Both the position numbers and the translations under genes were made by a program. The notes below the pieces were generated by a model. It searched no databases and was not told the DNA's origin. It saw only the letters and a list, made by a program, of their open reading frames with translations. 64,000 bases of DNA from Thermoanaerobaculia bacterium. Its GTDB lineage: Bacteria; Acidobacteriota; Thermoanaerobaculia; Multivoradales; JAIOJS01. Positions 1-64,000 of this stretch are shown in pieces; the first letter of the stretch is position 1; every line of letters begins with the position of its first letter. Where the stretch lies: positions 1 to 64,000 of the forward strand of contig JAUIDB010000018.1 of assembly GCA_030429235.1 (NCBI GenBank), written 5' to 3'.

Positions 1-320
1 CTCCCAACCTGAACTGAGTGATGCTGCCGATCCCGCGTCCTCCTTGGTCTGCGATCGTCACTTGTCCCACTATAGGACTCCTCCGGGGCCCGATCGATTC
101 CCTACCAGATCCAAGACCAGAGTCGGTAGCGACTCGACCGATCCAGACGTGGAGCGCCCTCGAAGCGTCACGAGTCGTACCCGATGGGACTTGCCCTCCA
201 GTTCGACCCCAGTGTCACAGACTTGTCGCTTGGCGACCGGCTCCTCGGGTAGACTCAGATCTCATCTGCTCCACTGCTAGAAAGTCCCCAGCGTCTGGTC
301 TTATCGACTCGGCGACCCCT
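1..320. other. Unassigned upstream flank of nrfH
   Basis: I see no convincing gene in this stretch. The nrfH reading frame is open leftwards to about position 18, but the translation there is Pro/Arg/Ser-rich with no domain, and the haem-protein signature begins only after the Met at 321. No clear -35/-10 pair could be picked, so the nrfHA promoter is unlocated. The window edge may cut a neighbouring gene. Confidence 0.5.
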
Positions 321-830
321 ATGAAGCGCGAAGCCCGAAGAACGTTCATCCTAGCGATCGCTTCCGGTCTGCTCCTCGGAGCCGGGGCCTTCACGTTCCG
401 CTACGCTGAGGGTCTCTCCTACTTCAGCACCGATCCCGCGGCCTGCGTGAACTGCCACATCATGCAGCCGCAGTACGACTCCTGGCAGAAGGCCAGCCAC
501 CACACCGTAGCGGGGTGCGTGGATTGTCACCTCCCCCACGACCTGGTGCCGAAGTACCTGGCCAAAGCGGAGAACGGCTACTTCCATTCCAAGGGCTTCA
601 CGCTCCAGGACTTTCCCGAACCCATCCAAATCCGGGGATCGAACAAGCAGATCCTGCAAGAGAATTGCCTCGCCTGCCACGAGGGTCTGGTCCACGACCT
701 GGTGGCCGGAGCGACGGTGGCGGTCGACGCCGTCAACTGCATCCACTGCCACCGCTCGGTCGGACACGGCGATACCGTCGGTCTAGGCGGACGCGACCGC
801 GGCGAGGAGGCCGAGAGGAATCGACCATGA
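321..830 (+). CDS. nrfH: NrfH, tetrahaem quinol dehydrogenase of nitrite reductase
   Basis: Membrane-anchored NapC/NirT/NrfH-family c-type cytochrome of about 169 residues. It oxidises menaquinol and passes electrons to NrfA on the outer face of the cytoplasmic membrane. One N-terminal transmembrane helix (residues about 9-25) is followed by four CXXCH haem sites: CVNCH 42-46, CVDCH 66-70, CLACH 116-120 and CIHCH 140-144. The length is typical for NrfH. The ATG at 321 was chosen because it places a basic MKREARR start directly before the helix; the longer upstream frame has no family character. Its stop overlaps the nrfA start as ATGA, so the two are translationally coupled. Confidence 0.93.
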
Positions 831-2275
831 AGAGAGAAGAAGAAGCTGGAATCGGCCGCATCGGTTTCCTGGTGACCTTGATCCTGGTGGCAGTAGCGAC
901 CGCCATCGTCGTCGGGCTGTTGATGAACATCCGCGAGCGTAAGGCCGAAGCGACCCAGGCACACGTTCGACTGGTCGAACTCACCGAAGACGACACCGAT
1001 CCGGCGAAGTGGGGGCAGAATTTCCCACGGCAGTACGACTCCTACCAGCGGACCGCGATCTCGACCCGGACCCGCTTCGGAGGCCACGGAGGCAGCGAAG
1101 CGCTTCCCGAGGAGAAGATCGAACGGGACCCCTGGCTCAAGCGGATGTTCCGGGGATACGCCTTCTCCATCGACTACCGCGACCGGCGCGGCCACGCCTA
1201 CATGCTGGTTGATCAGGAACAGACGGAGCGGCAGACCAAACCACAGTCGGGGTCTTGCCTCCACTGCCACGCCTCGGTGATGCCCCTCTACCGCGAACTC
1301 GGCAACGGAGACGCCGTGGAAGGGTTCCGGCAGACCAACGAGTGGTCGTACGCCGATCTCAACGCCAAGCTCCACGAGATGGACCAGGCGCACCCCGTGT
1401 CGTGCGGTGACTGCCACGCTCCGGACACCATGGCCCTGCGGGTGACCCGCCCGGGTTTCCTGCTCGGTCTACAGGAGCTGGCCGAGTCCGACGCTCCGGT
1501 ACCCCATCTGCCGTCGATGGAGCGCTGGCGTGAAGGATCACGCAGCGAACCTTACGACCCCAATCTTCACGGCACGCGGCAGGAGATGCGTTCCAACGTC
1601 TGCGGGCAGTGCCACGTCGAGTACTACTGCGGGAGCGCCTTCACGCTCACCTTCCCCTGGGGCAAAGGCTTGAAGATGGAGGACTTGGAGCAGTACTGGG
1701 ATGAGACCGAAATGCCCGATGGCTCCCGCTTCTTCGACTACAAACACGCCGACACGGGCGCTGAAATCCTCAAGGCTCAACACCCCGAGTACGAGCTCTG
1801 GAGCCAGGGGATCCACGCCCGCTCCAACGTCGCCTGTGCCGACTGTCACATGCCCTACATGCGCGAAGGCGCGACCAAGATCTCCGACCATTGGGTGCGA
1901 AGCCCACTCTTGAACGTAAACCGTGCCTGCCAGACCTGCCACCACTTCCCGGAGGAGGAGATGTTGGCGCGCGTCGATCGCATCCAGGAGACCAACTACA
2001 ACCTGCTGCAGCGGGCGGCCGATGCGTTGATGGACCAACTCGATGCCATCGAGGCCGCTCAGGCGGACGGCGCGACGGCGGAACAACTGGCGACTGCCCT
2101 CGACTTGCAACGCAAGGCTCAGTGGCGGCTCGACTACATCGCCGCCGAGAACTCGATGGGGTTCCACGCTCCGCAGGAGGCAGCACGGATTCTCGCGGAG
2201 GCGGCTGACTACGCCCGCCAGGGCCAGGTCGCCGCGTCGCAGTGGCAGGAACAACCCGCTCCGCCCAGTCGCTGA
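827..2275 (+). CDS. nrfA: NrfA, ammonia-forming cytochrome c nitrite reductase
   Basis: Pentahaem catalytic subunit that reduces nitrite to ammonium with six electrons in the periplasm; about 482 residues, close to the family norm. Haem sites are CLHCH 144-148, CGDCH 193-197, CGQCH 259-263, CADCH 337-341 and CQTCH 368-372. The first, catalytic haem site is CXXCH instead of the CXXCK of the classic enzyme. The tyrosine-containing VEYY after haem 3 and a GIH motif shortly before haem 4 fit known active-site regions. Residues about 12-34 form a hydrophobic segment that looks like an uncleaved anchor. The start overlaps the nrfH stop by four bases. Confidence 0.95.
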
Positions 2276-2315
2276 GAGTTCGAGGCAGGGCTCGACCGCT
2301 CCCGAGGGCCCAGGG

Positions 2316-4667
2316 CTACTGCACGGAGTTCTCTAGCGACTGGGCTTCCTGGTGGCGCCCCGTGGAGCGGAGCAGAGCGGCGAGTGCGCGAGCCGTCTCG
2401 GCGGTTTCCCAATCGTCGGACTGCGACTGGCGTATGGCCAGCGCTCGCCGGAGACTGCTCTCTGCCTCCTCGAGGCGACCCTGATCTCGGTAGAGCAGGC
2501 CGAGATCGTGGAGCGGCGAGGCGAGCCAGGGGTGATCGGACGTGAAGTTGCCTTCGTAGTTGCGAACCGCCTTGAGGAGGGCGGTTTCCGCCTCCCCCGG
2601 GTCGCCCTCCCGGAGGATTCCTCCGAGGTTGGCCAGCGCCATCCCGTAGTCGGGATGGTCCGGCCCCACCGCCTGGTGGTAGATCGCGAGAGCGCGACGG
2701 AAATTCGATTCGGCCTCCTCGCGGTCCCCCAGTTCGCGAACGGCCTCCCCCAGGTTGTTGAGACTCAGCGCCACCTCGGGATGATCCGAACCCAGCTCCT
2801 TCTCTTCGATGGCCAGCGAACGGCGAAACAACGGTTCCGCTTCCTCGAAGCGTCGCTGGGTGAAGTAGAGCACCCCCAGGTTGGTGAGGCCGGCGGCCAC
2901 GATGGAAGCCTCGGGTCCCGCCAGCTCTTCCGAAATCCTCAACGAACGCTGGAATAGGGGCTCGGCCTCGTCGTCTCTACCCTGGGCCCAATAGGCGAGG
3001 CCCAGACTGTTGAGCACGTCGGAGATCTCACGGCGGTCAGGCTCAGGAGCCGCTTCGAGAATCCCCAAAGCGCGCTGACCGTAGGCTTCCGCGGCGGCGT
3101 CGTTGCGCCGCAGGTACGCGAGCCACCCCAGGTCCGAGAGAGCCGCTGCCACCTCCGGATGGTCTGGGCCGAGGACCTGCTCCCGCGTCGCGACCGTCTC
3201 TTGCAGTAGCTCCTGAGCCTCCTCATAGAGACCGAGCTTGGTGTAGACGTTGCCGATCGTCAGCATGAACCGGGCCCGCGTCAGTGGCCGGCTCTGCAGA
3301 TCCGTGCGGGCCCGGGTCGCCCCTCGGTCGAGAAGCTCTCTCGCCGTGATGGTGTTGCCGCGCGCGGTTCCGGGATCGGACACCTCGAACAGCCCCTGCA
3401 GGAACTCCGCGATCTCGTCGGTCTCCTCGAGGGCCTGCTGGGTAGCAGCCGCCTGTCGATTCGCGCGTTCGGCTTCGCTCTGGGCCCGCTCCAGGTTGAC
3501 CAGCGTCCCCGTCAGGCCCAGGACCAGGCTGAGTAGCAGCGCCGCGGCCGCGATCACGAACCCCCGACGGCGGCGCACGAACTTCCCCAGGCGATAGCGC
3601 GCCGTAGGGGGACCCGCCTCGACAGGTTCGTCTCGGAGGTGCCGCTCGAGGTCCGCCGCCAGACTCGCCGCCGAGGGGTAGCGCTCGGCTCGGTCGGTGG
3701 CGATCGCCTTCAACACGATCCAATCGAGGTCGCCCCGGAGGCGCTTGGGAAAGGTCGTCTCGTCGAGACGGCGGGACGAGGCCAGTTCTGCCCTCGACGA
3801 GTCGTCGAGCGCCCGCCATCGGGTACTCGGACCGGTCGGCTCCCCTTCGGTGACCTGCCGAAGGATCTGGACAAAGGGTATCCCTTTGGTTTCGAAGGGC
3901 CGCACCCCCACCAGCAGCTCGTAGAGCAAGACCCCGAGCGAGTAGACGTCGGACCGCGTATCGAGGTCGAACGCTGTTCCTGCCATCTCGACGGCTTCCG
4001 GGGACAGGTAGGCAGGCGTGCCGACGATCTGCTCGCCAGTGAACAGCGAACCCTCGACGAGCGGCTGGTCGATCGCCTTGGCCACTCCGAAGTCGAGAAC
4101 CTTGGGGGTCGGCCCACTCTCAGTTTCGGTAACGAGAATATTGGACGGCTTCAGGTCCCGATGCAGGAGCCCCTTTTCGTGTGCGTGCTGGACGCCATCG
4201 CAGACCCTCTGGAAAAGCTCGATCCGAGCGCGAATCCCGAGGCGCCGACCGTCGCAGTAGTCGGTGATCTGCTCTCCAGGCACCAACTCCATCACGAAGT
4301 ACGGATCGCCCTCCGAGGTCGATCCCGCCTCGAAGAGCTGCGCCACGTTGGGGTGCTGCAGCCGAGCCATCGCCTGCCGCTCCGCCTCGAAGCGGGCGTT
4401 GGCCTGGCTGTGCATCGCGCCCTGTCGAACCATCTTCAAGGCCACCTGCCGGCGAACGGGGACCGTCTGTTCGGCCAGGTAGACCACTCCCATTCCGCCC
4501 CGCCCGAGTGTCTGGAGAATCCGATACGGTCCGATCTGCTCGACCCGGGTCGACTCCGGAACGCTCTGACGCCGTCGAGCCGAAGGTCGGCCTGCCAACT
4601 CGGTCGGTTCGAGTTCGGGAGGAGGGCCGCCCGGGTCTCGGCTACTCACGAGCAGCCCCCGAGGCAC
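2316..4667 (-). CDS. Transmembrane Ser/Thr protein kinase with TPR sensor domain
   Basis: Hanks-type kinase of up to 783 residues. The kinase domain spans about 45-340 with glycine loop GRGGMG 55-60, ATP-binding lysine in VALK (K78), catalytic loop HRDLKPSN 169-176 and DFG 192-194, so it should be active. An RRRR patch and one transmembrane helix (about 369-390) follow, then a long run of TPR units (about 440-770), presumably extracytoplasmic and used for protein contacts. This architecture is frequent in Acidobacteriota and Planctomycetota. The listed start is GTG at 4667; a second GTG at 4649 is equally plausible. It lies 45 bases downstream of the ChaN-like gene on the same strand and is convergent with nrfA. 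Its substrate is unknown. Confidence 0.92.
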   Translation of the reverse strand: MPRGLLVSSRDPGGPPPELEPTELAGRPSARRRQSVPESTRVEQIGPYRILQTLGRGGMGVVYLAEQTVPVRRQVALKMVRQGAMHSQANARFEAERQAMARLQHPNVAQLFEAGSTSEGDPYFVMELVPGEQITDYCDGRRLGIRARIELFQRVCDGVQHAHEKGLLHRDLKPSNILVTETESGPTPKVLDFGVAKAIDQPLVEGSLFTGEQIVGTPAYLSPEAVEMAGTAFDLDTRSDVYSLGVLLYELLVGVRPFETKGIPFVQILRQVTEGEPTGPSTRWRALDDSSRAELASSRRLDETTFPKRLRGDLDWIVLKAIATDRAERYPSAASLAADLERHLRDEPVEAGPPTARYRLGKFVRRRRGFVIAAAALLLSLVLGLTGTLVNLERAQSEAERANRQAAATQQALEETDEIAEFLQGLFEVSDPGTARGNTITARELLDRGATRARTDLQSRPLTRARFMLTIGNVYTKLGLYEEAQELLQETVATREQVLGPDHPEVAAALSDLGWLAYLRRNDAAAEAYGQRALGILEAAPEPDRREISDVLNSLGLAYWAQGRDDEAEPLFQRSLRISEELAGPEASIVAAGLTNLGVLYFTQRRFEEAEPLFRRSLAIEEKELGSDHPEVALSLNNLGEAVRELGDREEAESNFRRALAIYHQAVGPDHPDYGMALANLGGILREGDPGEAETALLKAVRNYEGNFTSDHPWLASPLHDLGLLYRDQGRLEEAESSLRRALAIRQSQSDDWETAETARALAALLRSTGRHQEAQSLENSVQ

Positions 4668-4712
4668 CCTCGGTCTGAAAGAGGATCGACCACACCTTCA
4701 TGCTCCCCCATC

Positions 4713-5732
4713 CTACTCGTGGTCGGAGGTCGGATTCATCCGCTGGGAGGAGGGGGAGGCACCGTCCCCTTCCAAGGCCCGAGCCGTCGACAGGAGTTCG
4801 GTCCGCCGATCGAGTTCGAGGCGCGTCTCTCCTTCGAGGCTCGCTTCGTCCGGCGGAAGGATCGTCGGCGGCGCGGCGCCCGCGTCGAACAGTCCGTCGA
4901 CGATCTCCCCCAGTTTCCATTCCGCCACTGCGTGCCCCTCGAACAGTAGATCACCCGCGGGGAGGTCGGAGCGCGACGTGCCCGCGATCGGAAGGAACGA
5001 CGGATCGTCTCCGAGGGCGATCCCCAGGCGCTGCGCTTTGCTCCGGCTCGCCGATGGGAGCGGAACCACCGCCGCGACGCGCTGCCGCTGCTCTGTCTCG
5101 AGGAGCGCCGGAAAGCCCATCCCACGGCGCTCGCAGTGGCCGGCCCCGAACACAGCAACTCCCCGAAGGCCTGGATCGAGGACCAGTTCGCCTACTCGGT
5201 CCGCGTAGTGTCGCTGCCGATCGAGGTAGGCCAGGAGTGCCTCGGGATTATCGATCGTGCTCCACGGGATGGGCATCGCCAGACCGACCACCGGGATCTT
5301 CCGATCGGTAGCCAGATCGCGATTCACCTCCGCCACGCTGCGAAGAAAGGCCTCGTAGTGGGGCAGGTCCCAGTAGGCTCCCAGTCCCGCGTCGAGCCAG
5401 GCCGGCCGCAACTCGTCGCGGGAAACCACTTCGCCTCCACGCACCAGCCGATCGACCACCGCCTGGTGCAGGGGATTGATGAACTCCACCACCACCACGT
5501 CCACCCGCTCGACGAACGTCGGGTGACGAACCAGGGCCTCGCGCAACTGTGCATCCTCGACACTGCCGTGCTGCTCGCCGAGACAGAGTAGATCGATCTC
5601 CGGGAAGAGATCGAGCAGAGCCCCGGCGACCCGATCGAGCGGTGCTTCCGGGGGCGCTGGAGGGGCTTCGCAACCCGGAACCGCGCAGAGCAGCAGAGCG
5701 AGAACCGGGACTCTGGCAAGCTGGTACACCAC
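4713..5732 (-). CDS. ChaN/TIKI-superfamily lipoprotein
   Basis: Predicted lipoprotein of about 340 residues. From the GTG at 5732 the protein begins with a hydrophobic signal ending in AVPGC. The frame is open to 5810, but the extra N-terminus would hide the signal. The mature part contains LCLGEQHGS near its start and FGAGHCERRG in its second half, the paired GE-x-H and G-x-GH motifs of the ChaN/DUF399 and TraB/TIKI superfamily. Members include a haem-binding lipoprotein and metal-dependent proteases. Between them are a conserved-looking VVVEFINPLHQ and a Trp/Tyr-rich helix typical of ChaN. The actual activity cannot be inferred. It lies between the chorismatase and the kinase on one strand. 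Confidence 0.72.
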   Translation of the reverse strand: MVYQLARVPVLALLLCAVPGCEAPPAPPEAPLDRVAGALLDLFPEIDLLCLGEQHGSVEDAQLREALVRHPTFVERVDVVVVEFINPLHQAVVDRLVRGGEVVSRDELRPAWLDAGLGAYWDLPHYEAFLRSVAEVNRDLATDRKIPVVGLAMPIPWSTIDNPEALLAYLDRQRHYADRVGELVLDPGLRGVAVFGAGHCERRGMGFPALLETEQRQRVAAVVPLPSASRSKAQRLGIALGDDPSFLPIAGTSRSDLPAGDLLFEGHAVAEWKLGEIVDGLFDAGAAPPTILPPDEASLEGETRLELDRRTELLSTARALEGDGASPSSQRMNPTSDHE

Positions 5733-5843
5733 CCCCCCGGGGGTCGGTTCGGTAGAACGAGGCACCTGTGGACCATACCCCGCCCGCGGAAACAGCGTCG
5801 CGCCCGACACTCAGCGGGCCGAACGAGCGAGGGCGTACGCTCT

Positions 5844-6884
5844 CTAAAGAGCCTCGATTTCGATCAGCAGCGGCTCGCGACAGATGTCGGCTCGAAGGTA
5901 GAGCACCGGCCCCCGTCCCCACCCGGTCGCCTCGAGCGCCCCGCGAACGGCTGAGAGATCCTCGGCCCGCCGCAAGTAGACCTTGACCGTGCTCAAAGGA
6001 GCGGCGCAGCCGTCCGACGTGGGCAAGCTCGCGACCAGGACATCGAGATTCTGGACCGTCTCGCGGAGTTGAGCGAGGACGTCGCCGGGATGCTGGTTCT
6101 CGTGCCCCACGATGCTCGCGGTGCCAGCGATCAGCCGCGCGCCACCCAGAGCCGCCGGAGCGACCGTCGCCCGCGCGAACGACGGGCTCCGAGGGCCGTA
6201 TTCGCGCGGGTAGCGATACGCCGCCAACTGACGGGGATTCTCGCAGTGAGTTCCGTTGACGGTCGAAGCGAGAAAGTAAATCGCAACGGGGCCGCTCTCG
6301 CTCCCGACCGCACTCGACGCACACAAGCGCTGAGCAAAACCGACCCCGTGGGCCGCTTCGAAGGCCAGCGAGCGCCCCCGACAGAACGCCTGATAGCGCT
6401 CGAGGCCATCCTCTTCGCAGTTGATCCCCGGGATCGTCACCCAGATGCGCAGCGGGTGTGGGTAGCCCCGGTCTCGAATCACCTCGAGGAGACGCACGAA
6501 AGCGTCGTAGCTCACCTCTTCGAGCGGGCCCTCCTCGATTTCGACCTTCCCGAACAGAACGGTCCCGTCCTCCGCCAGGTCGATCCCTCGGGACCGGGCT
6601 CGGCGGGGCCGCTTCGGGCTCTCGAACAGCTCGACCCAGGGCGTGGCCAAGGGCTGGAGGGGAGTCCGCGCCACCACTGTCTCCTCGCCCCAGGCGACGC
6701 TCGAGCCCTTGAGTTTGCTCGCTCCATGGTGCACGACACCCAACGCGAAGCGTTCCGGATGCAGAACCGATACGCCAGGCTCCACGAGACGACAGGAAAG
6801 CCCCCCTACCCCCCGAGAGGACTCCGACTTTGGGTGGGACCTGGGTTCAGCGTAGGACATAGCGGCGGTTTCCGGGCAGTGCAC
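5844..6884 (-). CDS. Chorismatase of the FkbO/Hyg5/XanB2 family
   Basis: Predicted to hydrolyse or lyse chorismate, giving a dihydroxycyclohexadiene acid or 3-/4-hydroxybenzoate plus pyruvate. Up to 346 residues, the family size. Signature blocks are IPGINCEEDG 151-160 with ERYQAFCRGR 162-171, YPREYGPRSPSFAR 225-238, GTASIVGHENQHPGD 254-268 and a C-terminal DICREPLLIEIE 333-344 that includes the conserved acidic residue. The RidA-like fold is expected. The start at 6884 overlaps the preceding gene by 38 bases; an internal ATG at 6860 would reduce this to 14. Either way translation is probably coupled to the CRTAC1-like gene. Which product is formed cannot be decided by eye. No pigment or polyketide cluster is adjacent. 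Confidence 0.85.
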   Translation of the reverse strand: MHCPETAAMSYAEPRSHPKSESSRGVGGLSCRLVEPGVSVLHPERFALGVVHHGASKLKGSSVAWGEETVVARTPLQPLATPWVELFESPKRPRRARSRGIDLAEDGTVLFGKVEIEEGPLEEVSYDAFVRLLEVIRDRGYPHPLRIWVTIPGINCEEDGLERYQAFCRGRSLAFEAAHGVGFAQRLCASSAVGSESGPVAIYFLASTVNGTHCENPRQLAAYRYPREYGPRSPSFARATVAPAALGGARLIAGTASIVGHENQHPGDVLAQLRETVQNLDVLVASLPTSDGCAAPLSTVKVYLRRAEDLSAVRGALEATGWGRGPVLYLRADICREPLLIEIEAL

Positions 6885-8571
6885 GATAGCGGGTTGCGAC
6901 GTCGGTCCCCGCAGTCAGGTTCAGGTCGACCCGAGGTGCGTTCCCGAGACCGGCGTGGAGCGGAAGGGCGCTGCCCGAAAGGTAGGAGCCTCCGGACGGT
7001 ACGTCGATCCACTGAACCGTGTCGGCGTAGTGCAGGCGAGCCCGGGACGCGAGGGCACCACCACGATGGTTCCGCTGCCGCAGTTCGAACTGGACCCAGT
7101 GGCCGGTTCGTGGACTCTGGTTGTGCAGTAGAACCGAGGGACTGCCCTGGGGCAGGGAGAGGATGAAGAGATCCAGACGACCGTCGCCATCGACGTCGGC
7201 CGCGGCGCTACCGCGCGCCGCCACGCGACGACCCACCAGGCCCGCCTCTCCCGTCTCGATGTACTCGAACTTCCCTACGCGCCCCCGATAGAGCAGAACC
7301 GGCTGACGGTAACCACCCTGGGTGTAGGCATGGATCAACTCGTTGCGATTGAGCCAGTAGCCCAGCCGCGAGATGAGGTTGGGAACGATGTGTCCGTTGG
7401 CGACGTAGAGATCCAGCGACCCGTCGTTGTCGAAATCGACAAACTCCGCTCCCCAGCCCACCCAGGGTAGAGAGGAGTGGAAGAGGCCGCGGTCTCGGGT
7501 CTCGTCGGTGAAGACGAACTCTCCGAGATTGACAAAGAGGCTGTTCGGCTCGGTCACGTAGTTCGTGACGAGGATGTCGGGGTACCCGTTGCTGTCGACA
7601 TCGGCCACGGCGACCCCCATCGCCGATTCCCAGTGTCCATCCGGGCCGACTCCCACTCCCGCTGAGGCCGTCACATCCGCGAAGGTCCCGTCGCCGAGGT
7701 TCTGGAACAGGGTGTTTGGACCTCGATCGTTGGCGACGAAGAGGTCGGGCCGGTCATCGCGATCGAAATCGACCGCCACCACTCCCAAACTCCTCCCTTC
7801 CGAGTCCGCCACGCCCGCTCGTTCGGTGATCTCGGTCCACCGACCGGGAGTGTCCTGACGAAACAGCGCGTTGTCGGGAGCCTCGTAGTCCTCGGGCATC
7901 CTGAGCTTCAGCGACGGCCATTCGAGTTCGTCTTCCATCGTGGTCGCGACGTACCGCGTCACGTAGAGATCGAGATCCCCATCGTCGTCGACGTCGAGGA
8001 AGGCGGCGCCGCTGTTGTAGCCAGGAGCCGAGAGTCCCCAGTCCCGTCCCTTCTCTTCGAAGGTGCCATCGCCCCGATTGACCCACATCTGGTTCTCCCC
8101 GACGAAGGTCAGAAAGAGGTCGAGATCTCCGTCGAGATCGACATCCTCGAACAGTGCCCCTGAGCCCCATCCGCAGGCCTCGATCCCACTGTCGACCGTG
8201 GTTTCCTCGAACCCCGCCTCGCCATCGTTGCGGAAGAGCAGGCCGCAGGTCGACGACGGACGGCCGGCTCGATACTTGCCGACACCCTGCGTGACATAGA
8301 GATCGGGGTCTCCGTCACCGTCGTAGTCCCCCCAGGCCACGCCTCCACCCATGGTGCCGATGATCTTCGCGTCCTTCAGGTCAGCAGGGTAGTGGATGTC
8401 CGAGAGCCCGACCGCTGCGCTCGCGTCGACGAAGCGAATCGGCCCCGCACCTCCCAGAGACTGATCACCAGGCCGCTGGGACCACACGCTCCGAGATCCG
8501 GCGGGACCGTCTCCCGGCTGGGACGCGCAGCCCCATCCCAGAAGGGCGAGCGTGGTCAGAATTCGGTTCAT
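6847..8571 (-). CDS. CRTAC1-like FG-GAP/VCBS lipoprotein with ASPIC/UnbV domain
   Basis: Secreted surface protein of 574 residues. The N-terminus is a signal peptide with a possible lipobox (GWGC, Cys15). Residues about 45-430 hold repeated FG-GAP blades with DxDGDGxxD-type calcium loops such as DYDGDGDPD, DVDLDGDLD, DVDDDGDLD and DFDNDGSLD, predicting an integrin-like propeller. The last about 90 residues form an ASPIC/UnbV domain with a QWIDVPSGGSYLSG motif. Family members are extracellular calcium-binding proteins of uncertain role, common in Acidobacteriota. It is the first gene of a minus-strand group and overlaps the chorismatase. Confidence 0.92.
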   Translation of the reverse strand: MNRILTTLALLGWGCASQPGDGPAGSRSVWSQRPGDQSLGGAGPIRFVDASAAVGLSDIHYPADLKDAKIIGTMGGGVAWGDYDGDGDPDLYVTQGVGKYRAGRPSSTCGLLFRNDGEAGFEETTVDSGIEACGWGSGALFEDVDLDGDLDLFLTFVGENQMWVNRGDGTFEEKGRDWGLSAPGYNSGAAFLDVDDDGDLDLYVTRYVATTMEDELEWPSLKLRMPEDYEAPDNALFRQDTPGRWTEITERAGVADSEGRSLGVVAVDFDRDDRPDLFVANDRGPNTLFQNLGDGTFADVTASAGVGVGPDGHWESAMGVAVADVDSNGYPDILVTNYVTEPNSLFVNLGEFVFTDETRDRGLFHSSLPWVGWGAEFVDFDNDGSLDLYVANGHIVPNLISRLGYWLNRNELIHAYTQGGYRQPVLLYRGRVGKFEYIETGEAGLVGRRVAARGSAAADVDGDGRLDLFILSLPQGSPSVLLHNQSPRTGHWVQFELRQRNHRGGALASRARLHYADTVQWIDVPSGGSYLSGSALPLHAGLGNAPRVDLNLTAGTDVATRYRALPGNRRYVLR

Positions 8572-8673
8572 GGGCGCGCGACCCTAACACGCAACGCCGG
8601 ATTGCGACATGCGATGCACCAGGCCCAGCGCGCCGCGTCGACCGTGGAGACGACCGAACGAAGACCGCAAACC

Positions 8674-9453
8674 TCAGTGTTTCTCCGACGCGCGCGGGCG
8701 ACGATCGAGGAGAAACGGTAGGGCTTCTCGCACCCGGTGGACCTCCTCCGCAACGACCGTCGCAGACACCAGGCCCTCTTGACGACGCCCTTCGGCCAGG
8801 GCCCTACCGTTCGGTCCGATGATCGCGCTGTCGCCGGCGTACGTCAGGCCGTCGGCCGTACCGACCCGATTGACGCCAACGACGTAGGCCTGGTTCTCGA
8901 TCGCTCGGGCCCGCAACAGCGTACGCCAATGGTCCCGCCGGGGCTCCGGCCAGTTGGCGACCACCAGGTAGCAGTCGGTGCGGGAGGCCGTCTCCCAGAA
9001 GAGATCGGCAAACCGTAGGTCGTAGCAGACGAACAGCGTGCAGCGGAGGCCGTCGATCTCGACGGTCGTACATCCACTCCCGGGGCGGTAGTACTGATCC
9101 TCGCCCGCCAGCGAGAACGGGTGGATCTTGTGGTAGCGGACCAGCTGGCCGTCCGGAGCGACCAGGACGAAGGTGTTGTGCGGCCGACCCCGGTCGGAAG
9201 ACGCCTCGGGAAGCGATCCGCCGATCCACAGGCCCGTACGGCGAGCCTGGTCGCGCAGGAACCGCGTCGTCGGCCCCTCGACCGCCTCGGCCACGAGGCC
9301 GACGTTCATCGAGAAGCCGCAGGCGAACATCTCCGGCAGGACGAGGAGTCGCGTGCCGGCCGCCACCGCGGTGTCGATCCAGGGCACGAGCCGAGCGAAG
9401 TTCGCGGCAGGATCCTCCCAGATCGAATCGTACTGAAGTGCCGCCACCTTCAT
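8674..9453 (-). CDS. mtnU: Omega-amidase (Nit2/YafV-type carbon-nitrogen hydrolase)
   Basis: Nitrilase-superfamily amidase of about 259 residues. The catalytic triad is visible: Glu41 in LPEMF, Lys109 in YHKIHPF and Cys143 in VCYDLRF, the last motif being typical of Nit2-like omega-amidases that hydrolyse alpha-ketoglutaramate or alpha-ketosuccinamate. The start MKVAALQ at 9453 overlaps the stop of the upstream aminotransferase as ATGA; the frame extends further but into that gene. Pairing with a glutamine- or methionine-type transaminase fits the last step of methionine salvage, where the amidase pulls transamination forward. The symbol rests on this context. Confidence 0.85.
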   Translation of the reverse strand: MKVAALQYDSIWEDPAANFARLVPWIDTAVAAGTRLLVLPEMFACGFSMNVGLVAEAVEGPTTRFLRDQARRTGLWIGGSLPEASSDRGRPHNTFVLVAPDGQLVRYHKIHPFSLAGEDQYYRPGSGCTTVEIDGLRCTLFVCYDLRFADLFWETASRTDCYLVVANWPEPRRDHWRTLLRARAIENQAYVVGVNRVGTADGLTYAGDSAIIGPNGRALAEGRRQEGLVSATVVAEEVHRVREALPFLLDRRPRASEKH

Positions 9454-10619
9454 CGGCGCAGTCGCTCCAGCCGCTCCAGAGCCTCGTCGATCACTGACAG
9501 CGTCTTGCAGAAACCCCAACGCACGAGGTGGCGGCCTTCGTCCTTGTTCTCATAGAACGACGAGGGAGGGATCGCGGCGACTCCCACGGTCTCGGGTAGC
9601 ATGCGGCAGAAGGCGACGTCATCCTCGAAACCGAGCGGACGGATGTCGGTCAGAACGAAGTAGGTTCCGGCGGGCTCGAGGACACCAAAACCCAGTTGGG
9701 ACAGACCAGAACAGAGTCGATCTCGGCGCTGCCGATAGTCCCTCAGGAATTCCGCGAAGTAGGAGTCGTCGGCGCGATAGGCCACGGCCATCGCGTGCTG
9801 CAAAGGAGTGCCATTGCAGTAGGTGATGAACTGATGGGCCGCCCGGAGGGCACGAGTGATCGGTTCGGGGGCGCAGGTGTGACCGATCTTCCAGCCGGTG
9901 AACGAGAAGGTCTTCCCCGCCGACGAGATGACCACCGTGCGTTCCCTCATGCCGGGCAGTCCAGCCAGACATAGATGCTCTCCCTCGAAGACGAGATGCT
10001 CGTACACCTCGTCGGTGATCGCCAGGAGATCATGTCGGACGCAGAGTTGGGCCAGGTGCTCGAGTTCGGCGCGCGTGAACACCTTGCCGGTGGGGTTGTG
10101 GGGAGTGTTGACCAGAATCGCTCGGGTCTGAGGCGTGATGGCTCGTTCGAGATCCAGCGGGTCGTAGTCGAACCCGGGAGCCTTCAAAGTCACGAACCTG
10201 GCGCGAGCTCCGGCCATCGACACGCAGGCGCGGTAGGAGTCGTAGAAGGGCTCGAAGAGGACGACTTCGTCTCCCGGCCCGCAGAGGGCAAGCAGGGTGG
10301 CGCAGATCGCCTCGGTGGCCCCGGCGTAGATCGTGACTTCGCACTCGGGATCGAACGCGAGGCCATAGAAGCGCTCCTGGTGATGGGCAATCGCCGCGCG
10401 CAGGTCCGGGACCCCCGAGGTGGGACAGTACTGGTTGTCGCCGCGTCGGATCGCGGCGATGGCTGCTTCTTTGATGAACACTGGTCCATCGAAGTCGGGC
10501 GCCCCCTGCCCCAGGTTGACGGCGTCGTGCTCCACGGCGAGAGCCGTCATCTCGGCGAAGACGGTCGTCCCCAGATCTCGAACCCGGCGGCCCCCTCGAA
10601 GATCAGATCGTGAGCTCAT
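9450..10619 (-). CDS. Class I/II PLP aminotransferase (MtnE/YbdL/KAT-like)
   Basis: Fold-type I aminotransferase of about 389 residues starting at ATG 10619 (MSSRSDLRG); the upstream extension is Pro/Arg-rich and unlikely to be coding. Features are NLGQGAPDF near the N-terminus, YAGATEAI, the NTPHNPTGKV substrate/cofactor loop, TDEVYEHLVF and the PLP lysine in SSAGKTFSFTGWKIGH (about K236). These are typical of methionine aminotransferase YbdL and kynurenine/glutamine transaminase K. Together with the translationally coupled omega-amidase it probably transaminates 4-methylthio-2-oxobutanoate using glutamine. A kynurenine or aromatic amino acid role is possible. Confidence 0.88.
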   Translation of the reverse strand: MSSRSDLRGGRRVRDLGTTVFAEMTALAVEHDAVNLGQGAPDFDGPVFIKEAAIAAIRRGDNQYCPTSGVPDLRAAIAHHQERFYGLAFDPECEVTIYAGATEAICATLLALCGPGDEVVLFEPFYDSYRACVSMAGARARFVTLKAPGFDYDPLDLERAITPQTRAILVNTPHNPTGKVFTRAELEHLAQLCVRHDLLAITDEVYEHLVFEGEHLCLAGLPGMRERTVVISSAGKTFSFTGWKIGHTCAPEPITRALRAAHQFITYCNGTPLQHAMAVAYRADDSYFAEFLRDYRQRRDRLCSGLSQLGFGVLEPAGTYFVLTDIRPLGFEDDVAFCRMLPETVGVAAIPPSSFYENKDEGRHLVRWGFCKTLSVIDEALERLERLRR

Positions 10620-10687
10620 CGATACCAGTGTGCCACATCGAGGCCACCCGACACGAGGTTGCCTTTGCGGGTCTCCCTGGTCCTCTA

Positions 10688-10716
10688 CTGACATCTCCCC
10701 CAAGGAACGGTATACT
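10688..10716 (+). promoter_or_regulatory. Sigma-70-type promoter
   Basis: CTGACA at 10688-10693 and TATACT at 10711-10716 are separated by exactly 17 bases; each hexamer matches consensus at five of six positions. It lies in the divergent gap between the minus-strand aminotransferase and the IPTL-CTERM-like gene and would give an mRNA leader of roughly 75 bases for the latter. Confidence 0.6.
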
Positions 10717-10769
10717 CTTTGACGAATTTCGTATCGCTAACCTCTACCCAAGAACCAACTCGTCGAGAG

Positions 10770-10788
10770 CCTCCGGCGAAAATGGAGG
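10770..10788 (+). promoter_or_regulatory. Hairpin covering the Shine-Dalgarno sequence
   Basis: CCTCC at 10770-10774 can pair with GGAGG at 10784-10788 across a nine-base loop. The GGAGG is the strong ribosome-binding site eight bases before the ATG at 10797, so pairing would hide it. A five-pair stem alone is weak; regulation is an inference. Confidence 0.35.
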
Positions 10789-10796
10789 ATTGCCCA

Positions 10797-11765
10797 ATGA
10801 GACTACTGCGTTCCACAGCTTCGCTTCTTACCACCGCCGTACTCTGCTGTGCCGCGGTTGGATTGGCCGAAACTCCCGATGAGGCGCTTCGCGTCGCCGG
10901 GCCCGACAGCGGACCCGCCCCGATCGTGGGTGGGGTTCCCAATCTGAACGGACTACTCTTCGTCGGCACGAGCCAGAACTCGTCTGACCCCACCGCGACC
11001 CTGAACGACGTGTTCACAGTCGATCCGGTCGCCAACACCTCGAACTCGATCTTGATGAACACCGGGGTCTGGGGCGCTACCGCCGACCCGGCCAACCAAC
11101 GGATTCTCTTCACCCGGAGCAGCGGCGCCGGATTCGGCGACGAGCTGTGGCAGGTCCCCTACGGCGGCGGTACCCCCACGAGTCTCGGTTCCATCGTCGA
11201 CGGCGTCGGAGCGCCCCGGCGCATCGATGGCCTCGCGATGTCGGGCGGGGTGCTCTACGGCTCCGTAGCTGACGCCGTCTCGAACGGCCTGTACTCGATC
11301 GACCTCGGCAGCCTGGTGGCCACGCAGTTGGGGACCTTCTCGGACAGCATCAGCGGCATCGACGCTGATCCCGCGACCGGTACGATCTACGGTACCAACG
11401 ACTCGACCCTCCAACTCGTGAGTATCGCGCTCGACGGCACGCTGACCAACGTCGCCGCCTACCCGGCGGGTTTCGTTGATATCGATGGCCTGGCGATCGG
11501 CAACGGGCTGGCCTACCTGATCACCGACGAGTCCCAGGACATCTCGGTCTACGACCTCGTGGGTGGTGTCTACACCACGCCCTTGACCTCGCCCTTCGCC
11601 AGCGCGGACATCTTCTCAGCCGGAGCCTATGCCGTGGGTGGTGGCCCCACCACCCCGGTCATCGAGGTGCCGACGATGTCGCCGGTGGGCATGCTAGCTC
11701 TGGTCCTACTTCTGGGAGGCCTCAGCTTCGTCGCTGTCCGCCGACGGCGGCAAGTGCAGGGCTGA
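10797..11765 (+). CDS. Secreted protein with IPTL-CTERM-like C-terminal sorting tail
   Basis: 322-residue exported protein of unknown function. The ATG at 10797 has GGAGG upstream and is followed by a signal peptide (MRLLRSTASLL to GLAE). The body is rich in repeated short segments such as GTSQNS, DGLAMSGGVLYG, GTIYGTND and DGLAIGNGLAYLI, resembling a YVTN/NHL-type propeller. The tail has VPTMSPVGM, a hydrophobic helix (about residues 295-313) and a terminal VRRRRQ cluster. This is the tripartite layout of IPTL-CTERM/PEP-CTERM signals, processed by exosortase or rhombosortase-type enzymes, although VPTM is a variant of IPTL. It is a single gene with its own promoter and terminator. Confidence 0.82.
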   Translation: MRLLRSTASLLTTAVLCCAAVGLAETPDEALRVAGPDSGPAPIVGGVPNLNGLLFVGTSQNSSDPTATLNDVFTVDPVANTSNSILMNTGVWGATADPANQRILFTRSSGAGFGDELWQVPYGGGTPTSLGSIVDGVGAPRRIDGLAMSGGVLYGSVADAVSNGLYSIDLGSLVATQLGTFSDSISGIDADPATGTIYGTNDSTLQLVSIALDGTLTNVAAYPAGFVDIDGLAIGNGLAYLITDESQDISVYDLVGGVYTTPLTSPFASADIFSAGAYAVGGGPTTPVIEVPTMSPVGMLALVLLLGGLSFVAVRRRRQVQG

Positions 11766-11783
11766 TCCCAAACCGCACTCCTG

Positions 11784-11827
11784 CAACCGCTCCTCGGTTC
11801 GGGTTCCCCGAGCCTGAGGACCGGTTG
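11784..11827 (+). terminator. Probable transcription terminator hairpin
   Basis: Arms 11784-11803 and about 11807-11827 pair imperfectly. CAACCG pairs with CGGTTG at the base, TCCTC with GAGGA in the middle and CGGG with CCCG near the loop, with a few mismatches between. It starts 18 bases after the IPTL-CTERM-like stop. There is no clear U tract. Confidence 0.42.
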
Positions 11828-11953
11828 TGTGCATACGGCCCTCGGGGCCTAGGTCCACGAGACCGCTGCCGGCCGATCCCTGCTCCCGCGGCCTGACCCG
11901 CCGTCGGCTCCTGGTGCACCGACGAACCGTCCCACCACCTCGCGTCCAAGCCC

Positions 11954-12964
11954 GTGGCTAGATCCGTAGTCGCAGAGTCCAATCCTGCGCCCTCGCGCCC
12001 CGAGAAGCTTCTCGTTTCACTGGAAGAAGCGGAGCAGTGGACCGAGAGCTTCTACGGCAAAAGGGGCCGGGCTACGCGGCTGGCTGGCGAGATCGACGTC
12101 AACTTCCTGCTTACCGATGATCAGGACCAGCGTTGGATCCTCAAAATCGCTCCAGCTGACTCGAACCCGACCGCTCTCGACTGTCAGCTGACAGTGCTGG
12201 AGTACCTCGAACAGCGAATCCCCACCGAGCCAATTCCTCGCCTGGTCCGCGACCAGGAGGGCCGAGCGTCTCGCACCATTCGTACCCAGTCAGGGGCCCT
12301 GGGAAGGCTGCGCCTGGTCTCGTTCTTGCCGGGTCAGACCCTCGCCGAACTCGAGCACCGACCTCCCGAACTGGACCGTGAGATCGGTGCATTCCTCGCA
12401 CGCTTGGATACGGCACTCCTTGACTTCGACCACCCGGGGGCCCGTCGCGAGTTTTTCTGGGACGTAACTCGGATCCTAGAACTTCGTCCCTATCTGGACT
12501 GGATCGCCCAACCACTCCGAGGGCTGGTCGAGCACCACCTGGGTCTCTTCGAGCAGCGGGTACTTCCTCACGTGCCGCAGCTTCCCAAGAGCATCATCCA
12601 CAACGACGCCAACGACCACAACCTCCTAGCGTCGGCACACGATCGGCAGATTCACCTCGCTGGAATCATCGATTTTGGCGACATGATCTACACCGTGACC
12701 GTGGCCGAGGTGGCGATCGCCAGCACCTATCTGATGCTGCGGGCGAGTCGTCCTCTGCACGTCGCCGAGCGGGTCCTCGATGGTTACACGAGTACCCGTT
12801 CGCTCTCCGAACTGGAGCGAGAGCTGATCCCCAGCCTGATCACCGCCCGCCTGTGCAACAGTCTATTGATGTCAGCCCAGGCCCGAAAGCTGAACCCGGA
12901 AGACGAGTACTTGACGATCTCCGAAGAAGCATCTGTCGAACTCCTGGAGACTCTGACCTCATGA
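11954..12964 (+). CDS. APH-family small-molecule kinase (HYKK/AGPHD1-like)
   Basis: Aminoglycoside-phosphotransferase-fold kinase of 336 residues starting at GTG 11954. It shows the Brenner-type catalytic motif HNDANDHN (residues 216-223, Asp218 catalytic) and the metal-binding IIDFGD (Asp240), preceded by a lysine in the ILKIAPAD region expected to bind ATP. The family includes hydroxylysine kinase, homoserine kinase II and choline/ethanolamine kinases. It overlaps the next gene by four bases (ATGA). That partner is a phospho-lyase of the ETNPPL/PHYKPL type, so this kinase probably makes its substrate by phosphorylating hydroxylysine, ethanolamine or a similar amino alcohol. Antibiotic resistance is unlikely given the coupling. 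Confidence 0.82.
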   Translation: MARSVVAESNPAPSRPEKLLVSLEEAEQWTESFYGKRGRATRLAGEIDVNFLLTDDQDQRWILKIAPADSNPTALDCQLTVLEYLEQRIPTEPIPRLVRDQEGRASRTIRTQSGALGRLRLVSFLPGQTLAELEHRPPELDREIGAFLARLDTALLDFDHPGARREFFWDVTRILELRPYLDWIAQPLRGLVEHHLGLFEQRVLPHVPQLPKSIIHNDANDHNLLASAHDRQIHLAGIIDFGDMIYTVTVAEVAIASTYLMLRASRPLHVAERVLDGYTSTRSLSELERELIPSLITARLCNSLLMSAQARKLNPEDEYLTISEEASVELLETLTS

Positions 12965-14244
12965 CGCTACGTCAGCGGTCCGCCGCCGAGATCGTCGCCG
13001 TCCGACACCGGCGCCTGGGCCCCAACCTGAGCCTCTCCTACTCCGAGCCGTTGAAGATCGTGCGGGGCCAAGGCCAGTATCTCTTTGCCGAAGACGGTCG
13101 CCGCTACCTCGACCTGGTCAACAACGTCTGCCATGTCGGCCACTGCCATCCTCGCGTGGTCGCCGCGGGACAGGATCAGATGGCCCGGCTCAACACCAAC
13201 ACCCGCTATCTCCACGACCACCTGGCGGAGTACGTCGAACGGCTGGCCGCCCTGATGCCTGGCGAGCTGAGTATCTGTTTTCTGGTGTGCAGCGGCAGCG
13301 AAGCCAACGAACTGGCACTCCGACTGGCCCGGACCCACACCGGACGCCGAGAGATCGTGGTGCTCGACCACGCCTACCACGGCAACAGTGGCAACCTGAT
13401 CGACATGTCTCCCTACAAGTGCGAAGGTCCCGGAGGAGACGGCCTGCCTTCCCACGTTCGCAAGGTCCCTTGCCCCGATACCTACCGGGGGCGCCACCGC
13501 GGCCCGGACGCTGCCGATCGCTACGTCGACGACGCGTCCGAGGTCCTGCGCTCGCACCAACCGGGGGTCTTCTTCGCCGAACCGCTGGTCGGATGCGGCG
13601 GACAGATCGTGCCGCCCGCTGGTTTCCTCTCCCGATCGTTCGCAGCCGCCCGTCGCCAGGGAACTCTCTGTGTTGCCGACGAGGTGCAGGTCGGTTTCGG
13701 GCGCGTCGGGAGCCACTACTGGGCCTTCGAGGCCCAGGGGGCCCGACCGGACATCGTGACTCTGGGAAAACCGATCGCCAACGGTCACCCGATGGGCGCG
13801 GTGGTCACCACTCCCGAGGTCGCCGCCTCGTTCGACACCGGGATGGAGTACTTCAATACTTTCGGTGGCAACCCGGTCTCGTGCGCCATCGCGCTGGCTG
13901 TCCTCGACGTTCTGCGCGACGAAGAGCTGCCGGCCCACGCGGCCTCGATGGGTGAGCGTTTCCTCGAGCACCTCCACGAACTGGCGCAGCGCCACGAACT
14001 GATCGGTGACGTACGGGGCCAGGGGCTCTACCTCGGGGCCGAGTTGGTGACCGACCGTGAGACCCGCGAACCCGCTCCCGACGCCGCCACCTCGGTCGTC
14101 GACCAGATGAAGGAGCGGGGGTTCCTGCTGTCGACGGACGGTCCCGATCACAACGTGATCAAGATCAAGCCCCCGCTCGTGCTGTCGGCGGACGACATCG
14201 ACGCGACCGCCACCGCCCTCGACGAAGTGCTGGCCGGACTCTGA
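12961..14244 (+). CDS. Class III aminotransferase-fold phospho-lyase (ETNPPL/PHYKPL-like)
   Basis: 427-residue PLP enzyme. The sequence follows animal AGXT2L1/AGXT2L2 closely: NVCHVGHCHP, LNTNTRYLHD, SGSEANELALRLAR, DHAYHGN, CGGQIVPPAG, ADEVQVGFGRVGSHYWAF, the PLP lysine in TLGKP (K270) and GMEYFNTFGGNPVSCA. Such enzymes do not transaminate. They eliminate phosphate and ammonia from O-phosphoethanolamine or 5-phosphohydroxylysine, giving acetaldehyde or aminoadipate semialdehyde. The ATG at 12961 overlaps the kinase stop, so both are made together and form a kinase then phospho-lyase catabolic route. The exact substrate is not visible. Confidence 0.88.
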   Translation: MTLRQRSAAEIVAVRHRRLGPNLSLSYSEPLKIVRGQGQYLFAEDGRRYLDLVNNVCHVGHCHPRVVAAGQDQMARLNTNTRYLHDHLAEYVERLAALMPGELSICFLVCSGSEANELALRLARTHTGRREIVVLDHAYHGNSGNLIDMSPYKCEGPGGDGLPSHVRKVPCPDTYRGRHRGPDAADRYVDDASEVLRSHQPGVFFAEPLVGCGGQIVPPAGFLSRSFAAARRQGTLCVADEVQVGFGRVGSHYWAFEAQGARPDIVTLGKPIANGHPMGAVVTTPEVAASFDTGMEYFNTFGGNPVSCAIALAVLDVLRDEELPAHAASMGERFLEHLHELAQRHELIGDVRGQGLYLGAELVTDRETREPAPDAATSVVDQMKERGFLLSTDGPDHNVIKIKPPLVLSADDIDATATALDEVLAGL

Positions 14245-14284
14245 GCCACCGCGCGGGCAACACGTCACCCCGCGGTCCACCAGC

Positions 14285-17200
14285 ATGATCATGCCGGCCC
14301 GTCCGGCCGCCCGCGCTGCTATCCTGATCGTCACTGCCGTGACCAACTCTTCGCGTCGTTCTCCCGCCTTGGCTTCGGCCTGCGTCCTGGCTCTGTGGCT
14401 GTGCAGTGCCGGGGCGACCCTCGGACTCGACCCGACGAAGCAGATCTCCCAGTACCACAGTCGGACCTGGAGTCTCGAAGACGGGTTGCCGCAGTCCACC
14501 GTCGCTGCCATCGCGCAGACCCCAGACGGCTATCTCTGGATCGGCACCCTCGAAGGACTCGTGCGCTTCGACGGAGTGCGGTTCACAACGGTCCCGGGGC
14601 TTCCATCGGGCTCCGTCGGCAGCCTGGCCGTCGATCGCGACGGTGTCCTGTGGATCGAGTCCGACAGTCAGGTGCTGCGACGGAAAGCCGACGGATTCGA
14701 AGAGGTGACCTTCGCGGGTGCACCAGTCGTGCAGGCCTGGGCCCTCGAACCCCGCCGCGCCGGAGGTATCTGGATCGCCCGCAACAAACTCCCTCTCCTT
14801 TTCGCGGTGGGAACCGAAGCCGAAACCGTGATCGACCTGGCCGGTTCTTCGCTCGATTCTGTCGTCGCGATGGCCGAGGGACCAGACCAGACCGTGTTCG
14901 CTACCCGGGACGCAGTCTACTCTTGGAGATCCGGTCGCTTCGAGCCACTCGGCCACCGCGAAGACCTGACTCCCTCGGCGGCTCAGATCAACGCCCTGCT
15001 CGTCACGCGGGCCGGTGACTTGTGGATCGGAACCCTCGGTGGCGGTATCGTGCACTGTGTCGAAGGAACGGTGGTTCGGCGAGTCCACAAGGAGCAGGGA
15101 CTGCTCGAGGGCAACATCCTGACCCTCATCGAAGATGGTCACGGTTCCGTGTGGCTGACGGACGGAACCGCCGGACTCGCTCGACTCCATCGAGGCGACC
15201 TGACTCGGACCGACCGTTTCCGGACCCTGCACGACCTCTTCGAGGATCGACAGGGCAATCTATGGCTTGGCTCGAATGCCGGTGGTCTGACCCGGCTCAC
15301 GGATCGACCGGTCACGTCGTACTCGACCCCAGAGGGACTGCCGATACCAACGGTGCACGTCGTTCTCGAAACCGAGGATGGAACCACCTGGGTCGGCACC
15401 GAAGGAGGTGGCCTGGCGGCGATCGAAGCCGACGGAACGATGGCTTCCTTCGGGCTCGACGAGGGGCTGCCCGGGCTCGACGTCATGTCCCTGGCGCTCG
15501 ATGGTTCGGGTCGTCTACTGGTGGGCACCGAAGCGGGTGTCGTCCGACGTGAGGGCGGGAGCTTCGTCGCCATCCCCACCGTGGGAAGCCCTCACGCCTT
15601 CGCCCTCCACGAAGACTCGAGCGGCGTGCTCTGGGGGGGGTTCCTCCGCGAGATCCGTCGCGTCACCGAAGGCACCTTCCGTCCCGTCCCCTGGGGTACC
15701 GACATGTACATCGCCGCCATCGCCGAGACGGAGGACGGGACTCTCTGGTTCGGAGGTACCCCGGGACTGATTCGCTATCGGCAGGGACAGGGCGAAACCC
15801 CTCCTTTGGGGACCGGATTCGTGCTCGCCCTGCTCGCCGATGGCGACGATCTCTGGGTCGGCACGCGGTCCAACGGACTGGGGCGATGGAACGCGGAACG
15901 CGGATTCGCTCACTTCGGCACCGAGGCTGGTCTCTGCGACGACGATGTCTTCGGTCTTCTCGACGACGGGCTGGGGAATCTGTGGATGAGCAGCAACCGC
16001 GGCATCTTCTCCGTGCGTATCGACGATGCGCTGGCGGTTCTCAGCGGCACGCGGAGTGGCCTAGACTGCCGGCTGATCGGCACTTCCCATGGCCTGCGCC
16101 AACGAGAGGCCAGCGGCGGCACCCAACCCTCGGCCTGGCGAGCCCACTCCAACCATCTCTGGTTCTCCACCATCGAAGGCGTGGTGCGGATCGAACCAGA
16201 AGGGTTGCTCGCCCCGCGCGACCCGCCCGCCCCGATCATCGAGGAGGTCCGGTCGCAGGGCCGCTCGTGGCATCCGTCCCCGGTCGACGGGGTGCGCTTC
16301 GATCCCGAGATACGAGAACTGGAGATCGACTACACGGCCCTCGAATTGGCCACTCCAGAACTCCTCTCGTTCCGTTATCGACTCTCCGGACTCGACCAGG
16401 CGTGGATCGAGGCGGGGAGTCGACGAACTGCCTACTACTCCCACCTCACACCCGGGGAGTTCCTGTTCGAGGTTGCGACTCGCCTCGAAGGCGGCCGGTG
16501 GAGCCCATCCACCCAGCTTCCAGTAACCCTGGAACCTCGCTTCGTCGAAACTGGCCTGTTCCGCTTGCTTCTCCTGGTACTCCTCGGCGGTGGGCTGGCG
16601 GCAGCGCATCGGTTGCGACTCGGCCACCTCCAGAGGCGGCAGTCCGAACTCGAGAACGCGGTCGCCCAACGCACCGCCGCCCTCGAAGAGGCGCAGGCGC
16701 AGCTGCAGAGCGCCAACCAGACTCTCGAACGGCGGGTCGAAGAAGGGATCGCCGCCCTGCGTCAGGTCGACCGGATGGCGGCCTACGGCCACCTCGTCGC
16801 CGGCGTCGCCCACGAACTGCGGCACCCTCTGTTCGCGGTCCAAACGGCCGCCCACCTCCTCGAGAGCAAGCTGGCCACAGTCGACCAGGTGCGCGAAGAG
16901 GTCGATCTCCTGACGCAGGAAACGGAGCGAATCGAACTGCTCCTGGAGGACCTGCTCGAGTTGGCACGGCCCAGCCGGCCTACGCTCATCCCCACCGACC
17001 TTGCCTCTCTGCTCGACGAGGTCGTCTCCAGCTACGATGCAGGTTCGGGCCGCGAGACGGGAATCACGGTCGTCAAGAAGGTGGAAGGATTCCTCCCCAG
17101 GGTTCCGGCGGAGCGAGAAAAACTGGTCCGACTCCTGCTCAACCTCCTCAACAACGCGCGCATCCACGCCGAGGCCTCTCGGCTCGAACTGCACGCTTCG

Positions 17201-17461
17201 CTGTCTCGGGGCGACGACCAGTCGACGGTTCTTCTGGCCGTGATCGACGACGGCGTAGGCATCAGCCCGACCCACCAAACGGACCTGTTCGAACCCTTCG
17301 TATCCGGTGGCGGCGGAACCGGACTCGGCCTCGCGATCGCCCGACGCATCGCCGAGTCACACGGTGGGCGCATCTGGTTCGAGTCGGCGGTCCATGGCGG
17401 CAGCGCCTTCTTCGTCGAACTTCCCTGCGCCAACGAGCCGGCGCCGGACAGACCGAACTAG
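14285..17461 (+). CDS. Sensor histidine kinase with Reg_prop propeller and Y_Y_Y domain
   Basis: 1058-residue two-component sensor. After an N-terminal signal segment, residues about 50-670 contain repeated LWIGT-type Reg_prop blades (YLWIGTLEGLVRFD, DLWIGTLGGGI, NLWLGSNAGGL, TWVGTEGGGL) forming two periplasmic propellers. A Y_Y_Y domain (about 680-745) follows with YRLSGLDQAW, then one transmembrane helix (about 757-775), a coiled coil and the kinase core. The phospho-accepting histidine is about His843 in AHELRHPL, where most kinases have RNP. ATP-binding boxes include LLNLLNNARIHAE, DDGVGI and GTGLGLAIARRI. GTG at 14339 would give a cleaner signal peptide than the listed ATG. It is convergent with the response regulator. 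Confidence 0.9.
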   Translation: MIMPARPAARAAILIVTAVTNSSRRSPALASACVLALWLCSAGATLGLDPTKQISQYHSRTWSLEDGLPQSTVAAIAQTPDGYLWIGTLEGLVRFDGVRFTTVPGLPSGSVGSLAVDRDGVLWIESDSQVLRRKADGFEEVTFAGAPVVQAWALEPRRAGGIWIARNKLPLLFAVGTEAETVIDLAGSSLDSVVAMAEGPDQTVFATRDAVYSWRSGRFEPLGHREDLTPSAAQINALLVTRAGDLWIGTLGGGIVHCVEGTVVRRVHKEQGLLEGNILTLIEDGHGSVWLTDGTAGLARLHRGDLTRTDRFRTLHDLFEDRQGNLWLGSNAGGLTRLTDRPVTSYSTPEGLPIPTVHVVLETEDGTTWVGTEGGGLAAIEADGTMASFGLDEGLPGLDVMSLALDGSGRLLVGTEAGVVRREGGSFVAIPTVGSPHAFALHEDSSGVLWGGFLREIRRVTEGTFRPVPWGTDMYIAAIAETEDGTLWFGGTPGLIRYRQGQGETPPLGTGFVLALLADGDDLWVGTRSNGLGRWNAERGFAHFGTEAGLCDDDVFGLLDDGLGNLWMSSNRGIFSVRIDDALAVLSGTRSGLDCRLIGTSHGLRQREASGGTQPSAWRAHSNHLWFSTIEGVVRIEPEGLLAPRDPPAPIIEEVRSQGRSWHPSPVDGVRFDPEIRELEIDYTALELATPELLSFRYRLSGLDQAWIEAGSRRTAYYSHLTPGEFLFEVATRLEGGRWSPSTQLPVTLEPRFVETGLFRLLLLVLLGGGLAAAHRLRLGHLQRRQSELENAVAQRTAALEEAQAQLQSANQTLERRVEEGIAALRQVDRMAAYGHLVAGVAHELRHPLFAVQTAAHLLESKLATVDQVREEVDLLTQETERIELLLEDLLELARPSRPTLIPTDLASLLDEVVSSYDAGSGRETGITVVKKVEGFLPRVPAEREKLVRLLLNLLNNARIHAEASRLELHASLSRGDDQSTVLLAVIDDGVGISPTHQTDLFEPFVSGGGGTGLGLAIARRIAESHGGRIWFESAVHGGSAFFVELPCANEPAPDRPN

Positions 17462-17501
17462 CGATCCGCAGACGGTGGCCGGTCCTCGGTGGCGCCAGTC
17501 T

Positions 17502-18149
17502 CTAGATGAGTCCGGCTCGTACCGCTTTGCTCACCGCCTCGCCACACGAGTGGACCTGCAGCTTCTCGTAGATCGAACGAACGTGATTGCGCACCGTGTT
17601 GATCGAAATCTCGAGAGCGAGCCCGGCTGTCTGGTAGCTCCGTCCCTCGGCCAGTAGACCCAGGAGCTCCGTCTCGCGCTCGGTCAGTGGATTGATCAGG
17701 GGTGCCTCGGTCTGCCGGGTCGCGAGGTGGCTTACCACCTTCCGAGCGATCACCGGCGACATGGGAGATCCACCCTCCATCGCCTCGCGAATGGCCTCGA
17801 GCAGGCGAGCCGGCGGGGTACCCTTGAGGAGGTAGCCGCAGGCGCCCTGACAGAGCGACGCAAAGACCTTGTCGTCGTCGGCACTGGCGGTCAGCATCAG
17901 GATCAAAGAGCCAGGGAACCGCTCTTTGATGTCGACCACGCCTTCGTGCCCCTGGGTTCCGGGGAGTTGGATATCGAGCAACACGACATCCGGATCGGCC
18001 TCGACCTGACCGTGGAGCGCTGCCTCGAGTGTGCCGAAGGCCCCCACGGTCGTGAAACCCGAGGTTCCACCGAGCAGCATCCGGACGCTGTCTCGGAAGG
18101 GCCGGTCGTCCTCTACCAACGCGACTCGAATCTCGGCGGGCTCGCTCAT
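17502..18149 (-). CDS. NarL/FixJ-type response regulator
   Basis: 215-residue DNA-binding regulator. The receiver domain (about 6-125) has acidic residues in VEDD (14-15), the phospho-accepting Asp59 in LLDIQLPG, Thr87 and the conserved lysine in YLLKG. A LuxR-type helix-turn-helix (about 150-212) follows, with LTERETELLGLLAEG and INTVRNHVRSIYEKL. The convergent neighbour at 14285-17461 is the obvious partner kinase, although tail-to-tail orientation means separate promoters. Target genes are unknown. Confidence 0.92.
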   Translation of the reverse strand: MSEPAEIRVALVEDDRPFRDSVRMLLGGTSGFTTVGAFGTLEAALHGQVEADPDVVLLDIQLPGTQGHEGVVDIKERFPGSLILMLTASADDDKVFASLCQGACGYLLKGTPPARLLEAIREAMEGGSPMSPVIARKVVSHLATRQTEAPLINPLTERETELLGLLAEGRSYQTAGLALEISINTVRNHVRSIYEKLQVHSCGEAVSKAVRAGLI

Positions 18150-18298
18150 CGATCTACCTTTCAGCCTAGATCCTATCTCCGCCCAGGGTCGAGCGCTCCG
18201 CTCAGCGATCTGCCGCTAGACTCGCGAACCACCGCCGAGGAGGTCGCGACGGGGCCGCGCCGGCCAGGAAGGCGGACGCTTGACCCCTAGTCGGAGGT

Positions 18299-18691
18299 CT
18301 ACTTGCCGCCCCACAGAGTCACGACCGCCCCCTTGCGAGCGAGCGAAGACTCCTCGTAGGTGAACTCCACCCGGCGGATCACTCTCGACTTCCCTTCGAG
18401 ATCGAGCGCCGGACTGCGGTCGCCCTTCAGCACGGTGAAGTTGCGCTCGATGGTCTGCTTGGAACCGTCGGCAAAGTGCACGACCACCCGACGAACCCTG
18501 ACCCGGCTGTTCTTCGCCCGCAACTGTAGCTTGGAGAAGCGACCCTCGTCGCCGCCGACGACGATCACGTCGTGGTCGACGCGATCGGTGACGGTACGGG
18601 TGCCGAGCTTCTTCCAGTTCCCTGCCGAAGCCGCGCTCGCGACGAGTGCCAGGCCGAGTGAGAGGATCAAGATCGAGGACGTTCTGCGCAT
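18299..18691 (-). CDS. Small secreted beta-rich protein (DUF2541-like)
   Basis: 130-residue exported protein with a clear signal peptide (MRRTSSILIL to ASAG). The mature part begins GNWKKLGTRTV and alternates charged and hydrophobic residues (RFSKLQLRAKN, VVVHFADGSKQTIERNF, SRVIRRVEFTYEES), suggesting a small beta-sandwich. The layout recalls the DUF2541/YaaI family, but I cannot confirm membership. It lies about 150 bases upstream of the response regulator on the same strand and divergent from the amidohydrolase. Function unknown. Confidence 0.7.
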   Translation of the reverse strand: MRRTSSILILSLGLALVASAASAGNWKKLGTRTVTDRVDHDVIVVGGDEGRFSKLQLRAKNSRVRVRRVVVHFADGSKQTIERNFTVLKGDRSPALDLEGKSRVIRRVEFTYEESSLARKGAVVTLWGGK

Positions 18692-18804
18692 GGGAAGTTC
18701 TCCTATCGGTTTTCTCGAATCGAGTATCGATCGCTACTCGTTGAAACCGTAGATCGAGTGTTTCCTGCGGTTCGAGCTGACTCTCGGCTACGATCTCCAC
18801 CACC

Positions 18805-20229
18805 ATGGATAGTCAGTGGTCTCGCCTCGGGGCACTCTGTAGGACGATACTCTTGGGTTCTGCGGTGCTTCTGAATGGCTGCGAAACACCGACGGAGGGT
18901 GATCTTCGGATCACCGTCCTCTACGACGTCTCGGTCATCGACGGGACCGGAACGCCACCCCAGCGGCATCAATCGGTCATCCTGAGGGGGTCGCGGATCA
19001 TGGCCATCGGTCCGATCGAAACGACGTCGATTCCCGATGATGCCAAGCTGCTGGATCTGTCGGGTCGATTCGTGCTTCCCGGATTCGTCGACCTACACGT
19101 CCACTTCCCGGGAGAGTCTGCTGTCGACGAGGCGGTTCTTCGGCGTCTCCTGGAGTCTGGCATTACCACCGCACTCCAACCAGGTTCTCGACCCCGGACC
19201 GGAGTGCTGCTTCGCGAACGGCTCGAAAGCGGCCAGATCAAAGGGCCCCGGCTGCTGGCCTCCGGTCCCGTCCTCAACGCTCCGCTCGATGGACAGGAGC
19301 CCTCAGCCGGGCGCGTCTGGGTGGAGTCCGAAGCCGAGATTCGAGCGGCAGTAACAACCCAGGCTGCGGAGGGCGTCGACTACATCAAGATCTACCGAGA
19401 TCTCCCACCAGAACTCGTGGCAGCGGCGATCCAGGAGGCACACCAACAAGGGCTGCGAGTCGCCGGCCATATGGGACGTACATCCTGGACCGAAGCCGCA
19501 CGTCTGGGTATCGATGTCCTCATGCACTCGGGCTGGGGAACCCCCATGGACGAGTTGGTCGACCTCGAGGATCCCGACTCGGCCACCGACACCGAGTGGT
19601 ACCAATCCTACGCCGACGCACCGAACGGCAGACCCTTCACCACGCTCGTCAGCACACTCCTAGCGCAGGAAGTCATCGTCGTTCCCACGCTGTCGATCCA
19701 CCAGGCGTCCGGCCTGGGGAACGACGACACCCTGTTGCCCCTCTTCGAGACTCACCTGGCCCCCGAGGCAGACCTGGCGGGATGGTGGGGAGAGGGATGG
19801 CGTAGGAAGCACCCACAATACGGCCCCGACAGCGAGGAAGAAGCCCACATGATGGCCACGGTGTACTTCCCCGGCATCCTAGGGATCGTGCGGAGTTACT
19901 TCGAACACGGCGTTCAACTCGGAGTTGGTACCGACGTAGGCAACGCCTGGATGACGCCTGGGGTGGTCTATCACCATGAACTCGAGCTCTATCAGGAAGC
20001 CGGAATACCACCTCTCGCCATCCTCTCGATGGCCACCCGGAACGGCGCCGTGGCCTTGGGACTGCAGGCGGAACTCGGAACCGTAGAAGCGGGCAAACGA
20101 GCTGACCTGATCGTGCTTCGCGAGGATCCGACGCTCGACATCCGAAACACCCGATCGATCGAACTGATCCTCCAGGCCGGCCGGCCCGTCACCGCCAACG
20201 AACACCTCTGGTCGCTACCAGCCCAGTAG
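18805..20229 (+). CDS. Exported amidohydrolase-family lipoprotein
   Basis: Metal-dependent hydrolase of 474 residues, related to imidazolonepropionase-like and prolidase-like amidohydrolases. The lipobox is LLNGC (Cys26). The first metal motif is HVH 98-100 after VLPGFVDL, followed by Lys195 in DYIKIYRD (candidate bridging lysine), His222 in AGHMG, His241 in LMHSGW and Asp377 in GTDVGN. The C-terminal GKRADLIVL segment is typical of the composite domain. The substrate could be a dipeptide or cyclic amide and is not determinable. Its end overlaps by 15 bases the end of the convergent membrane-protein gene. Confidence 0.87.
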   Translation: MDSQWSRLGALCRTILLGSAVLLNGCETPTEGDLRITVLYDVSVIDGTGTPPQRHQSVILRGSRIMAIGPIETTSIPDDAKLLDLSGRFVLPGFVDLHVHFPGESAVDEAVLRRLLESGITTALQPGSRPRTGVLLRERLESGQIKGPRLLASGPVLNAPLDGQEPSAGRVWVESEAEIRAAVTTQAAEGVDYIKIYRDLPPELVAAAIQEAHQQGLRVAGHMGRTSWTEAARLGIDVLMHSGWGTPMDELVDLEDPDSATDTEWYQSYADAPNGRPFTTLVSTLLAQEVIVVPTLSIHQASGLGNDDTLLPLFETHLAPEADLAGWWGEGWRRKHPQYGPDSEEEAHMMATVYFPGILGIVRSYFEHGVQLGVGTDVGNAWMTPGVVYHHELELYQEAGIPPLAILSMATRNGAVALGLQAELGTVEAGKRADLIVLREDPTLDIRNTRSIELILQAGRPVTANEHLWSLPAQ

Positions 20230-20820
20230 TTCCTTCAAGGCCTGCAGCCCGATCGCATGGACGAAGGCCAACGAAAGCAGCGCGGCGGTGAGGCGGCCGA
20301 GACGCGACCACGACGGTCGTTGCCGTGACCACTCCCAGGCGAGGAAAAACCCGACCGTGAGCGACGGGTAGCCGACCAGAGCGATCCAGGGGACACCGCC
20401 TGTGGATCGGGTCCCTTCCTGCCAGCGTGCCATGCCCATCAGTTGCAAGAACGGTTCGTAGAAGCAGGCCAGCGCCATCATGAAGAGAGCGGCGGCAAAG
20501 AGGAAACCGATCGAGTTCGGTCGTGGCGGCTCCGTGCCACGGGCTGCCACCACCTCGGCCCACACCGAGGCGAGGTAGATGCTGTAGCCCCAGATGACGG
20601 CACCGATGACGGGCGCGAAACCGGCCTGCAGCGTGAACTCTCCGTACTCGTAAAGCAATCGGTACCAGGCCACGAAGTTCTCGCGGACCAGACCGAGCCC
20701 CAACAGGGCACCGAAGAACCAGATCCCATCGCGACCCTTGACGGCCAGGGCGTGCAGGACACACACCAAGAAGGAACCGAGCGTGACCAGCTCAACGAGG
20801 AGGACCACGACGCCCCCCAC
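20215..20820 (-). CDS. Polytopic membrane protein of unknown function
   Basis: 201 residues starting at GTG 20820, with about six hydrophobic segments. Conserved-looking polar signatures inside the membrane region are RENFVAWYRLLYEYGEF and YEPFLQLMGMARWQEGT followed by GGVPWIALVGYP. The spacing recalls carotenoid-hydratase-type (CruF/DUF422) membrane proteins, but the resemblance is in layout only and should not be read as an assignment. It overlaps by 29 bases the small upstream gene on the same strand. Confidence 0.62.
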   Translation of the reverse strand: MGGVVVLLVELVTLGSFLVCVLHALAVKGRDGIWFFGALLGLGLVRENFVAWYRLLYEYGEFTLQAGFAPVIGAVIWGYSIYLASVWAEVVAARGTEPPRPNSIGFLFAAALFMMALACFYEPFLQLMGMARWQEGTRSTGGVPWIALVGYPSLTVGFFLAWEWSRQRPSWSRLGRLTAALLSLAFVHAIGLQALKELLGW

Positions 20821-20989
20821 GAGAACGCAGCCCCGCGATCGCGATCAACAGCGCGACCGGCAATTTGGGAGCCCAACGCGGCACACCGGCCACCGTGGTT
20901 TCGATCCAGAGCCCGATGACCAGCATGCCGGCGAGCAGGAGCAGCGGCAATCTCGGCCAGCGGCGGAGGCGGGCGAGGAGTCGGGCCAT
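20792..20989 (-). CDS. Small two-helix membrane protein
   Basis: 65 residues from the ATG at 20989, with two hydrophobic stretches (LPLLLLAGMLVIGLW and LPVALLIAIAG) separated by a short polar loop and flanked by arginines. The frame is open further upstream, but that part is very Arg/Pro-rich. The end overlaps the following membrane-protein gene by 29 bases, so the two may be coupled. No family recognised. Confidence 0.45.
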   Translation of the reverse strand: MARLLARLRRWPRLPLLLLAGMLVIGLWIETTVAGVPRWAPKLPVALLIAIAGLRSRGGRRGPPR

Positions 20990-21566
20990 GGCGAGGGCGA
21001 TTCTAGCTTCCGATCTCGAGATGCGGCGGCGAACCGGCGAGCCTGAAAGACCCCTGACGGGGCGGCGGATGGCCCGGGTGGTGGGGTTTGCTACCATGAC
21101 GATCAAGCGATCAGGGACAAGCCCTTGCCGCCATCGGGCCCGATCTCCTTCCGACCACCCCGAGGGTCGATCGAGGACTGATGTACAACCTCGGGGGCCT
21201 CGTAGACGTCTTTGCGGCCGGCGTCGATCTCTTCGTCGGGGTCAACAATCTCGACCTGTACCTGCGCCGGCGAGGTGGTGAGCGCGTTCGCTTCAACCTG
21301 ATTCGCCGGGAAAACCGGCTCCTGGGCTCGGTCGTCACGACCGACGGCACCGCCGATCTGACCAACGACCTGTCCCACGTAGGTTCGATGGCACCCTGCT
21401 CCACGCTCGACTGAGCGTTCCCGGGCCAGCGATCCAGGTGTGCCGCCACCCGCCGACATGATCATGCGCTGCCCCGCGGCCTTGACGGCCGCTAGGTTGG
21501 ATCCGATCCTCGGGGCGACCACCACCGTTCGCCCCGAAACAGCCGGAAAGCAACCTGGGAGGCAGT
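20990..21566. other. Unassigned 0.6-kb stretch with competing short frames
   Basis: No gene can be called firmly here. On the plus strand 21181-21414 gives 77 residues with fairly high third-position GC. On the minus strand 21103-21525 is open, and its last 45 or so residues read with similar third-position GC and include VYEAPEVVHQSSID, then a glycine/lysine-rich end. The two frames are antisense to each other, so at most one is likely real. A decayed gene is also possible. Confidence 0.35.
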
Positions 21567-22820
21567 GTGGTGCTACGAGCAGAGAACCGAACGCAACTCG
21601 GGACGGCCGGCCGTAAGCTCTTTGGGCCCGTCTTGGTACTGATCGGAACCGTGCCGGCGCTGGGCGGCGGAATCGAGACGATCCTCGCCGATCGCCAGTA
21701 CGTCGGCACCACCCTCGACGAACACGTCGGCCGAGCTGTGTCGGCCGACTCCGAGCTCCTGGCGGTGGGAGGACTCGACCGCCAGGACTACCTGCGTTGG
21801 GATTCGGCCACCTCCGATTGGGTCCTGACCGGTGGGTTCTCGGGCAGCTCGCTCCTGGCCCTCGACTTTCACGATGGCTGGATGGTCACCGTGCGTGGAC
21901 CGCTGGGGGCGGCCTTCGTCGACCTGTACTCCTGGTTCGAGACGCCGACCCCGACGGGACTACAACCGATCGCGTCAGCGGGTGACGTCGAGGCGATCGC
22001 GGCCACTAGTACCGCCCTCGCGCTCGGACGCCCCAGTGCTTTCTCCAACTCTGGCCGCGTCACCGTCTGGAACAACAACCACGGCACCTGGGAGCCGGGA
22101 GATACCTTCCAACTGCTCAACAGCGAGGCGTTCGGGTTTGCCGTCGATCTCGCCTCGGACGGCAGTTCGACCACCCTCGCGATCGGGATTCCGGGCGGAA
22201 CCGGAGAGAGCGGTCGGGTTCAGGTCTGGAGGCGAGCCCCCACCTGGAACCTCGAGGCCACGCTGACGGCCCCTGGCGCTCAAGCCGACAACGACTTCGG
22301 GGCAGCCGTAGCCCTCGATGGGCCCTGGCTCGCGATCGGGGCGCCGCGCCACGACACTTCCTTTCCCGACCCGATCGGAGTCAACGCAGGAGCGGTCTAC
22401 CTCTACCGGCGCGACAGCGCCGGGACCTGGAACTTCCAGACCGTCCTCGTAGGGGTCGATGGTGACCAATTCGGGAGCGCCGTCGCGCTGAAACTCGCGA
22501 CGTTGGCCGTGGGGGCTCCGCTGGCCGATGTCGGTCCGCACCCCGAAGTCCTGAACGCGGGCCGGGTCGATCTCTTCCGTCGTCAAGGCGGACTGTGGGG
22601 TCAGATCGCCGTCCTGCAAGGCCCGGAACCCGGACCCTTCGACCACCTCGGAACCTCGGTGACGATCTCCCCGCGCGGGGTCGTCGCAGGAGCACCCGAG
22701 TTCGACGGTCCGGTCGACGACAATGTCGGTATCGTCTACACCTGGTCGAACACGGTGCCCCTGTTCGTCGACGGATTCGAGAGCGGGAATCTCTTCGCCT
22801 GGTCCAGCTCAGTGCCCTGA
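21567..22820 (+). CDS. Secreted FG-GAP repeat protein with DGFESG tail
   Basis: 417-residue exported protein starting at GTG 21567, with a hydrophobic signal around residues 17-33. The body consists of FG-GAP-like repeats of the kind found in propeller proteins (VGRAVSADSELLAVGG, FGFAVDLASDGSSTTLAIGIPGG, FGAAVALDGPWLAIGAP, FGSAVALKLATLAVGAP, LGTSVTISPRGVVAGAP). The protein ends LFVDGFESGNLFAWSSSVP, a tail also present on two other secreted proteins here. No enzyme motif is visible; a surface or adhesive role is likely. Confidence 0.83.
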   Translation: MVLRAENRTQLGTAGRKLFGPVLVLIGTVPALGGGIETILADRQYVGTTLDEHVGRAVSADSELLAVGGLDRQDYLRWDSATSDWVLTGGFSGSSLLALDFHDGWMVTVRGPLGAAFVDLYSWFETPTPTGLQPIASAGDVEAIAATSTALALGRPSAFSNSGRVTVWNNNHGTWEPGDTFQLLNSEAFGFAVDLASDGSSTTLAIGIPGGTGESGRVQVWRRAPTWNLEATLTAPGAQADNDFGAAVALDGPWLAIGAPRHDTSFPDPIGVNAGAVYLYRRDSAGTWNFQTVLVGVDGDQFGSAVALKLATLAVGAPLADVGPHPEVLNAGRVDLFRRQGGLWGQIAVLQGPEPGPFDHLGTSVTISPRGVVAGAPEFDGPVDDNVGIVYTWSNTVPLFVDGFESGNLFAWSSSVP

Positions 22821-23060
22821 GGTACGACCAAGACTTCCCAAGTCGTCGATTCCAACCACGACGGCAGACGCGACCTCGCTCGGCACTACCCCTTCGCCCA
22901 CCACCCCTGCTCCTCGCCGAGTAACCCACCGCACCGACCCGACGACTCCTCTCGGCCGAGGGGAATCGAGCCGAGGTACTCTACGTAGGACTCAGTATCC
23001 TTCGGTGCGGCCAAGCCGCCGTGCCCCGAGGCCAGGTCCAGAACGGCGTACGAGAGAGCG

Positions 23061-23663
23061 ATGACCAGCGAGGAACCCAACACCAGCGCACCGGCTCAGG
23101 CCGAGACCGAACCCGCCGAAACTCCCCTCGTCCCAGAGGCCGAGACCGAGCGGTTCGAGTCGCCTCCGATCCTTCTCCCAGCCGGTGACCAGCCGGTCGA
23201 CCCCCGGACCATCACCTTGCACCGTTGGGTCGGGCTACTCTCTCTCCTGATCCCCAGCGCCATCCTGTTCCTGGTGCTGACCCTCACCTGGCTCTTCGGT
23301 GGCCTACCGGGCTCGGTGTACGGCAGCCTCGTGACCGGCCTGGGTCTACCGATCGTCGCGCTTGGGCTCTGGCTCTGGCACTGGCCCGTCCTGCACTACC
23401 GCCATCTGCGCTATCGGGTCGATCGGCTCGGACTCCGGATCCACCGAGGCGTGGTCTGGCGACGATCGATCTCGGTGCCGACCACCCGAGTGCAACATAC
23501 CGACGTCACTCAGGGACCGTGGCAGCGGCGGTACTCGCTCGCCACGCTCACCGTCCACACCGCGGGGACCCAGGGAGCCTCGATCTCGCTGGCCGGACTC
23601 GAGCACGAGACGGCCCTTCGCCTCCGCGACCACTTGATGACCAGCCGCGACCATGGAGAGTGA
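23061..23663 (+). CDS. YdbS-like bacterial PH-domain membrane protein
   Basis: 200 residues. A Pro/Glu-rich acidic N-terminus (1-50) precedes two transmembrane helices (about 57-80 and 86-108) and then a bPH2 domain with RYRVDRLGLRIHRGVVWRR and the family signature VPTTRVQHTDVTQGPWQRRYSLATL. In Bacillus the YdbS and YdbT pair contributes to resistance to membrane-active bacteriocins. The end overlaps the start of the YdbT-like gene by 11 bases, so the two form an operon. Confidence 0.87.
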   Translation: MTSEEPNTSAPAQAETEPAETPLVPEAETERFESPPILLPAGDQPVDPRTITLHRWVGLLSLLIPSAILFLVLTLTWLFGGLPGSVYGSLVTGLGLPIVALGLWLWHWPVLHYRHLRYRVDRLGLRIHRGVVWRRSISVPTTRVQHTDVTQGPWQRRYSLATLTVHTAGTQGASISLAGLEHETALRLRDHLMTSRDHGE

Positions 23664-25230
23664 CCTCCGGCGCCTCCACCCCCTCTCCTGGCTCTTTCTG
23701 ACCGTGAGCTTCGCCAAGGGGCTCATCGTGCCCTTGCTGTTCGTCCTGTTTGCTTCCGGCAGCAACCCCTGGGCCAGGTACGAGCTCTTCGGAGCGGTCT
23801 TCATCGTCCCGGTGCTGGTCGGGGCGCTGATCAAACAGAGGGTCTTCAGCTACCGCTTCGAAGCGGACGAGCTGACCATTCGCGACGGTGTCCTGACCCG
23901 CAACGAGCGCAGCATCCCCTACGATCGGATCCACAACGTGGCCGTGGTCCGCAACCCGTTCCACCGGCTCCTCGGAGTCGCTTCGGTTCGCATCGAGACC
24001 GCAGGAGGGGGAGCACCGGAAGCGATTCTCCGGGTCCTCGGCCTGGGGGCAGTGGACGAACTGCGGCAGCAGACCCTGGAGCCTCGAACCGGGGCACGCC
24101 GCGAAGTCACGGTCTCGGACGAGACCACTGACGCACCATGGGCCGATCGGGGCGAGTCGCGCTTGCTCGAGATCCCGCCCCTGGACTTGATCAAGCTCGG
24201 TCTGGCGACGGGACCCGGTATCGTTCTGGCCCTGGCCGCGGGCTACCTGTACCAGCTGCAGTGGTGGGAGTTCGACTGGATCGACACGTCGAAGTGGCTC
24301 CAGGGGCAGTCGCCAGAGTGGCTCGAGTGGCTGCTGCAATCGGGATCGCTGGGCAGCCGATTCCTTCTGGGCTGCCTCGTCGTCCTCCTGGTGGTGGTCC
24401 TTCTCCGCAGCGCCTCCGCCGCCTGGCATCTCCTGAAGTACTGGAACTTCACTTTGGCGCGGAAGGGAGACGACCTCCGCACCGACTACGGCATGCTGAC
24501 CAACGTCTCATTGGTGATACCGGTGCATCGGATCCAGCTCGTCACTGTACGAGCCTCGGTACTGCACCGTTGGTTTCGGCGTGCGACGGTCGAGTTCGAG
24601 AGTGCCGGATCCTCCGACGCCGGTTCCGATCTCGACGCCCAGCTGGGCGCCGCGGCCAGCCCCAGCCGCCGACAGTTCCTCGCCCCGATGCTCGAACCCA
24701 CGGAGGCTACCTCTCTCCTGAGCCGAGTCGTTCCCGACTTCAGCCCCGAGTCGGTGGTTTGGCAGCCGCTCTCGGCCCGGGCCCGGCGGCGCCTGCTCGG
24801 ACGGACCGTCAAGCTCGTGGTACCACTCACAGTCTTGCTCGTAGTCGCCCTGGAACTGACAGCTCGCTTCCACTGGATCCCTTCGGTCCAGGCGCTCTGG
24901 TTGCCGTTGCTGGTGCTGCCGTACTCCTACTTCAACACCACGGGCTGGTTGCGCCACGCTGGCTGGGGACTCTCCGATCGCGCGGTCTTCTATCGCAGCG
25001 GCTGGCTGAAGCGCTCCGTTTCGATGGTCCCGTTCTCTCGCATCCAATCGGTCTCCCAGGTAGCGTCCTTCTTCGACCGGCGACGCGACATGGCCACGAT
25101 CTCCGTCGACACCGCCGGAGCCGGAACTCTCGGCCATCGGATTCAGATCCCCTACCTGGACAGTTCGGTGGCCGACGAGATCCACCGACGACTCTTCGCG
25201 GCCGCCGCGGCCACCGAGTTCGACTGGTAA
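23653..25230 (+). CDS. YdbT-like protein with repeated bacterial PH domains
   Basis: 525-residue membrane protein, partner of the preceding YdbS-like gene. Three bPH2 units are visible, each following hydrophobic helices. The first has YRFEADELTIRDGVLTR and PYDRIHNVAVVRNPFHRLLGVASV; the second FTLARKGDDLRTDYGML and VPVHRIQLVTVRASVLHRWF; the third GLSDRAVFYRSGWLKR and VPFSRIQSVSQVASFFDRR. Length and layout match the family. It is probably a membrane-associated envelope-protection complex; the ligand is unknown. Confidence 0.88.
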   Translation: MESDLRRLHPLSWLFLTVSFAKGLIVPLLFVLFASGSNPWARYELFGAVFIVPVLVGALIKQRVFSYRFEADELTIRDGVLTRNERSIPYDRIHNVAVVRNPFHRLLGVASVRIETAGGGAPEAILRVLGLGAVDELRQQTLEPRTGARREVTVSDETTDAPWADRGESRLLEIPPLDLIKLGLATGPGIVLALAAGYLYQLQWWEFDWIDTSKWLQGQSPEWLEWLLQSGSLGSRFLLGCLVVLLVVVLLRSASAAWHLLKYWNFTLARKGDDLRTDYGMLTNVSLVIPVHRIQLVTVRASVLHRWFRRATVEFESAGSSDAGSDLDAQLGAAASPSRRQFLAPMLEPTEATSLLSRVVPDFSPESVVWQPLSARARRRLLGRTVKLVVPLTVLLVVALELTARFHWIPSVQALWLPLLVLPYSYFNTTGWLRHAGWGLSDRAVFYRSGWLKRSVSMVPFSRIQSVSQVASFFDRRRDMATISVDTAGAGTLGHRIQIPYLDSSVADEIHRRLFAAAAATEFDW

Positions 25231-25298
25231 CCAGACGTTCGGCCTCGAACGCGTGGCCGGCGGAGCGGGCTCGAGGGATCGGCTAAGCTACCGACGAC

Positions 25299-25625
25299 TT
25301 GACCGACACCTCCCCGAATCCCGATCAGGCCCGACGCCGGAACCCGCTCGAAGCCACCGCGTCGTCGCGGTACTGGCGCGCCAACCTCAGGGTGATGCTG
25401 CCTCTGCTGCTCGTCTGGTTTCTGGTGGGACCGGGCCTCAGCATTCTCTGGGTCGAGCCCCTCAATCGATTCCAGCTCGGCGGGTTTCCCCTGGGCTTCT
25501 GGTTCGCACAGCAGGGCAGCATTCTCGTCTTCGTCGGCCTGATCGGTACCTACGCCCTGATCATGAACCGTCTCGACCGGCGGTACCATCGAGAGACGCT
25601 CGACCGCGGCGGGGGATCGTCCTAG
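25299..25625 (+). CDS. DUF4212 small subunit of a sodium/solute symporter
   Basis: 108 residues starting at TTG 25299. Two transmembrane helices (about 30-48 and 66-86) carry the family markers YWRANLRVM, WFLVGPGLSILWVEPLN and GGFPLGFWFAQQGSI. This protein always accompanies a VC_2705-type SSS permease, and the permease ATG follows its stop codon with no gap, so the two are co-translated. It probably stabilises the transporter. Confidence 0.93.
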   Translation: MTDTSPNPDQARRRNPLEATASSRYWRANLRVMLPLLLVWFLVGPGLSILWVEPLNRFQLGGFPLGFWFAQQGSILVFVGLIGTYALIMNRLDRRYHRETLDRGGGSS

Positions 25626-27455
25626 ATGGGAGTCCAGGGGTGGACCTATCTGTTCGTGGGCCTCAGTTTCGGTCTCTATCTCGCCATTGCCTGGTTCGGG
25701 CGGGTGCGGGATACGCGCGGCTTCTACGTCGCAGGCCAGGGGGTGCCGGCCGCGGCCAACGGTATGGCCACCGCGGCGGACTGGATGAGCGCCGCGTCGT
25801 TCATCTCGATGGCTGGTCTGATTTCGATGATGGGCTACTCGGGAGGCGTCTACTTGATGGGCTGGACCGGCGGGTACGTGCTCCTCGCCCTCCTGCTGGC
25901 CCCCTACCTGCGGAAGTTCGGCAAGTTCACGGTCCCCGACTTCATCGGTGACCGTTACGTTTCGGACGTCGCCCGCATCGCCGCGGTCGTCTGCGCCGTG
26001 TTCGTGAGCTTCGTTTACGTCGCGGGTCAGATGCGGGGCGTCGGCGTGGTCTTCTCCCGATTCCTCGAGGTCGACATCAACGTCGGGGTGATGATCGGTA
26101 TGGCGATCGTCTTCGTCTACGCCACCCTGGGAGGCATGAAGGGGATCACCTGGACCCAAGTGGCCCAGTATTGGGTCCTGATCACGGCGTTCTTGATCCC
26201 CGCCATCGCGATCAGTATCAAGCTGACGGGACAGCCCTTGCCACAGATCGGGATGGGCAGTGAACTCACGACGGGAGCGGACGCCGGCACGACGTTGCTC
26301 GACAAACTCGACCAGATTCACACCGATCTGGGCTTTGCCGCCTACACCGCGCCCTTCACCAGTTCCTCCTGGTCGAAACTCAACGTCCTCTTGACGACCG
26401 TCGCCCTGATGGTCGGAACCGCGGGGCTGCCCCACGTCATCGTCCGCTTCTACACCGTCAAGAACGTGCGCTCGGCCCGCCACTCGGCTTTCTGGGCCCT
26501 CTTCTTCATCGCTCTCCTCTACCTCACCGCTCCGGCCACCGCCGCTTTCGCGCGGTACTACATGATCGATAGTCTGCAGGGGAAAACCGAACGCGACCTT
26601 CCGAGTTGGTTCCATAGTTGGGAGCAAACCGGCCTCATCCTGTGGCTCGACGACGGCGATGGAGTCCTGCGGTACTCGGCCGGAGACGACAACGAACTGT
26701 TCCGCAGCAGAGGTCTCGACCGCCAGGAGCTGACCGCGATCGAAGCCGACCACCAGCGTTGGCTGAGCGGAAGCGGAGGATCCGACGGACGCACCGCTCT
26801 CCGCCAACGCGGCCTCGCCGGCCCCGACCGCGACATCATCGTCCTCGCGACCCCCGAGATGGCGGAACTCTCCGCCTGGATCATCGCCCTGATCGCCGCC
26901 GGGGGACTCGCCGCGGCGCTCTCCACCGCCAGCGGCCTGCTCCTCGTGGTGTCCTCGAGTGTGGCCCACGACCTCTACTACCGGGTGATCAACCCGGCGG
27001 CGACCGAGAGCCAGCGTCTACTGATCGGACGCAGCACGATCGGTCTCGCGGTGGTGATCGCCGGCATCTTCGGGATCTACCCTCCCGGTTTCGTGGCGGA
27101 GGTCGTCGCCTTCGCCTTCGGTCTGGCCGCAGCGAGTTTCTTCCCGGCGATCGTCCTCGGGATCTTCTCCCGGCGGGTCGGCACGGTGCCAGCAGTCAGC
27201 GGCATGATCCTCGGAATCCTCTTCACCGCCACCTACATCGTCGGCAACCGCTTCTTCGGCATGCCGGCCTGGTGCTTCGGCATCAGCGCGCAGGGAATCG
27301 GCACCGTAGGCATGCTCCTCAACTTCGCCGTCACCCTGGCCCTCACTCCCTTCTGCGCGCCGCCCCCACCAGAGGTCCAACGACTGATCGAACGGATTCG
27401 GGAGCCGGAACCCGCGGGACCCGCGGTGATGATCGAAACCGCTCCGGAGCACTAG
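25626..27455 (+). CDS. Sodium/solute symporter, VC_2705 (ActP-like) subfamily
   Basis: 609-residue SSS-family permease with about 13 transmembrane segments. Characteristic stretches are FYVAGQGVPAAANGMATAADWMSAASF near the start (shown here as two adjoining blocks, FYVAGQG and ADWMSAASF), TVPDFIGDRY, GQMRGVGVVFSRFL, GLPHVIVRFYTVKNVR and ALSTASGLLLV. A soluble insertion between helices (about residues 315-410) is typical of this subfamily. Relatives take up short monocarboxylates such as acetate, propionate or pyruvate with sodium. It forms a unit with the DUF4212 subunit; the substrate is inferred from family only. Confidence 0.92.
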   Translation: MGVQGWTYLFVGLSFGLYLAIAWFGRVRDTRGFYVAGQGVPAAANGMATAADWMSAASFISMAGLISMMGYSGGVYLMGWTGGYVLLALLLAPYLRKFGKFTVPDFIGDRYVSDVARIAAVVCAVFVSFVYVAGQMRGVGVVFSRFLEVDINVGVMIGMAIVFVYATLGGMKGITWTQVAQYWVLITAFLIPAIAISIKLTGQPLPQIGMGSELTTGADAGTTLLDKLDQIHTDLGFAAYTAPFTSSSWSKLNVLLTTVALMVGTAGLPHVIVRFYTVKNVRSARHSAFWALFFIALLYLTAPATAAFARYYMIDSLQGKTERDLPSWFHSWEQTGLILWLDDGDGVLRYSAGDDNELFRSRGLDRQELTAIEADHQRWLSGSGGSDGRTALRQRGLAGPDRDIIVLATPEMAELSAWIIALIAAGGLAAALSTASGLLLVVSSSVAHDLYYRVINPAATESQRLLIGRSTIGLAVVIAGIFGIYPPGFVAEVVAFAFGLAAASFFPAIVLGIFSRRVGTVPAVSGMILGILFTATYIVGNRFFGMPAWCFGISAQGIGTVGMLLNFAVTLALTPFCAPPPPEVQRLIERIREPEPAGPAVMIETAPEH

Positions 27456-27582
27456 CTCGCTCCCCAATACGGGCTGGAGTATCCAACCATGGTCGTGGTT
27501 CCCGAGGCCGACTAGAATGCTCTTCGTTCGTAGGCGTCGAAGGCACCCCATCTCGAAGCAGCACGAGCTCCCAATACCCACT

Positions 27583-28026
27583 ATGACGAGCGCCCCTAGC
27601 CCCCCCACGACGCACGACCGCGACTGGGCCCTGTTGTTCATGAGCTGGTTGGTGGCCACGGTCTCGACCCTGGGTAGCCTGTTCTTCAGTCACGTGATGG
27701 GGTTCGCCCCCTGCGTCCTTTGTTGGTACCAGAGGATCTGTCTCTTTCCCCTGGTTCTGATCCTGGCGGCGGGATTGTTCCCCTTCGACCGCCGTGTCGT
27801 GCGATACGCTCTGCCCCTGGCGATCGTCGGCTGGTTGATCGCCGCCTACCACAACCTCATCGCAGCCGGGGTCATCCCGGAGGCCTTGCAGCCCTGCAGC
27901 CAGGGCGTCTCATGCAGCGAGGAGTACATCGCTCTCTTCGGCTTTCTGACGATCCCGATCCTCTCGCTCCTTGCCTTTTCGCTCATTACGGCTCTGCTGA
28001 CGGTCCTTTGGAGGCGCCTCCGTTGA
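27583..28026 (+). CDS. dsbB: DsbB, disulfide bond formation membrane protein
   Basis: 147-residue quinone-linked oxidase that recharges periplasmic DsbA. Four transmembrane helices are evident. The first redox pair is Cys44/Cys47 in FAPCVLCWYQR, the family signature. The second periplasmic loop has Cys105 and Cys111 in QPCSQGVSC. The ATG at 27583 was chosen over an upstream frame that adds a basic, non-conserved leader. The stop overlaps the dsbA-like start. The pair may serve folding of the many secreted and multihaem proteins here. Confidence 0.94.
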   Translation: MTSAPSPPTTHDRDWALLFMSWLVATVSTLGSLFFSHVMGFAPCVLCWYQRICLFPLVLILAAGLFPFDRRVVRYALPLAIVGWLIAAYHNLIAAGVIPEALQPCSQGVSCSEEYIALFGFLTIPILSLLAFSLITALLTVLWRRLR

Positions 28027-28676
28027 AGAAACTCGTGTTTGTCGCATCCTGTCTCGGGTTGATCGTGGTCTTCCTGCTGGCCCGTTCCGTCTACCAGATG
28101 AACCAGGCCGAAAAGGTCGGCTTCCTGGCTGATGAGAACGCCGAGGTCTTCGTCCGCGAACACTCACCAACTCGCGGTAGCGACGATGCCAAGGTGTACC
28201 TGGTGGAGTTCCTCGACCCTGCCTGCGAGACCTGCGCCGCCTTCTCGCCGATCGTCAAGGAACTGATGGACGAGCATCCGGGAAGGGTCAAGCTGGTGAT
28301 CCGCTACGCGCCCTTCCACCCCGGAGCAGATCAGATCGTCAAGATCCTGGAAGCGGCCCGACGTCAGGACAAGTACTGGGAAACCCTCGACGTGATGTTC
28401 CGCTCGCAAGCCTACTGGGCCAGCCACCACCAACCTCGCCCCGAGGCCCTGTGGGAGTACCTGCCGATGGTCGGCCTGGACACCAGCCAGCTCAAGCAGG
28501 ACATGCAGGACCCGGCGATCGCTACGCTGATCGAGCAGGACATGGCCGATGCCCGCACTCTCGGGGTCCGCAAGACGCCGAGCTTCTACGTCAACGGGAA
28601 GCCGCTGCAACAGTTCGGCGTCCAGCCGCTACGGAGCCTGCTCGAGGCCGAGATCCAGGCCCTCTACCCGGACTGA
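28023..28676 (+). CDS. DsbA-like periplasmic thiol:disulfide oxidoreductase
   Basis: 217 residues starting at TTG 28023, which overlaps the dsbB stop (TTGA). An N-terminal hydrophobic segment (about 4-20) serves as anchor or signal. The thioredoxin fold contains the active site Cys68-Glu-Thr-Cys71 in FLDPACETCAAF, a helical insertion with a YWETLDVMF motif and the cis-proline region KTPSFYVNG. It is related to DSBA-like thioredoxins of the BdbD type, which pair with short DsbB proteins. It is the oxidant partner for DsbB. Confidence 0.9.
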   Translation: MKKLVFVASCLGLIVVFLLARSVYQMNQAEKVGFLADENAEVFVREHSPTRGSDDAKVYLVEFLDPACETCAAFSPIVKELMDEHPGRVKLVIRYAPFHPGADQIVKILEAARRQDKYWETLDVMFRSQAYWASHHQPRPEALWEYLPMVGLDTSQLKQDMQDPAIATLIEQDMADARTLGVRKTPSFYVNGKPLQQFGVQPLRSLLEAEIQALYPD

Positions 28677-28784
28677 GGCGTCGGCACATCCTCGCGGAGA
28701 GACCTGCCGCCGCGAGACCCGAGGGCGAGACCCGGCGGCACTGAGCACGACGAGGGGTGACTTCTTGCCATACTGGAGCCGCCG

Positions 28785-30209
28785 ATGGTCTTCAGCTCCC
28801 ACCTCTTCGTCTACTACTTCCTGCCACTGGCCCTGCTGGTGTACTACGTCCTCCCACCGCGGGCGAGGCTGGCGGGATTGGCGGCGCTCAGCTACCTCTT
28901 CTACGGTTGGACGAACCCTGCGTTCTGTCTGCTGATGCTGGCGTCGACCTCGATCGACTATGTCTGCGGAAGAGTTCTGGAGGGCCACCCGCCCGCATCT
29001 GAAGGCACGGCGAGGATCCGGAAGCTCGCGGTAACGGCCTCGATCGTGGCCAACCTGTCGCTCCTCGGCTTCTTCAAGTACTACGATCTCGCCACCAGTA
29101 CCTGGGATGCCCTGGCCACCGCCTTCGGACTGAGTAGTCTGACGCTCGAATCGACGCTGCGTGTGACTCTTCCCCTGGGGATCAGTTTCTACACCTTCCA
29201 GTCGATGAGTTACACCATCGACGTCTACCGCGGCCGGTCGAAGGCCCTGCGAGATCCGATCGCCTTCGCGGCCTACGTCTCGATGTTCCCGCAACTCGTG
29301 GCGGGTCCGATCCTTCGCTACTCGGAGATCGCTGACCAGTTGAGCGATCCCGGCCCCAGCCGGGCCAAGGCGACTCGCGGCGTCACCTTCTTCAGCCTCG
29401 GCCTGGCCAAGAAGGTCCTTCTCGCCAATCCGTGTGGCGAGATCGCGGATGCGACCTTCGGCGCCGCCTCGGTCGGTCTGGTCGACGCCTGGTACGGCGC
29501 CAGCGCCTACGCCTTCCAGATCTACTTCGATTTCTCGGGGTACTCGGACATGGCCATCGGCCTCGGCCTCCTCCTGGGATTCGTCTTCCCCAAGAACTTC
29601 GACTCGCCCTACCTAGCGACCTCGGCCACGGACTTCTGGCGGCGCTGGCACATCTCCCTGTCGACCTGGTTGCGGGACTATCTCTACGTGCCGCTCGGAG
29701 GGAACCGCCGCGGCGCGCTACGAACGTACCTCAACCTCGCCCTGGTCATGCTGCTCGGCGGGCTCTGGCACGGAGCCGCCTGGACCTTCCTCGCCTGGGG
29801 AGCGATCCACGGTTTGTGGTTGGCGGCCGAGCGCGCCCGGGGCAAGCGCGGGCTCTTCGACTTCCTCCCGACCTGGGGTCAGAACGTGGCGACCTTCGTC
29901 GTACTGCTCTTCACCTGGGTGCTCTTCCGAGCCGACGACTTCGGTCACGCCACCCGCTACTTCGCTTCGATGGTGGGCTTGACCGAGCCCAGCGTGGCCT
30001 CGGACCTACTGGCCGGTTGGATCTATCGCCCCTACTTCCTGCTCGTCGTGCTCACCGCCACGGTCGTGACCTGGTCGGCGCCCCAGACCTGGGACTGGTC
30101 TCGATCCCTCGGCCCCTCGAAGGTCGCTGCTACCCTGCTCTTGCTGGTCACTGCCCTCGGAGTGATGGCCGGGCAGGACTTCAACCCGTTCATCTACTTC
30201 ATCTTCTAG
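28785..30209 (+). CDS. MBOAT-family O-acyltransferase (AlgI-like)
   Basis: 474-residue polytopic acyltransferase, about 11 transmembrane segments. It matches AlgI/PatA-type proteins: MVFSSHLFVYYFLPLAL, GISFYTFQSMSYTIDVYRG, QLVAGPILRYSEI, FDFSGYSDMAIGLG, FWRRWHISLSTWLRDYLY and the catalytic His329 in LGGLWHGAAWTF, with His342 in AIHGLW. Such proteins move acyl groups, usually acetyl, from a cytoplasmic donor across the membrane for transfer to an exopolysaccharide or peptidoglycan. The next gene, seven bases away, encodes an AlgX-like domain, the usual periplasmic partner. Confidence 0.93.
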   Translation: MVFSSHLFVYYFLPLALLVYYVLPPRARLAGLAALSYLFYGWTNPAFCLLMLASTSIDYVCGRVLEGHPPASEGTARIRKLAVTASIVANLSLLGFFKYYDLATSTWDALATAFGLSSLTLESTLRVTLPLGISFYTFQSMSYTIDVYRGRSKALRDPIAFAAYVSMFPQLVAGPILRYSEIADQLSDPGPSRAKATRGVTFFSLGLAKKVLLANPCGEIADATFGAASVGLVDAWYGASAYAFQIYFDFSGYSDMAIGLGLLLGFVFPKNFDSPYLATSATDFWRRWHISLSTWLRDYLYVPLGGNRRGALRTYLNLALVMLLGGLWHGAAWTFLAWGAIHGLWLAAERARGKRGLFDFLPTWGQNVATFVVLLFTWVLFRADDFGHATRYFASMVGLTEPSVASDLLAGWIYRPYFLLVVLTATVVTWSAPQTWDWSRSLGPSKVAATLLLLVTALGVMAGQDFNPFIYFIF

Positions 30210-30216
30210 GAAGATC

Positions 30217-33200
30217 ATGTCCCGTACCCCGCCCCCCGATCCCCTCCAACGAGACCAACAGGCGCTGGCCGATCTGGTCCAACCGGTGGCGAGCGATCGC
30301 TGGCAGAGTATCTTGCTCGGGCTCGCCGCGATCCTCCTGTCCACGGTCACACTCACGGAATGCCTCCTCGATCCTCCGCGTCTCCCGCTGGCGCTTGGCG
30401 AACTCGAGTCGAGTTATCAGAAGGGTGGTCTCCTGGCCGCGAATCGGGAGCTTCTCGCTTCGTTGGACGAGTTCGAGAGCGGCCTCGAGGAACGATCCCT
30501 CGTCGCCCACACCGTCGCCCCCTGGATCCAGTGGATCCAGACCCTCCGGCTCGGAGTCGGCGATCACCAGGTCCGACTCGGTCGGGACGACTGGCTCTTC
30601 TTCCGGCCCGCCGTCGAGTTCGCGACCGGCCCTGGGTTCCTGGAACCCGACGTGATCGCCCGGCGACGGGCGGCGGGCGACAGCTGGCAAGACCCGATCG
30701 CCGCCGATCCTCGTCCGGCGATCCTCGACTTCCACCGTGAGTTGACGGCACGAGGTATCGAGCTCGTGCTGCTTCCGGTACCGACCAAGGCCCAGGTGGA
30801 CCCACAGCGGCTCTCGCGACATATCGCCGCCGAGCAGGCACCGCTGGCCAACCCCTCGATGCCCCGACTCCTGACCGAACTCGCAGCTGCCGGCGTTCGG
30901 GTCGTCGATCCGACCTCGGTCCTGGTCGCCGCTCGCGCCGATGGCGAACCCCAGTTCCTCGCCCGCGATACCCACTGGACACCGGCCGCCGTGGAGCGCA
31001 CCGCCGAACTGCTCTCCCGGGAGCTGACCGACTTGGAGCTGGCTCGGCCGAGGAGCACCGGCTGGACGCGCTCGCCCGCCCTCGCCTCCCACGCCGGCGA
31101 TCTGGTCGAGATGCTGGGTCTGCCCGAAGGGCGGTCTCCCTGGAGGCCCGACCAGGTCGTTCTCCACTCCGTACGGGACCCTAGCGGTCGCCCCTGGCAG
31201 CCCGACGCCGAAGCTGAGATCCTCCTCCTGGGCGACTCGTTTAGCAACGTCTACTCGACCCCCGATCTGGGCTGGGGCGTCGGGGCTGGTCTGGCCGAGC
31301 AGCTTTCCTGGCAGTGGCAGCGGCCGGTCGACCGCATCGCCGTCAACGCCGGGGGTGCCAGCGGGGCTCGCCAGAGGCTGGCGCGCGAACTCGCACAGGG
31401 ACGCGATCGTCTGGCCACCAAGCGGGTCGTGATCTGGGAGGTATCGAACCGTGAACTCACCTCCGGCGACTGGGAGGTCGTCCCGCTGCCGCACGCCCCG
31501 CCGCGGTCGGGGACCGGCTCGGACGAGACGCTTCCTCGACGACCGCTGGGGGATGGTCTCGTGGTCTGGGAGTCGAACCGCACCGGAAACTGGCGAATCT
31601 TTGTTCGCCCCCTGGAGGGCGGCGCGCCCCGGCAGCTGAGCCCCGACGAACCGGGCCGACAACACTGTTGTCCCCACTTTTCTCCCGACGGTACCCGGGT
31701 CGCCTACCTCAGCCGTCTCGACGGAGCGAGCGAGTATCCGAAGGTAGAGCGCCCCGGGGAGCTCCGGATCCTCTCGCTTCGGGACGGCACCGAACGCACC
31801 GTCGCGCCGGCTCGGACCTACGGTTGGGGCAATCGAGCCGTGGTTTGGCGAGACGACTCGACGCTGATCTTCGTCGACGGCGAAGGCCGGACCGCCGAAC
31901 TCGACCTCGCGACGCAAGAAGAGCGTCTGCTGGTGGCTTCGCCCCGTGCGGCACTCGGCTGGCTACTGGATCCCAGTCTCGCTTTCGCTACCAACGCGGC
32001 CCCCAGCTTCTCTCCCTACCAACCCGAAGGCCTGGCCGTGGCCGAACGCTCCGGGCTCGGGGGCTGCGAGCCCTACTTCTCTTCCGACGGGCGCTGGGGA
32101 TACTGGAACGCCGGTCCCGGGGGGCCGATTCAACGCATCGACCCACGGACCCGTTCGATCAGCCCCTTGATCCTGCGGGACGACCCCCGATTGCCAATCG
32201 GCTGGCGCTACCTCTACTTCGTGATGACCTCTCGCGACGATCGCGCCATGGCTTGGGGTGCCTCGAATGGCGACCACGACCACTTCGCGGCGGACTACGA
32301 GATCTTCGTGGCCCCGATCGATCCAGAGACCCTCGAGCTGACCGGAGCCCCGTCGAGGATCACGCACCACCCGGCGACCGATCGCTACCCCGACGTCTTC
32401 CGGCAGCCGTTGGAGTTGGGCTATCACGCCCTCGAAGCCCCGCATACCCTCCGTCTCGGGCTCGACACCGGCGTGGCGCAGTCGTGGCGGCTCGACGGAC
32501 GCGAGGTCGCCACGGGACCGACGTTCGAGCACCTCTTCGAGCGCCCGGGCTCCCACCATCTCGTCGCCGTGACCCCGGAAGGGCACTCGGTCGAAGGTCT
32601 GGTCATCGTCAGCCCTCGGCAGGCGCCGACCATCGAAGAGGCGCGACTTCGCGATCGGGGCACCGCGCTGCGAGTCCGCTTCGATGAACCCATGCAGACG
32701 GTACCCACGGCCGGGGTCGATACCGACCCTCCCGGCACCGTCGTCGACTGGCGGCTGGAGGATGGCGGCCGCACGCTCCACGCCGCGCTGTCCCGCGAGG
32801 TGCGGGAGGATCTGCGGCTTCGACTACGGGGATTCACCGACCAGGCACAGGTTCCCAACCCGCTCGCCGCAGACTGGATCGAACTCCTCCCCGCCTCCTG
32901 GCCCGTCACCGAGCGTGATCTGCTCTTCGCCTGGGAGAACGAACGCGCTCCCAACCTCGTGTTCGATTCCGCTCTCGGTGCCGATCGGTCCTCCACCCTG
33001 ATCACGTCGGGGCGCGCCTATCCGAACCGCGACCACGCACTGGTCCTCGACGGGGGGTGGGCCCAGGCCAGCGACGAGGACTCCGCCCAGATCGCCGGCC
33101 GGCTCGACGCTACGCTCGAGGTGGCTCTCGAGGTGCTGCTGACCCCGTCTTCGACCCGCGCTTCGAATTCCGACCGTCCCCGCCGGCTCCTGGCCCTGGC

Positions 33201-33912
33201 TCCGCGGCGGGGGCGAGCGCTGCTGGAGGTGAGTCAACGGAGTGATCGCCTGGAAGCGACCTTCCTGACCTCCGAGCAGCGCGATCCCACCCCCATCGTA
33301 CTGGGTCCCGTACGGGCCGGAACGACCCACCACCTGGTGCTGTCGTTTACCGGTGCCACCTTGACGGTGACCCTCGACGGAGCACGCCAGCGACTGGAGC
33401 GACAACCCACCGGGACTCTCGGCCCATGGCGCGCCAAGAATCCCCGTCTGCTCCTCGGGTCAGCCGAGGAGGAATCGAGCTGGCGTGGCACCATCGAAGG
33501 TCTCGCACTGTGGGGACGAGCTCTGGACGAAGAAGGCCACCAGGAGGCTTGGGAGCGTGCCCGGAGACGCCTCTCCAGCCGCCCGCAGATCAAGTCCCGG
33601 CAGGTCGCAGCTCGGCTCCTGCGGCGATCGGCCATCCCCTCGCTCGAGGAGATCTCCCCGTATCGGTCCGGTCTGGTGGCGTTCGAGTGGCAGCCGGAAT
33701 CGCCGGTGGGAGCCGCCCCCATCACGGTCGTCCACTGGGCCCTCCTCGATGGGGACCGACAGCCAGTCACCGAACTCGCCGTCGGGGACCTCGCGACTCT
33801 CGAGCTCGAGCCCTTCGGTGCCCAGGTCCAACTGGAACCCTTCTACCTCTCGGATCGGTCAGCGAACGCCACCCCCGGTTCCTGGTTTGCAGTGGGACTG
33901 CGAACCCCCTAG
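30217..33912 (+). CDS. AlgX-like SGNH acyltransferase fused to propeller, Ig-like and LamG-like domains
   Basis: 1231-residue membrane-anchored protein. A transmembrane helix (about 30-46) precedes an AlgX/AlgJ-type SGNH domain (about 110-415) with DTHW 251-254 and the nucleophile region LLLGDSFSNVY (GDSF 339-342), in the permuted order typical of that family. Residues about 445-760 look like a TolB-type propeller (VVWESNRTGNWRIFVRP, PHFSPDGTRVAYLSR). A Big-type Ig-like domain (about 795-890) follows, then a LamG/concanavalin-like domain (about 905-1100) and a C-terminal beta region. AlgX homologues are normally about 350-480 residues, so the fusion is unusual. It probably completes O-acetylation begun by the MBOAT protein and may bind the polysaccharide. 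Confidence 0.8.
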   Translation: MSRTPPPDPLQRDQQALADLVQPVASDRWQSILLGLAAILLSTVTLTECLLDPPRLPLALGELESSYQKGGLLAANRELLASLDEFESGLEERSLVAHTVAPWIQWIQTLRLGVGDHQVRLGRDDWLFFRPAVEFATGPGFLEPDVIARRRAAGDSWQDPIAADPRPAILDFHRELTARGIELVLLPVPTKAQVDPQRLSRHIAAEQAPLANPSMPRLLTELAAAGVRVVDPTSVLVAARADGEPQFLARDTHWTPAAVERTAELLSRELTDLELARPRSTGWTRSPALASHAGDLVEMLGLPEGRSPWRPDQVVLHSVRDPSGRPWQPDAEAEILLLGDSFSNVYSTPDLGWGVGAGLAEQLSWQWQRPVDRIAVNAGGASGARQRLARELAQGRDRLATKRVVIWEVSNRELTSGDWEVVPLPHAPPRSGTGSDETLPRRPLGDGLVVWESNRTGNWRIFVRPLEGGAPRQLSPDEPGRQHCCPHFSPDGTRVAYLSRLDGASEYPKVERPGELRILSLRDGTERTVAPARTYGWGNRAVVWRDDSTLIFVDGEGRTAELDLATQEERLLVASPRAALGWLLDPSLAFATNAAPSFSPYQPEGLAVAERSGLGGCEPYFSSDGRWGYWNAGPGGPIQRIDPRTRSISPLILRDDPRLPIGWRYLYFVMTSRDDRAMAWGASNGDHDHFAADYEIFVAPIDPETLELTGAPSRITHHPATDRYPDVFRQPLELGYHALEAPHTLRLGLDTGVAQSWRLDGREVATGPTFEHLFERPGSHHLVAVTPEGHSVEGLVIVSPRQAPTIEEARLRDRGTALRVRFDEPMQTVPTAGVDTDPPGTVVDWRLEDGGRTLHAALSREVREDLRLRLRGFTDQAQVPNPLAADWIELLPASWPVTERDLLFAWENERAPNLVFDSALGADRSSTLITSGRAYPNRDHALVLDGGWAQASDEDSAQIAGRLDATLEVALEVLLTPSSTRASNSDRPRRLLALAPRRGRALLEVSQRSDRLEATFLTSEQRDPTPIVLGPVRAGTTHHLVLSFTGATLTVTLDGARQRLERQPTGTLGPWRAKNPRLLLGSAEEESSWRGTIEGLALWGRALDEEGHQEAWERARRRLSSRPQIKSRQVAARLLRRSAIPSLEEISPYRSGLVAFEWQPESPVGAAPITVVHWALLDGDRQPVTELAVGDLATLELEPFGAQVQLEPFYLSDRSANATPGSWFAVGLRTP

Positions 33913-34034
33913 TGTCCTGGGTGGGCGGCTCCGCTTCCATCGTGTAAGGTCGAACCCAGCTGCCTCGCGAACCAACCGGTTCGCCCGGCGGCCACCCCGC
34001 AAACCAGATCACACCTTCCGACCAGCGAGGCCCC

Positions 34035-35666
34035 ATGACTCGAGAGTCTCCAGGAACCGAACCGTCTGCTGCCGCGGTCCGGGCACCACACGGACACCGC
34101 CCTCAACCCGACGTGCAGGGCTGGCAGGCCTCCATCCTTGGTTTCTCCCTCTTCGCCTTCGTGACCAGTCTCCTGAGGCTCGGCGCCCATGGCCTGATGG
34201 GAATGGAGGGCATGGTGATCGACGGCGGCCGCCGGATGCTCGACTCCGGAATGTGGGCCGTCCCCCGGGTCTACGGGGAGATCTACACCTACAAGCCGGC
34301 TTTTGCCTACTGGATGTCCGCCTCGACCCAGGCACTCTGGACGGAGCCAAACGAGTTTGTGCTACGGCTTCCCATGGCGTTGTCGGCCGTCCTCGCGGGC
34401 CTCGTGGCCCTGGTTCTGCTGGGGCGTGCCGCGAGCCCGCGCGCCGGCTTCTACGCCGGCTGCACCGTCGTCGGTACCGCTCTGTTCCTCGAGAAGGTAA
34501 GGGTAGCGGAGTTCGATGTTCCCTTGATGGCCGCGGTGGTGGTGGCCGTCGTCGCGGCGTCCTGCAACTTGACGCGGGACCGAGACTCCGCGCCCCTCTG
34601 GTTCCTCGCCTACCTGGCTCTGGCCGCCGCCTTCCTGACCAAGGGCATGCCAGCCTTGATGACCTTCGGCCCCGGCCTGCTGCTCGCCGCCTACCTCAAC
34701 CAGCGGCTCGACCGACTGTTCGGCTGGCGCCACCTGCTCGCCGCCGTGAGCTTCCTCGCGGTGACGGTGAGCTACTTCTGGTGGGCCGTCGCATCGGCCG
34801 GCTGGATGGTCTTCGACCACCCCCGCACCGAGGCCGGGTGGCGGAGCGTCGGCTGGACCTTGGAGAGCTTCGGCCTGACGCTAGCCAAACCGCTCCTGAT
34901 CTTTCTCGTCTTCCTGCCCTGGAGCCTCCTGGTCCTGAGGGCGCCTGCCGTCCGGAAGCGACTGGACTCGGGCCGGTCCGGCCTGTTGCGCGCTGGCCTC
35001 GGATTCCTGATCGGCGGCATGCTCTCGTTTGTCATCGTACCGACACACGAGACGCGCTACTACCTACCGCTGGTCGGCGGTCTCGCCATCATCGTCGGCA
35101 TCATGGCCGAAACGGTCACCGACCGCAGCGAGGCCCAGAAGCTGAGGTTGGCTGCCCGCGGCCTGCTGCTCCTACTCTCCGTCGCGCTGATCGCCGCCCT
35201 CTTCGTCGAGCCACCTGACTCGATGATCTTGGCCGCTGCCGCGGCGTTGACGGCCGTGGGACTGGTACTCGCCTCGCGAAGCTGGGCGTTGCCTCGGCTC
35301 CTGGTGGCCGCGGCCACAGTCCTGGCTCTGGCTCAGATGCTGATCGCGACGCCGCGACGAGCCGAGGATCGGGACCTGTCGGCGGTAGCGCAGTCGCTGG
35401 GGCGCCATCTGCCGAGCGAGGCCACGATCTACGTCGCCGCACCCGCCAACGACGCGGGGAAACACTCGTCCCTCTACTACTACCTCGATCGACCGATCGA
35501 GACGTTCTCGAACGAAGATCCGCCGCCGGTCGGTGGCTACGTCGTACTCGTGAACACGGAGTCGGTGCCGCCCGGTCTGGGCAGCGAACTCCTCGAGTCG
35601 ATCGACCACCCGCGGTTCGACTTCCGCCTCGAACGGGTCCTGGGCGCGCCGACGGCCGCTCCCTGA
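34035..35666 (+). CDS. ArnT/PMT-type membrane glycosyltransferase
   Basis: 543-residue GT-C fold glycosyltransferase with about 12 transmembrane helices. The first periplasmic loop has GLMGMEGMVIDGGRRML, placing an acidic residue where ArnT and Pmt have their catalytic Asp/Glu, followed by WAVPRVYGEIYTYKPAFAYW, a strong ArnT-family signature. Later segments include EKVRVAEFDVPL, FLTKGMPALM and VPTHETRYYLPLVGG. It would transfer a sugar from a polyprenyl-phosphate donor to lipid A or another envelope acceptor. It is about 120 bases downstream of the AlgX-like fusion, same strand. Confidence 0.87.
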   Translation: MTRESPGTEPSAAAVRAPHGHRPQPDVQGWQASILGFSLFAFVTSLLRLGAHGLMGMEGMVIDGGRRMLDSGMWAVPRVYGEIYTYKPAFAYWMSASTQALWTEPNEFVLRLPMALSAVLAGLVALVLLGRAASPRAGFYAGCTVVGTALFLEKVRVAEFDVPLMAAVVVAVVAASCNLTRDRDSAPLWFLAYLALAAAFLTKGMPALMTFGPGLLLAAYLNQRLDRLFGWRHLLAAVSFLAVTVSYFWWAVASAGWMVFDHPRTEAGWRSVGWTLESFGLTLAKPLLIFLVFLPWSLLVLRAPAVRKRLDSGRSGLLRAGLGFLIGGMLSFVIVPTHETRYYLPLVGGLAIIVGIMAETVTDRSEAQKLRLAARGLLLLLSVALIAALFVEPPDSMILAAAAALTAVGLVLASRSWALPRLLVAAATVLALAQMLIATPRRAEDRDLSAVAQSLGRHLPSEATIYVAAPANDAGKHSSLYYYLDRPIETFSNEDPPPVGGYVVLVNTESVPPGLGSELLESIDHPRFDFRLERVLGAPTAAP

Positions 35667-35711
35667 GGTCGAGCAGATCCACCCGGCCCGAGGCCGTGCT
35701 AGGCTGCGCCC

Positions 35712-36323
35712 ATGACCGTCCTTGCTCTCCTCCTTCTGACCACCCTGGGCCTCGATGCGGCGCCCGAGAGTTCGCCACAGATCGCGGGTGCACTGGCCGC
35801 CTTGCCCCACGCCACCCTGCACGAAGGCACCGAAGTTCGCGGCTACGATGCCGACGGCCAACTGGTGACCCTGCGCGAAGGCGACGGACCCTTCATCTGC
35901 CTGGCCGACGACCCGCGCGACGAGCTGTTCCACACCGCCTGCTACCACCGGAGCCTCGACCCTTTCATGCAGCGGGGTCGAGAACTGAAGGCCGAGGGAC
36001 ACAGCGGCAAGGACCGGACACGAATTCGGCACGAGGAGGTGGATGCTGGCACGCTGGCGGTACCGCAAGGTCCCGCGGCCCTGTCCCAGGTCTCGGGAAA
36101 GTCCTTCGATCCCGCGAGTGGAGCGATCGAGGGGGCCAATCGCATCTACGTCATCTACATGCCCTATGCGACCGGCGCTTCGACTGGATTCCCCACCGCA
36201 CCGAACGGCGATCAACCCTCGGCTCCTTGGATCATGCGTGAGGGCACCCCTTCGGCCCACGTCATGATCACGCCCGGTCCCGTCGACTCGCCCGTCGCCG
36301 AAGCAACGCCAACCGAAGAGTAG
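35712..36323 (+). CDS. Secreted protein of unknown function
   Basis: 203 residues with a short signal peptide (MTVLALLLLTTLGLDAAP). The mature part has AALPHATLHEGTEVRGYDADG, LREGDGPFICLADDP, CYHRSLDPFMQRGRELKAEG and IYVIYMPYATGAS, then a Pro/Thr-rich end. Two cysteines (in FICLAD and TACYHR) might pair. I do not recognise the family. It follows the ArnT-like gene by 45 bases on the same strand. Confidence 0.65.
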   Translation: MTVLALLLLTTLGLDAAPESSPQIAGALAALPHATLHEGTEVRGYDADGQLVTLREGDGPFICLADDPRDELFHTACYHRSLDPFMQRGRELKAEGHSGKDRTRIRHEEVDAGTLAVPQGPAALSQVSGKSFDPASGAIEGANRIYVIYMPYATGASTGFPTAPNGDQPSAPWIMREGTPSAHVMITPGPVDSPVAEATPTEE

Positions 36324-36399
36324 TCCCCGAGGGCAGCGGTCTCGTTCCGAGGCCGCCAGCTCATCGAGCCCGCCCACGGTGCGATAGGCTCTCGCCACC

Positions 36400-37235
36400 T
36401 TGATCAATACGACCGAAAGCACCTCGGCCGAACCGGACCGGTCGCGGCCCAGGATCGACCTCAGCTTGCGTGGGTTTCTGTCTCGCTGGGGGCAGGAGAT
36501 CCTCGGCTGGGACGGCCCGTTCTGGCGATCCCTCCGCCAGCTCATGCTGTCGCCTGGGCGCCTATCGAAGGAACAGGTCGACGGAACGGCAACCGCTGAT
36601 CGGCCGGTGCACCCGGTCCGGCTCTATCTGGCGATCAACATCCTCTTCTTCTTCCTGCCCCCTGGGTGAACTCCGCCAACGTCAGCGTCTGGAGCGTCCG
36701 CCAAGCCGGAATCATCCAAGCTCAACCGGCACTCGAGGTTCCCCTGCGACGGGCGATCGAACGATCGAACGCGAGTGACGAGGTGTTTCTCGCGGTCCTC
36801 GACGAACGGCTCGCCGCTCAACAAGGTGCCCTGGTTTGGCTCCTGGTTCCCGCCATCGGATTCGCCAGCTTCGCCGTGTCTCGGCGGCGCCGCTGCTATC
36901 TGGTCGAGCACTTCGTCTTTGCCACGAACTTCGTGTCGTTCCTGCTCGTTTCGCTCCTGGCACTCGGGCTGACCGTTCGACTGGTGGTGGGTCTTGTCGG
37001 CGCTGACACCCCGTGGGTCGTGCTGGCGTTGGTCCCGATCGTTGCCTGGCTGGTCTGGCTCTTCATGGTGACCTACCGAGGGGCGAAACAGTTTCACGGC
37101 TTCTCGGGACCCTGGCTCACCACCGTGTTCACGGCCTGGATGGGAGTGGCTCTCTACCTCGGGGTCTGGCTCTACCTTCAGGCCCTCTTCCTCTTCACGC
37201 TGATCGGTCTGCGGGATCTCCACTTCCCGGGCTGA
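36400..37235 (+). pseudogene. DUF3667 membrane protein split by a frameshift
   Basis: Two adjacent frames make one recognisable DUF3667 protein. The first (TTG 36400 to stop 36667-36669) carries LRQLMLSPGRLSKEQVDG and HPVRLYLAINILFFFLP, the family N-terminal block. The second (open to 37235) continues with RRRRCYLVEHFVFATNF, a YRGAKQFHGFSG loop and the last helices. The switch needs a -1 shift near a run of five C bases at 36658-36662; one extra C would join them. The zinc-ribbon found at the start of some DUF3667 proteins is absent. It may be a true mutation, a programmed slip or a sequencing/assembly error. The family function is unknown. Confidence 0.72.
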
Positions 37236-37252
37236 TAGACCTCTCCCCTTCG

Positions 37253-38449
37253 ATGACCCGCGCCTTCCGCTACACCCTCCTCGCCCTGCTCTACGTCTCG
37301 CAGGCGATCCCCCTCGGATTCTTCATCGTCGCGGTGCCTTCGATCCTGCGGTCGGAGGGACTGTCGCTCGAGCGGGTCGGCCTGCTCAGTGCTCTCGCCT
37401 TTCCCTGGCTTCTCAAGTTCCTGTGGGCGCCTTGGGTCGATCGAATCGGATCGAGTGCACGCGGACACTACCGTTCTTGGATCCTGCCTCTGCAGCTCTC
37501 CTGTGTCGTGGTCGTCGCCTGGATCTCTCGCCTCAGCGTGGAACGGGACATGGGACTGCTGGTCGTCGCCTGCGCCCTCTTCATGTTCCTGTCGGCGACC
37601 CAGGACGTGGCGACCGACGGCCTGGCGGTGCGGCTCCTGAACGCCGACGAGCGAGGACCGGGCAACGGAATCCAGGTGGGTGGCTACTACCTGGGTCAGA
37701 TCTGCGGCGGTGGCCTGGTACTGATTCTGTACTCGACGTTCGGCTGGTCCACCGCGGTCCTGATCATGGCGGTCCTGTTGGCCCTGCCGATCAGTCTGGT
37801 GCTCCGGCTCGAAGAACCGCCGAACCCAGTCGCCGCGAGCCAACGAGTCAGTTGGTCGGCCCTGGGCCAGTTCTTCCGCCGACCCGGGATTCTGGTCTGG
37901 GTGGGTGTGCTGTTGCTCTGGCGGGCCGGCGAGACCATGGTGCAATGGATGGTCAACCCGATGCTGGTCGATCGTGGCTACTCGCTGGCCGAAATCGGCG
38001 TCCTTCTCGGCGTGATCGGATCTCTCGCGGCCCTGGTCGGTGCCCTGCTCGGTGGAGTGGCCGTGGGGCGATTCGGGAGACGACCGACCCTTCTGCTATT
38101 TGGCGGCCTTCAGGTCCTGGCCTTGACCTCCTTCGCGCTCCCGGCCCTGGGGGTCGGTGGGCTGTCGCTGCTCTACGCGGTGATCTCGGCCAGTGCGGCG
38201 ATCGGCGGCATGGCCACGGCGGCGCTCTACACCGTCATGATGGATCGAAGCGACGAGGCCACGGCCGCCACCGACTTCACTCTGCAACAGAGTCTGGCGG
38301 CGATCGGTCCCGTGCTCACGGCCAGCGCCAGTGGGTTCAGTGCCAATGCCCTAGGCTACTCGGGACACTTTCTGGTGGCCGCCGCCGTCCAGCTCGGGGC
38401 CGTGGTCTGGGTAACGATGGCGTTTCGGCCCAGGGCTCTGGAGCCCTAG
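37253..38449 (+). CDS. PAT-family MFS transporter (AmpG/AT-1 related)
   Basis: 398 residues, 12 transmembrane helices. The early sequence YVSQAIPLGFFIVAVPSILR and FPWLLKFLWAPWVDR, and above all FLSATQDVATDGLAVRLL, are hallmarks of the peptide/acetyl-CoA transporter family that contains AmpG (muropeptide import) and eukaryotic AT-1 (acetyl-CoA). An FGRRPTLLLFGG loop marks the second half. The ATG at 37253 was chosen; the upstream frame overlaps the DUF3667 gene. Muropeptide or glycopeptide uptake is the default prediction. Confidence 0.87.
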   Translation: MTRAFRYTLLALLYVSQAIPLGFFIVAVPSILRSEGLSLERVGLLSALAFPWLLKFLWAPWVDRIGSSARGHYRSWILPLQLSCVVVVAWISRLSVERDMGLLVVACALFMFLSATQDVATDGLAVRLLNADERGPGNGIQVGGYYLGQICGGGLVLILYSTFGWSTAVLIMAVLLALPISLVLRLEEPPNPVAASQRVSWSALGQFFRRPGILVWVGVLLLWRAGETMVQWMVNPMLVDRGYSLAEIGVLLGVIGSLAALVGALLGGVAVGRFGRRPTLLLFGGLQVLALTSFALPALGVGGLSLLYAVISASAAIGGMATAALYTVMMDRSDEATAATDFTLQQSLAAIGPVLTASASGFSANALGYSGHFLVAAAVQLGAVVWVTMAFRPRALEP

Positions 38450-38473
38450 ACCGCCCGCCCCCACCGAATCGCT

Positions 38474-39607
38474 TCAGCGTGACGCGGCCCTCGCCGATCG
38501 AATCGAAGCCATGAGATCGACTTCCAGAGGGTCGGGAACCTCGGGTCGATGCCTGATCCGCTCGAGCCAGCTTCCGGTCCTTCGGTCCCGGGCAAAAAGG
38601 GAACGCTCGAAGGAGAGGTAGCCATACAGATCGTTGTACAGCGTCTGCAGGACGACGATGTCGGGCTCCATGTACCGCGCTCGATCCTCGAAGAGTTCCA
38701 TCTGGTCACTGATCGTGTATCCCACCACGCCAGCGTTGACCACCTCGGCCTTCGACAGCATCGACTGCAGTAGAGCAGGGTAGGTATGAGGCTCCGGTAG
38801 ATTGATGCCAAAGGTAAACGAATCGCCGAGCAGCAAGACTCTCGGTCGGACCTTCGGGAATACGAGGTCCTTTGCCATTCTCAGACCCTGGTGGTTGGTC
38901 GTCAGAAGGAAGGGCAAGGAGTCGTCGTACCAGAGCCTCTTCTGCCCGGGGGGAAGGTCTCCGAGGCGACGAGGCCGTCGTTCGAAACGGACGCGGCTGC
39001 GGTGTTCGGCCAGATCGGGCTGGCGCAGGATCTCGGCCAGGTTCTCGGCCAGAAGTTGATTCCCCAACCGACTGAGATGGGTGTTCTCAGGTAGGAGGTA
39101 GCTCTGATGCCTGGGTGCCGACCGCAACCACGATGTCGCATCGACAAACGGTGCACCCTGGCTGGCCGCTAGGCGCCCGTAGAAGGTCCGGTCCGAGGCG
39201 TGGACCCGATCCGCCACCTCTCCTGTCCGCGCGGACGGTACATAGAGCACGACCAACCGCGCGTCCGCGCCCTCGACGAGACGCGCGAGCCGCAGGAAGT
39301 CCCCTTCGTACCGCTCCTGAAACCGCTGTAGCAACTCCCGGCCAGTCGGACCATAGAGCGCCTCGTAGATCGACTCCGCCGGAGGGAGATCGAGTTCTTC
39401 CACCACGCCGCGGGCCACCTCTCTGGTCCTGGCCTGGCTCCAATCGGAGAGCACCGCGGAGAGTGCGAACCACCCCTCACCCCGCTGTCGGAAGGTGTAG
39501 TACTGGGCCGCGACCTCCAAGATGCCCAGGACGAAGAGCAGAGGAAGGAGCGAAAAGAGAAGCTTCCGGCCGAGGCTCGTCTTCGCTCGGGCAAACCGAT
39601 CCGTCAT
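38474..39607 (-). CDS. AlgX/AlgJ-like SGNH hydrolase with permuted motif order
   Basis: 377 residues. One transmembrane helix (about 16-34) anchors a periplasmic domain. A histidine motif NTHLSRLGNQLLAE (175-188) comes before the nucleophile motif LLLGDSFTFG (GDSF 261-264), and NAGVVGYTISDQM follows at 291-303. The permuted order (His motif before Ser motif) is that of AlgX/AlgJ-type polysaccharide O-acetylation proteins, not that of ordinary GDSL hydrolases. It is convergent with the PAT transporter and about 9 kb from the MBOAT gene, so it may be a second acyl-transfer partner. The substrate is unknown. Confidence 0.75.
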   Translation of the reverse strand: MTDRFARAKTSLGRKLLFSLLPLLFVLGILEVAAQYYTFRQRGEGWFALSAVLSDWSQARTREVARGVVEELDLPPAESIYEALYGPTGRELLQRFQERYEGDFLRLARLVEGADARLVVLYVPSARTGEVADRVHASDRTFYGRLAASQGAPFVDATSWLRSAPRHQSYLLPENTHLSRLGNQLLAENLAEILRQPDLAEHRSRVRFERRPRRLGDLPPGQKRLWYDDSLPFLLTTNHQGLRMAKDLVFPKVRPRVLLLGDSFTFGINLPEPHTYPALLQSMLSKAEVVNAGVVGYTISDQMELFEDRARYMEPDIVVLQTLYNDLYGYLSFERSLFARDRRTGSWLERIRHRPEVPDPLEVDLMASIRSARAASR

Positions 39608-39763
39608 GGAGGGCCTGGACTCGAGGATCGAGGAAACGGCGACTCAGGGGGGGAGTCCCGCAAGGGACGAGTGTCTTCAGAGAGCGAAGGCATGACGGTT
39701 TGGTGGTTCCCGATCCTCCAAGTGTAGTGCAACACCCCAGGGTCAGCAGAGTCTCTTCCGCCC

Positions 39764-39793
39764 TCGAAAAAACACGAACGATCGTGCTATTAT
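39764..39793 (+). promoter_or_regulatory. Candidate promoter for the papain-like/TPR gene
   Basis: TATTAT at 39788-39793 matches the -10 consensus at five of six positions in an otherwise GC-rich gap between divergent genes. The -35 side (TCGAAA at 39764-39769) is poor. The start codon lies 41 bases downstream of the -10. Confidence 0.35.
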
Positions 39794-39834
39794 CCTCTCA
39801 GCAGGTTCAACGAACCCCCTGGAGATCGAGACCG

Positions 39835-40611
39835 ATGGCTCGAACGTACACGGTATCCCGCCTCATCCACTGCCTCCTCGCGACCGCACTTCTCGTGGCC
39901 ACCCCCGCCTGGACGCAGGTTTCTGAGTCGTCGCCGCGAGCTGACCCTAGGGAGGCCGGTGTCGAGGCCGAGACCTGGAGCCAGCAACACCGGGTCCAGG
40001 GATCGGATCGTCGCCGACTCGCCGAGTTGGCCGTGGCCCTCGTCGACCGGGGCTGGCAGGAGGATCCCGATCTGACGCTTCCAGCACCACAGGCTTTCGC
40101 CCGAAGATCCGGCAACTGCATCTCGTTCGCTTTCCTCCTCGCCAGCCTGGCCCGGAGCCACGATCTCCCCGTGCACTTCGCGATCCGCCAGGACGATTCT
40201 CGCGAGGCACGGGGTGGGCTCGAAATCGCACGCGCCCATCTCGCCGTCGCCCTGACAAGAAAGCAGGAACTCATCGTCTTCGATCTGAGCGGTCGACACG
40301 ACGGGAACCAATCGAACTACCAACTGGTCTCCGACGGCGAGGCCCTCGGCCTCTTCTACTCCAACCTCGGAGTCGCCCAACTCGTGGAAGGAAAACTCTC
40401 TTTGGCGGTCGATACTCTCCGCGAGGCGACGCGCAGAGCTCCTGACCTGGCCCCGACCTGGATCAACCTGGGCGTCGCGCTGCGAAGAGCCGGCCGGATC
40501 TCCGAAGCCGAATCCGCCTACCGTCGCGCGATCCAGCTCGCACCGGAATCAGCCAGCGCCTGGAGGAATCTCGCGCTGCTCCTCGACGACGCCAGCCACT
40601 CGGACGGCTAG
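39835..40611 (+). CDS. Secreted transglutaminase-like/TPR protein
   Basis: 258 residues with a signal peptide (cleavage likely near WTQ). Residues about 85-155 resemble a papain/transglutaminase-like fold: Cys95 in SGNCISFAFLLASLAR, His135 in RAHLAV and Asp150 in LIVFDLSG could form a Cys-His-Asp triad. The C-terminal third has two TPR units (FYSNLGVAQLVEGKLSLAV, TWINLGVALRRAGRISEAE, AWRNLALLLDD). Similar proteins are common in Proteobacteria and Acidobacteriota without known substrate. Confidence 0.75.
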   Translation: MARTYTVSRLIHCLLATALLVATPAWTQVSESSPRADPREAGVEAETWSQQHRVQGSDRRRLAELAVALVDRGWQEDPDLTLPAPQAFARRSGNCISFAFLLASLARSHDLPVHFAIRQDDSREARGGLEIARAHLAVALTRKQELIVFDLSGRHDGNQSNYQLVSDGEALGLFYSNLGVAQLVEGKLSLAVDTLREATRRAPDLAPTWINLGVALRRAGRISEAESAYRRAIQLAPESASAWRNLALLLDDASHSDG

Positions 40612-40749
40612 TTCGGCCGGGCCGACTTGCCCTCGCGAGGCCGCGAGGGCTGTTGCCTATGCCACAGGCGTGGCTGCAAAGAGTCGCTACGATACCGACT
40701 TCGCAAAACGCTCCATCCAAACCGAGTCCCCGACTGAGAGGTTGCCTCA

Positions 40750-41958
40750 ATGACCCTTCGACTTTCGAGTCTCGCCATCGCCCTCGCCATTCTCGCCCTG
40801 ACGAGTCCCTCCTGGAGCCAACCTCCCGGCGACCTGCAGTTGACCGACCTCGGCATCTTGGTGTCGACCCCTCTGGCCGTACGCCATGCCGATGACGGAA
40901 CGAACCGACTCTTCGTCGTGGAACGGGACGGGACGATCCTGATCTACCAACCCGGGGTCGGGCTCCTCGGCTCACCCTTTCTCGACATCATCAGTGAAGT
41001 CGACACCTTCTTCGAAGGCGGCCTGCTCGGTCTGGCTTTCCACCCGGACTTCGACCAGAACGGCTACTTCTATGTCAACTACACGCGAGACGGCACCGGT
41101 GGAAACTCCCTCGAAACCGTGATCGCGCGCTACGAGGTTTCGGCCGGGGATCCCAACGATGCTGACGAGACCTCGGCCGTGGAGATCTTGACGATCGATC
41201 AACCGGCCGGAAACCACAACGGCGGTGACATCCACTTCGGCCCCGACGGCTACCTCTACATCGGCATGGGCGACGGAGGAAGCTCCAGCTCGACCTCACA
41301 GAACACCAGTCAACTGCTGGGCAAGATGCTGCGAATCGACCCCTGCGACACTGCGACTTGTACCCCTCCGTACACCATACCGCCCGACAATCCCTTCGTC
41401 GGCGGGCCCGAACTGGAGGAGATCTGGGGCATTGGGTTTCGCAACCCGTACCGCTGGAGCTTCGACCGGACCACGGGAGATCTCCTGATCGCGGACGTTG
41501 GATCTGGATCCCGGGAAGAGGTGTCCGTCGAGCCGGAAGGCTCCGCGGGAGGCCTCAACTACGGCTGGAACTGCCGCGAGGGAGACATCCCGGGGCCCGG
41601 CGGCTGCTCGGGAACCTTCGTCGAACCGGTGATGGTCTACCCGCACACCGGCGGGAACTGCTCGATTACCGGAGGGTTCCGTTACCGTGGCTGCATCCAG
41701 GGCCTGGTCGGCACCTACGTCTTCGCCGACTACTGCACTGCCAAGGTCTTCTTCGGTACCGAAACTGCGCCGGGAACCTGGAGTTTCTCGGAGTGGGACG
41801 ACCTCAGCGGTAGTGTCTTCGGATTCGGGGAAGACGAGGAAGGCGAGCTCTACCTGCTTCAGGGCAGTTCGGTACATCGGTTCGAGAGTGCCAGCGACTG
41901 CCTGGCGGGGTTGATCTTCGCGGATGGTTTTGAGTCAGGAGGCACCACGCAGTGGTGA
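40750..41958 (+). CDS. PQQ-dependent sugar dehydrogenase-like protein (GSDH family)
   Basis: 402-residue exported six-bladed propeller related to soluble quinoprotein glucose/sorbosone dehydrogenases and HIPL proteins. After the signal peptide come RLFVVERDGTI, GLLGLAFHPDF, NYTRDG, the key GNHNGGDIHFGPDGYLYIGMGDGG region (catalytic histidine and PQQ contacts; shown here as GNHNGGDIHFG and YLYIGMGDGG), GFRNPYRWSFD and DVGSGSREEV. The protein ends LIFADGFESGGTTQW, a short tail shared with two other secreted proteins in the window. Substrate unknown. The 3' end lies inside a long inverted repeat at the convergent junction. Confidence 0.87.
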   Translation: MTLRLSSLAIALAILALTSPSWSQPPGDLQLTDLGILVSTPLAVRHADDGTNRLFVVERDGTILIYQPGVGLLGSPFLDIISEVDTFFEGGLLGLAFHPDFDQNGYFYVNYTRDGTGGNSLETVIARYEVSAGDPNDADETSAVEILTIDQPAGNHNGGDIHFGPDGYLYIGMGDGGSSSSTSQNTSQLLGKMLRIDPCDTATCTPPYTIPPDNPFVGGPELEEIWGIGFRNPYRWSFDRTTGDLLIADVGSGSREEVSVEPEGSAGGLNYGWNCREGDIPGPGGCSGTFVEPVMVYPHTGGNCSITGGFRYRGCIQGLVGTYVFADYCTAKVFFGTETAPGTWSFSEWDDLSGSVFGFGEDEEGELYLLQGSSVHRFESASDCLAGLIFADGFESGGTTQW

Positions 41959-41990
41959 GCGAGGTCACCACTGTGTGGTGGCTCTGACTC
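41932..41990. terminator. Long inverted repeat between convergent genes
   Basis: Left arm 41932-41957 and right arm 41966-41990 form a stem of about 25 pairs with one bulge, a local mismatch and a G-U pair, and an eight-base loop (AGCGAGGT). GAGTCAG pairs with CTGACTC at the base, and CAGTGGTG with CACCACTG at the top. It covers the last codons of the dehydrogenase and faces the end of the minus-strand gene at 42016, so a bidirectional terminator is the simplest reading. There is no U tract. Confidence 0.6.
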
Positions 41991-42015
41991 AGTCGTCGCC
42001 CTCACCCGGCGCGGG

Positions 42016-43677
42016 CTAAGGGCAGAAACCGAAGGCAGCGGTGTCCTGGATAGGAGCGAAGGGGGTGCCCAGGTCGTTGGTGTAGACCTTGTCGATGCCG
42101 GTCGCGGTATCGGTGACCGTCATGCTGACTTCGACGTCGGTCATGCCGCCCGAGAAGACCCAGAAGTTGTTGAATCCGGGGAGGGCACAGGCGTCGATCA
42201 CCTTGACGAAGACTTCGACGTTCTGGTCGGTGAAGAACCAGAAGTACCCGGTGTCTGTCGTCAGAGGAAGGGCCTGGCCGGAGCCTTCCTCGCCCCGCCG
42301 GGTGCGCCAATGGGTTTCCACCCGGAAGCGGTTCTGATTGAGACAGAGTGCAGTCGAAGTGGAGAGGCATCCTCCGGTGAGAACGAAGTCGACACCCTCG
42401 ACGGCCTGATTGAGGGCTACCGGGATGGCGGTGCCCGTGGTGGGGTCGCAACTCGCGCCTGGACAGGGAAGACCGTCGTATAGCTGCGGCGCAAAGCCAT
42501 CGAAATCGTAGGTGAGCGCGAAGTAGGTTCCGGCGAAGAGACCCCCTGCCAAATATCGTCCGTGGTCGTCGGTGTAGGTCGAGGTCACGTAGAGCCCGTC
42601 CTGATCGTAAAGCGCGACGTTCATCCAGGGGATGGGGAGTTGGGTCAGCGCGTCGGTCACCGTGCCGGCGATGGTGCCGTAGCGATCGAGTGTGAAATCG
42701 ACGCCGGTGGTATTCGAGCTGGCCGAAACCACGACCGGCTCTCCGTCGCTCGGACTGCAGCCGATGAAGCCTCCTCCGATACAGGGACGATCGTCGTAGA
42801 GCTCGTCGAGGTAGGTGCCGAAACTCTCGGCGGTCACCCGGTAGGTTCCGGCGGTGAGACCACGGACCTGGTAGCGACCATCGGCGGCCGAATAGCTGGA
42901 AGTGGTGTAGAGATCTCCCCGCCATACGGTGACCCTAATCCCGGGCAACGGAAGACCATCGCTATCCTGGACCGTACCTTCGATCGCACTCCCCAGATCC
43001 AGTTCGAAGTTCGCCTGGAGTGCTCCGGTCCCCACCTGCAAGGGTGTCCCAGAGACGATGGTACAGCCGTTGGGGTTGCTGCCCGGGCAGGGGAAGTTGT
43101 TCCACAGTTCGTCGACGTAGCCCAGAGTATTGGTGGTGCTCAGATAGTAGGTCCCGGGGGCCAGCCCGAGAAAGGCGTAGGCCCCAGCCGCGTCGCTGGT
43201 CTCGCTGTACAGATAGAAGCCGTCGGAGCCGAACAACTCGACGATGACGTCGGCCAAAGGACCACCATCGGAGGATCGACGGACCAGACCCTCGATCGAT
43301 CCGGAACTAACGGGCGCCGTCGTAGCGTCGATCGCGAGATCTCGGGGAGTCACCTCGGGCCGAACCAGACCCCGGACCCGCAGGTCGAGGAGCCGCAGTC
43401 GGCGCTCGAGATCTGCCGGAACCTCGTCGTCTAGCTGCTGCCTCAGGAACCCAAGGCGGTGGCGAATCCGCTGCGCTCGCACCGAATCACCCGACGCTAG
43501 GGGTTCCGCTTGCAGTGCGCGCTCCAGAACCTCGAGCTGATCCCGCACCTGGGTTCCGGCGTCCGCCGCGACCGCTCTCGGCCCGGCCATCAGCGCCAGA
43601 ATCAACGAAGTCGAAAGCGCCACCATCGACGCCTTCGCACGAGCCGTCACACCTCTTCTCACCTCGGATGGGAACAT
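42016..43677 (-). CDS. Secreted carboxypeptidase-regulatory-like repeat protein
   Basis: 553 residues, start ATG 43677 preceded by AGGAGGAG. After the signal peptide and a helical region (about 40-115), three CarboxypepD_reg-like/SdrD-B-type units follow (SGSIEGLVRRSSDGGPL, SAIEGTVQDSDGLPLPG and YGTIAGTVTDALTQLP, with GAYAFLGLAPGTYYL, GRYQVRGLTAGTYRV and GRYLAGGLFAGTYF). Each carries a paired-Cys segment (FPCPGSNPNGC, RPCIGGGFIGC, LPCPGASC). The last about 105 residues form a separate domain: NQNRFRVETHW, DTGYFWFFTDQNVEVFVKV, WVFSGGMTDVEVSMTVTD. I know this from other acidobacterial secreted proteins but cannot name it. Probably structural or adhesive. Confidence 0.8.
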   Translation of the reverse strand: MFPSEVRRGVTARAKASMVALSTSLILALMAGPRAVAADAGTQVRDQLEVLERALQAEPLASGDSVRAQRIRHRLGFLRQQLDDEVPADLERRLRLLDLRVRGLVRPEVTPRDLAIDATTAPVSSGSIEGLVRRSSDGGPLADVIVELFGSDGFYLYSETSDAAGAYAFLGLAPGTYYLSTTNTLGYVDELWNNFPCPGSNPNGCTIVSGTPLQVGTGALQANFELDLGSAIEGTVQDSDGLPLPGIRVTVWRGDLYTTSSYSAADGRYQVRGLTAGTYRVTAESFGTYLDELYDDRPCIGGGFIGCSPSDGEPVVVSASSNTTGVDFTLDRYGTIAGTVTDALTQLPIPWMNVALYDQDGLYVTSTYTDDHGRYLAGGLFAGTYFALTYDFDGFAPQLYDGLPCPGASCDPTTGTAIPVALNQAVEGVDFVLTGGCLSTSTALCLNQNRFRVETHWRTRRGEEGSGQALPLTTDTGYFWFFTDQNVEVFVKVIDACALPGFNNFWVFSGGMTDVEVSMTVTDTATGIDKVYTNDLGTPFAPIQDTAAFGFCP

Positions 43678-43822
43678 CGTTCTCCTCCTGCTGGTTTAGG
43701 TCGACCCGCTCGAGCCGGGGCGCGTGCCAGGGAACCACCGATCGATTCGACTACCGGGGAGTATTGCACACCGCCCTCCGCAGCAGCCGCTGCCGCGACA
43801 GTGCGAACCCGTTGGCTCGCCG

Positions 43823-45823
43823 CTACAGGTCGCGCAGTTGGGCCGCAGCGCGGTTCGCCGTCCTCCCCACTTCGAGGTAGGCCTCGGCCAGTGGCTCTTC
43901 GCCCAACTCCCGCAGCTTGGAAACCAAAGAACGGTAGCTCGACGCGTGGGTGGGCTCGATGGCCAGGGCCCGTTTCCACGCCTCGATCGCGGCCTCTGGC
44001 CTCTCCAGTGCCTCCAGGACGCGGCCACGGTAGTACTGGGCCAGGTGCATGTTCGGCCGCAGGCGGAGCGCGATCTCGAGCTGCTCCAGGGCTGGTTCGA
44101 AGTCCCGCGCCCGGGCCAGAGCCAGCCCCAGGTTGTAGTGCCCGGCTGGGGTCGGTTCCCGCTCGATCGACGTCTCGAGCGCTGCGATGGCTTCGGTCGT
44201 CCGCCCTAGCCCCATTAGCGCGACTCCGAGATCGGTATGAGCCCGGACGATGTCGGGACGTCGAGCCAGGACCTTCCTGGCCGTTTGTTCCGCGGCCGCA
44301 AACTGGTGGGTCTTGAGCTGGCCCTCGGCCAGGTCGAGCCAAGGAACGATGCTGTCGACCTCGACCGTGGCCAGCTGATGGGTGAGGGAGGCCACCGCGG
44401 GGGCCGAGGGATAGGCCCGAAGGGCCGTTACGGTTCGGTACAGGCTCGCCTGCGCTCCCCCGGGCGGATCACCGAAGGGCAGAGCCTCGATCTCGATGAT
44501 CTGAGGTTCCCGTCGTGCGAGCGGCGCCACCAACGCCGCCCCATCGAAGGGTCCGGTCGAGATCCGGTGGTCGGTCATGGTGACGTGGATGACGTCCTGC
44601 GTCCGACGGGTCGGCATGTGACAGTCCGCGCAGGCTGCCCCCTTCGGAGGGTCGACTCCGGCGTGAACTGCTTCGATCTCCGTATGGCAGCCGAGGCAGA
44701 CCGTGTCGACCTTCTGGCGAAAGGCACGAGACTCGGGCTTCTCGTGCGGATCGTGGCAACTGAAACAGGCGAGTTCACCGGCACTCTCCTGGTAGCAGGG
44801 ACTCTGCCAGAAGCGGTAGCCATGGTGGTTGATCTCGAACCGGTCCTCGCGCTCGAGCCCATCCTCGTCGATATCGACGTGGACCTGGTAGTCCGACAGC
44901 AGCTGTCCCGGACGGAACGAGTACGCCGTCCGTTCGAAACGTCGCGCCCCGACCACCGACACCGCGGGGAGCATGTGACACTGGAAACAAACGGAGTCTC
45001 GCCGTTCGGAAGCGAGGCGCGCCGGGTTGGTGATCGCCGCTCGGGTCGCCTCGAGGTCGTACCCGCCGAGTGCCGACCGCACGTGCTGGGCTCCCGGACC
45101 GTGGCAACGCTGACAGCCCGTACCCGAAGGGAGATCGTCCGGAAATCGATGCGGTTGCCAGAACTCGTCGCTGCCCTCCGCCACTTCGGGCAGCGCATTG
45201 TGGCAAGCCATACACTGTTTGGGAACGATGCGTCGCACTCCCTGGTGATCGGCCCGCTCGAATCCCGGCGACATCCCCCAGGTTCCATCCTCGGAGTACC
45301 AACCGATCGGAAGCTGGTACAGCTCGCCCCACTCCGTCTGGTAGAGGTAGCTGCGGGTTCGATTGCCCGACCCGAGAACCCAGTCGATGGGGATCTCGAA
45401 CTCATTGATCCGTGCGCCCGAGGAGTCGAGCTGCCAACGTTGGAAGAGTAGACCCCGAGCCTCGGCCTCGCCGTCTCCCGTCGGCAGCACCCGGTAGTAG
45501 CGCTGCGACGGCTCGTGGTAGTAGGTCTGACTGAAGTCCTCGATCGGGCGTTCTTGACCGGCACGAGCGAAAGAGATCGCCATGCCGACGTCCTGGTAGG
45601 AGTCGTACTTCTGTTGATGGCAGGTGCGACAGGTCAGATCGGGAAGGTAGCCGGCTGCTGCCCCTTCCGTCGCGCGCACCCCGAGACGATCGAGGGGATC
45701 GGCTTCGGCGGCCGCCCCCTCCGCCGCCGGCTGTCCGCACCCCACCCCCAGCAGCGAGAATCCGACGAGGAACCCGAGGGCCATCCCACGCGGCCAAGCA
45801 GTAAACCAAGGAGTTGGAGACAC
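43823..45823 (-). CDS. Seven-haem cytochrome c lipoprotein with TPR domain
   Basis: About 666 residues from GTG 45823; the frame is open to 46039 but that would overlap the next gene. A signal segment ends in LGVGC. Seven CXXCH sites follow: CRTCH, CMACH, CQRCH, CFQCH, CFSCH, CLGCH and CADCH, within a cytochrome c554/doubled-CXXCH-like domain that includes GSGNRTRSYLYQ and GWYSEDGTWGMSPGFER, a family I know from Acidobacteriota. The C-terminal about 220 residues are TPRs (DIVRAHTDLGVALMGLGRT, AGHYNLGLALARARDF, HLAQYYRGRVLEALER). It is a likely extracytoplasmic electron-transfer protein; the substrate is unknown. A CRTAC1-like gene, often found with this family, is elsewhere in the window. Confidence 0.86.
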   Translation of the reverse strand: MSPTPWFTAWPRGMALGFLVGFSLLGVGCGQPAAEGAAAEADPLDRLGVRATEGAAAGYLPDLTCRTCHQQKYDSYQDVGMAISFARAGQERPIEDFSQTYYHEPSQRYYRVLPTGDGEAEARGLLFQRWQLDSSGARINEFEIPIDWVLGSGNRTRSYLYQTEWGELYQLPIGWYSEDGTWGMSPGFERADHQGVRRIVPKQCMACHNALPEVAEGSDEFWQPHRFPDDLPSGTGCQRCHGPGAQHVRSALGGYDLEATRAAITNPARLASERRDSVCFQCHMLPAVSVVGARRFERTAYSFRPGQLLSDYQVHVDIDEDGLEREDRFEINHHGYRFWQSPCYQESAGELACFSCHDPHEKPESRAFRQKVDTVCLGCHTEIEAVHAGVDPPKGAACADCHMPTRRTQDVIHVTMTDHRISTGPFDGAALVAPLARREPQIIEIEALPFGDPPGGAQASLYRTVTALRAYPSAPAVASLTHQLATVEVDSIVPWLDLAEGQLKTHQFAAAEQTARKVLARRPDIVRAHTDLGVALMGLGRTTEAIAALETSIEREPTPAGHYNLGLALARARDFEPALEQLEIALRLRPNMHLAQYYRGRVLEALERPEAAIEAWKRALAIEPTHASSYRSLVSKLRELGEEPLAEAYLEVGRTANRAAAQLRDL

Positions 45824-45876
45824 CAGGCTACGGTATCTTGCCCCCTCGGCCCCCGCAAGCGAGCGGCTCGAGTCGA

Positions 45877-46497
45877 TCAGAGTTCGTCGACGATCCGTCG
45901 CGCCAGCTCGATGGCCACCTCGAGGTTCTCCTCCCTGGCGTCCGTCACGGTAACGGCCACGGTGAAGCGCCGCCCGTCCGCGGCAACCAGAACCGAACTG
46001 CCCTTGGCGATGGCGCGATCCCCCACACCTTCCAACCAATCACCGAACTCCGATTGCACCGTGCGCGGCCCGCTGGGCGTGTTGACCGAAACCCCGGCCG
46101 AGAGACTCGACACCGTCCCCTCGAGTGAGGCCACCGCAGCCGCGGCGGAGTCGTAGGAAGTTCCCATGATCGTCAGGCTGACTTCGTTCTGGTACCGCAG
46201 GTCCTTGTCGGTCGCCCGGCGAACCTGCTCGGCCGTATCGATGCCCGGAATCTCCCAGAACACCCGACAGAGATCGTTGCCCGACAACTCGTTCGACCGC
46301 ACCGTCAGGAGCTCCGGCTCCACCCCGAACCTCTCGTCGACGAGAGGCTGCAAGACAGAGCAGGCAGAGCGGTTGGTTGGGCTCTCACTCGGCTCCTCCA
46401 CACCTGGCATGTCGACGCTCGGCGCCACCGGAACTGGCTCGTCACCCCCGCAAGCGAAAGCTACTGTCAGAATCAAGACTGCCACCAAGCGATCCAT
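45877..46497 (-). CDS. Lipoprotein of unknown function
   Basis: About 206 residues. The ATG at 46497 is preceded by GGAGG at good spacing, which decides against the earlier GTG at 46524. The signal ends in AFACGG (lipid-modified Cys). The mature part is acidic and Pro-rich at first, then has CSVLQPLVDERFGVEPE, a second Cys in NDLCRVFWEIPG, YQNEVSLTIMGTSYDS and a C-terminal KGSSVLVAADGRRFTVAVTV block. It resembles small periplasmic lipoproteins of the DUF3558/sensor type in shape only. It precedes the seven-haem cytochrome by 53 bases on the same strand. Confidence 0.7.
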   Translation of the reverse strand: MDRLVAVLILTVAFACGGDEPVPVAPSVDMPGVEEPSESPTNRSACSVLQPLVDERFGVEPELLTVRSNELSGNDLCRVFWEIPGIDTAEQVRRATDKDLRYQNEVSLTIMGTSYDSAAAAVASLEGTVSSLSAGVSVNTPSGPRTVQSEFGDWLEGVGDRAIAKGSSVLVAADGRRFTVAVTVTDAREENLEVAIELARRIVDEL

Positions 46498-46640
46498 CGT
46501 CCGCCTCCAGACTCGAGAATCCACGAAGGAACTATTAGGGATGCCAGGAGGCTACCACGAGAGGAGCGTTGCAACGCAGCGGACCGCTGGTCGCGCTACG
46601 ATCACGCTGTGTCCCAACCCGCCCCACCCCGGACTCCTGC

Positions 46641-48599
46641 ATGAAGCCTGCCCGTCCCTTCGACGCCCGCCGACGATTCGACCAACGCCTCACCTCGGCC
46701 CTCTGCCTCGCCTGGCTCATCGCAAGCTGCGGCGCCCCCCCCGAGACCAGTCCTCCGGCTCGGCTCCTCGACGACCTGGAAACGGACCGAAAGACAGAAA
46801 CGGCGGAATCGGTGAGCCCGGAGGTAGAGATCGGCTGGCAGGAACTCGGACAGGTCTATCGACCCAGCCTGACACTAGCCTCTGACACCTCCATCGAGCA
46901 AGCGGTTCGACTGCCCAGATCGGCCTGGCTAGACGTGGCTCTGGGTACGCCAAACAGCGAACCAACCACCCTGCGAATTTCCTTACAAAGCGAGTCCGGC
47001 GAAATCCTCGGTACCCTCGAACGAACCTTGACCGAAGGGGACCAGTGGGAAGAGGTGCGGTGGGACCTCCTCGAATCGACAAGGAAGGCAGCCTCGATCC
47101 GATTCGAGGCCGAAGGAGGTCTCGGCTACTTCGGCTCTCCCGTCGTGAGGAACGGATCCGTGCAGCAGCCCGACCCGCAGCCCCCACTCGATCTTCGCCC
47201 CACCGGAGTGGTCGTCGTCGTCATCGACACGCTCCGTCGCGACCACCTGCCCAGCTACGACTACGAGCGCGAAACCGCTCCCACCATGACGGAACTGGGT
47301 CGAGGGGGAGTCGTTTTCGCCGATGCCATCGCCCAGGGCGTGTGGACCAAGGTGTCGATGGCCTCGATGTTGACGTCGATGTACCCCACTACGCTCGGCA
47401 TCGTCGACCACAGCGACTACGTTCCGCTCGAAATCACGACCTTGGCTGAGGCCTTTTCTGACGCTGGTTACGCGACCTTCGGCGCGTCGTCGATCTCCTT
47501 CTCAGGTCGGATGACCAACCTCCAACAGGGCTACGACGTGCTCCACGAGCGTTCCTCGGTCCGCCTTCCCGAGGGGCAGGCCCCCACCAAGACCGCCCGG
47601 GCGATGGTCGACCGTTTCCTGCCCTGGTTGGAACGGCACCACGATGTCCCCTTCTTTGCCACCATCCACGTGATGGACCCGCACGCCCCCTACCGACCCT
47701 ACGCCCCCTGGGACCAGGCATGGGTTGATGCCTCGGCTCCCGCCATCCACGAAGAGTTCATGGCGAGGGTCGAGCCCCTGATCGACGAGAAACCCCGCGC
47801 CACCCGCAGCCTGCCACGGCAAGAGCAGCTCATCGCGGCGAAGATCGATCCCACTCCCTACCTCGAGACTGCGATCGGCTGGTACGACGGCTCGATCCGC
47901 GCAACCGACGCCGAAATCGCCAGAATCCTCCAACGCCTTCGGGAGCTGCATCGCGATGAGGAAACGTTGATCGTCGTCACCAGCGACCATGGCGAGGAGT
48001 TCCTCGACCACGGTGGGCACGGCCACGAGCGGCATGTGTACGGTGAACTCTCGAATGTGCCCCTGCTGATGCACTGGCCAAGAGGGTTGCCAGCCGGCAT
48101 CAGAGTCTCCCAGACGGTGCAACTCCTCGATCTTTTCCCGACCCTAGCGGAACTCGCCAAGCTCGAACTGCCCCCTACCATTCAGGGCACCAGTCTGGTG
48201 CCGCTCATTCGAGACCCGAACACTGAAGGCGGGAGGCGCCCGCGTCCGGCGATCGTGGAGTGGAAGAAGCAGAAGATCTATCGCGACCTGCCCGACGTGG
48301 ACGCCGTGGCCATCATCCACGACGGTTGGAAACTGATCCACAACACCCACCGCCCGGCGGGACAGCCGGAGTACGAACTCTTCTCCCACGCCACCGATCC
48401 TCTCGACCAGGTCGACCGCGCCGCGGAGGAACCGCAGGTGGTCGACCGACTCGGAGCGCTACTTGGACAGTGGTCTGCGTCGGCCGTCGGTCCCTGGTCG
48501 AACCACCGTAGGAACGACCGAGACCAGCGCGCCGAGCAGCTCCGGGCCCTGACCGCCGAAGAGGCCGACGCCCTGCGTAGTCTTGGTTACGTCGATTGA
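46641..48599 (+). CDS. Sulfatase-fold lipoprotein lacking the formylglycine cysteine
   Basis: 652 residues starting at ATG 46641, with lipobox LIASC. An N-terminal beta domain (about 50-180) precedes the sulfatase/alkaline-phosphatase-type domain. Metal site residues are visible in VVVIDTLRRDHLPSYD (Asp196) and TSDHGEEFLDHGGHGHERH (Asp449/His450). Where true sulfatases have Cys-x-Pro-Ser-Arg, this protein has Thr236-Lys-Val-Ser-Met in VWTKVSMASMLTSMYP, so formylglycine cannot form. It may be a phosphodiesterase or phosphotransferase using Thr, or be inactive. It ends ADALRSLGYVD, a common terminus in this subfamily. Confidence 0.85.
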   Translation: MKPARPFDARRRFDQRLTSALCLAWLIASCGAPPETSPPARLLDDLETDRKTETAESVSPEVEIGWQELGQVYRPSLTLASDTSIEQAVRLPRSAWLDVALGTPNSEPTTLRISLQSESGEILGTLERTLTEGDQWEEVRWDLLESTRKAASIRFEAEGGLGYFGSPVVRNGSVQQPDPQPPLDLRPTGVVVVVIDTLRRDHLPSYDYERETAPTMTELGRGGVVFADAIAQGVWTKVSMASMLTSMYPTTLGIVDHSDYVPLEITTLAEAFSDAGYATFGASSISFSGRMTNLQQGYDVLHERSSVRLPEGQAPTKTARAMVDRFLPWLERHHDVPFFATIHVMDPHAPYRPYAPWDQAWVDASAPAIHEEFMARVEPLIDEKPRATRSLPRQEQLIAAKIDPTPYLETAIGWYDGSIRATDAEIARILQRLRELHRDEETLIVVTSDHGEEFLDHGGHGHERHVYGELSNVPLLMHWPRGLPAGIRVSQTVQLLDLFPTLAELAKLELPPTIQGTSLVPLIRDPNTEGGRRPRPAIVEWKKQKIYRDLPDVDAVAIIHDGWKLIHNTHRPAGQPEYELFSHATDPLDQVDRAAEEPQVVDRLGALLGQWSASAVGPWSNHRRNDRDQRAEQLRALTAEEADALRSLGYVD

Positions 48600-48629
48600 T
48601 CGGCGGTGGTGGTTTTCCACTGCCACCGA
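48600..48629. terminator. Bidirectional terminator hairpin
   Basis: Arms 48600-48612 and 48617-48629 form a 13-position stem (one C-A mismatch, two G-U pairs) with a TTTT loop, directly after the sulfatase-fold stop codon and eight bases before the end of the convergent minus-strand gene. Confidence 0.6.
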
Positions 48630-48636
48630 GACGAAT

Positions 48637-49323
48637 CTACTCCACCGAAACGTCCAGCAGTTCCACCGGGGTCAACCCGGTCCCGAAGAGCACCTCGTCG
48701 TACACCACGGTGAACCCGCAGTCCCCGAGCACATTGCAGTCCTGGTTCAGCACCCGAAGTTCGAGTTGCACCGACTGTGTCAGGACATCCATGGTCACCG
48801 TACCGAGCGACTGGGTAAAGCTTCCCGTGGGGATCGGATTGACGCCCGTTCCGGGAACGACGTCAGGACTGCCAGCCGAGGTCGTGCAGTCGGCATCGAC
48901 GAACTGTTGGTACCTAATTTCGGCAAAGGGACCGATGTAGGAGGTCCCCATGGGGGGATTCGGCGGTTCCGCCGTCATCTTGAGATCGAACCCGAGGTTG
49001 TACTCGGTACTAGGACTCACACCGTTGATGCAAGTTCGCACGGTGCACCATATCCAAGCCCCCGCCCCCAGACCGATACATTGCAACGAACCGGGAGCGT
49101 TAGAGCCTTCCGTCGCGTTGTGACTCAGTAGTCCAGTACCGGTAAACCACTCCGATATATCGGTCGAGGTGAAGTTGCAGTTGTTCGGCGTAGCTAGGTT
49201 GCCCGGTGCGGTCGAGCAATCGGCGACGGCGCCTCCGACCCCGACCAGGGCGCCCAGCGTGGCTACAAGACCCACGCGGGTCGCCAGGGTAATGATTCGT
49301 CGAGTGTTCTTCCAAGCGACCAT
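48637..49323 (-). CDS. Secreted single-domain protein of unknown function
   Basis: 228 residues from ATG 49323, which has GAGGAG upstream. A long signal peptide (to about GGAVADC) precedes a domain containing NCNFTSTDISEWFTGTG, GSLQCIGLGAGAWIWCTV, TEYNLGFDLKM, YIGPFAEIRYQQF and VQLELRVLNQDCNVLGDCGFTVVYDEVLF. The pattern (a Trp after a short turn, a conserved pair of beta strands, a final VVYDEV strand) is that of carbohydrate-binding-like jelly rolls of the CBM4/9/Cu-NUC type. Six or more cysteines suggest disulfides. No C-terminal anchor is present. Confidence 0.7.
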   Translation of the reverse strand: MVAWKNTRRIITLATRVGLVATLGALVGVGGAVADCSTAPGNLATPNNCNFTSTDISEWFTGTGLLSHNATEGSNAPGSLQCIGLGAGAWIWCTVRTCINGVSPSTEYNLGFDLKMTAEPPNPPMGTSYIGPFAEIRYQQFVDADCTTSAGSPDVVPGTGVNPIPTGSFTQSLGTVTMDVLTQSVQLELRVLNQDCNVLGDCGFTVVYDEVLFGTGLTPVELLDVSVE

Positions 49324-49388
49324 ACACAAGCTCCTCGCAAAGACCCTCTTTCAAGATCATGGAACAAATCATTATTAGGCTTGCAGTT

Positions 49389-49417
49389 AACTTACTGACC
49401 CCTCCGCCTCCTGTCAA
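49389..49417 (-). promoter_or_regulatory. Candidate promoter for the secreted CBM-like gene
   Basis: On the minus strand a perfect TTGACA (49417-49412) stands 17 bases before TAAGTT (49394-49389), in the one AT-richer patch of the 185-base divergent gap. The -10 matches consensus at only three positions. Confidence 0.35.
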
Positions 49418-49508
49418 GGAATTGGAAACGGGAATCGCCAATGCGGAATCCGATCCAAGCGCCCTCGCCAACGCTGCCCAAACAGCCCCAGAAGGCTAGG
49501 ATCGCAGG

Positions 49509-50066
49509 ATGGCGAAAAGGAAGTGTCCCTCCAACCGAATGGTATTCGTGGGATTCCTGGTGGCTGGAGCGCTGCTCGGTCATGAGATCGACCACCGAAC
49601 TGTCCGGGTCTCCTTCGCGAACGACTCCACCTATCAGATCGAGACCCGGGCACCGGCGCTCCCGACCCTGCGTCGACTCGAGCTTCTCGATCGGCAGAGG
49701 CTGCCGACACCCACCACCCGCGATGCCCTGCTCCGGCGGCTCGAAACGCAACGACCACGACTCGTCGACCTGATGGAGGTCCGCTTCGATGGTGTAGCGG
49801 TCGAGAAGGAGCTCACACTCGAAGTGGTAGGCGCCGTCGACCACGACCGCTCCAACTCACTCCAGGGTGCCGACCACCACGGCGCAGAGGTGGTGCTGCG
49901 CTTCACCGGGATCGCGCCGGACGGAGCGGAGGAGTTCACCCTACTCTACGGACTGCCGACCACCTCCTACCGGCTGATCCTGGGCGTCCCCGACCAGGGC
50001 CGAACCGAGACACAGTGGCTCGACGTGTCGACCGCCAGCCGACCGTTTGCCGTGCCCCGGCGCTAG
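49509..50066 (+). CDS. Exported protein resembling a HupE/UreJ-type ectodomain
   Basis: 185 residues with a signal segment (RMVFVGFLVAGALLG) followed by HEIDHRTVRVSFANDSTYQIET, the kind of N-terminal beta domain that precedes HupE/UreJ-like membrane domains in other bacteria. Here no membrane domain follows. Later parts are HHGAEVVLRFTGIAPDGAEEFTL and TQWLDVSTASRPFAV. It may be a stand-alone version of that ectodomain; function unknown. It lies about 90 bases upstream of the dihaem HZS-A-like gene on the same strand. Confidence 0.62.
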   Translation: MAKRKCPSNRMVFVGFLVAGALLGHEIDHRTVRVSFANDSTYQIETRAPALPTLRRLELLDRQRLPTPTTRDALLRRLETQRPRLVDLMEVRFDGVAVEKELTLEVVGAVDHDRSNSLQGADHHGAEVVLRFTGIAPDGAEEFTLLYGLPTTSYRLILGVPDQGRTETQWLDVSTASRPFAVPRR

Positions 50067-50159
50067 AGCCGACACCCTCAACGCCGCGCGAGTGGCCCCG
50101 TTCACAGTCTCCGAGCGGACGAAGCTCTACGATGGAGCTTCACCACTCTGGAGTCCGCG

Positions 50160-53150
50160 ATGTCCTCTCTTGCGTATCGTTTCCTGCTCGTCTGCACCCT
50201 GCTCCTGGCCGAACTCTGCGCCCTGGGTACCGCCTCCGGCGGCGCCGTCGACTACGACATCGTGTACGTCCGGCAGCCTCGGTACGGCGACGACACCAAC
50301 ACTCTCTGGCCCGAAGTGTTCCATCCCGCGCGACTCGAACCGGGCGCCGATCTCATGCTCCTACACCCAGACGGCAGCGAGGAGCTGCTGGTCGCAGGAG
50401 GCCACGGCTCGGTCACAGACCCCTTCCTCTCCTTCGACGGCGAGTGGGTCCTCTACTCCTATTTTTCCGACCTGCGTCCCGGCAGCCTCAACGGCCAGCG
50501 CGGGGACCTGCCCCATCACGGCGCCGACATCTATCGCATCCACCTCGGCACACGCCAGATCGAGCAACTGACGTTCGGCGAGTTCACCCCGAACACCGGG
50601 GCCGGGAACTGGGACGAATCGAACCCCCTCGACCCCGACCCACAGTTCAACCGGCTCGGTTACGGCATCCTCAATCTCGGTCCCTGCCCGCTGCCGGGAG
50701 GCAAGATCGCCTTCACCAGCAACCGCAACGGATTCGTGCCCCCCAAGGGGTTCACCAATCCGACCCTCCAGCTCTACGTGATGGACTGGGACGGCAGCAA
50801 CGTGACGCCGATTGCGCCGATGACCATCGGGAGCGCGCTCCACCCCACGGTGCTGCAGGACGGGCGCCTGATGTTCAGCTCGTACGAGTCCCAGGGACTG
50901 CGCGATCGCCGACTCTGGGGAATCTGGTCGATCGATCCCGACGGTCGCAACTGGGCACCGGTGGTCAGCGCCTTCCGGGGTCCGCAGGCGTTCCACTTCA
51001 TGACCCAGCTCTCCGGCGGCGATCTGGTGGTCGAGGACTACTACAACCTCAACAACAACGGCTTCGGCGCGCTCTACCGCTTTCCGGTGTCTCCTCCACC
51101 GGGAACCCCCCCGTTCTACCCCGCCGACCCCGACCTCAATCCGGAGATCGACCAGACGGTCGAAGGGGGATTCCTCTACCCCTTCCGCATGCCCTTCACT
51201 CCTTGGGGCATGGTGTCGATCACCCCCTTCACCCACGCCGGAGACGAAGCGGCTCCGATCGGTAGCGACGGTTCCACCCGCGTCGGCAAGTTCACGCACC
51301 CCTCGGCCACGGTGGGCGGCGACCTACTCGTCGCTTGGACCCCCGGGCCCGCCAACGACCTGAACCGCCCCACGCCGGCCCCCTACTACGATTCCGGACT
51401 CTACCTTCAGCCTGGCGCCAGCCCGATCTGGAGTCCCGACGATCTGATCCTGCTGAAAAACGACCCGGCCTACAACGAGGCCTGGCCGCGGGCGGTCGTC
51501 CCGTACCAGGAGATCCACGGCATTCCCGAGCCCGCCGAACTGCCCTGGCTTCCCAACGACGGTAGCCTGCACCCGGCGCTCCCTGCAGGAACCCCGCATG
51601 GTCTCGTGGGTAGCAGCAGCCTCTACAAGCGGGAGAGCTTCCCGGGCTATGTCGTCCCCTGGGCCGACACCTTCGACGGACTCGACGCCTTCAATACCAG
51701 CGAGAACGGGCAGAGTAGCAACTGGAGTACTCAGGGGGCCGACGCGGGACGCTACGCCGACAGCGACATCTGGGCCGTGCGCATCGTCGGTCTGGAACCG
51801 AACACCCATCGCAGCTACGGGCCGAACCACGGCCGCCACTACGAAAACCACGCCAACGAGCGGATGCGCATCCTGGGTGAGATCCCGGTCCGCAAGGAGG
51901 ACGCGCTGGGCAACCCCATCCTCGATCCGGAGGGCAACCCCGATACCAGTTTCCTGGTCAAACTACCCGCCGATACGCCCTTCACATTCCAGACCATCGA
52001 TCGTCGCGGTCTCGTCCTCAACTCGGCCCAGACCTGGCACCAGGTACGACCGGGGGAGGTCCGGACCAACTGTGGTGGCTGTCACGCTCACAGCCAGCAG
52101 CCGCTCGACTTCGCGAGCACGGCTGCGGCGCTTCCTAGCCACGAGATCTACGATCTGGCGCAGGTGACGCCGCTGGTGACCCAGGACGCTCAGGGGGAGC
52201 CCGCGCTGAACGTCCTGTCGCAGACCCGCGTCGACGTCGAGTTTCTCCGCGACATCCGTCCCCTCCTGATGCGCAGCTGCGTCAACTGCCACACCATCAG
52301 CGACCCGACCCCGCCCGGCAACCTCGTGCTCGACGACCACACCCTGCAGAACGGACTCCCTGGGGACTACCGACGCCTGGCCGACGACAGTGCCGCCGAC
52401 TACGGCTATCCCCCGGTCATCAGCAACGGCACCTGGCGACAGACCAATGCCAGTCGGTACGTTCGCCGGTTTCAGGCTCGGCGGAGCCTGCTGGTCTGGA
52501 AGGTGTTCGGTGAGCGGCTGGACGGCTGGACCAACGGCGATCATCCGACGGAAACCGTCCCCGGTGACGCCTCGACCCTCCCCGCGGGCGCCGATCCGAA
52601 CGAGGCGGACCTCGACTTCACGGGTTCGATCATGCCGCCTCCGGGCAGCGGAGTCCCCGCTCTCTCGGAGGACGAGAAGATGCTGATTGCACGGTGGATC
52701 GATCTCGGGGCCCCGATCGACACGGCGACCCTGAACGGCAACGTCGGCTTCGGCTGGTTTCTCGACGATCTGCGCCCCACCCTGGAGGTCAGCCTGCCGC
52801 GCCCCGGAACCAGCACCAGTCCGGTCACTACCCTGCGAATCGGGGCCGCCGACGCCAACAGCGGGGTGGACCTCGCCAGCTTGTCGCTACGGGCTGACTT
52901 CCCGGTCGAAGGAAGGCCCCCCGACAGCGAACTCTTCGACCTGGCCAGCGACCTCGGCGACGGCATCTGGGAGATCGCACTCAGCTCGCCCCTGCCGCCG
53001 ATGGTCGAGGGGCACCTGTTCGCGGAGGTGGCTGACCTGCAGGGCAATATCACTCGGGTCAACCGTCGCTTTGCCACCGTGGCCGACGGCCTCTTCCTCG
53101 ACGGCTTCGAGACCGGAGATCTCACCGGCTGGAGTAGCGCCAACCCCTGA
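50160..53150 (+). CDS. HZS-alpha-related dihaem protein with propeller and DGFETG tail
   Basis: 996-residue exported protein. A TolB/PD40-type propeller (about 30-450) is followed by a middle domain with DRRGLVLNSAQTWHQVRPGEVR, as in the hydrazine synthase alpha-subunit family (HzsA-related proteins). The two haem motifs are CGGCH 638-642 and CVNCH 707-711, the latter within FLRDIRPLLMRSCVNCH, typical of planctomycete-type cytochrome domains. A C-terminal beta-sandwich ends LFLDGFETGDLTGWSSANP. There is no beta/gamma hydrazine synthase subunit here, so hydrazine synthesis is not implied; an electron-transfer or oxidative role on an organic substrate is more likely. Confidence 0.82.
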   Translation: MSSLAYRFLLVCTLLLAELCALGTASGGAVDYDIVYVRQPRYGDDTNTLWPEVFHPARLEPGADLMLLHPDGSEELLVAGGHGSVTDPFLSFDGEWVLYSYFSDLRPGSLNGQRGDLPHHGADIYRIHLGTRQIEQLTFGEFTPNTGAGNWDESNPLDPDPQFNRLGYGILNLGPCPLPGGKIAFTSNRNGFVPPKGFTNPTLQLYVMDWDGSNVTPIAPMTIGSALHPTVLQDGRLMFSSYESQGLRDRRLWGIWSIDPDGRNWAPVVSAFRGPQAFHFMTQLSGGDLVVEDYYNLNNNGFGALYRFPVSPPPGTPPFYPADPDLNPEIDQTVEGGFLYPFRMPFTPWGMVSITPFTHAGDEAAPIGSDGSTRVGKFTHPSATVGGDLLVAWTPGPANDLNRPTPAPYYDSGLYLQPGASPIWSPDDLILLKNDPAYNEAWPRAVVPYQEIHGIPEPAELPWLPNDGSLHPALPAGTPHGLVGSSSLYKRESFPGYVVPWADTFDGLDAFNTSENGQSSNWSTQGADAGRYADSDIWAVRIVGLEPNTHRSYGPNHGRHYENHANERMRILGEIPVRKEDALGNPILDPEGNPDTSFLVKLPADTPFTFQTIDRRGLVLNSAQTWHQVRPGEVRTNCGGCHAHSQQPLDFASTAAALPSHEIYDLAQVTPLVTQDAQGEPALNVLSQTRVDVEFLRDIRPLLMRSCVNCHTISDPTPPGNLVLDDHTLQNGLPGDYRRLADDSAADYGYPPVISNGTWRQTNASRYVRRFQARRSLLVWKVFGERLDGWTNGDHPTETVPGDASTLPAGADPNEADLDFTGSIMPPPGSGVPALSEDEKMLIARWIDLGAPIDTATLNGNVGFGWFLDDLRPTLEVSLPRPGTSTSPVTTLRIGAADANSGVDLASLSLRADFPVEGRPPDSELFDLASDLGDGIWEIALSSPLPPMVEGHLFAEVADLQGNITRVNRRFATVADGLFLDGFETGDLTGWSSANP

Positions 53151-53180
53151 AACCCGGCCGCCGAACTCCGAAGCGCTGGT

Positions 53181-55691
53181 CTATCCGGTGGCGAGCTGGG
53201 GACGGCTCGCCGTTCTCGCCGACCAGAAGAGCAGGGCCAGAATCACCACGGGTCCGAGCAACGAGCGGGGGCCCCACCACGAGTTCCACTGCCAGATCAC
53301 GGGAACCAGGGAGACGTTCGCCATGGCCAGGAAGAATCCCAGCAACCCGGTCAAGCCCACCCACCGACTCAGGCCGATCAACGCCAAACCCACCGCCAAC
53401 GGCTGAACGCCCACGGCTCCCAGGATCGCCAGCGCCAGAATCGGAAGCGCACCCAGAAGATCCGCCAGAGGACGGTTTGCTACGAAAACACGCGGTAGCG
53501 CGAACAAGAACAGAATCCCCAGCCCGAAGACGAGCGTAATGGGGTAGGCGATATTGGTCAGGGTCGGTCCCAGGCCCCAGAGCGCGGGACCACCGTGCGG
53601 AATGCGGAGGTCGACCCAACCACGCAGATAACCGTCGGCAGCCCCCACGGCGGCGACCGAGAAACCCGCCGTGATGCCGAAGAGCAGGTCGCGGGCCAGC
53701 AGGGGATCCGAGAAGCGGCCCCGCAGCAGCCGGTTCCACGACACGAGAGTATGGGGTAGCGAGCGCCGCAACAGCGGCTCGAGCGCCAGGTACGAGGTCC
53801 AGAGCGCCGTCCCGACCAGTAGGGACTGGGCCAGAATCATGAGAGCGAGACTCGCCCCACCGGCCGGAATCGCCGCCCCGGCAATCGACAGCCGTTCGAC
53901 ACACCACAAGCTCCCCCCCAACACCGCCGTCGTCTGGGCGCCGCGGCGATCGATCCGACCGAGCTTCGCGTTCCGCCACGCCAGCAGTCCTCCTCCGAAG
54001 AGCATCACCACAAAGGTCCAGAGGCCGACGATCGAGACCGAAGCTACCCGCCCCGGTTGCTTCTCGGCCTCCCACTGGTTCGAACCCACCCGCCAGTAGA
54101 CGACTTCCTGTCCCCGCAGAGCGGCCTCGACCCTCATCTCCTCGCTGTGGTCGGGCTCGCTCCCCTCCCAGGCCAGCAACCGATCGGCCCAGGTGAAGGG
54201 AGCCGAGCGCGGTTCGACCGGCCGAAAGCGGTCGGCTTCGAGCCCCGAGTACTCGAACCACTGGTCCAGGTCGACCGCCCCTTCGGCCGGTGGTGGAAGG
54301 CCTCGGCGAGATGGGTTCTTGATCAACCTCAGGAGGCGACCGTCGTCTTCCATCTCGACCAGGGCGGTCCCCGGCTGGTGGACCGGCGGTTCGACCCAGT
54401 AGACCGCGTACCCCCAACGACCCGTGGGGGCAACCGGCTCTGTCGCCGCCCGATAGGTATAGGTCACCAGCGGCAGGTGGGGCTGGGAAGCGAGTTCCTG
54501 CTGGGTCACGTACTGTCGTGACGCCAGATAGTGCTCGCTCAGCCAGTACCGACCGATGCCATCCGCCAGAGGCTCGCCGCCGGCGGCCTCGAGATAGCGT
54601 TGGGCCTGGTGGTCCAAGACCGGCGGCTCGAACCCGGTACCCCCGAGCAAGAAGGGCGATGTGGCCGTGCGAAACCCGACCGTAGCCACCAGGCCGAGGA
54701 CTCCCAGACCCAAGAGCAGATGAGCGACCCAGCGGCGAACCGTGCCCTCCACTCCCGCGTCGGCCACCATAGCCGGGGAGGGAGTCTCGCCCGCGGCCAG
54801 CGCTGCGGCCAAGGGATCGCCCCCGGGGAGCGCGGCCGCCACCACCATCGCCGAGCGGGGCCTCCGAGTCGGGTCCACGGCCAGACAGCGTTCGAGGAGC
54901 TGAGGCACCGCGGGATCGAGCGAGCTCAGGCGTGAAGTGGAGAGATCTGGCGGCTGCCGGTGGGCTTTCTCCAATTCGCTCCGAGAGAGTCCGGCGTAGA
55001 GCCGCTCGCCGGTGAAGACCTCGTAGAGCACGAGACCGAGCGAGTAGACCTCGCTGGCCACCGTCAGCGGACGACCGACGAGCTGCTCCGGAGCCATGTA
55101 GGCGGGGGTCCCGGCGATCTCGCCCGTCTTCTGCTCGGACACCAGGGAAGCCAGGCCGAAGTCACTGATCCGAACGTTGCCGGCGCCATCCATCATCACG
55201 TTGGATGGCTTGAGGTCTCGATGGAGAACCCCCTTCTCGTGAGCAGCCGCTAGCCCCGCGCACAATTGGCGAGCCACGGCAACCCCCTTCTCCTCCGGTA
55301 GCCGGCCGATCCGATTGATCAGCGAGGAGAGGTCTTCACCCGAGACCAGCTCCATCGAAAGGAAGGTCTCGCCGTCTGCTTCCCCTATGTCGTGCACCCG
55401 CACCACATTCGGATGGCTGACCTTGCGGGCCGTACGCACCTCCTGGTGCAAACGGGCCAACGCGCCAGCGTCCTGGCCGAGTCGCGCGGGAAGGAACTTG
55501 AGCGCCACCGGCTCCCCGAGCTTGAGATCCTCGGCCCGGTAGACCTCACCCATCCCACCCCGACCGATCCGGTCGATCACTCGGTACCTGGCATCGAGCA
55601 TCGTGCCGGGCGCAAAGCGCCCTCCGTCGAGGGCCGCGCTGGAGGCGTCTCGCGGGGCGCCGGGCAGTCTGGGGGTCGGCTGGTCGTCCAT
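53181..55691 (-). CDS. Ser/Thr protein kinase with polytopic C-terminal membrane domain
   Basis: About 836 residues from ATG 55691 (MDDQPTPRL). The kinase domain (about 36-300) has GRGGMG 43-48, VALK (K65), HRDLKPSN 157-164 and DFG 177-179, all intact. After a first helix (about 330-350) comes an extracytoplasmic domain (about 350-560) with EGAVDLDQWFEYSGLEADRF, then eight or so further transmembrane helices to the C-terminus. A kinase ending in a multi-spanning domain is unusual outside Acidobacteriota. The ligand is unknown. It is divergent from the esterase gene and convergent with the HZS-A-like gene. Confidence 0.9.
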   Translation of the reverse strand: MDDQPTPRLPGAPRDASSAALDGGRFAPGTMLDARYRVIDRIGRGGMGEVYRAEDLKLGEPVALKFLPARLGQDAGALARLHQEVRTARKVSHPNVVRVHDIGEADGETFLSMELVSGEDLSSLINRIGRLPEEKGVAVARQLCAGLAAAHEKGVLHRDLKPSNVMMDGAGNVRISDFGLASLVSEQKTGEIAGTPAYMAPEQLVGRPLTVASEVYSLGLVLYEVFTGERLYAGLSRSELEKAHRQPPDLSTSRLSSLDPAVPQLLERCLAVDPTRRPRSAMVVAAALPGGDPLAAALAAGETPSPAMVADAGVEGTVRRWVAHLLLGLGVLGLVATVGFRTATSPFLLGGTGFEPPVLDHQAQRYLEAAGGEPLADGIGRYWLSEHYLASRQYVTQQELASQPHLPLVTYTYRAATEPVAPTGRWGYAVYWVEPPVHQPGTALVEMEDDGRLLRLIKNPSRRGLPPPAEGAVDLDQWFEYSGLEADRFRPVEPRSAPFTWADRLLAWEGSEPDHSEEMRVEAALRGQEVVYWRVGSNQWEAEKQPGRVASVSIVGLWTFVVMLFGGGLLAWRNAKLGRIDRRGAQTTAVLGGSLWCVERLSIAGAAIPAGGASLALMILAQSLLVGTALWTSYLALEPLLRRSLPHTLVSWNRLLRGRFSDPLLARDLLFGITAGFSVAAVGAADGYLRGWVDLRIPHGGPALWGLGPTLTNIAYPITLVFGLGILFLFALPRVFVANRPLADLLGALPILALAILGAVGVQPLAVGLALIGLSRWVGLTGLLGFFLAMANVSLVPVIWQWNSWWGPRSLLGPVVILALLFWSARTASRPQLATG

Positions 55692-55739
55692 GTCCGTGGC
55701 TAGGTCTTGAGGCCGCGAGTCTATCCGAGACACAGGAGC

Positions 55740-55756
55740 CAGCCGCGAGGCGGCTG
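55740..55756. repeat. Perfect short inverted repeat in a divergent promoter gap
   Basis: CAGCCGC and GCGGCTG flank a GAG loop, giving a seven-pair perfect hairpin between the divergent kinase and esterase genes. It could be an operator or an RNA stem-loop in the kinase leader; in such GC-rich DNA chance is also possible. Confidence 0.35.
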
Positions 55757-55819
55757 TAACCAAGCCGTCCTTGCCCCCGTAGTCCTCTCGACGATCTCCA
55801 CCAACAGAAGGACACCGGT

Positions 55820-57631
55820 TTGCACACCACTCTCGCCAGCCAACTCGCCCCACGAACTCTTCTGTGCGGTCTGCTGATCCCTGCACTGGTCTTCGGGTTC
55901 ACGGCCGATACGGCGTCCGCCGACCGAGCGGAAGGCACCAACAGGTACCTGGGTCGCTATCGCCTACACGACGATCTCGTGCTCGTGGTGGGTCAGTACG
56001 ACCCAACGGGACCGCACGCTGGGATTCTCTACGTCCAGCCGAGCTTCTGGCGGAGTCGGATCCCTCTGGAGACCGATCCCACCGCCGCCGTTCCCGACGC
56101 CTTCCGCTCGCGCCTAAACCCCGAGATGAAGTTCCACTTCGAGGTCGATCCCTCGGGCCACGTCGCCGAACTCGAGGCCAGCGGCCACCGCCAAGTCACC
56201 GGAAGGGCTACCCGCCTGCCGCCAAGCGAGCGACTTCCGGTCGAGCTTCTGTTGGCCGGTGAGGGCGCCGCGAGTTTCGCCGCGCTAGAGGCGGTCGATC
56301 CAGAAGGAGCCGAGCGGGCGATTGGAATCGCGCAACGCCACCTCCGCTCTTTCCCCTCGCGCGCCGAGGTATCGGTCGACTTCGCCCGCGCCTTGGCCAA
56401 GCGCTACCCGAACCACGCGGAGGCGCAGGCTACCCTCGGTATGGCGCTGGTGCAGGCCGGAAACCGCCCGCAGGCGCAGCTTGCCTTTCGAGCGGCCCTC
56501 GAACTTGCAGCAGATCACGAGTTCGCACAGCTGGCCCTCCGACATCTCTTCACCTCCGACCCGGATCGCCCAGGGCCCGCTGCGTCGACACCGTTGCCGT
56601 TCTCGCTCGACTCCCTGTTCGCACCACCCTCTCCCCGAGAGGCCCGAGTCGTCCGCGAGACCTGGAAGGCCCGAGATCTGACCCCCTCCGGAGTCGAGCT
56701 GGTCGATCAGTTCCTGTCGACCCAAACCCACGGGACCTTCGAGGTCAGCATCCTCTCGCAGCGAATCCATGGATTTCGGCACTACAGCGCGATCTTCGTG
56801 CCGCAGAACGCAGCCTCCGGCTGCTGTCCCCTCGTGGTCGACGTGCGGGGCGTCAGCTGGGACTACGCACCGCTCGACCTTACCGACGGCCCCAGATCGA
56901 TGCAGGTGCTGGCAGAGGACTCAGCTCAGTTCCTGTTCGCCGTTCCCTCTTTGCGGGGGGAGGTTCTGGAGATCGAGGGTAGGCGCTACACCTCCGAAGG
57001 AAATCGCCGCCGGGGCTGGGACGGCGGAGCCGACGACGTGATCTCACTGCTCGGTGCCACCCTGGAGACGATTCCGGCAGTCGACGAGGCGCGAATCTGT
57101 GCATTCGGCAAGAGCCGCGGTGCCTCGGTGGCCCTGCTGGCCGCAGCTCGAGATTCCCGCTTCGGCTGCGTGGTCGCCTGGGCCGGCCCGGCCGACTGGT
57201 TCGAGTCGATGGGGAGTTTCGGCTGGACGTTGCAGGAACTCGTGACCCTGGCCCTCGAGCAGCAGTGGGTACCGGGCCAAGGTTGGGGATCGGCGGCGCA
57301 GTTCGTCGAGCGGGTTCTCGAGAATCCGTCGGCTCGGGGCCAACGAGGACTCGCCGCATCCCGGCTCCTCATGCTCGCTTCGTCCCCCCTCTACTTCGTC
57401 GATTCCCTACCGGCAGCCTCGTTGCACTACGGTTCGGACGACGGCAGTGTCGGCATCGCGAACGCTTGGGTTCTCGAGGCCGCCCTGGCAGCCAGCTCCG
57501 GAGCGGCGTCTGAACGTTCCCTCACGGTCCATCGAGGAGCCGGGCACGATATGCCCTGGCCCGAAGCCTACGAGACCTCGCGCGACTTCCTCCTTCGACA
57601 TCTCGCGCCGAATCCGAAGCCCACGCCCTAG
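55820..57631 (+). CDS. Secreted alpha/beta hydrolase of the S9/esterase type
   Basis: 603 residues starting at TTG 55820 with a signal peptide. The first about 150 residues form a beta-rich domain like those found in front of acidobacterial peptidases (RYRLHDDLVLVVGQYDP, VQPSFWR). A short helical, TPR-like stretch follows (about 165-250, HAEAQATLGMALVQAGNRPQA), then the hydrolase domain: nucleophile motif GKSRGA, acid in YGSDDGSVGI and histidine in GAGHDMPW. It is related to prolyl-oligopeptidase-like hydrolases; the substrate is unknown. The stop codon overlaps that of the convergent CoA-binding gene. Confidence 0.8.
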   Translation: MHTTLASQLAPRTLLCGLLIPALVFGFTADTASADRAEGTNRYLGRYRLHDDLVLVVGQYDPTGPHAGILYVQPSFWRSRIPLETDPTAAVPDAFRSRLNPEMKFHFEVDPSGHVAELEASGHRQVTGRATRLPPSERLPVELLLAGEGAASFAALEAVDPEGAERAIGIAQRHLRSFPSRAEVSVDFARALAKRYPNHAEAQATLGMALVQAGNRPQAQLAFRAALELAADHEFAQLALRHLFTSDPDRPGPAASTPLPFSLDSLFAPPSPREARVVRETWKARDLTPSGVELVDQFLSTQTHGTFEVSILSQRIHGFRHYSAIFVPQNAASGCCPLVVDVRGVSWDYAPLDLTDGPRSMQVLAEDSAQFLFAVPSLRGEVLEIEGRRYTSEGNRRRGWDGGADDVISLLGATLETIPAVDEARICAFGKSRGASVALLAAARDSRFGCVVAWAGPADWFESMGSFGWTLQELVTLALEQQWVPGQGWGSAAQFVERVLENPSARGQRGLAASRLLMLASSPLYFVDSLPAASLHYGSDDGSVGIANAWVLEAALAASSGAASERSLTVHRGAGHDMPWPEAYETSRDFLLRHLAPNPKPTP

Positions 57632-58029
57632 AAGAAGTCGGCCGGGCTGGCGCCGATGTCGACGATCGAACAACCCTCGACGACCGGAATCCCCAACGAC
57701 CGCGCCCGCTCGGTCACGGACCGGTTGGTCGCTCCGGGGTTGAACCAGACTTCGGCCACCGCGAGCCGGGCGATACCCTCGAGCTCGCGATCGGTTTGTT
57801 GGGGAGGCAGATAGACACTCAATCGGTCCAGCGGCTGCTTCCCAAGAGCCTCCAGGCTCCGCACGGCAGGCAGCCCCTCGACCGTTTCGGCAAGAGAGTT
57901 GATCGGGATCACACTCCATCCCATCTGCAGGTAGGCGCGGACGCACTTGTTGCCGAACTTCGCACGGTGTCGAGACGCCCCGAGAACCGCGACGGTTTTC
58001 TGTCCTGTCCCCTGCTCCGCCGACTGCAT
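57628..58029 (-). CDS. CoA-binding-domain protein (YccU-like)
   Basis: 133 residues, the family length. A Rossmann-like CoA_binding_2 fold is indicated by VAVLGASRHRAKFGNKCVRAYLQMGW, VIPINSLAETVEG, DRLSVYLPPQ and the final VEVWFNPGATN-type and GIPVVEGCSI segments. Relatives bind CoA or NAD and are often single genes of unknown physiological role. It overlaps the stop of the convergent esterase by four bases. Confidence 0.9.
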   Translation of the reverse strand: MQSAEQGTGQKTVAVLGASRHRAKFGNKCVRAYLQMGWSVIPINSLAETVEGLPAVRSLEALGKQPLDRLSVYLPPQQTDRELEGIARLAVAEVWFNPGATNRSVTERARSLGIPVVEGCSIVDIGASPADFF

Positions 58030-58293
58030 CCGTTCATGATATCGAGTTCAGGGAGCCACCGCCGACCAGGGGATCAGGTCTCGAGACTCGAAACCGTCGG
58101 GCGGAATGGTGGTCCCGAGCCGCATCTTGAAGTCTCAGAGCCCCTTCGCGCCTCGTTCTTGGTGGCGGCGAGGCCAGAGCAATAGGTCTCCCTCGAAGGC
58201 GATCTGTCAGAAAGGTCGCGGTCCCGTCCGCACGCGGGGCGGTGTTCCCAGGCCCCACATCGAGTGCTAGTATCACCTCCAGAGGGACCTACA

Positions 58294-59040
58294 ATGAAAA
58301 ACTTTCTGCTGATTCTGGTGGCTGTTCTCTGTCTACCTGTGCCGTCCGTGGGCCAAGACATCAAGGTCTACGCCCGGGACTTCGAGCCCTTCTTCTACCG
58401 CGACGGCGGGGAAACCAAGGGGCTCGAGTACGACATCCTGAGCTACTTCTCCAAGGCATCGGGACGAGCTTTGGACATCCATTGGGTGGCCCAGTTCGAC
58501 GAGCTGCTGCCGGCGGTTCGCGATGGGTCCGCAGACGTGGCCACCGGCACGATTACCATCACCGAGGAACGCGCTCAGACCGTGGACTTCTCGGGTTCCT
58601 ACTTCCCGGTTCGGGTAGCGGTGATCGAACCGAAGAGTCGTACCTCGAGTGCAGTCGGCGATCTTTCCGGGCTCTCGATCTCGACCATGGCGGGCACCAC
58701 CTACGAGCGGATCCTCAAGGAGCTGCCTGGCATCGAGTTGGTGTACGGCGTCGACGAGGAAGCGATCATCGCCATGGTTGCGGCCGGCGAAGCCGAGGCG
58801 ACGCTCGTGGACACCGTGCTGGGGCTGATCTACACGCCCCGACATGGCAACCTACACATGACGTTGCCGATGAGCGAGTTGCAGAACTACGGTTTCGCCG
58901 TCCCCAAGGGCTCGGCACTGGCGGAGGAGCTGTCGGACCATATCCAGAAGCTCAAGACGTCAGGGATCTACTACCGCCTACTCGAGAAGTACCTGGGGCA
59001 GGAAGCGGTCGACATGGTCCGGGCCGCTCATCTGGAATAG
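58294..59040 (+). CDS. Periplasmic solute-binding protein, family 3
   Basis: 248 residues; ATG 58294 with a GAGGGA-type ribosome site and a signal peptide (MKNFLLILVAVLC to VGQ). The SBP_bac_3 fold is clear: VYARDFEPFFYRDGGETKGLEYDIL, FDELLPAVRDGSADVATGTITITEERAQTVDFS (given here as ELLPAVRDGSADVATG and ITEERAQTVDFS), the hinge DLSGLSISTMAGTTYE and PMSELQNYGFAVPKGSAL. Such proteins bind amino acids or other small solutes. No ABC permease or ATPase is adjacent, so it may serve a distant transporter or a sensor. Confidence 0.9.
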   Translation: MKNFLLILVAVLCLPVPSVGQDIKVYARDFEPFFYRDGGETKGLEYDILSYFSKASGRALDIHWVAQFDELLPAVRDGSADVATGTITITEERAQTVDFSGSYFPVRVAVIEPKSRTSSAVGDLSGLSISTMAGTTYERILKELPGIELVYGVDEEAIIAMVAAGEAEATLVDTVLGLIYTPRHGNLHMTLPMSELQNYGFAVPKGSALAEELSDHIQKLKTSGIYYRLLEKYLGQEAVDMVRAAHLE

Positions 59041-59089
59041 AGCCGCTCTTCCCCGTTTCCAGGCGACCCCTTCCTCCACGGTCGCGGAG

Positions 59090-60586
59090 CTAGCGATTCC
59101 GGAGTTCCTGCAACATGGCGGCCGCGTTGCCGTTCTCTGGGTTCAGCCGCAGGGATTCCGCGTAGTTGGTGATCGCCTTCGCCACTTCCCCTGACTCCAT
59201 GAGGGCCTCACCGAGGCTGTCGTAGACGTTCCAGCTTTCTGGGTACGCCTCGACGTTCAGTTCGAATACGACGACGGCGGCGGCCCTGGCGTCTCGCCGC
59301 AAGAGGTCGTAGCCAATATCGTTGAGCAGATCCTCCGCGAAGCGGTCGACGGCGTGTTTCGAGAGGAGTTCCTGGTAGGCGGGGCGAATCCTCTCCCCGC
59401 CCTCGAGTCCGACCGACAGCAACTGCCGTTGCACATCGAACTCCGGACCGTCGTAACTCGGGTAGTCCTGCCAAGCCACCCAGGGATGGCGGTCGGTCTG
59501 CAGGGTTCGCCGCAGGACCTCCTCGGCAATGGCGAGGCCGTTCTGACTATTGGTCAGGTAGACCACTCCGAGCCGCCGCCCCGGCGACGCCGCCGCCACG
59601 CAGCGGAAGACGCCATTGTCCCCCCAGTGCCAGTACAAGGTCTCGGTGCCTGCCGGACCCGAGACCTCCTCCAAGCCCCAGCCCAGGCCCCAGCCGACAC
59701 CCTCGACCACCTCGGTGTGGCGGGAGAGCATCAACCCCGCAGTCGCCGGTGTGATCAGGGTGGGATCCGCCATCTCCGCCAGGAACCGAGCGTAGTCCGA
59801 GGCGGTCGTGTGGAGGCTGCCGGCGGCATTGGCGACCTCCGGTCGCCACTTGTCGCGCGGCATCTGCATCTGGTCGTGTCCGGTGGCACTCAGCTCGTCG
59901 TAGTCGGGTCGCCAGACGAAGCTGCTGCTCGCCATCCCCAGGGGTTCGAATACCGCCGATCGCACCGTTTCCGCCAACGACTGCCCCGTCAGTGCTTCGA
60001 TCACCTGTTGCAAGAACACGTACCCCTCGCCGGAGTAGCCGAACTCGGTCCCCGGATCGAAGCGGATCGTCAGCGGCTGATTTCGACTCCAATTGGGGAA
60101 CCCGGTGCTGTGACTGAGCACGTGACGCGCCGTGATCTGATCGATCCGGTCATCGCCCTCCACCCGGTCGAACGCGATGTACTCGGTGAGCGGGCGATCC
60201 AGATCCAACTGCCCGGCTTCGATCAGTTGCAGGGCGCGCAACGCGACGACCGGCTTGCTCAGCGAGGCTGCCTCGAAGACGGTATCGGGCGTCACCAACG
60301 ACTCCTTCCCCGACTCGAGAACTCCCAAGCCGAGATCGAGAACCAGTTCACCGTCCCGGACCACTGCGATCGCCAGCCCGGGGATGCCGGCCGCCTCGAG
60401 AAGGGATGGCAGGTCCTCGCGGAGCGAGTCGATGGCCAGCAGGGGATCGGGTGCGGCAGGGGTCTCGTTCGCGACGACGTCGTCCCCAGCGCCGCGACAG
60501 CCCGCTAGGACACTTGCCAGGAGAACGGGCACTAGGAGAGAGACCACTGCGATCGAGCGGCGGCGAGTGGAGCTCAGAGGTACCAT
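59090..60586 (-). CDS. Beta-lactamase-fold serine hydrolase lipoprotein with TPR tail
   Basis: 498 residues. The lipobox is LAGC (Cys30). The penicillin-binding/beta-lactamase class C fold shows SxxK at 108-111 (SLSK), a Tyr motif YSGEGY (Tyr184) in place of YxN, and HWGDNG for the third element, as in many secreted esterases and D-aminopeptidases of this superfamily. The C-terminal about 60 residues contain a TPR pair (WNVYDSLGEALMESGEVAKAI). Esterase or peptidase activity is more likely than antibiotic resistance. Confidence 0.9.
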   Translation of the reverse strand: MVPLSSTRRRSIAVVSLLVPVLLASVLAGCRGAGDDVVANETPAAPDPLLAIDSLREDLPSLLEAAGIPGLAIAVVRDGELVLDLGLGVLESGKESLVTPDTVFEAASLSKPVVALRALQLIEAGQLDLDRPLTEYIAFDRVEGDDRIDQITARHVLSHSTGFPNWSRNQPLTIRFDPGTEFGYSGEGYVFLQQVIEALTGQSLAETVRSAVFEPLGMASSSFVWRPDYDELSATGHDQMQMPRDKWRPEVANAAGSLHTTASDYARFLAEMADPTLITPATAGLMLSRHTEVVEGVGWGLGWGLEEVSGPAGTETLYWHWGDNGVFRCVAAASPGRRLGVVYLTNSQNGLAIAEEVLRRTLQTDRHPWVAWQDYPSYDGPEFDVQRQLLSVGLEGGERIRPAYQELLSKHAVDRFAEDLLNDIGYDLLRRDARAAAVVVFELNVEAYPESWNVYDSLGEALMESGEVAKAITNYAESLRLNPENGNAAAMLQELRNR

Positions 60587-60657
60587 CTCAGATGTAACGA
60601 ATCGCCGCCTAGAAGGTTACACCGGACCGGTCCTGCGTTGCCCAAACCCTCGCGGGC

Positions 60658-61329
60658 TCACTCTCTGCCTCGGAGCGTCTCTGCGGCTTCGAGCCACTGC
60701 ACCAGGGCCCGAGCGACCTCTCCCGCCACCCGGCGGTGTTGGGCTCGCCACTGCGCACGGCCACTCGACCCCACCCGGTTCGTGATGCCGAGCAGGGCTG
60801 CGGCCGGGACTTCGAACTGGCGCGCTGCGGCCGCGATCGCCAGCGCCTCGAGGTTCTCGAACTCCTCACCGAGATCGGCGAGCTGCGACGCCAGCTCGTC
60901 GTCGATCGTGATCCCATGGGTGGTCGCGATGCGGCCGCGCCGAGCCAGCGGCAGGGCTCGCTGCAACTCAGCCACCAGCCCAGGGTCGAAGTCGGCGGTG
61001 GCCGCCACCGCCGTCGGAATCTCGGCTCGGCCCGCCACGATCTCGGGCGCCAACCAGTGAGTGCTCGCAGCGATGACCAGTCCTTGCTGCGGCACGTCCC
61101 GCCCTGGGTACGCTCCGACGCTGCCCACCAACAGAATTGCGGCCGGTCGGCAACGGGACAAGGCCGTGGCCGTCCCCACCGCGGCGGCGACGGCGCCGAC
61201 CCCAACCGCGCACAGTTCGAGCCGAAGCCGGCTGGTCCGTTCCGCCAACAGTTCTTCCAGGGGTGCCAGCTCGACTGGATGAGCCGCCACCACGAGCAGA
61301 TCGGTCGGGGTGTCGAGGTCGCGGTTCAT
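60658..61329 (-). CDS. MTAN/MqnB-like nucleosidase
   Basis: 223 residues of the purine nucleoside phosphorylase/uridine phosphorylase superfamily. Visible are AVGVGAVAAAVGTATAL (phosphate or ribose site strand), LLVGSVGAYPG, the EFENLEALAIAAAARQFEVP helix with the conserved Glu for nucleoside binding, and ITNRVGSSGRAQWRAQHR. The last block resembles futalosine hydrolase MqnB of the alternative menaquinone route, but no other mqn gene is here, so MTA/SAH nucleosidase remains possible. It is divergent from the intradiol dioxygenase gene with 33 bases between. Confidence 0.72.
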   Translation of the reverse strand: MNRDLDTPTDLLVVAAHPVELAPLEELLAERTSRLRLELCAVGVGAVAAAVGTATALSRCRPAAILLVGSVGAYPGRDVPQQGLVIAASTHWLAPEIVAGRAEIPTAVAATADFDPGLVAELQRALPLARRGRIATTHGITIDDELASQLADLGEEFENLEALAIAAAARQFEVPAAALLGITNRVGSSGRAQWRAQHRRVAGEVARALVQWLEAAETLRGRE

Positions 61330-61362
61330 GGCACTGGTGTCCGGTCGTGGTAGCTTAGATCA

Positions 61363-61965
61363 GTGAAGGCGCCACGGTGTAGACCGCTGCTCCGAGCAGC
61401 GTCGAGAACCGCACGGTTCGGGGTGTTCATCCTGGTCGCGACTGCAGCCTCGGCCCACGATCCCCCCTCCAGCACCCTGCGTCTGGCAGCACCCGACGAA
61501 CCAGGAGACCCGCTGGTTGTGGAGGGTCGAGTCGTCGACCACGACGAACGGCCGCTGGCCGAAGTGACCGTCCGCGTCTACCAGACCGATGCCCGCGGCT
61601 ACTACACGCCAGAGCGACCGATGGACGAGCCGAACGCTCGATTGTCGGGCACCCTCCGGACCGATCGGCAGGGGCGATTCCGAATCGAGACGGTGCGGCC
61701 CGGCCCCTACCCTGACTCGGTGCGACTCGGCGGACGAGACCGCCAGATTCCGGCCCACATCCACCTCGATCTCGCCCCCCCGGGCTACCAGCCGAGGAAA
61801 CTGCAAGCGGTCTTCGCGGACGACCCGCTGCTGCAGGATCCGTACTGGGCGGCGTGGCGGGAGCGCTTCGACCATCCGTTGCTCCAACCGCGCACCGACG
61901 GCGACCGGCAGCAGGTCACGCTGCAGATCGAGGTGCGACTCCGATCAGACCAGAAACCGCCATAG
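61363..61965 (+). CDS. Secreted intradiol ring-cleavage dioxygenase-like protein
   Basis: 200 residues from GTG 61363 with a signal peptide. The dioxygenase core is compact: VEGRVVDHDERPLAEVTVRVYQTDARGYYTP, GTLRTDRQGRFRIETVRPGPYPD and RDRQIPAHIHLDL. Candidate iron ligands are Tyr80 or Tyr81, Tyr116, His132 and His134, the expected Tyr2-His2 set. Typical protocatechuate dioxygenase subunits are cytoplasmic and about 200-240 residues; this one is exported. No other aromatic-degradation gene is nearby, so the substrate is open. Confidence 0.84.
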   Translation: MKAPRCRPLLRAASRTARFGVFILVATAASAHDPPSSTLRLAAPDEPGDPLVVEGRVVDHDERPLAEVTVRVYQTDARGYYTPERPMDEPNARLSGTLRTDRQGRFRIETVRPGPYPDSVRLGGRDRQIPAHIHLDLAPPGYQPRKLQAVFADDPLLQDPYWAAWRERFDHPLLQPRTDGDRQQVTLQIEVRLRSDQKPP

Positions 61966-62019
61966 AGCCACGCCCCCAATCGCAGTGCTTCCCGGTTCCC
62001 GAGAGTGAATCGGTCGAGG

Positions 62020-63303
62020 TCAGGATGCGCTCGGTGGCGCTGGTCGCCCGGCGTGCACGACGAGCACCACCGTCGCCGCCGCGAGCAGAGTCGTCGCGGT
62101 GCCCGCCGCCGCCCCGGTCAGACCGTAGCGGGGAATCAAGACGAGATTGAGAGCGGAGTCGACGACCAGGGTGGCGGCCGAGACGCGGAACACGATTCCC
62201 GCCGCTCCCCGGTATTGCAGCCAGAGACTCGAGAGCGCGGCCGAAGCCCAACCGAGGTTGCCGAGTACCAGAAGCAACAGCGCGGCGTGGCCGACGGAGT
62301 AACCCGGACCGTAGAGGTCGAGCAGTTGGCGGCCGAACCCAACCAACCCACCGACCGTAGGGACGAGGCAGATGAACAGCAGCCACGCGGCCCGGCGGTA
62401 GACGGCTCGCGAGCGCTCGAGTCCGGCGTCGATCGCCGGCTTGACCAGAGGGGCGATGAGTCCGATCATGGAGACTTGGACCAGGGGAACGAAATGGGCC
62501 AGGGTGGCGGCGGCGGCGTAGTGTCCCACCTCGGCATCCTCACCCAGGGCCTCGAGGAAGTAGAGATCGCTCTGATTGAGCGCCAGGGCGACGAGAAACG
62601 AACCCATCATGGGCACCGAAGCCCCCAGCCAGCGACGAGGGGATCGAGCGTTCGAGTCCCTTCGCCAGTCGACCACGTGGGCTCGGCGCACTTCGAGGGC
62701 CTGCCAAACCACGATCAGGGTCGTGGCGAGAACGGAAAGGACGATCGCTTCGAAGGCGCTCAGCGAGCCGCGAGTCGCGACCACGATGGCGAAGAGACTC
62801 AGCTGCAGCAGCGGAAGTCCGAGCCGCCACGGGACCGCGGCTCGAGCCGGCAACCGAGCCGACTGCAGGGTCCGGCTGAGCAGCGCTCCGGCCGCATTGA
62901 TCGGCACCGCGACCACTCCCCAGGCCAGTGGGTGGTGGTCCGCGGCGTCGCTGGAGCCTACGTGCAGCAGCGAGAGCCCCCAGGTCATCAGGATCAAGCC
63001 GCCACCGAGCAGCAGAGCGCCTCGATAGTAGAAGCGCAGATACTCTCCCACGCGGCGCCGCTCCCCCCGTTCGAGCGCTGGCGCCAGCACCATCGGCGCC
63101 GCGCGGTCCCCCCCGAGCAGAACCGCCAAACCGAAGAAGTACGAGAACGCAAAAGCGACCTTGAAGTCGCCGTAGTCGTGGGCCGAAAGAACCCGAGTGA
63201 GGCCGAGGTTGAAGCCGTAGTCGACCAGGTAGCCGAGCCCCATGACCAGGGTGAGGACCACGGCCCCCCGGCGCAGATAGAACTCGTCATTGGCAGCCGA
63301 CAT
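62020..63303 (-). CDS. Polysaccharide flippase (Wzx/MATE-like)
   Basis: 427 residues with about 12-14 transmembrane helices, of the oligosaccharide flippase (PST/MVF) superfamily. Landmarks are LVDYGFNLGLTRVLSAHDYGDFKVAFAF near the N-terminus (given as two blocks, LTRVLSAHDYGDFK and LVDYGFNLG), VPMMGSFLVALALNQSDLYFL, YAAAATLAHFVPLVQ and IPRYGLTGAAAGTATT, the usual repeat in helix 10-11. It would move lipid-linked sugars to the periplasm. No glycosyltransferase cluster is adjacent inside the window. Confidence 0.87.
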   Translation of the reverse strand: MSAANDEFYLRRGAVVLTLVMGLGYLVDYGFNLGLTRVLSAHDYGDFKVAFAFSYFFGLAVLLGGDRAAPMVLAPALERGERRRVGEYLRFYYRGALLLGGGLILMTWGLSLLHVGSSDAADHHPLAWGVVAVPINAAGALLSRTLQSARLPARAAVPWRLGLPLLQLSLFAIVVATRGSLSAFEAIVLSVLATTLIVVWQALEVRRAHVVDWRRDSNARSPRRWLGASVPMMGSFLVALALNQSDLYFLEALGEDAEVGHYAAAATLAHFVPLVQVSMIGLIAPLVKPAIDAGLERSRAVYRRAAWLLFICLVPTVGGLVGFGRQLLDLYGPGYSVGHAALLLLVLGNLGWASAALSSLWLQYRGAAGIVFRVSAATLVVDSALNLVLIPRYGLTGAAAGTATTLLAAATVVLVVHAGRPAPPSAS

Positions 63304-63417
63304 CTGCCAGAGTCGACCACACTAGGAGACGCACTGGCAAGCGAGTTCGTCCCCGAACGTGCGATACTGCGGCCCTTCACTCACTCTCCTACGCACGTTT
63401 CGAGAAAGGGCGACCCG

Positions 63418-63963
63418 ATGCGGCGATTGATCCTCCTGACCTCTCTGACCATCCTGCTGGTGGCCGCCGCTCCGGGCGCCGCCATGGATCTGGCCGAGCG
63501 TCTCCTGCTCGATGGCCGGGTGGCGATGCTCGTCCCCGAGGACTTCGAGCTCATGGGCGAGGAGATGATGCGACTCAAATACCCGTCGGAACGGCGGCCC
63601 ACGGTGGTGTTGACCAATCCGAGGGGCAGCGTCAATGTAGCCCTCAATCACACGCAGGACGCACTGCCCGCCGCCGAGATCGAGCAGGTCCACGAGTTCA
63701 TGGACAACATGTTCCGGAACGTCTACCCGTCGGCGAGCTGGAACCGCAGCGAAGTCACCTCGAGGGAGGGTCGGCAGTTCTTTCTCCTCGACCTGGTGAC
63801 TCCGGCCGTCGACACCAAGATCCGCAACATGATCACCGGGACCTCGGTGGATGGGCGGCTCCTCCTGGTGACCTTCAACTGTACTCAGGAACTCGAGGAG
63901 GAGTGGGCGGCACTCGGTCGCAAGATCATCGAATCGATCCGAGTGATCGAGCCCGAGCCTTAG
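63418..63963 (+). CDS. Secreted DcrB/PsbP-fold-like protein
   Basis: 181 residues from ATG 63418 with GAGAAAGGG upstream and a signal peptide ending near APGAAM. The mature part (GRVAMLVPEDFELMGEEMM, YPSERRPTVVLTNPRGSVNVALNHTQ, FMDNMFRNVYPSASWNRSE, DGRLLLVTFNCTQELEEEW) has the beta-alpha pattern of the Mog1/PsbP/DcrB superfamily, seen in many small lipoproteins and phage-adsorption factors. The function is not known. It is the last complete gene; 63964-64000 shows nothing further. Confidence 0.7.
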   Translation: MRRLILLTSLTILLVAAAPGAAMDLAERLLLDGRVAMLVPEDFELMGEEMMRLKYPSERRPTVVLTNPRGSVNVALNHTQDALPAAEIEQVHEFMDNMFRNVYPSASWNRSEVTSREGRQFFLLDLVTPAVDTKIRNMITGTSVDGRLLLVTFNCTQELEEEWAALGRKIIESIRVIEPEP

Positions 63964-64000
63964 GCATCCCCTTCGGCTCAGTGGCATGAGACCGACGAGA

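Follow-up and report, generated by a model that had tools for sequence, protein, structure and literature searches.

The locus considered here comprises two genes on the forward strand of a 64,000-nucleotide stretch of Acidobacteriota DNA (the window), which lies on an 85 kb contig of a 4.85 Mb draft genome of 92 contigs, rated 100% complete. All features below are on the forward strand unless stated otherwise. The first gene (28785..30209, ATG start, 474 residues) encodes an MBOAT acyltransferase, and the second (30217..33912, also with an ATG start) is a single open reading frame of 1231 residues, separated from the first by 7 bases (30210..30216). An earlier reading made from the sequence alone (the sequence-only reading) had described this arrangement, including the seven-base spacing, and the coordinates of the reading frames agree with it.

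The protein encoded by the first gene matches Pfam PF03062 (E 7e-33) and, at the profile level, the DltB structures 8jem and 6bug. Two histidines, H289 and H329, are invariant in an alignment with 24 homologues (alignment A3), and the second of these, the conserved catalytic histidine (codon at 29769..29771), is the one that the sequence-only reading had correctly named for its AlgI-type MBOAT. The protein ends in NPFIYFIF, and thus carries at its extreme C-terminus (residues 469-474, 30189..30206) an FXYXXF hexapeptide, FIYFIF, of which F469, Y471 and F474 are kept in 24 of 24 homologues. FXYXXF is a proven acyl-tyrosine shuttle in PatA and DltX; the MBOAT protein PatA auto-acetylates the tyrosine of its C-terminal FXYXXF and the acetyl group is then donated to the SGNH partner, and the same tyrosine relay has been proposed for the systems that act on alginate and cellulose (PMC12148441). 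Read by analogy with these systems, the C-terminal motif says more about the mechanism than any other single observation at the locus.

The N-terminal part of the second protein opens with a hydrophobic helix (residues 27-51, 30295..30369, SILLGLAAILLSTVTLTECLL), seen as a helix in the structural model and predicted to be an inner-membrane anchor, followed by a permuted SGNH domain of the AlgJ/AlgX type (residues 117-420, 30565..31476). Pfam ALGX matches residues 119-410 (E 5e-33), and the order of the motifs is the permuted one, with D251-T-H253-W254 ahead of G339-D340-S341-F342. The Asp/His pair of the DxH motif (D251-T252-H253, 30967..30975) aligns with the DxHW of AlgJ and AlgX, and the catalytic serine of GDSF (S341, 31237..31239) is equivalent to that of the AlgJ GTSYS motif. 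Across 23 homologues, P189, D251, H253, W254 and S341 are invariant and K191 almost so, so that both the triad and the accompanying signature are present. These residues are the counterparts of P132, K134, D190, H192, W193 and S288 of AlgJ, which are required for acetylation in vivo (PMC4148444).

The fold agrees with the motifs. In a model of the N-terminal 450 residues, predicted separately with a mean pLDDT of 88, the SGNH domain (residues 117-420) fits AlgJ best (4o8v; Z 25.1, 2.7 Å over 255 residues), followed by AlgX (4knc, Z 22.4), a DHHW protein (16.4) and PatB1 (5v8d, 15.7), and the next unrelated chain reaches a Z of only 4.6, which identifies the fold as a circularly permuted SGNH fold. 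The DTHW and GDSF motifs of the sequence-only reading are therefore real, and the lack of a catalytic SGNH site, named beforehand as grounds for abandoning it, is not what the modelled fold and invariant triad display. Its AlgX-like label holds insofar as the domain belongs to the AlgX/AlgJ type, but the fold is nearer to AlgJ than to AlgX. No Pfam match to an AlgX-type carbohydrate-binding module was found behind the SGNH domain, and the propeller begins at residue 445. E413 aligns, in a stretch that falls below significance, with Y348 of Pseudomonas putida AlgJ, a tyrosine that replaces the oxyanion-hole asparagine; a glutamate at this position could signal an altered chemistry. Overall, the proposal of an AlgI/AlgJ-type O-acylation pair is supported, with all the catalytic elements in place, including the shuttle tyrosine that the sequence-only reading had left unmentioned.

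The region beyond the SGNH domain

The remaining 800 residues or so form a succession of beta-rich domains. Residues 436-1231 were modelled apart from the N-terminal half (pLDDT 88.9, pTM 0.84), and the domains anticipated from the sequence, namely a TolB-like propeller, an Ig-like domain and a concanavalin-like region, were all recovered. The propeller (residues 445-731, 31549..32409; residues 10-296 of the model) aligns with TolB (2w8b) at a Z of 22.4 and 3.2 Å over 246 residues. The likeness is one of fold and not of membership, as the propeller scores only 14-19 bits, against TolB cut-offs of 343 and 405. Two Ig-like beta-sandwich stretches follow (residues 743-875, 32443..32841), the first PKD-like and the second Big_5-like according to the Pfam matches of 22 homologues, of which 17 match PKD and 2 give a weak match to Big_5. 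Next comes a LamG/ConA-like jelly roll (residues 892-1125, 32890..33591), matched by Laminin_G_3 in 22 of 22 homologues and by jelly-roll structures at a Z of about 19; the matches to clostridial neurotoxin binding domains among these were read as a common fold only. The protein ends in a conserved tail domain of about 100 residues (1128-1229, 33598..33903), in which the model shows strands together with short helices.

The propeller contains a set of strongly conserved residues, H483, C484, C485, C617, H687, H689, D693 and Y694, in an alignment of 22 homologues. They are arranged mostly in three motifs: HCC (H483-C484-C485, 31663..31671), with both cysteines kept in 21 of 21 homologues and the histidine in 20 of 21; the cysteine of a G-C-(Q/E)-PYF blade motif (C617, 32065..32067; 22 of 22); and HDH (H687-D-H689, 32275..32283), with H687 in 22 of 22 and H689 in 20 of 22. 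Judged from conservation, the HCC, C617 and HDH motifs possibly mark a metal site, a disulfide or an active site. Genes for DsbB-like and DsbA/thioredoxin-like proteins (27517-28676) lie immediately upstream of the MBOAT gene, and the fused propeller has three conserved cysteines.

A conserved three-gene cassette and its fused form

The origin of the additional domains becomes apparent from related genomes. At 23 further loci, most of them in genomes of the same Acidobacteriota order, the parts are encoded by a compact set of three genes on one strand in a fixed order, namely a propeller-LamG protein, an MBOAT and an AlgJ-like SGNH protein (21 loci, with L069 and L080 in addition). Of the 21 loci in which the gap between the propeller and MBOAT genes was measured, 19 have one of -1 to 85 bases; the exceptions are L048, with its LamG part in a second reading frame, and L051, for which a second MBOAT-SGNH pair was matched instead of the first. 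The latter locus (L051:5300-12866) has a single propeller gene followed by two MBOAT-SGNH pairs in tandem. A contig scan with a single protein query gave no matches and the scan based on an alignment did. The propeller protein occurs in 29 of the 72 genomes of the order and in 5 of 297 sampled across the phylum, the window's own included. The publicly named genomes searched in the order are mostly labelled Acidobacteriota, and several Thermoanaerobaculia. Under a strict rule, 21 of the 29 separate propeller proteins carry a lipobox signal, and several others have hydrophobic N-termini resembling membrane anchors. Solitary propeller genes, with neither MBOAT nor SGNH gene in the 17-18 kb examined, were seen on two contigs (G048:C23 and G018:C66).

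The complete propeller proteins of the cassette all retain the tail domain, and a weaker relative of it is appended to four separate AlgJ-like SGNH proteins (best E between the two kinds about 1e-4). That both partners carry the module is consistent with their acting together. Four loci (L036, L046, L049 and L069) have an extra, shorter AlgJ-like gene just downstream, and there the first SGNH protein ends in the tail domain.

In the window, the propeller part lies not upstream of the MBOAT gene but in frame behind the SGNH domain, and has lost its own signal. Codon-position GC follows one pattern through the whole 1231-residue frame (GC3 0.72-0.88), with no step at the junction. Homologues of both halves of the protein are roughly 30-57% identical. 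A search for the same fusion in other genomes, as the sequence-only reading had suggested, found it in two further metagenome-assembled genomes, named Vicinamibacteria, in which the SGNH domain is joined to a propeller and tail without the LamG domain. Both also carry the HCC, GC and HDH motifs and the conserved tail. In one of them (L076) an MBOAT gene that likewise ends in FIYFIF lies directly upstream of the fusion; the locus in the other (L075) is cut by the end of its contig. As LamG is absent from both, this domain cannot be indispensable. Since 23 loci keep the pieces as three genes in a fixed order, the arrangement in the window is a real fusion with an altered gene order and not a frame error.

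The three fused propellers form one clade (support 98/96), the SGNH tree splits the fused members with their grouping not rejected (AU p 0.16), and the MBOAT tree, which could include two fused loci, places the window apart from L076. Taken together, these trees would fit either one fusion with later gene exchange or two fusions. With the propellers in one clade and the SGNH split at this p value, independent origins were not adopted as the established reading. The literature searched contained no paper on an SGNH-propeller fusion of this kind, and no experimental work on any member of the cassette or its fused form.

With a hydrophobic helix at its N-terminus and no lipobox, the fused protein is predicted to lie at the inner membrane on its periplasmic side, where the MBOAT would pass on the acyl group. 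The covalent link to an enzyme anchored in the inner membrane speaks, in turn, for a partner that works in the periplasm, close to that membrane, and not at the cell surface, and the term surface in the sequence-only proposal of a self-contained surface acylation system is thus not supported. The other term, self-contained, is apt only in the sense of a unit without conserved polysaccharide-synthesis neighbours, and synthesis of the target polymer must be encoded at some other place. Around the cassette, in the window and in the loci compared, neither polysaccharide-synthesis genes nor an adjoining export gene are conserved. The scanned neighbours in the window are the upstream DsbB-like and DsbA-like genes, a symporter, a downstream glycosyltransferase-like membrane protein of the PMT_2 type and an MFS transporter, with no alginate synthesis or export genes among them; the Dsb-like and PMT_2-type genes are not common to the loci of the relatives compared.

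Two other genes in this genome deserve mention. About 4.6 kb downstream, on the opposite strand (38474-39607), lies a second, divergent permuted-SGNH protein of 377 residues, single-copy in the genome, with weak ALGX and GDSL matches and NTHLS replacing DTHW. On contig C72 (L053:7340-11395), a second MBOAT ends in KPFLYFQF, the same shuttle motif, and is followed within 10 bases by a protein of 863 residues with a sulfatase/alkaline-phosphatase fold. For an MBOAT of the shuttle type, such a protein in place of an SGNH one is an unusual partner.

Proposed mechanism and competing roles for the partner

Building on the gene structure, motifs, domain folds, conserved three-gene unit and fusion established by computation, we consider it probable that the locus encodes an MBOAT-SGNH O-acyltransferase for a cell-envelope polymer, with the SGNH subunit fused to a partner that holds the polymer. 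The transferred group is probably acetyl; we infer this group, the nature of its acceptor polymer and the part that the propeller/LamG region plays in binding. The MBOAT would take an acyl group, probably acetyl, from cytoplasmic acyl-CoA, and H329 would help to load it onto Tyr471 of FIYFIF, as in PatAB and DltBXD. By the same analogy, the peptide would swing to the SGNH domain anchored alongside, where Ser341, with H253 and D251, would accept the acyl group. These steps draw on the identity of motifs and folds with proven systems. Ser341 may then pass the acyl group to a sugar hydroxyl of a periplasmic polymer, recognised or held beside the active site by the propeller/Ig/LamG/tail region. 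Elsewhere this partner is a separate protein of the same operon, usually a lipoprotein, and in three genomes it is covalently joined to the SGNH domain.

The assignment of the holding role follows from what is known of alginate acetylation. AlgX, the enzyme that acetylates alginate, contains a binding module and does bind the polymer, whereas no binding of short mannuronic acid polymers is seen with AlgJ (PMC4148444, PMC9734138). Since the SGNH domain of the window resembles AlgJ and is not directly followed by a binding module, the propeller/LamG/tail part is a natural candidate for the polymer holder, and its fusion to the SGNH domain, found in three genomes, suggests that the two work together. 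The sequence-only reading had supposed that the extra residues bind the polymer or cell wall: they do form a separate unit with a fold compatible with polymer binding, but propellers and LamG domains also bind proteins, and the binding is therefore a guess from fold.

It is conceivable, though on balance unlikely, that the propeller/LamG part is not a glycan binder but a docking scaffold that brings the MBOAT-SGNH pair to an export or assembly complex, as AlgK does for AlgX. The propeller fits TolB best, and propellers of this type are known to bind proteins, the tail shared by the propeller protein and some SGNH partners resembles a common contact module, and AlgX acts in complex with the lipoprotein AlgK (PMC9734138). 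However, no export gene is conserved next to the cassette. Moreover, LamG and PKD domains are frequent in glycan-binding and surface proteins, which speaks against a mere scaffold.

A considerably less probable reading takes the propeller itself to be an enzyme or metal site acting on the same polymer, for example in its removal or remodelling, which would make the fusion bifunctional. It draws on the eight conserved propeller residues and on the top Foldseek ranks, which are propeller-plus-lectin glycosidases (the arabinanase AbnA and a trans-sialidase) with poor superposition. A glycosidase or sialidase identity was not adopted, because these matches have a full-length rmsd near 20 Å and agree only in the propeller-plus-lectin layout. 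The accurate alignment favours TolB, which is not an enzyme, no known catalytic motif was recognised in the propeller, and the cysteines may merely form disulfides. That the His-Cys-Cys, Cys and His-x-His set constitutes a second active or metal-binding centre, and not a part of a passive binder, is a long shot; if true, these Acidobacteriota would possess a previously undescribed machine for modifying the envelope, one that couples acyl transfer to a further reaction on the polymer being acylated.

Finally, that an assembly or frame artefact joined two separate genes, a refuting outcome set out in the sequence-only reading, can be rejected with near certainty: the genome is a 92-contig draft and most relatives do encode the SGNH and propeller parts as independent genes, but the propeller gene of the relatives lies upstream of the MBOAT, so that no single base error gives the order in the window, the codon-position pattern is continuous over a clean junction, and the fusion recurs in two further genomes, one with the MBOAT directly upstream, its three propellers forming one clade.

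Comparison with known systems

MBOAT-SGNH pairs modify many bacterial envelope polymers, and the retention of an SGNH enzyme on its polymer is best described for alginate. With the AlgI-AlgJ-AlgX system of alginate O-acetylation in Pseudomonas, the locus shares an MBOAT and a membrane-anchored permuted SGNH protein in which the signature residues of AlgJ are kept. In contrast to that system, the window has no alginate genes and no AlgX-type module, no AlgF-like or AlgK-like gene was recognised in the cassette, and a propeller/Ig/LamG/tail partner is present in fused form. With PatA-PatB, which O-acetylates peptidoglycan, and with PatB1, the likeness lies in the C-terminal FXYXXF of the MBOAT and in the SGNH fold (Z 15.7 to PatB1); PatB combines SGNH domain and membrane part, the latter at its N-terminus, and nothing in that system corresponds to the propeller/LamG partner. 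The DltB-DltX-DltD system of teichoic acid D-alanylation shares the MBOAT core and the logic of the shuttle motif, but in the window this motif resides on the MBOAT itself and no carrier-protein gene adjoins. The MBOAT was also considered as a DltB equivalog and rejected, with 150 bits against the NCBIfam TIGR04091 cut-off of 375. TolB shares the propeller fold; the fused protein lacks the N-terminal domain of TolB and recognised tol-pal neighbours, and adds Ig, LamG and tail domains.

Overall, the sequence-only reading is right in outline, and what it missed is the source of the extra part, a partner that belongs to a conserved unit of three genes and is fused here. Set beside the known MBOAT-SGNH systems, the fixed three-gene unit and its natural fusion suggest that this little-studied phylum has a dedicated third subunit, and the fused protein, with a transferase and a presumed polymer holder in one chain, could be studied together with its donor peptide.
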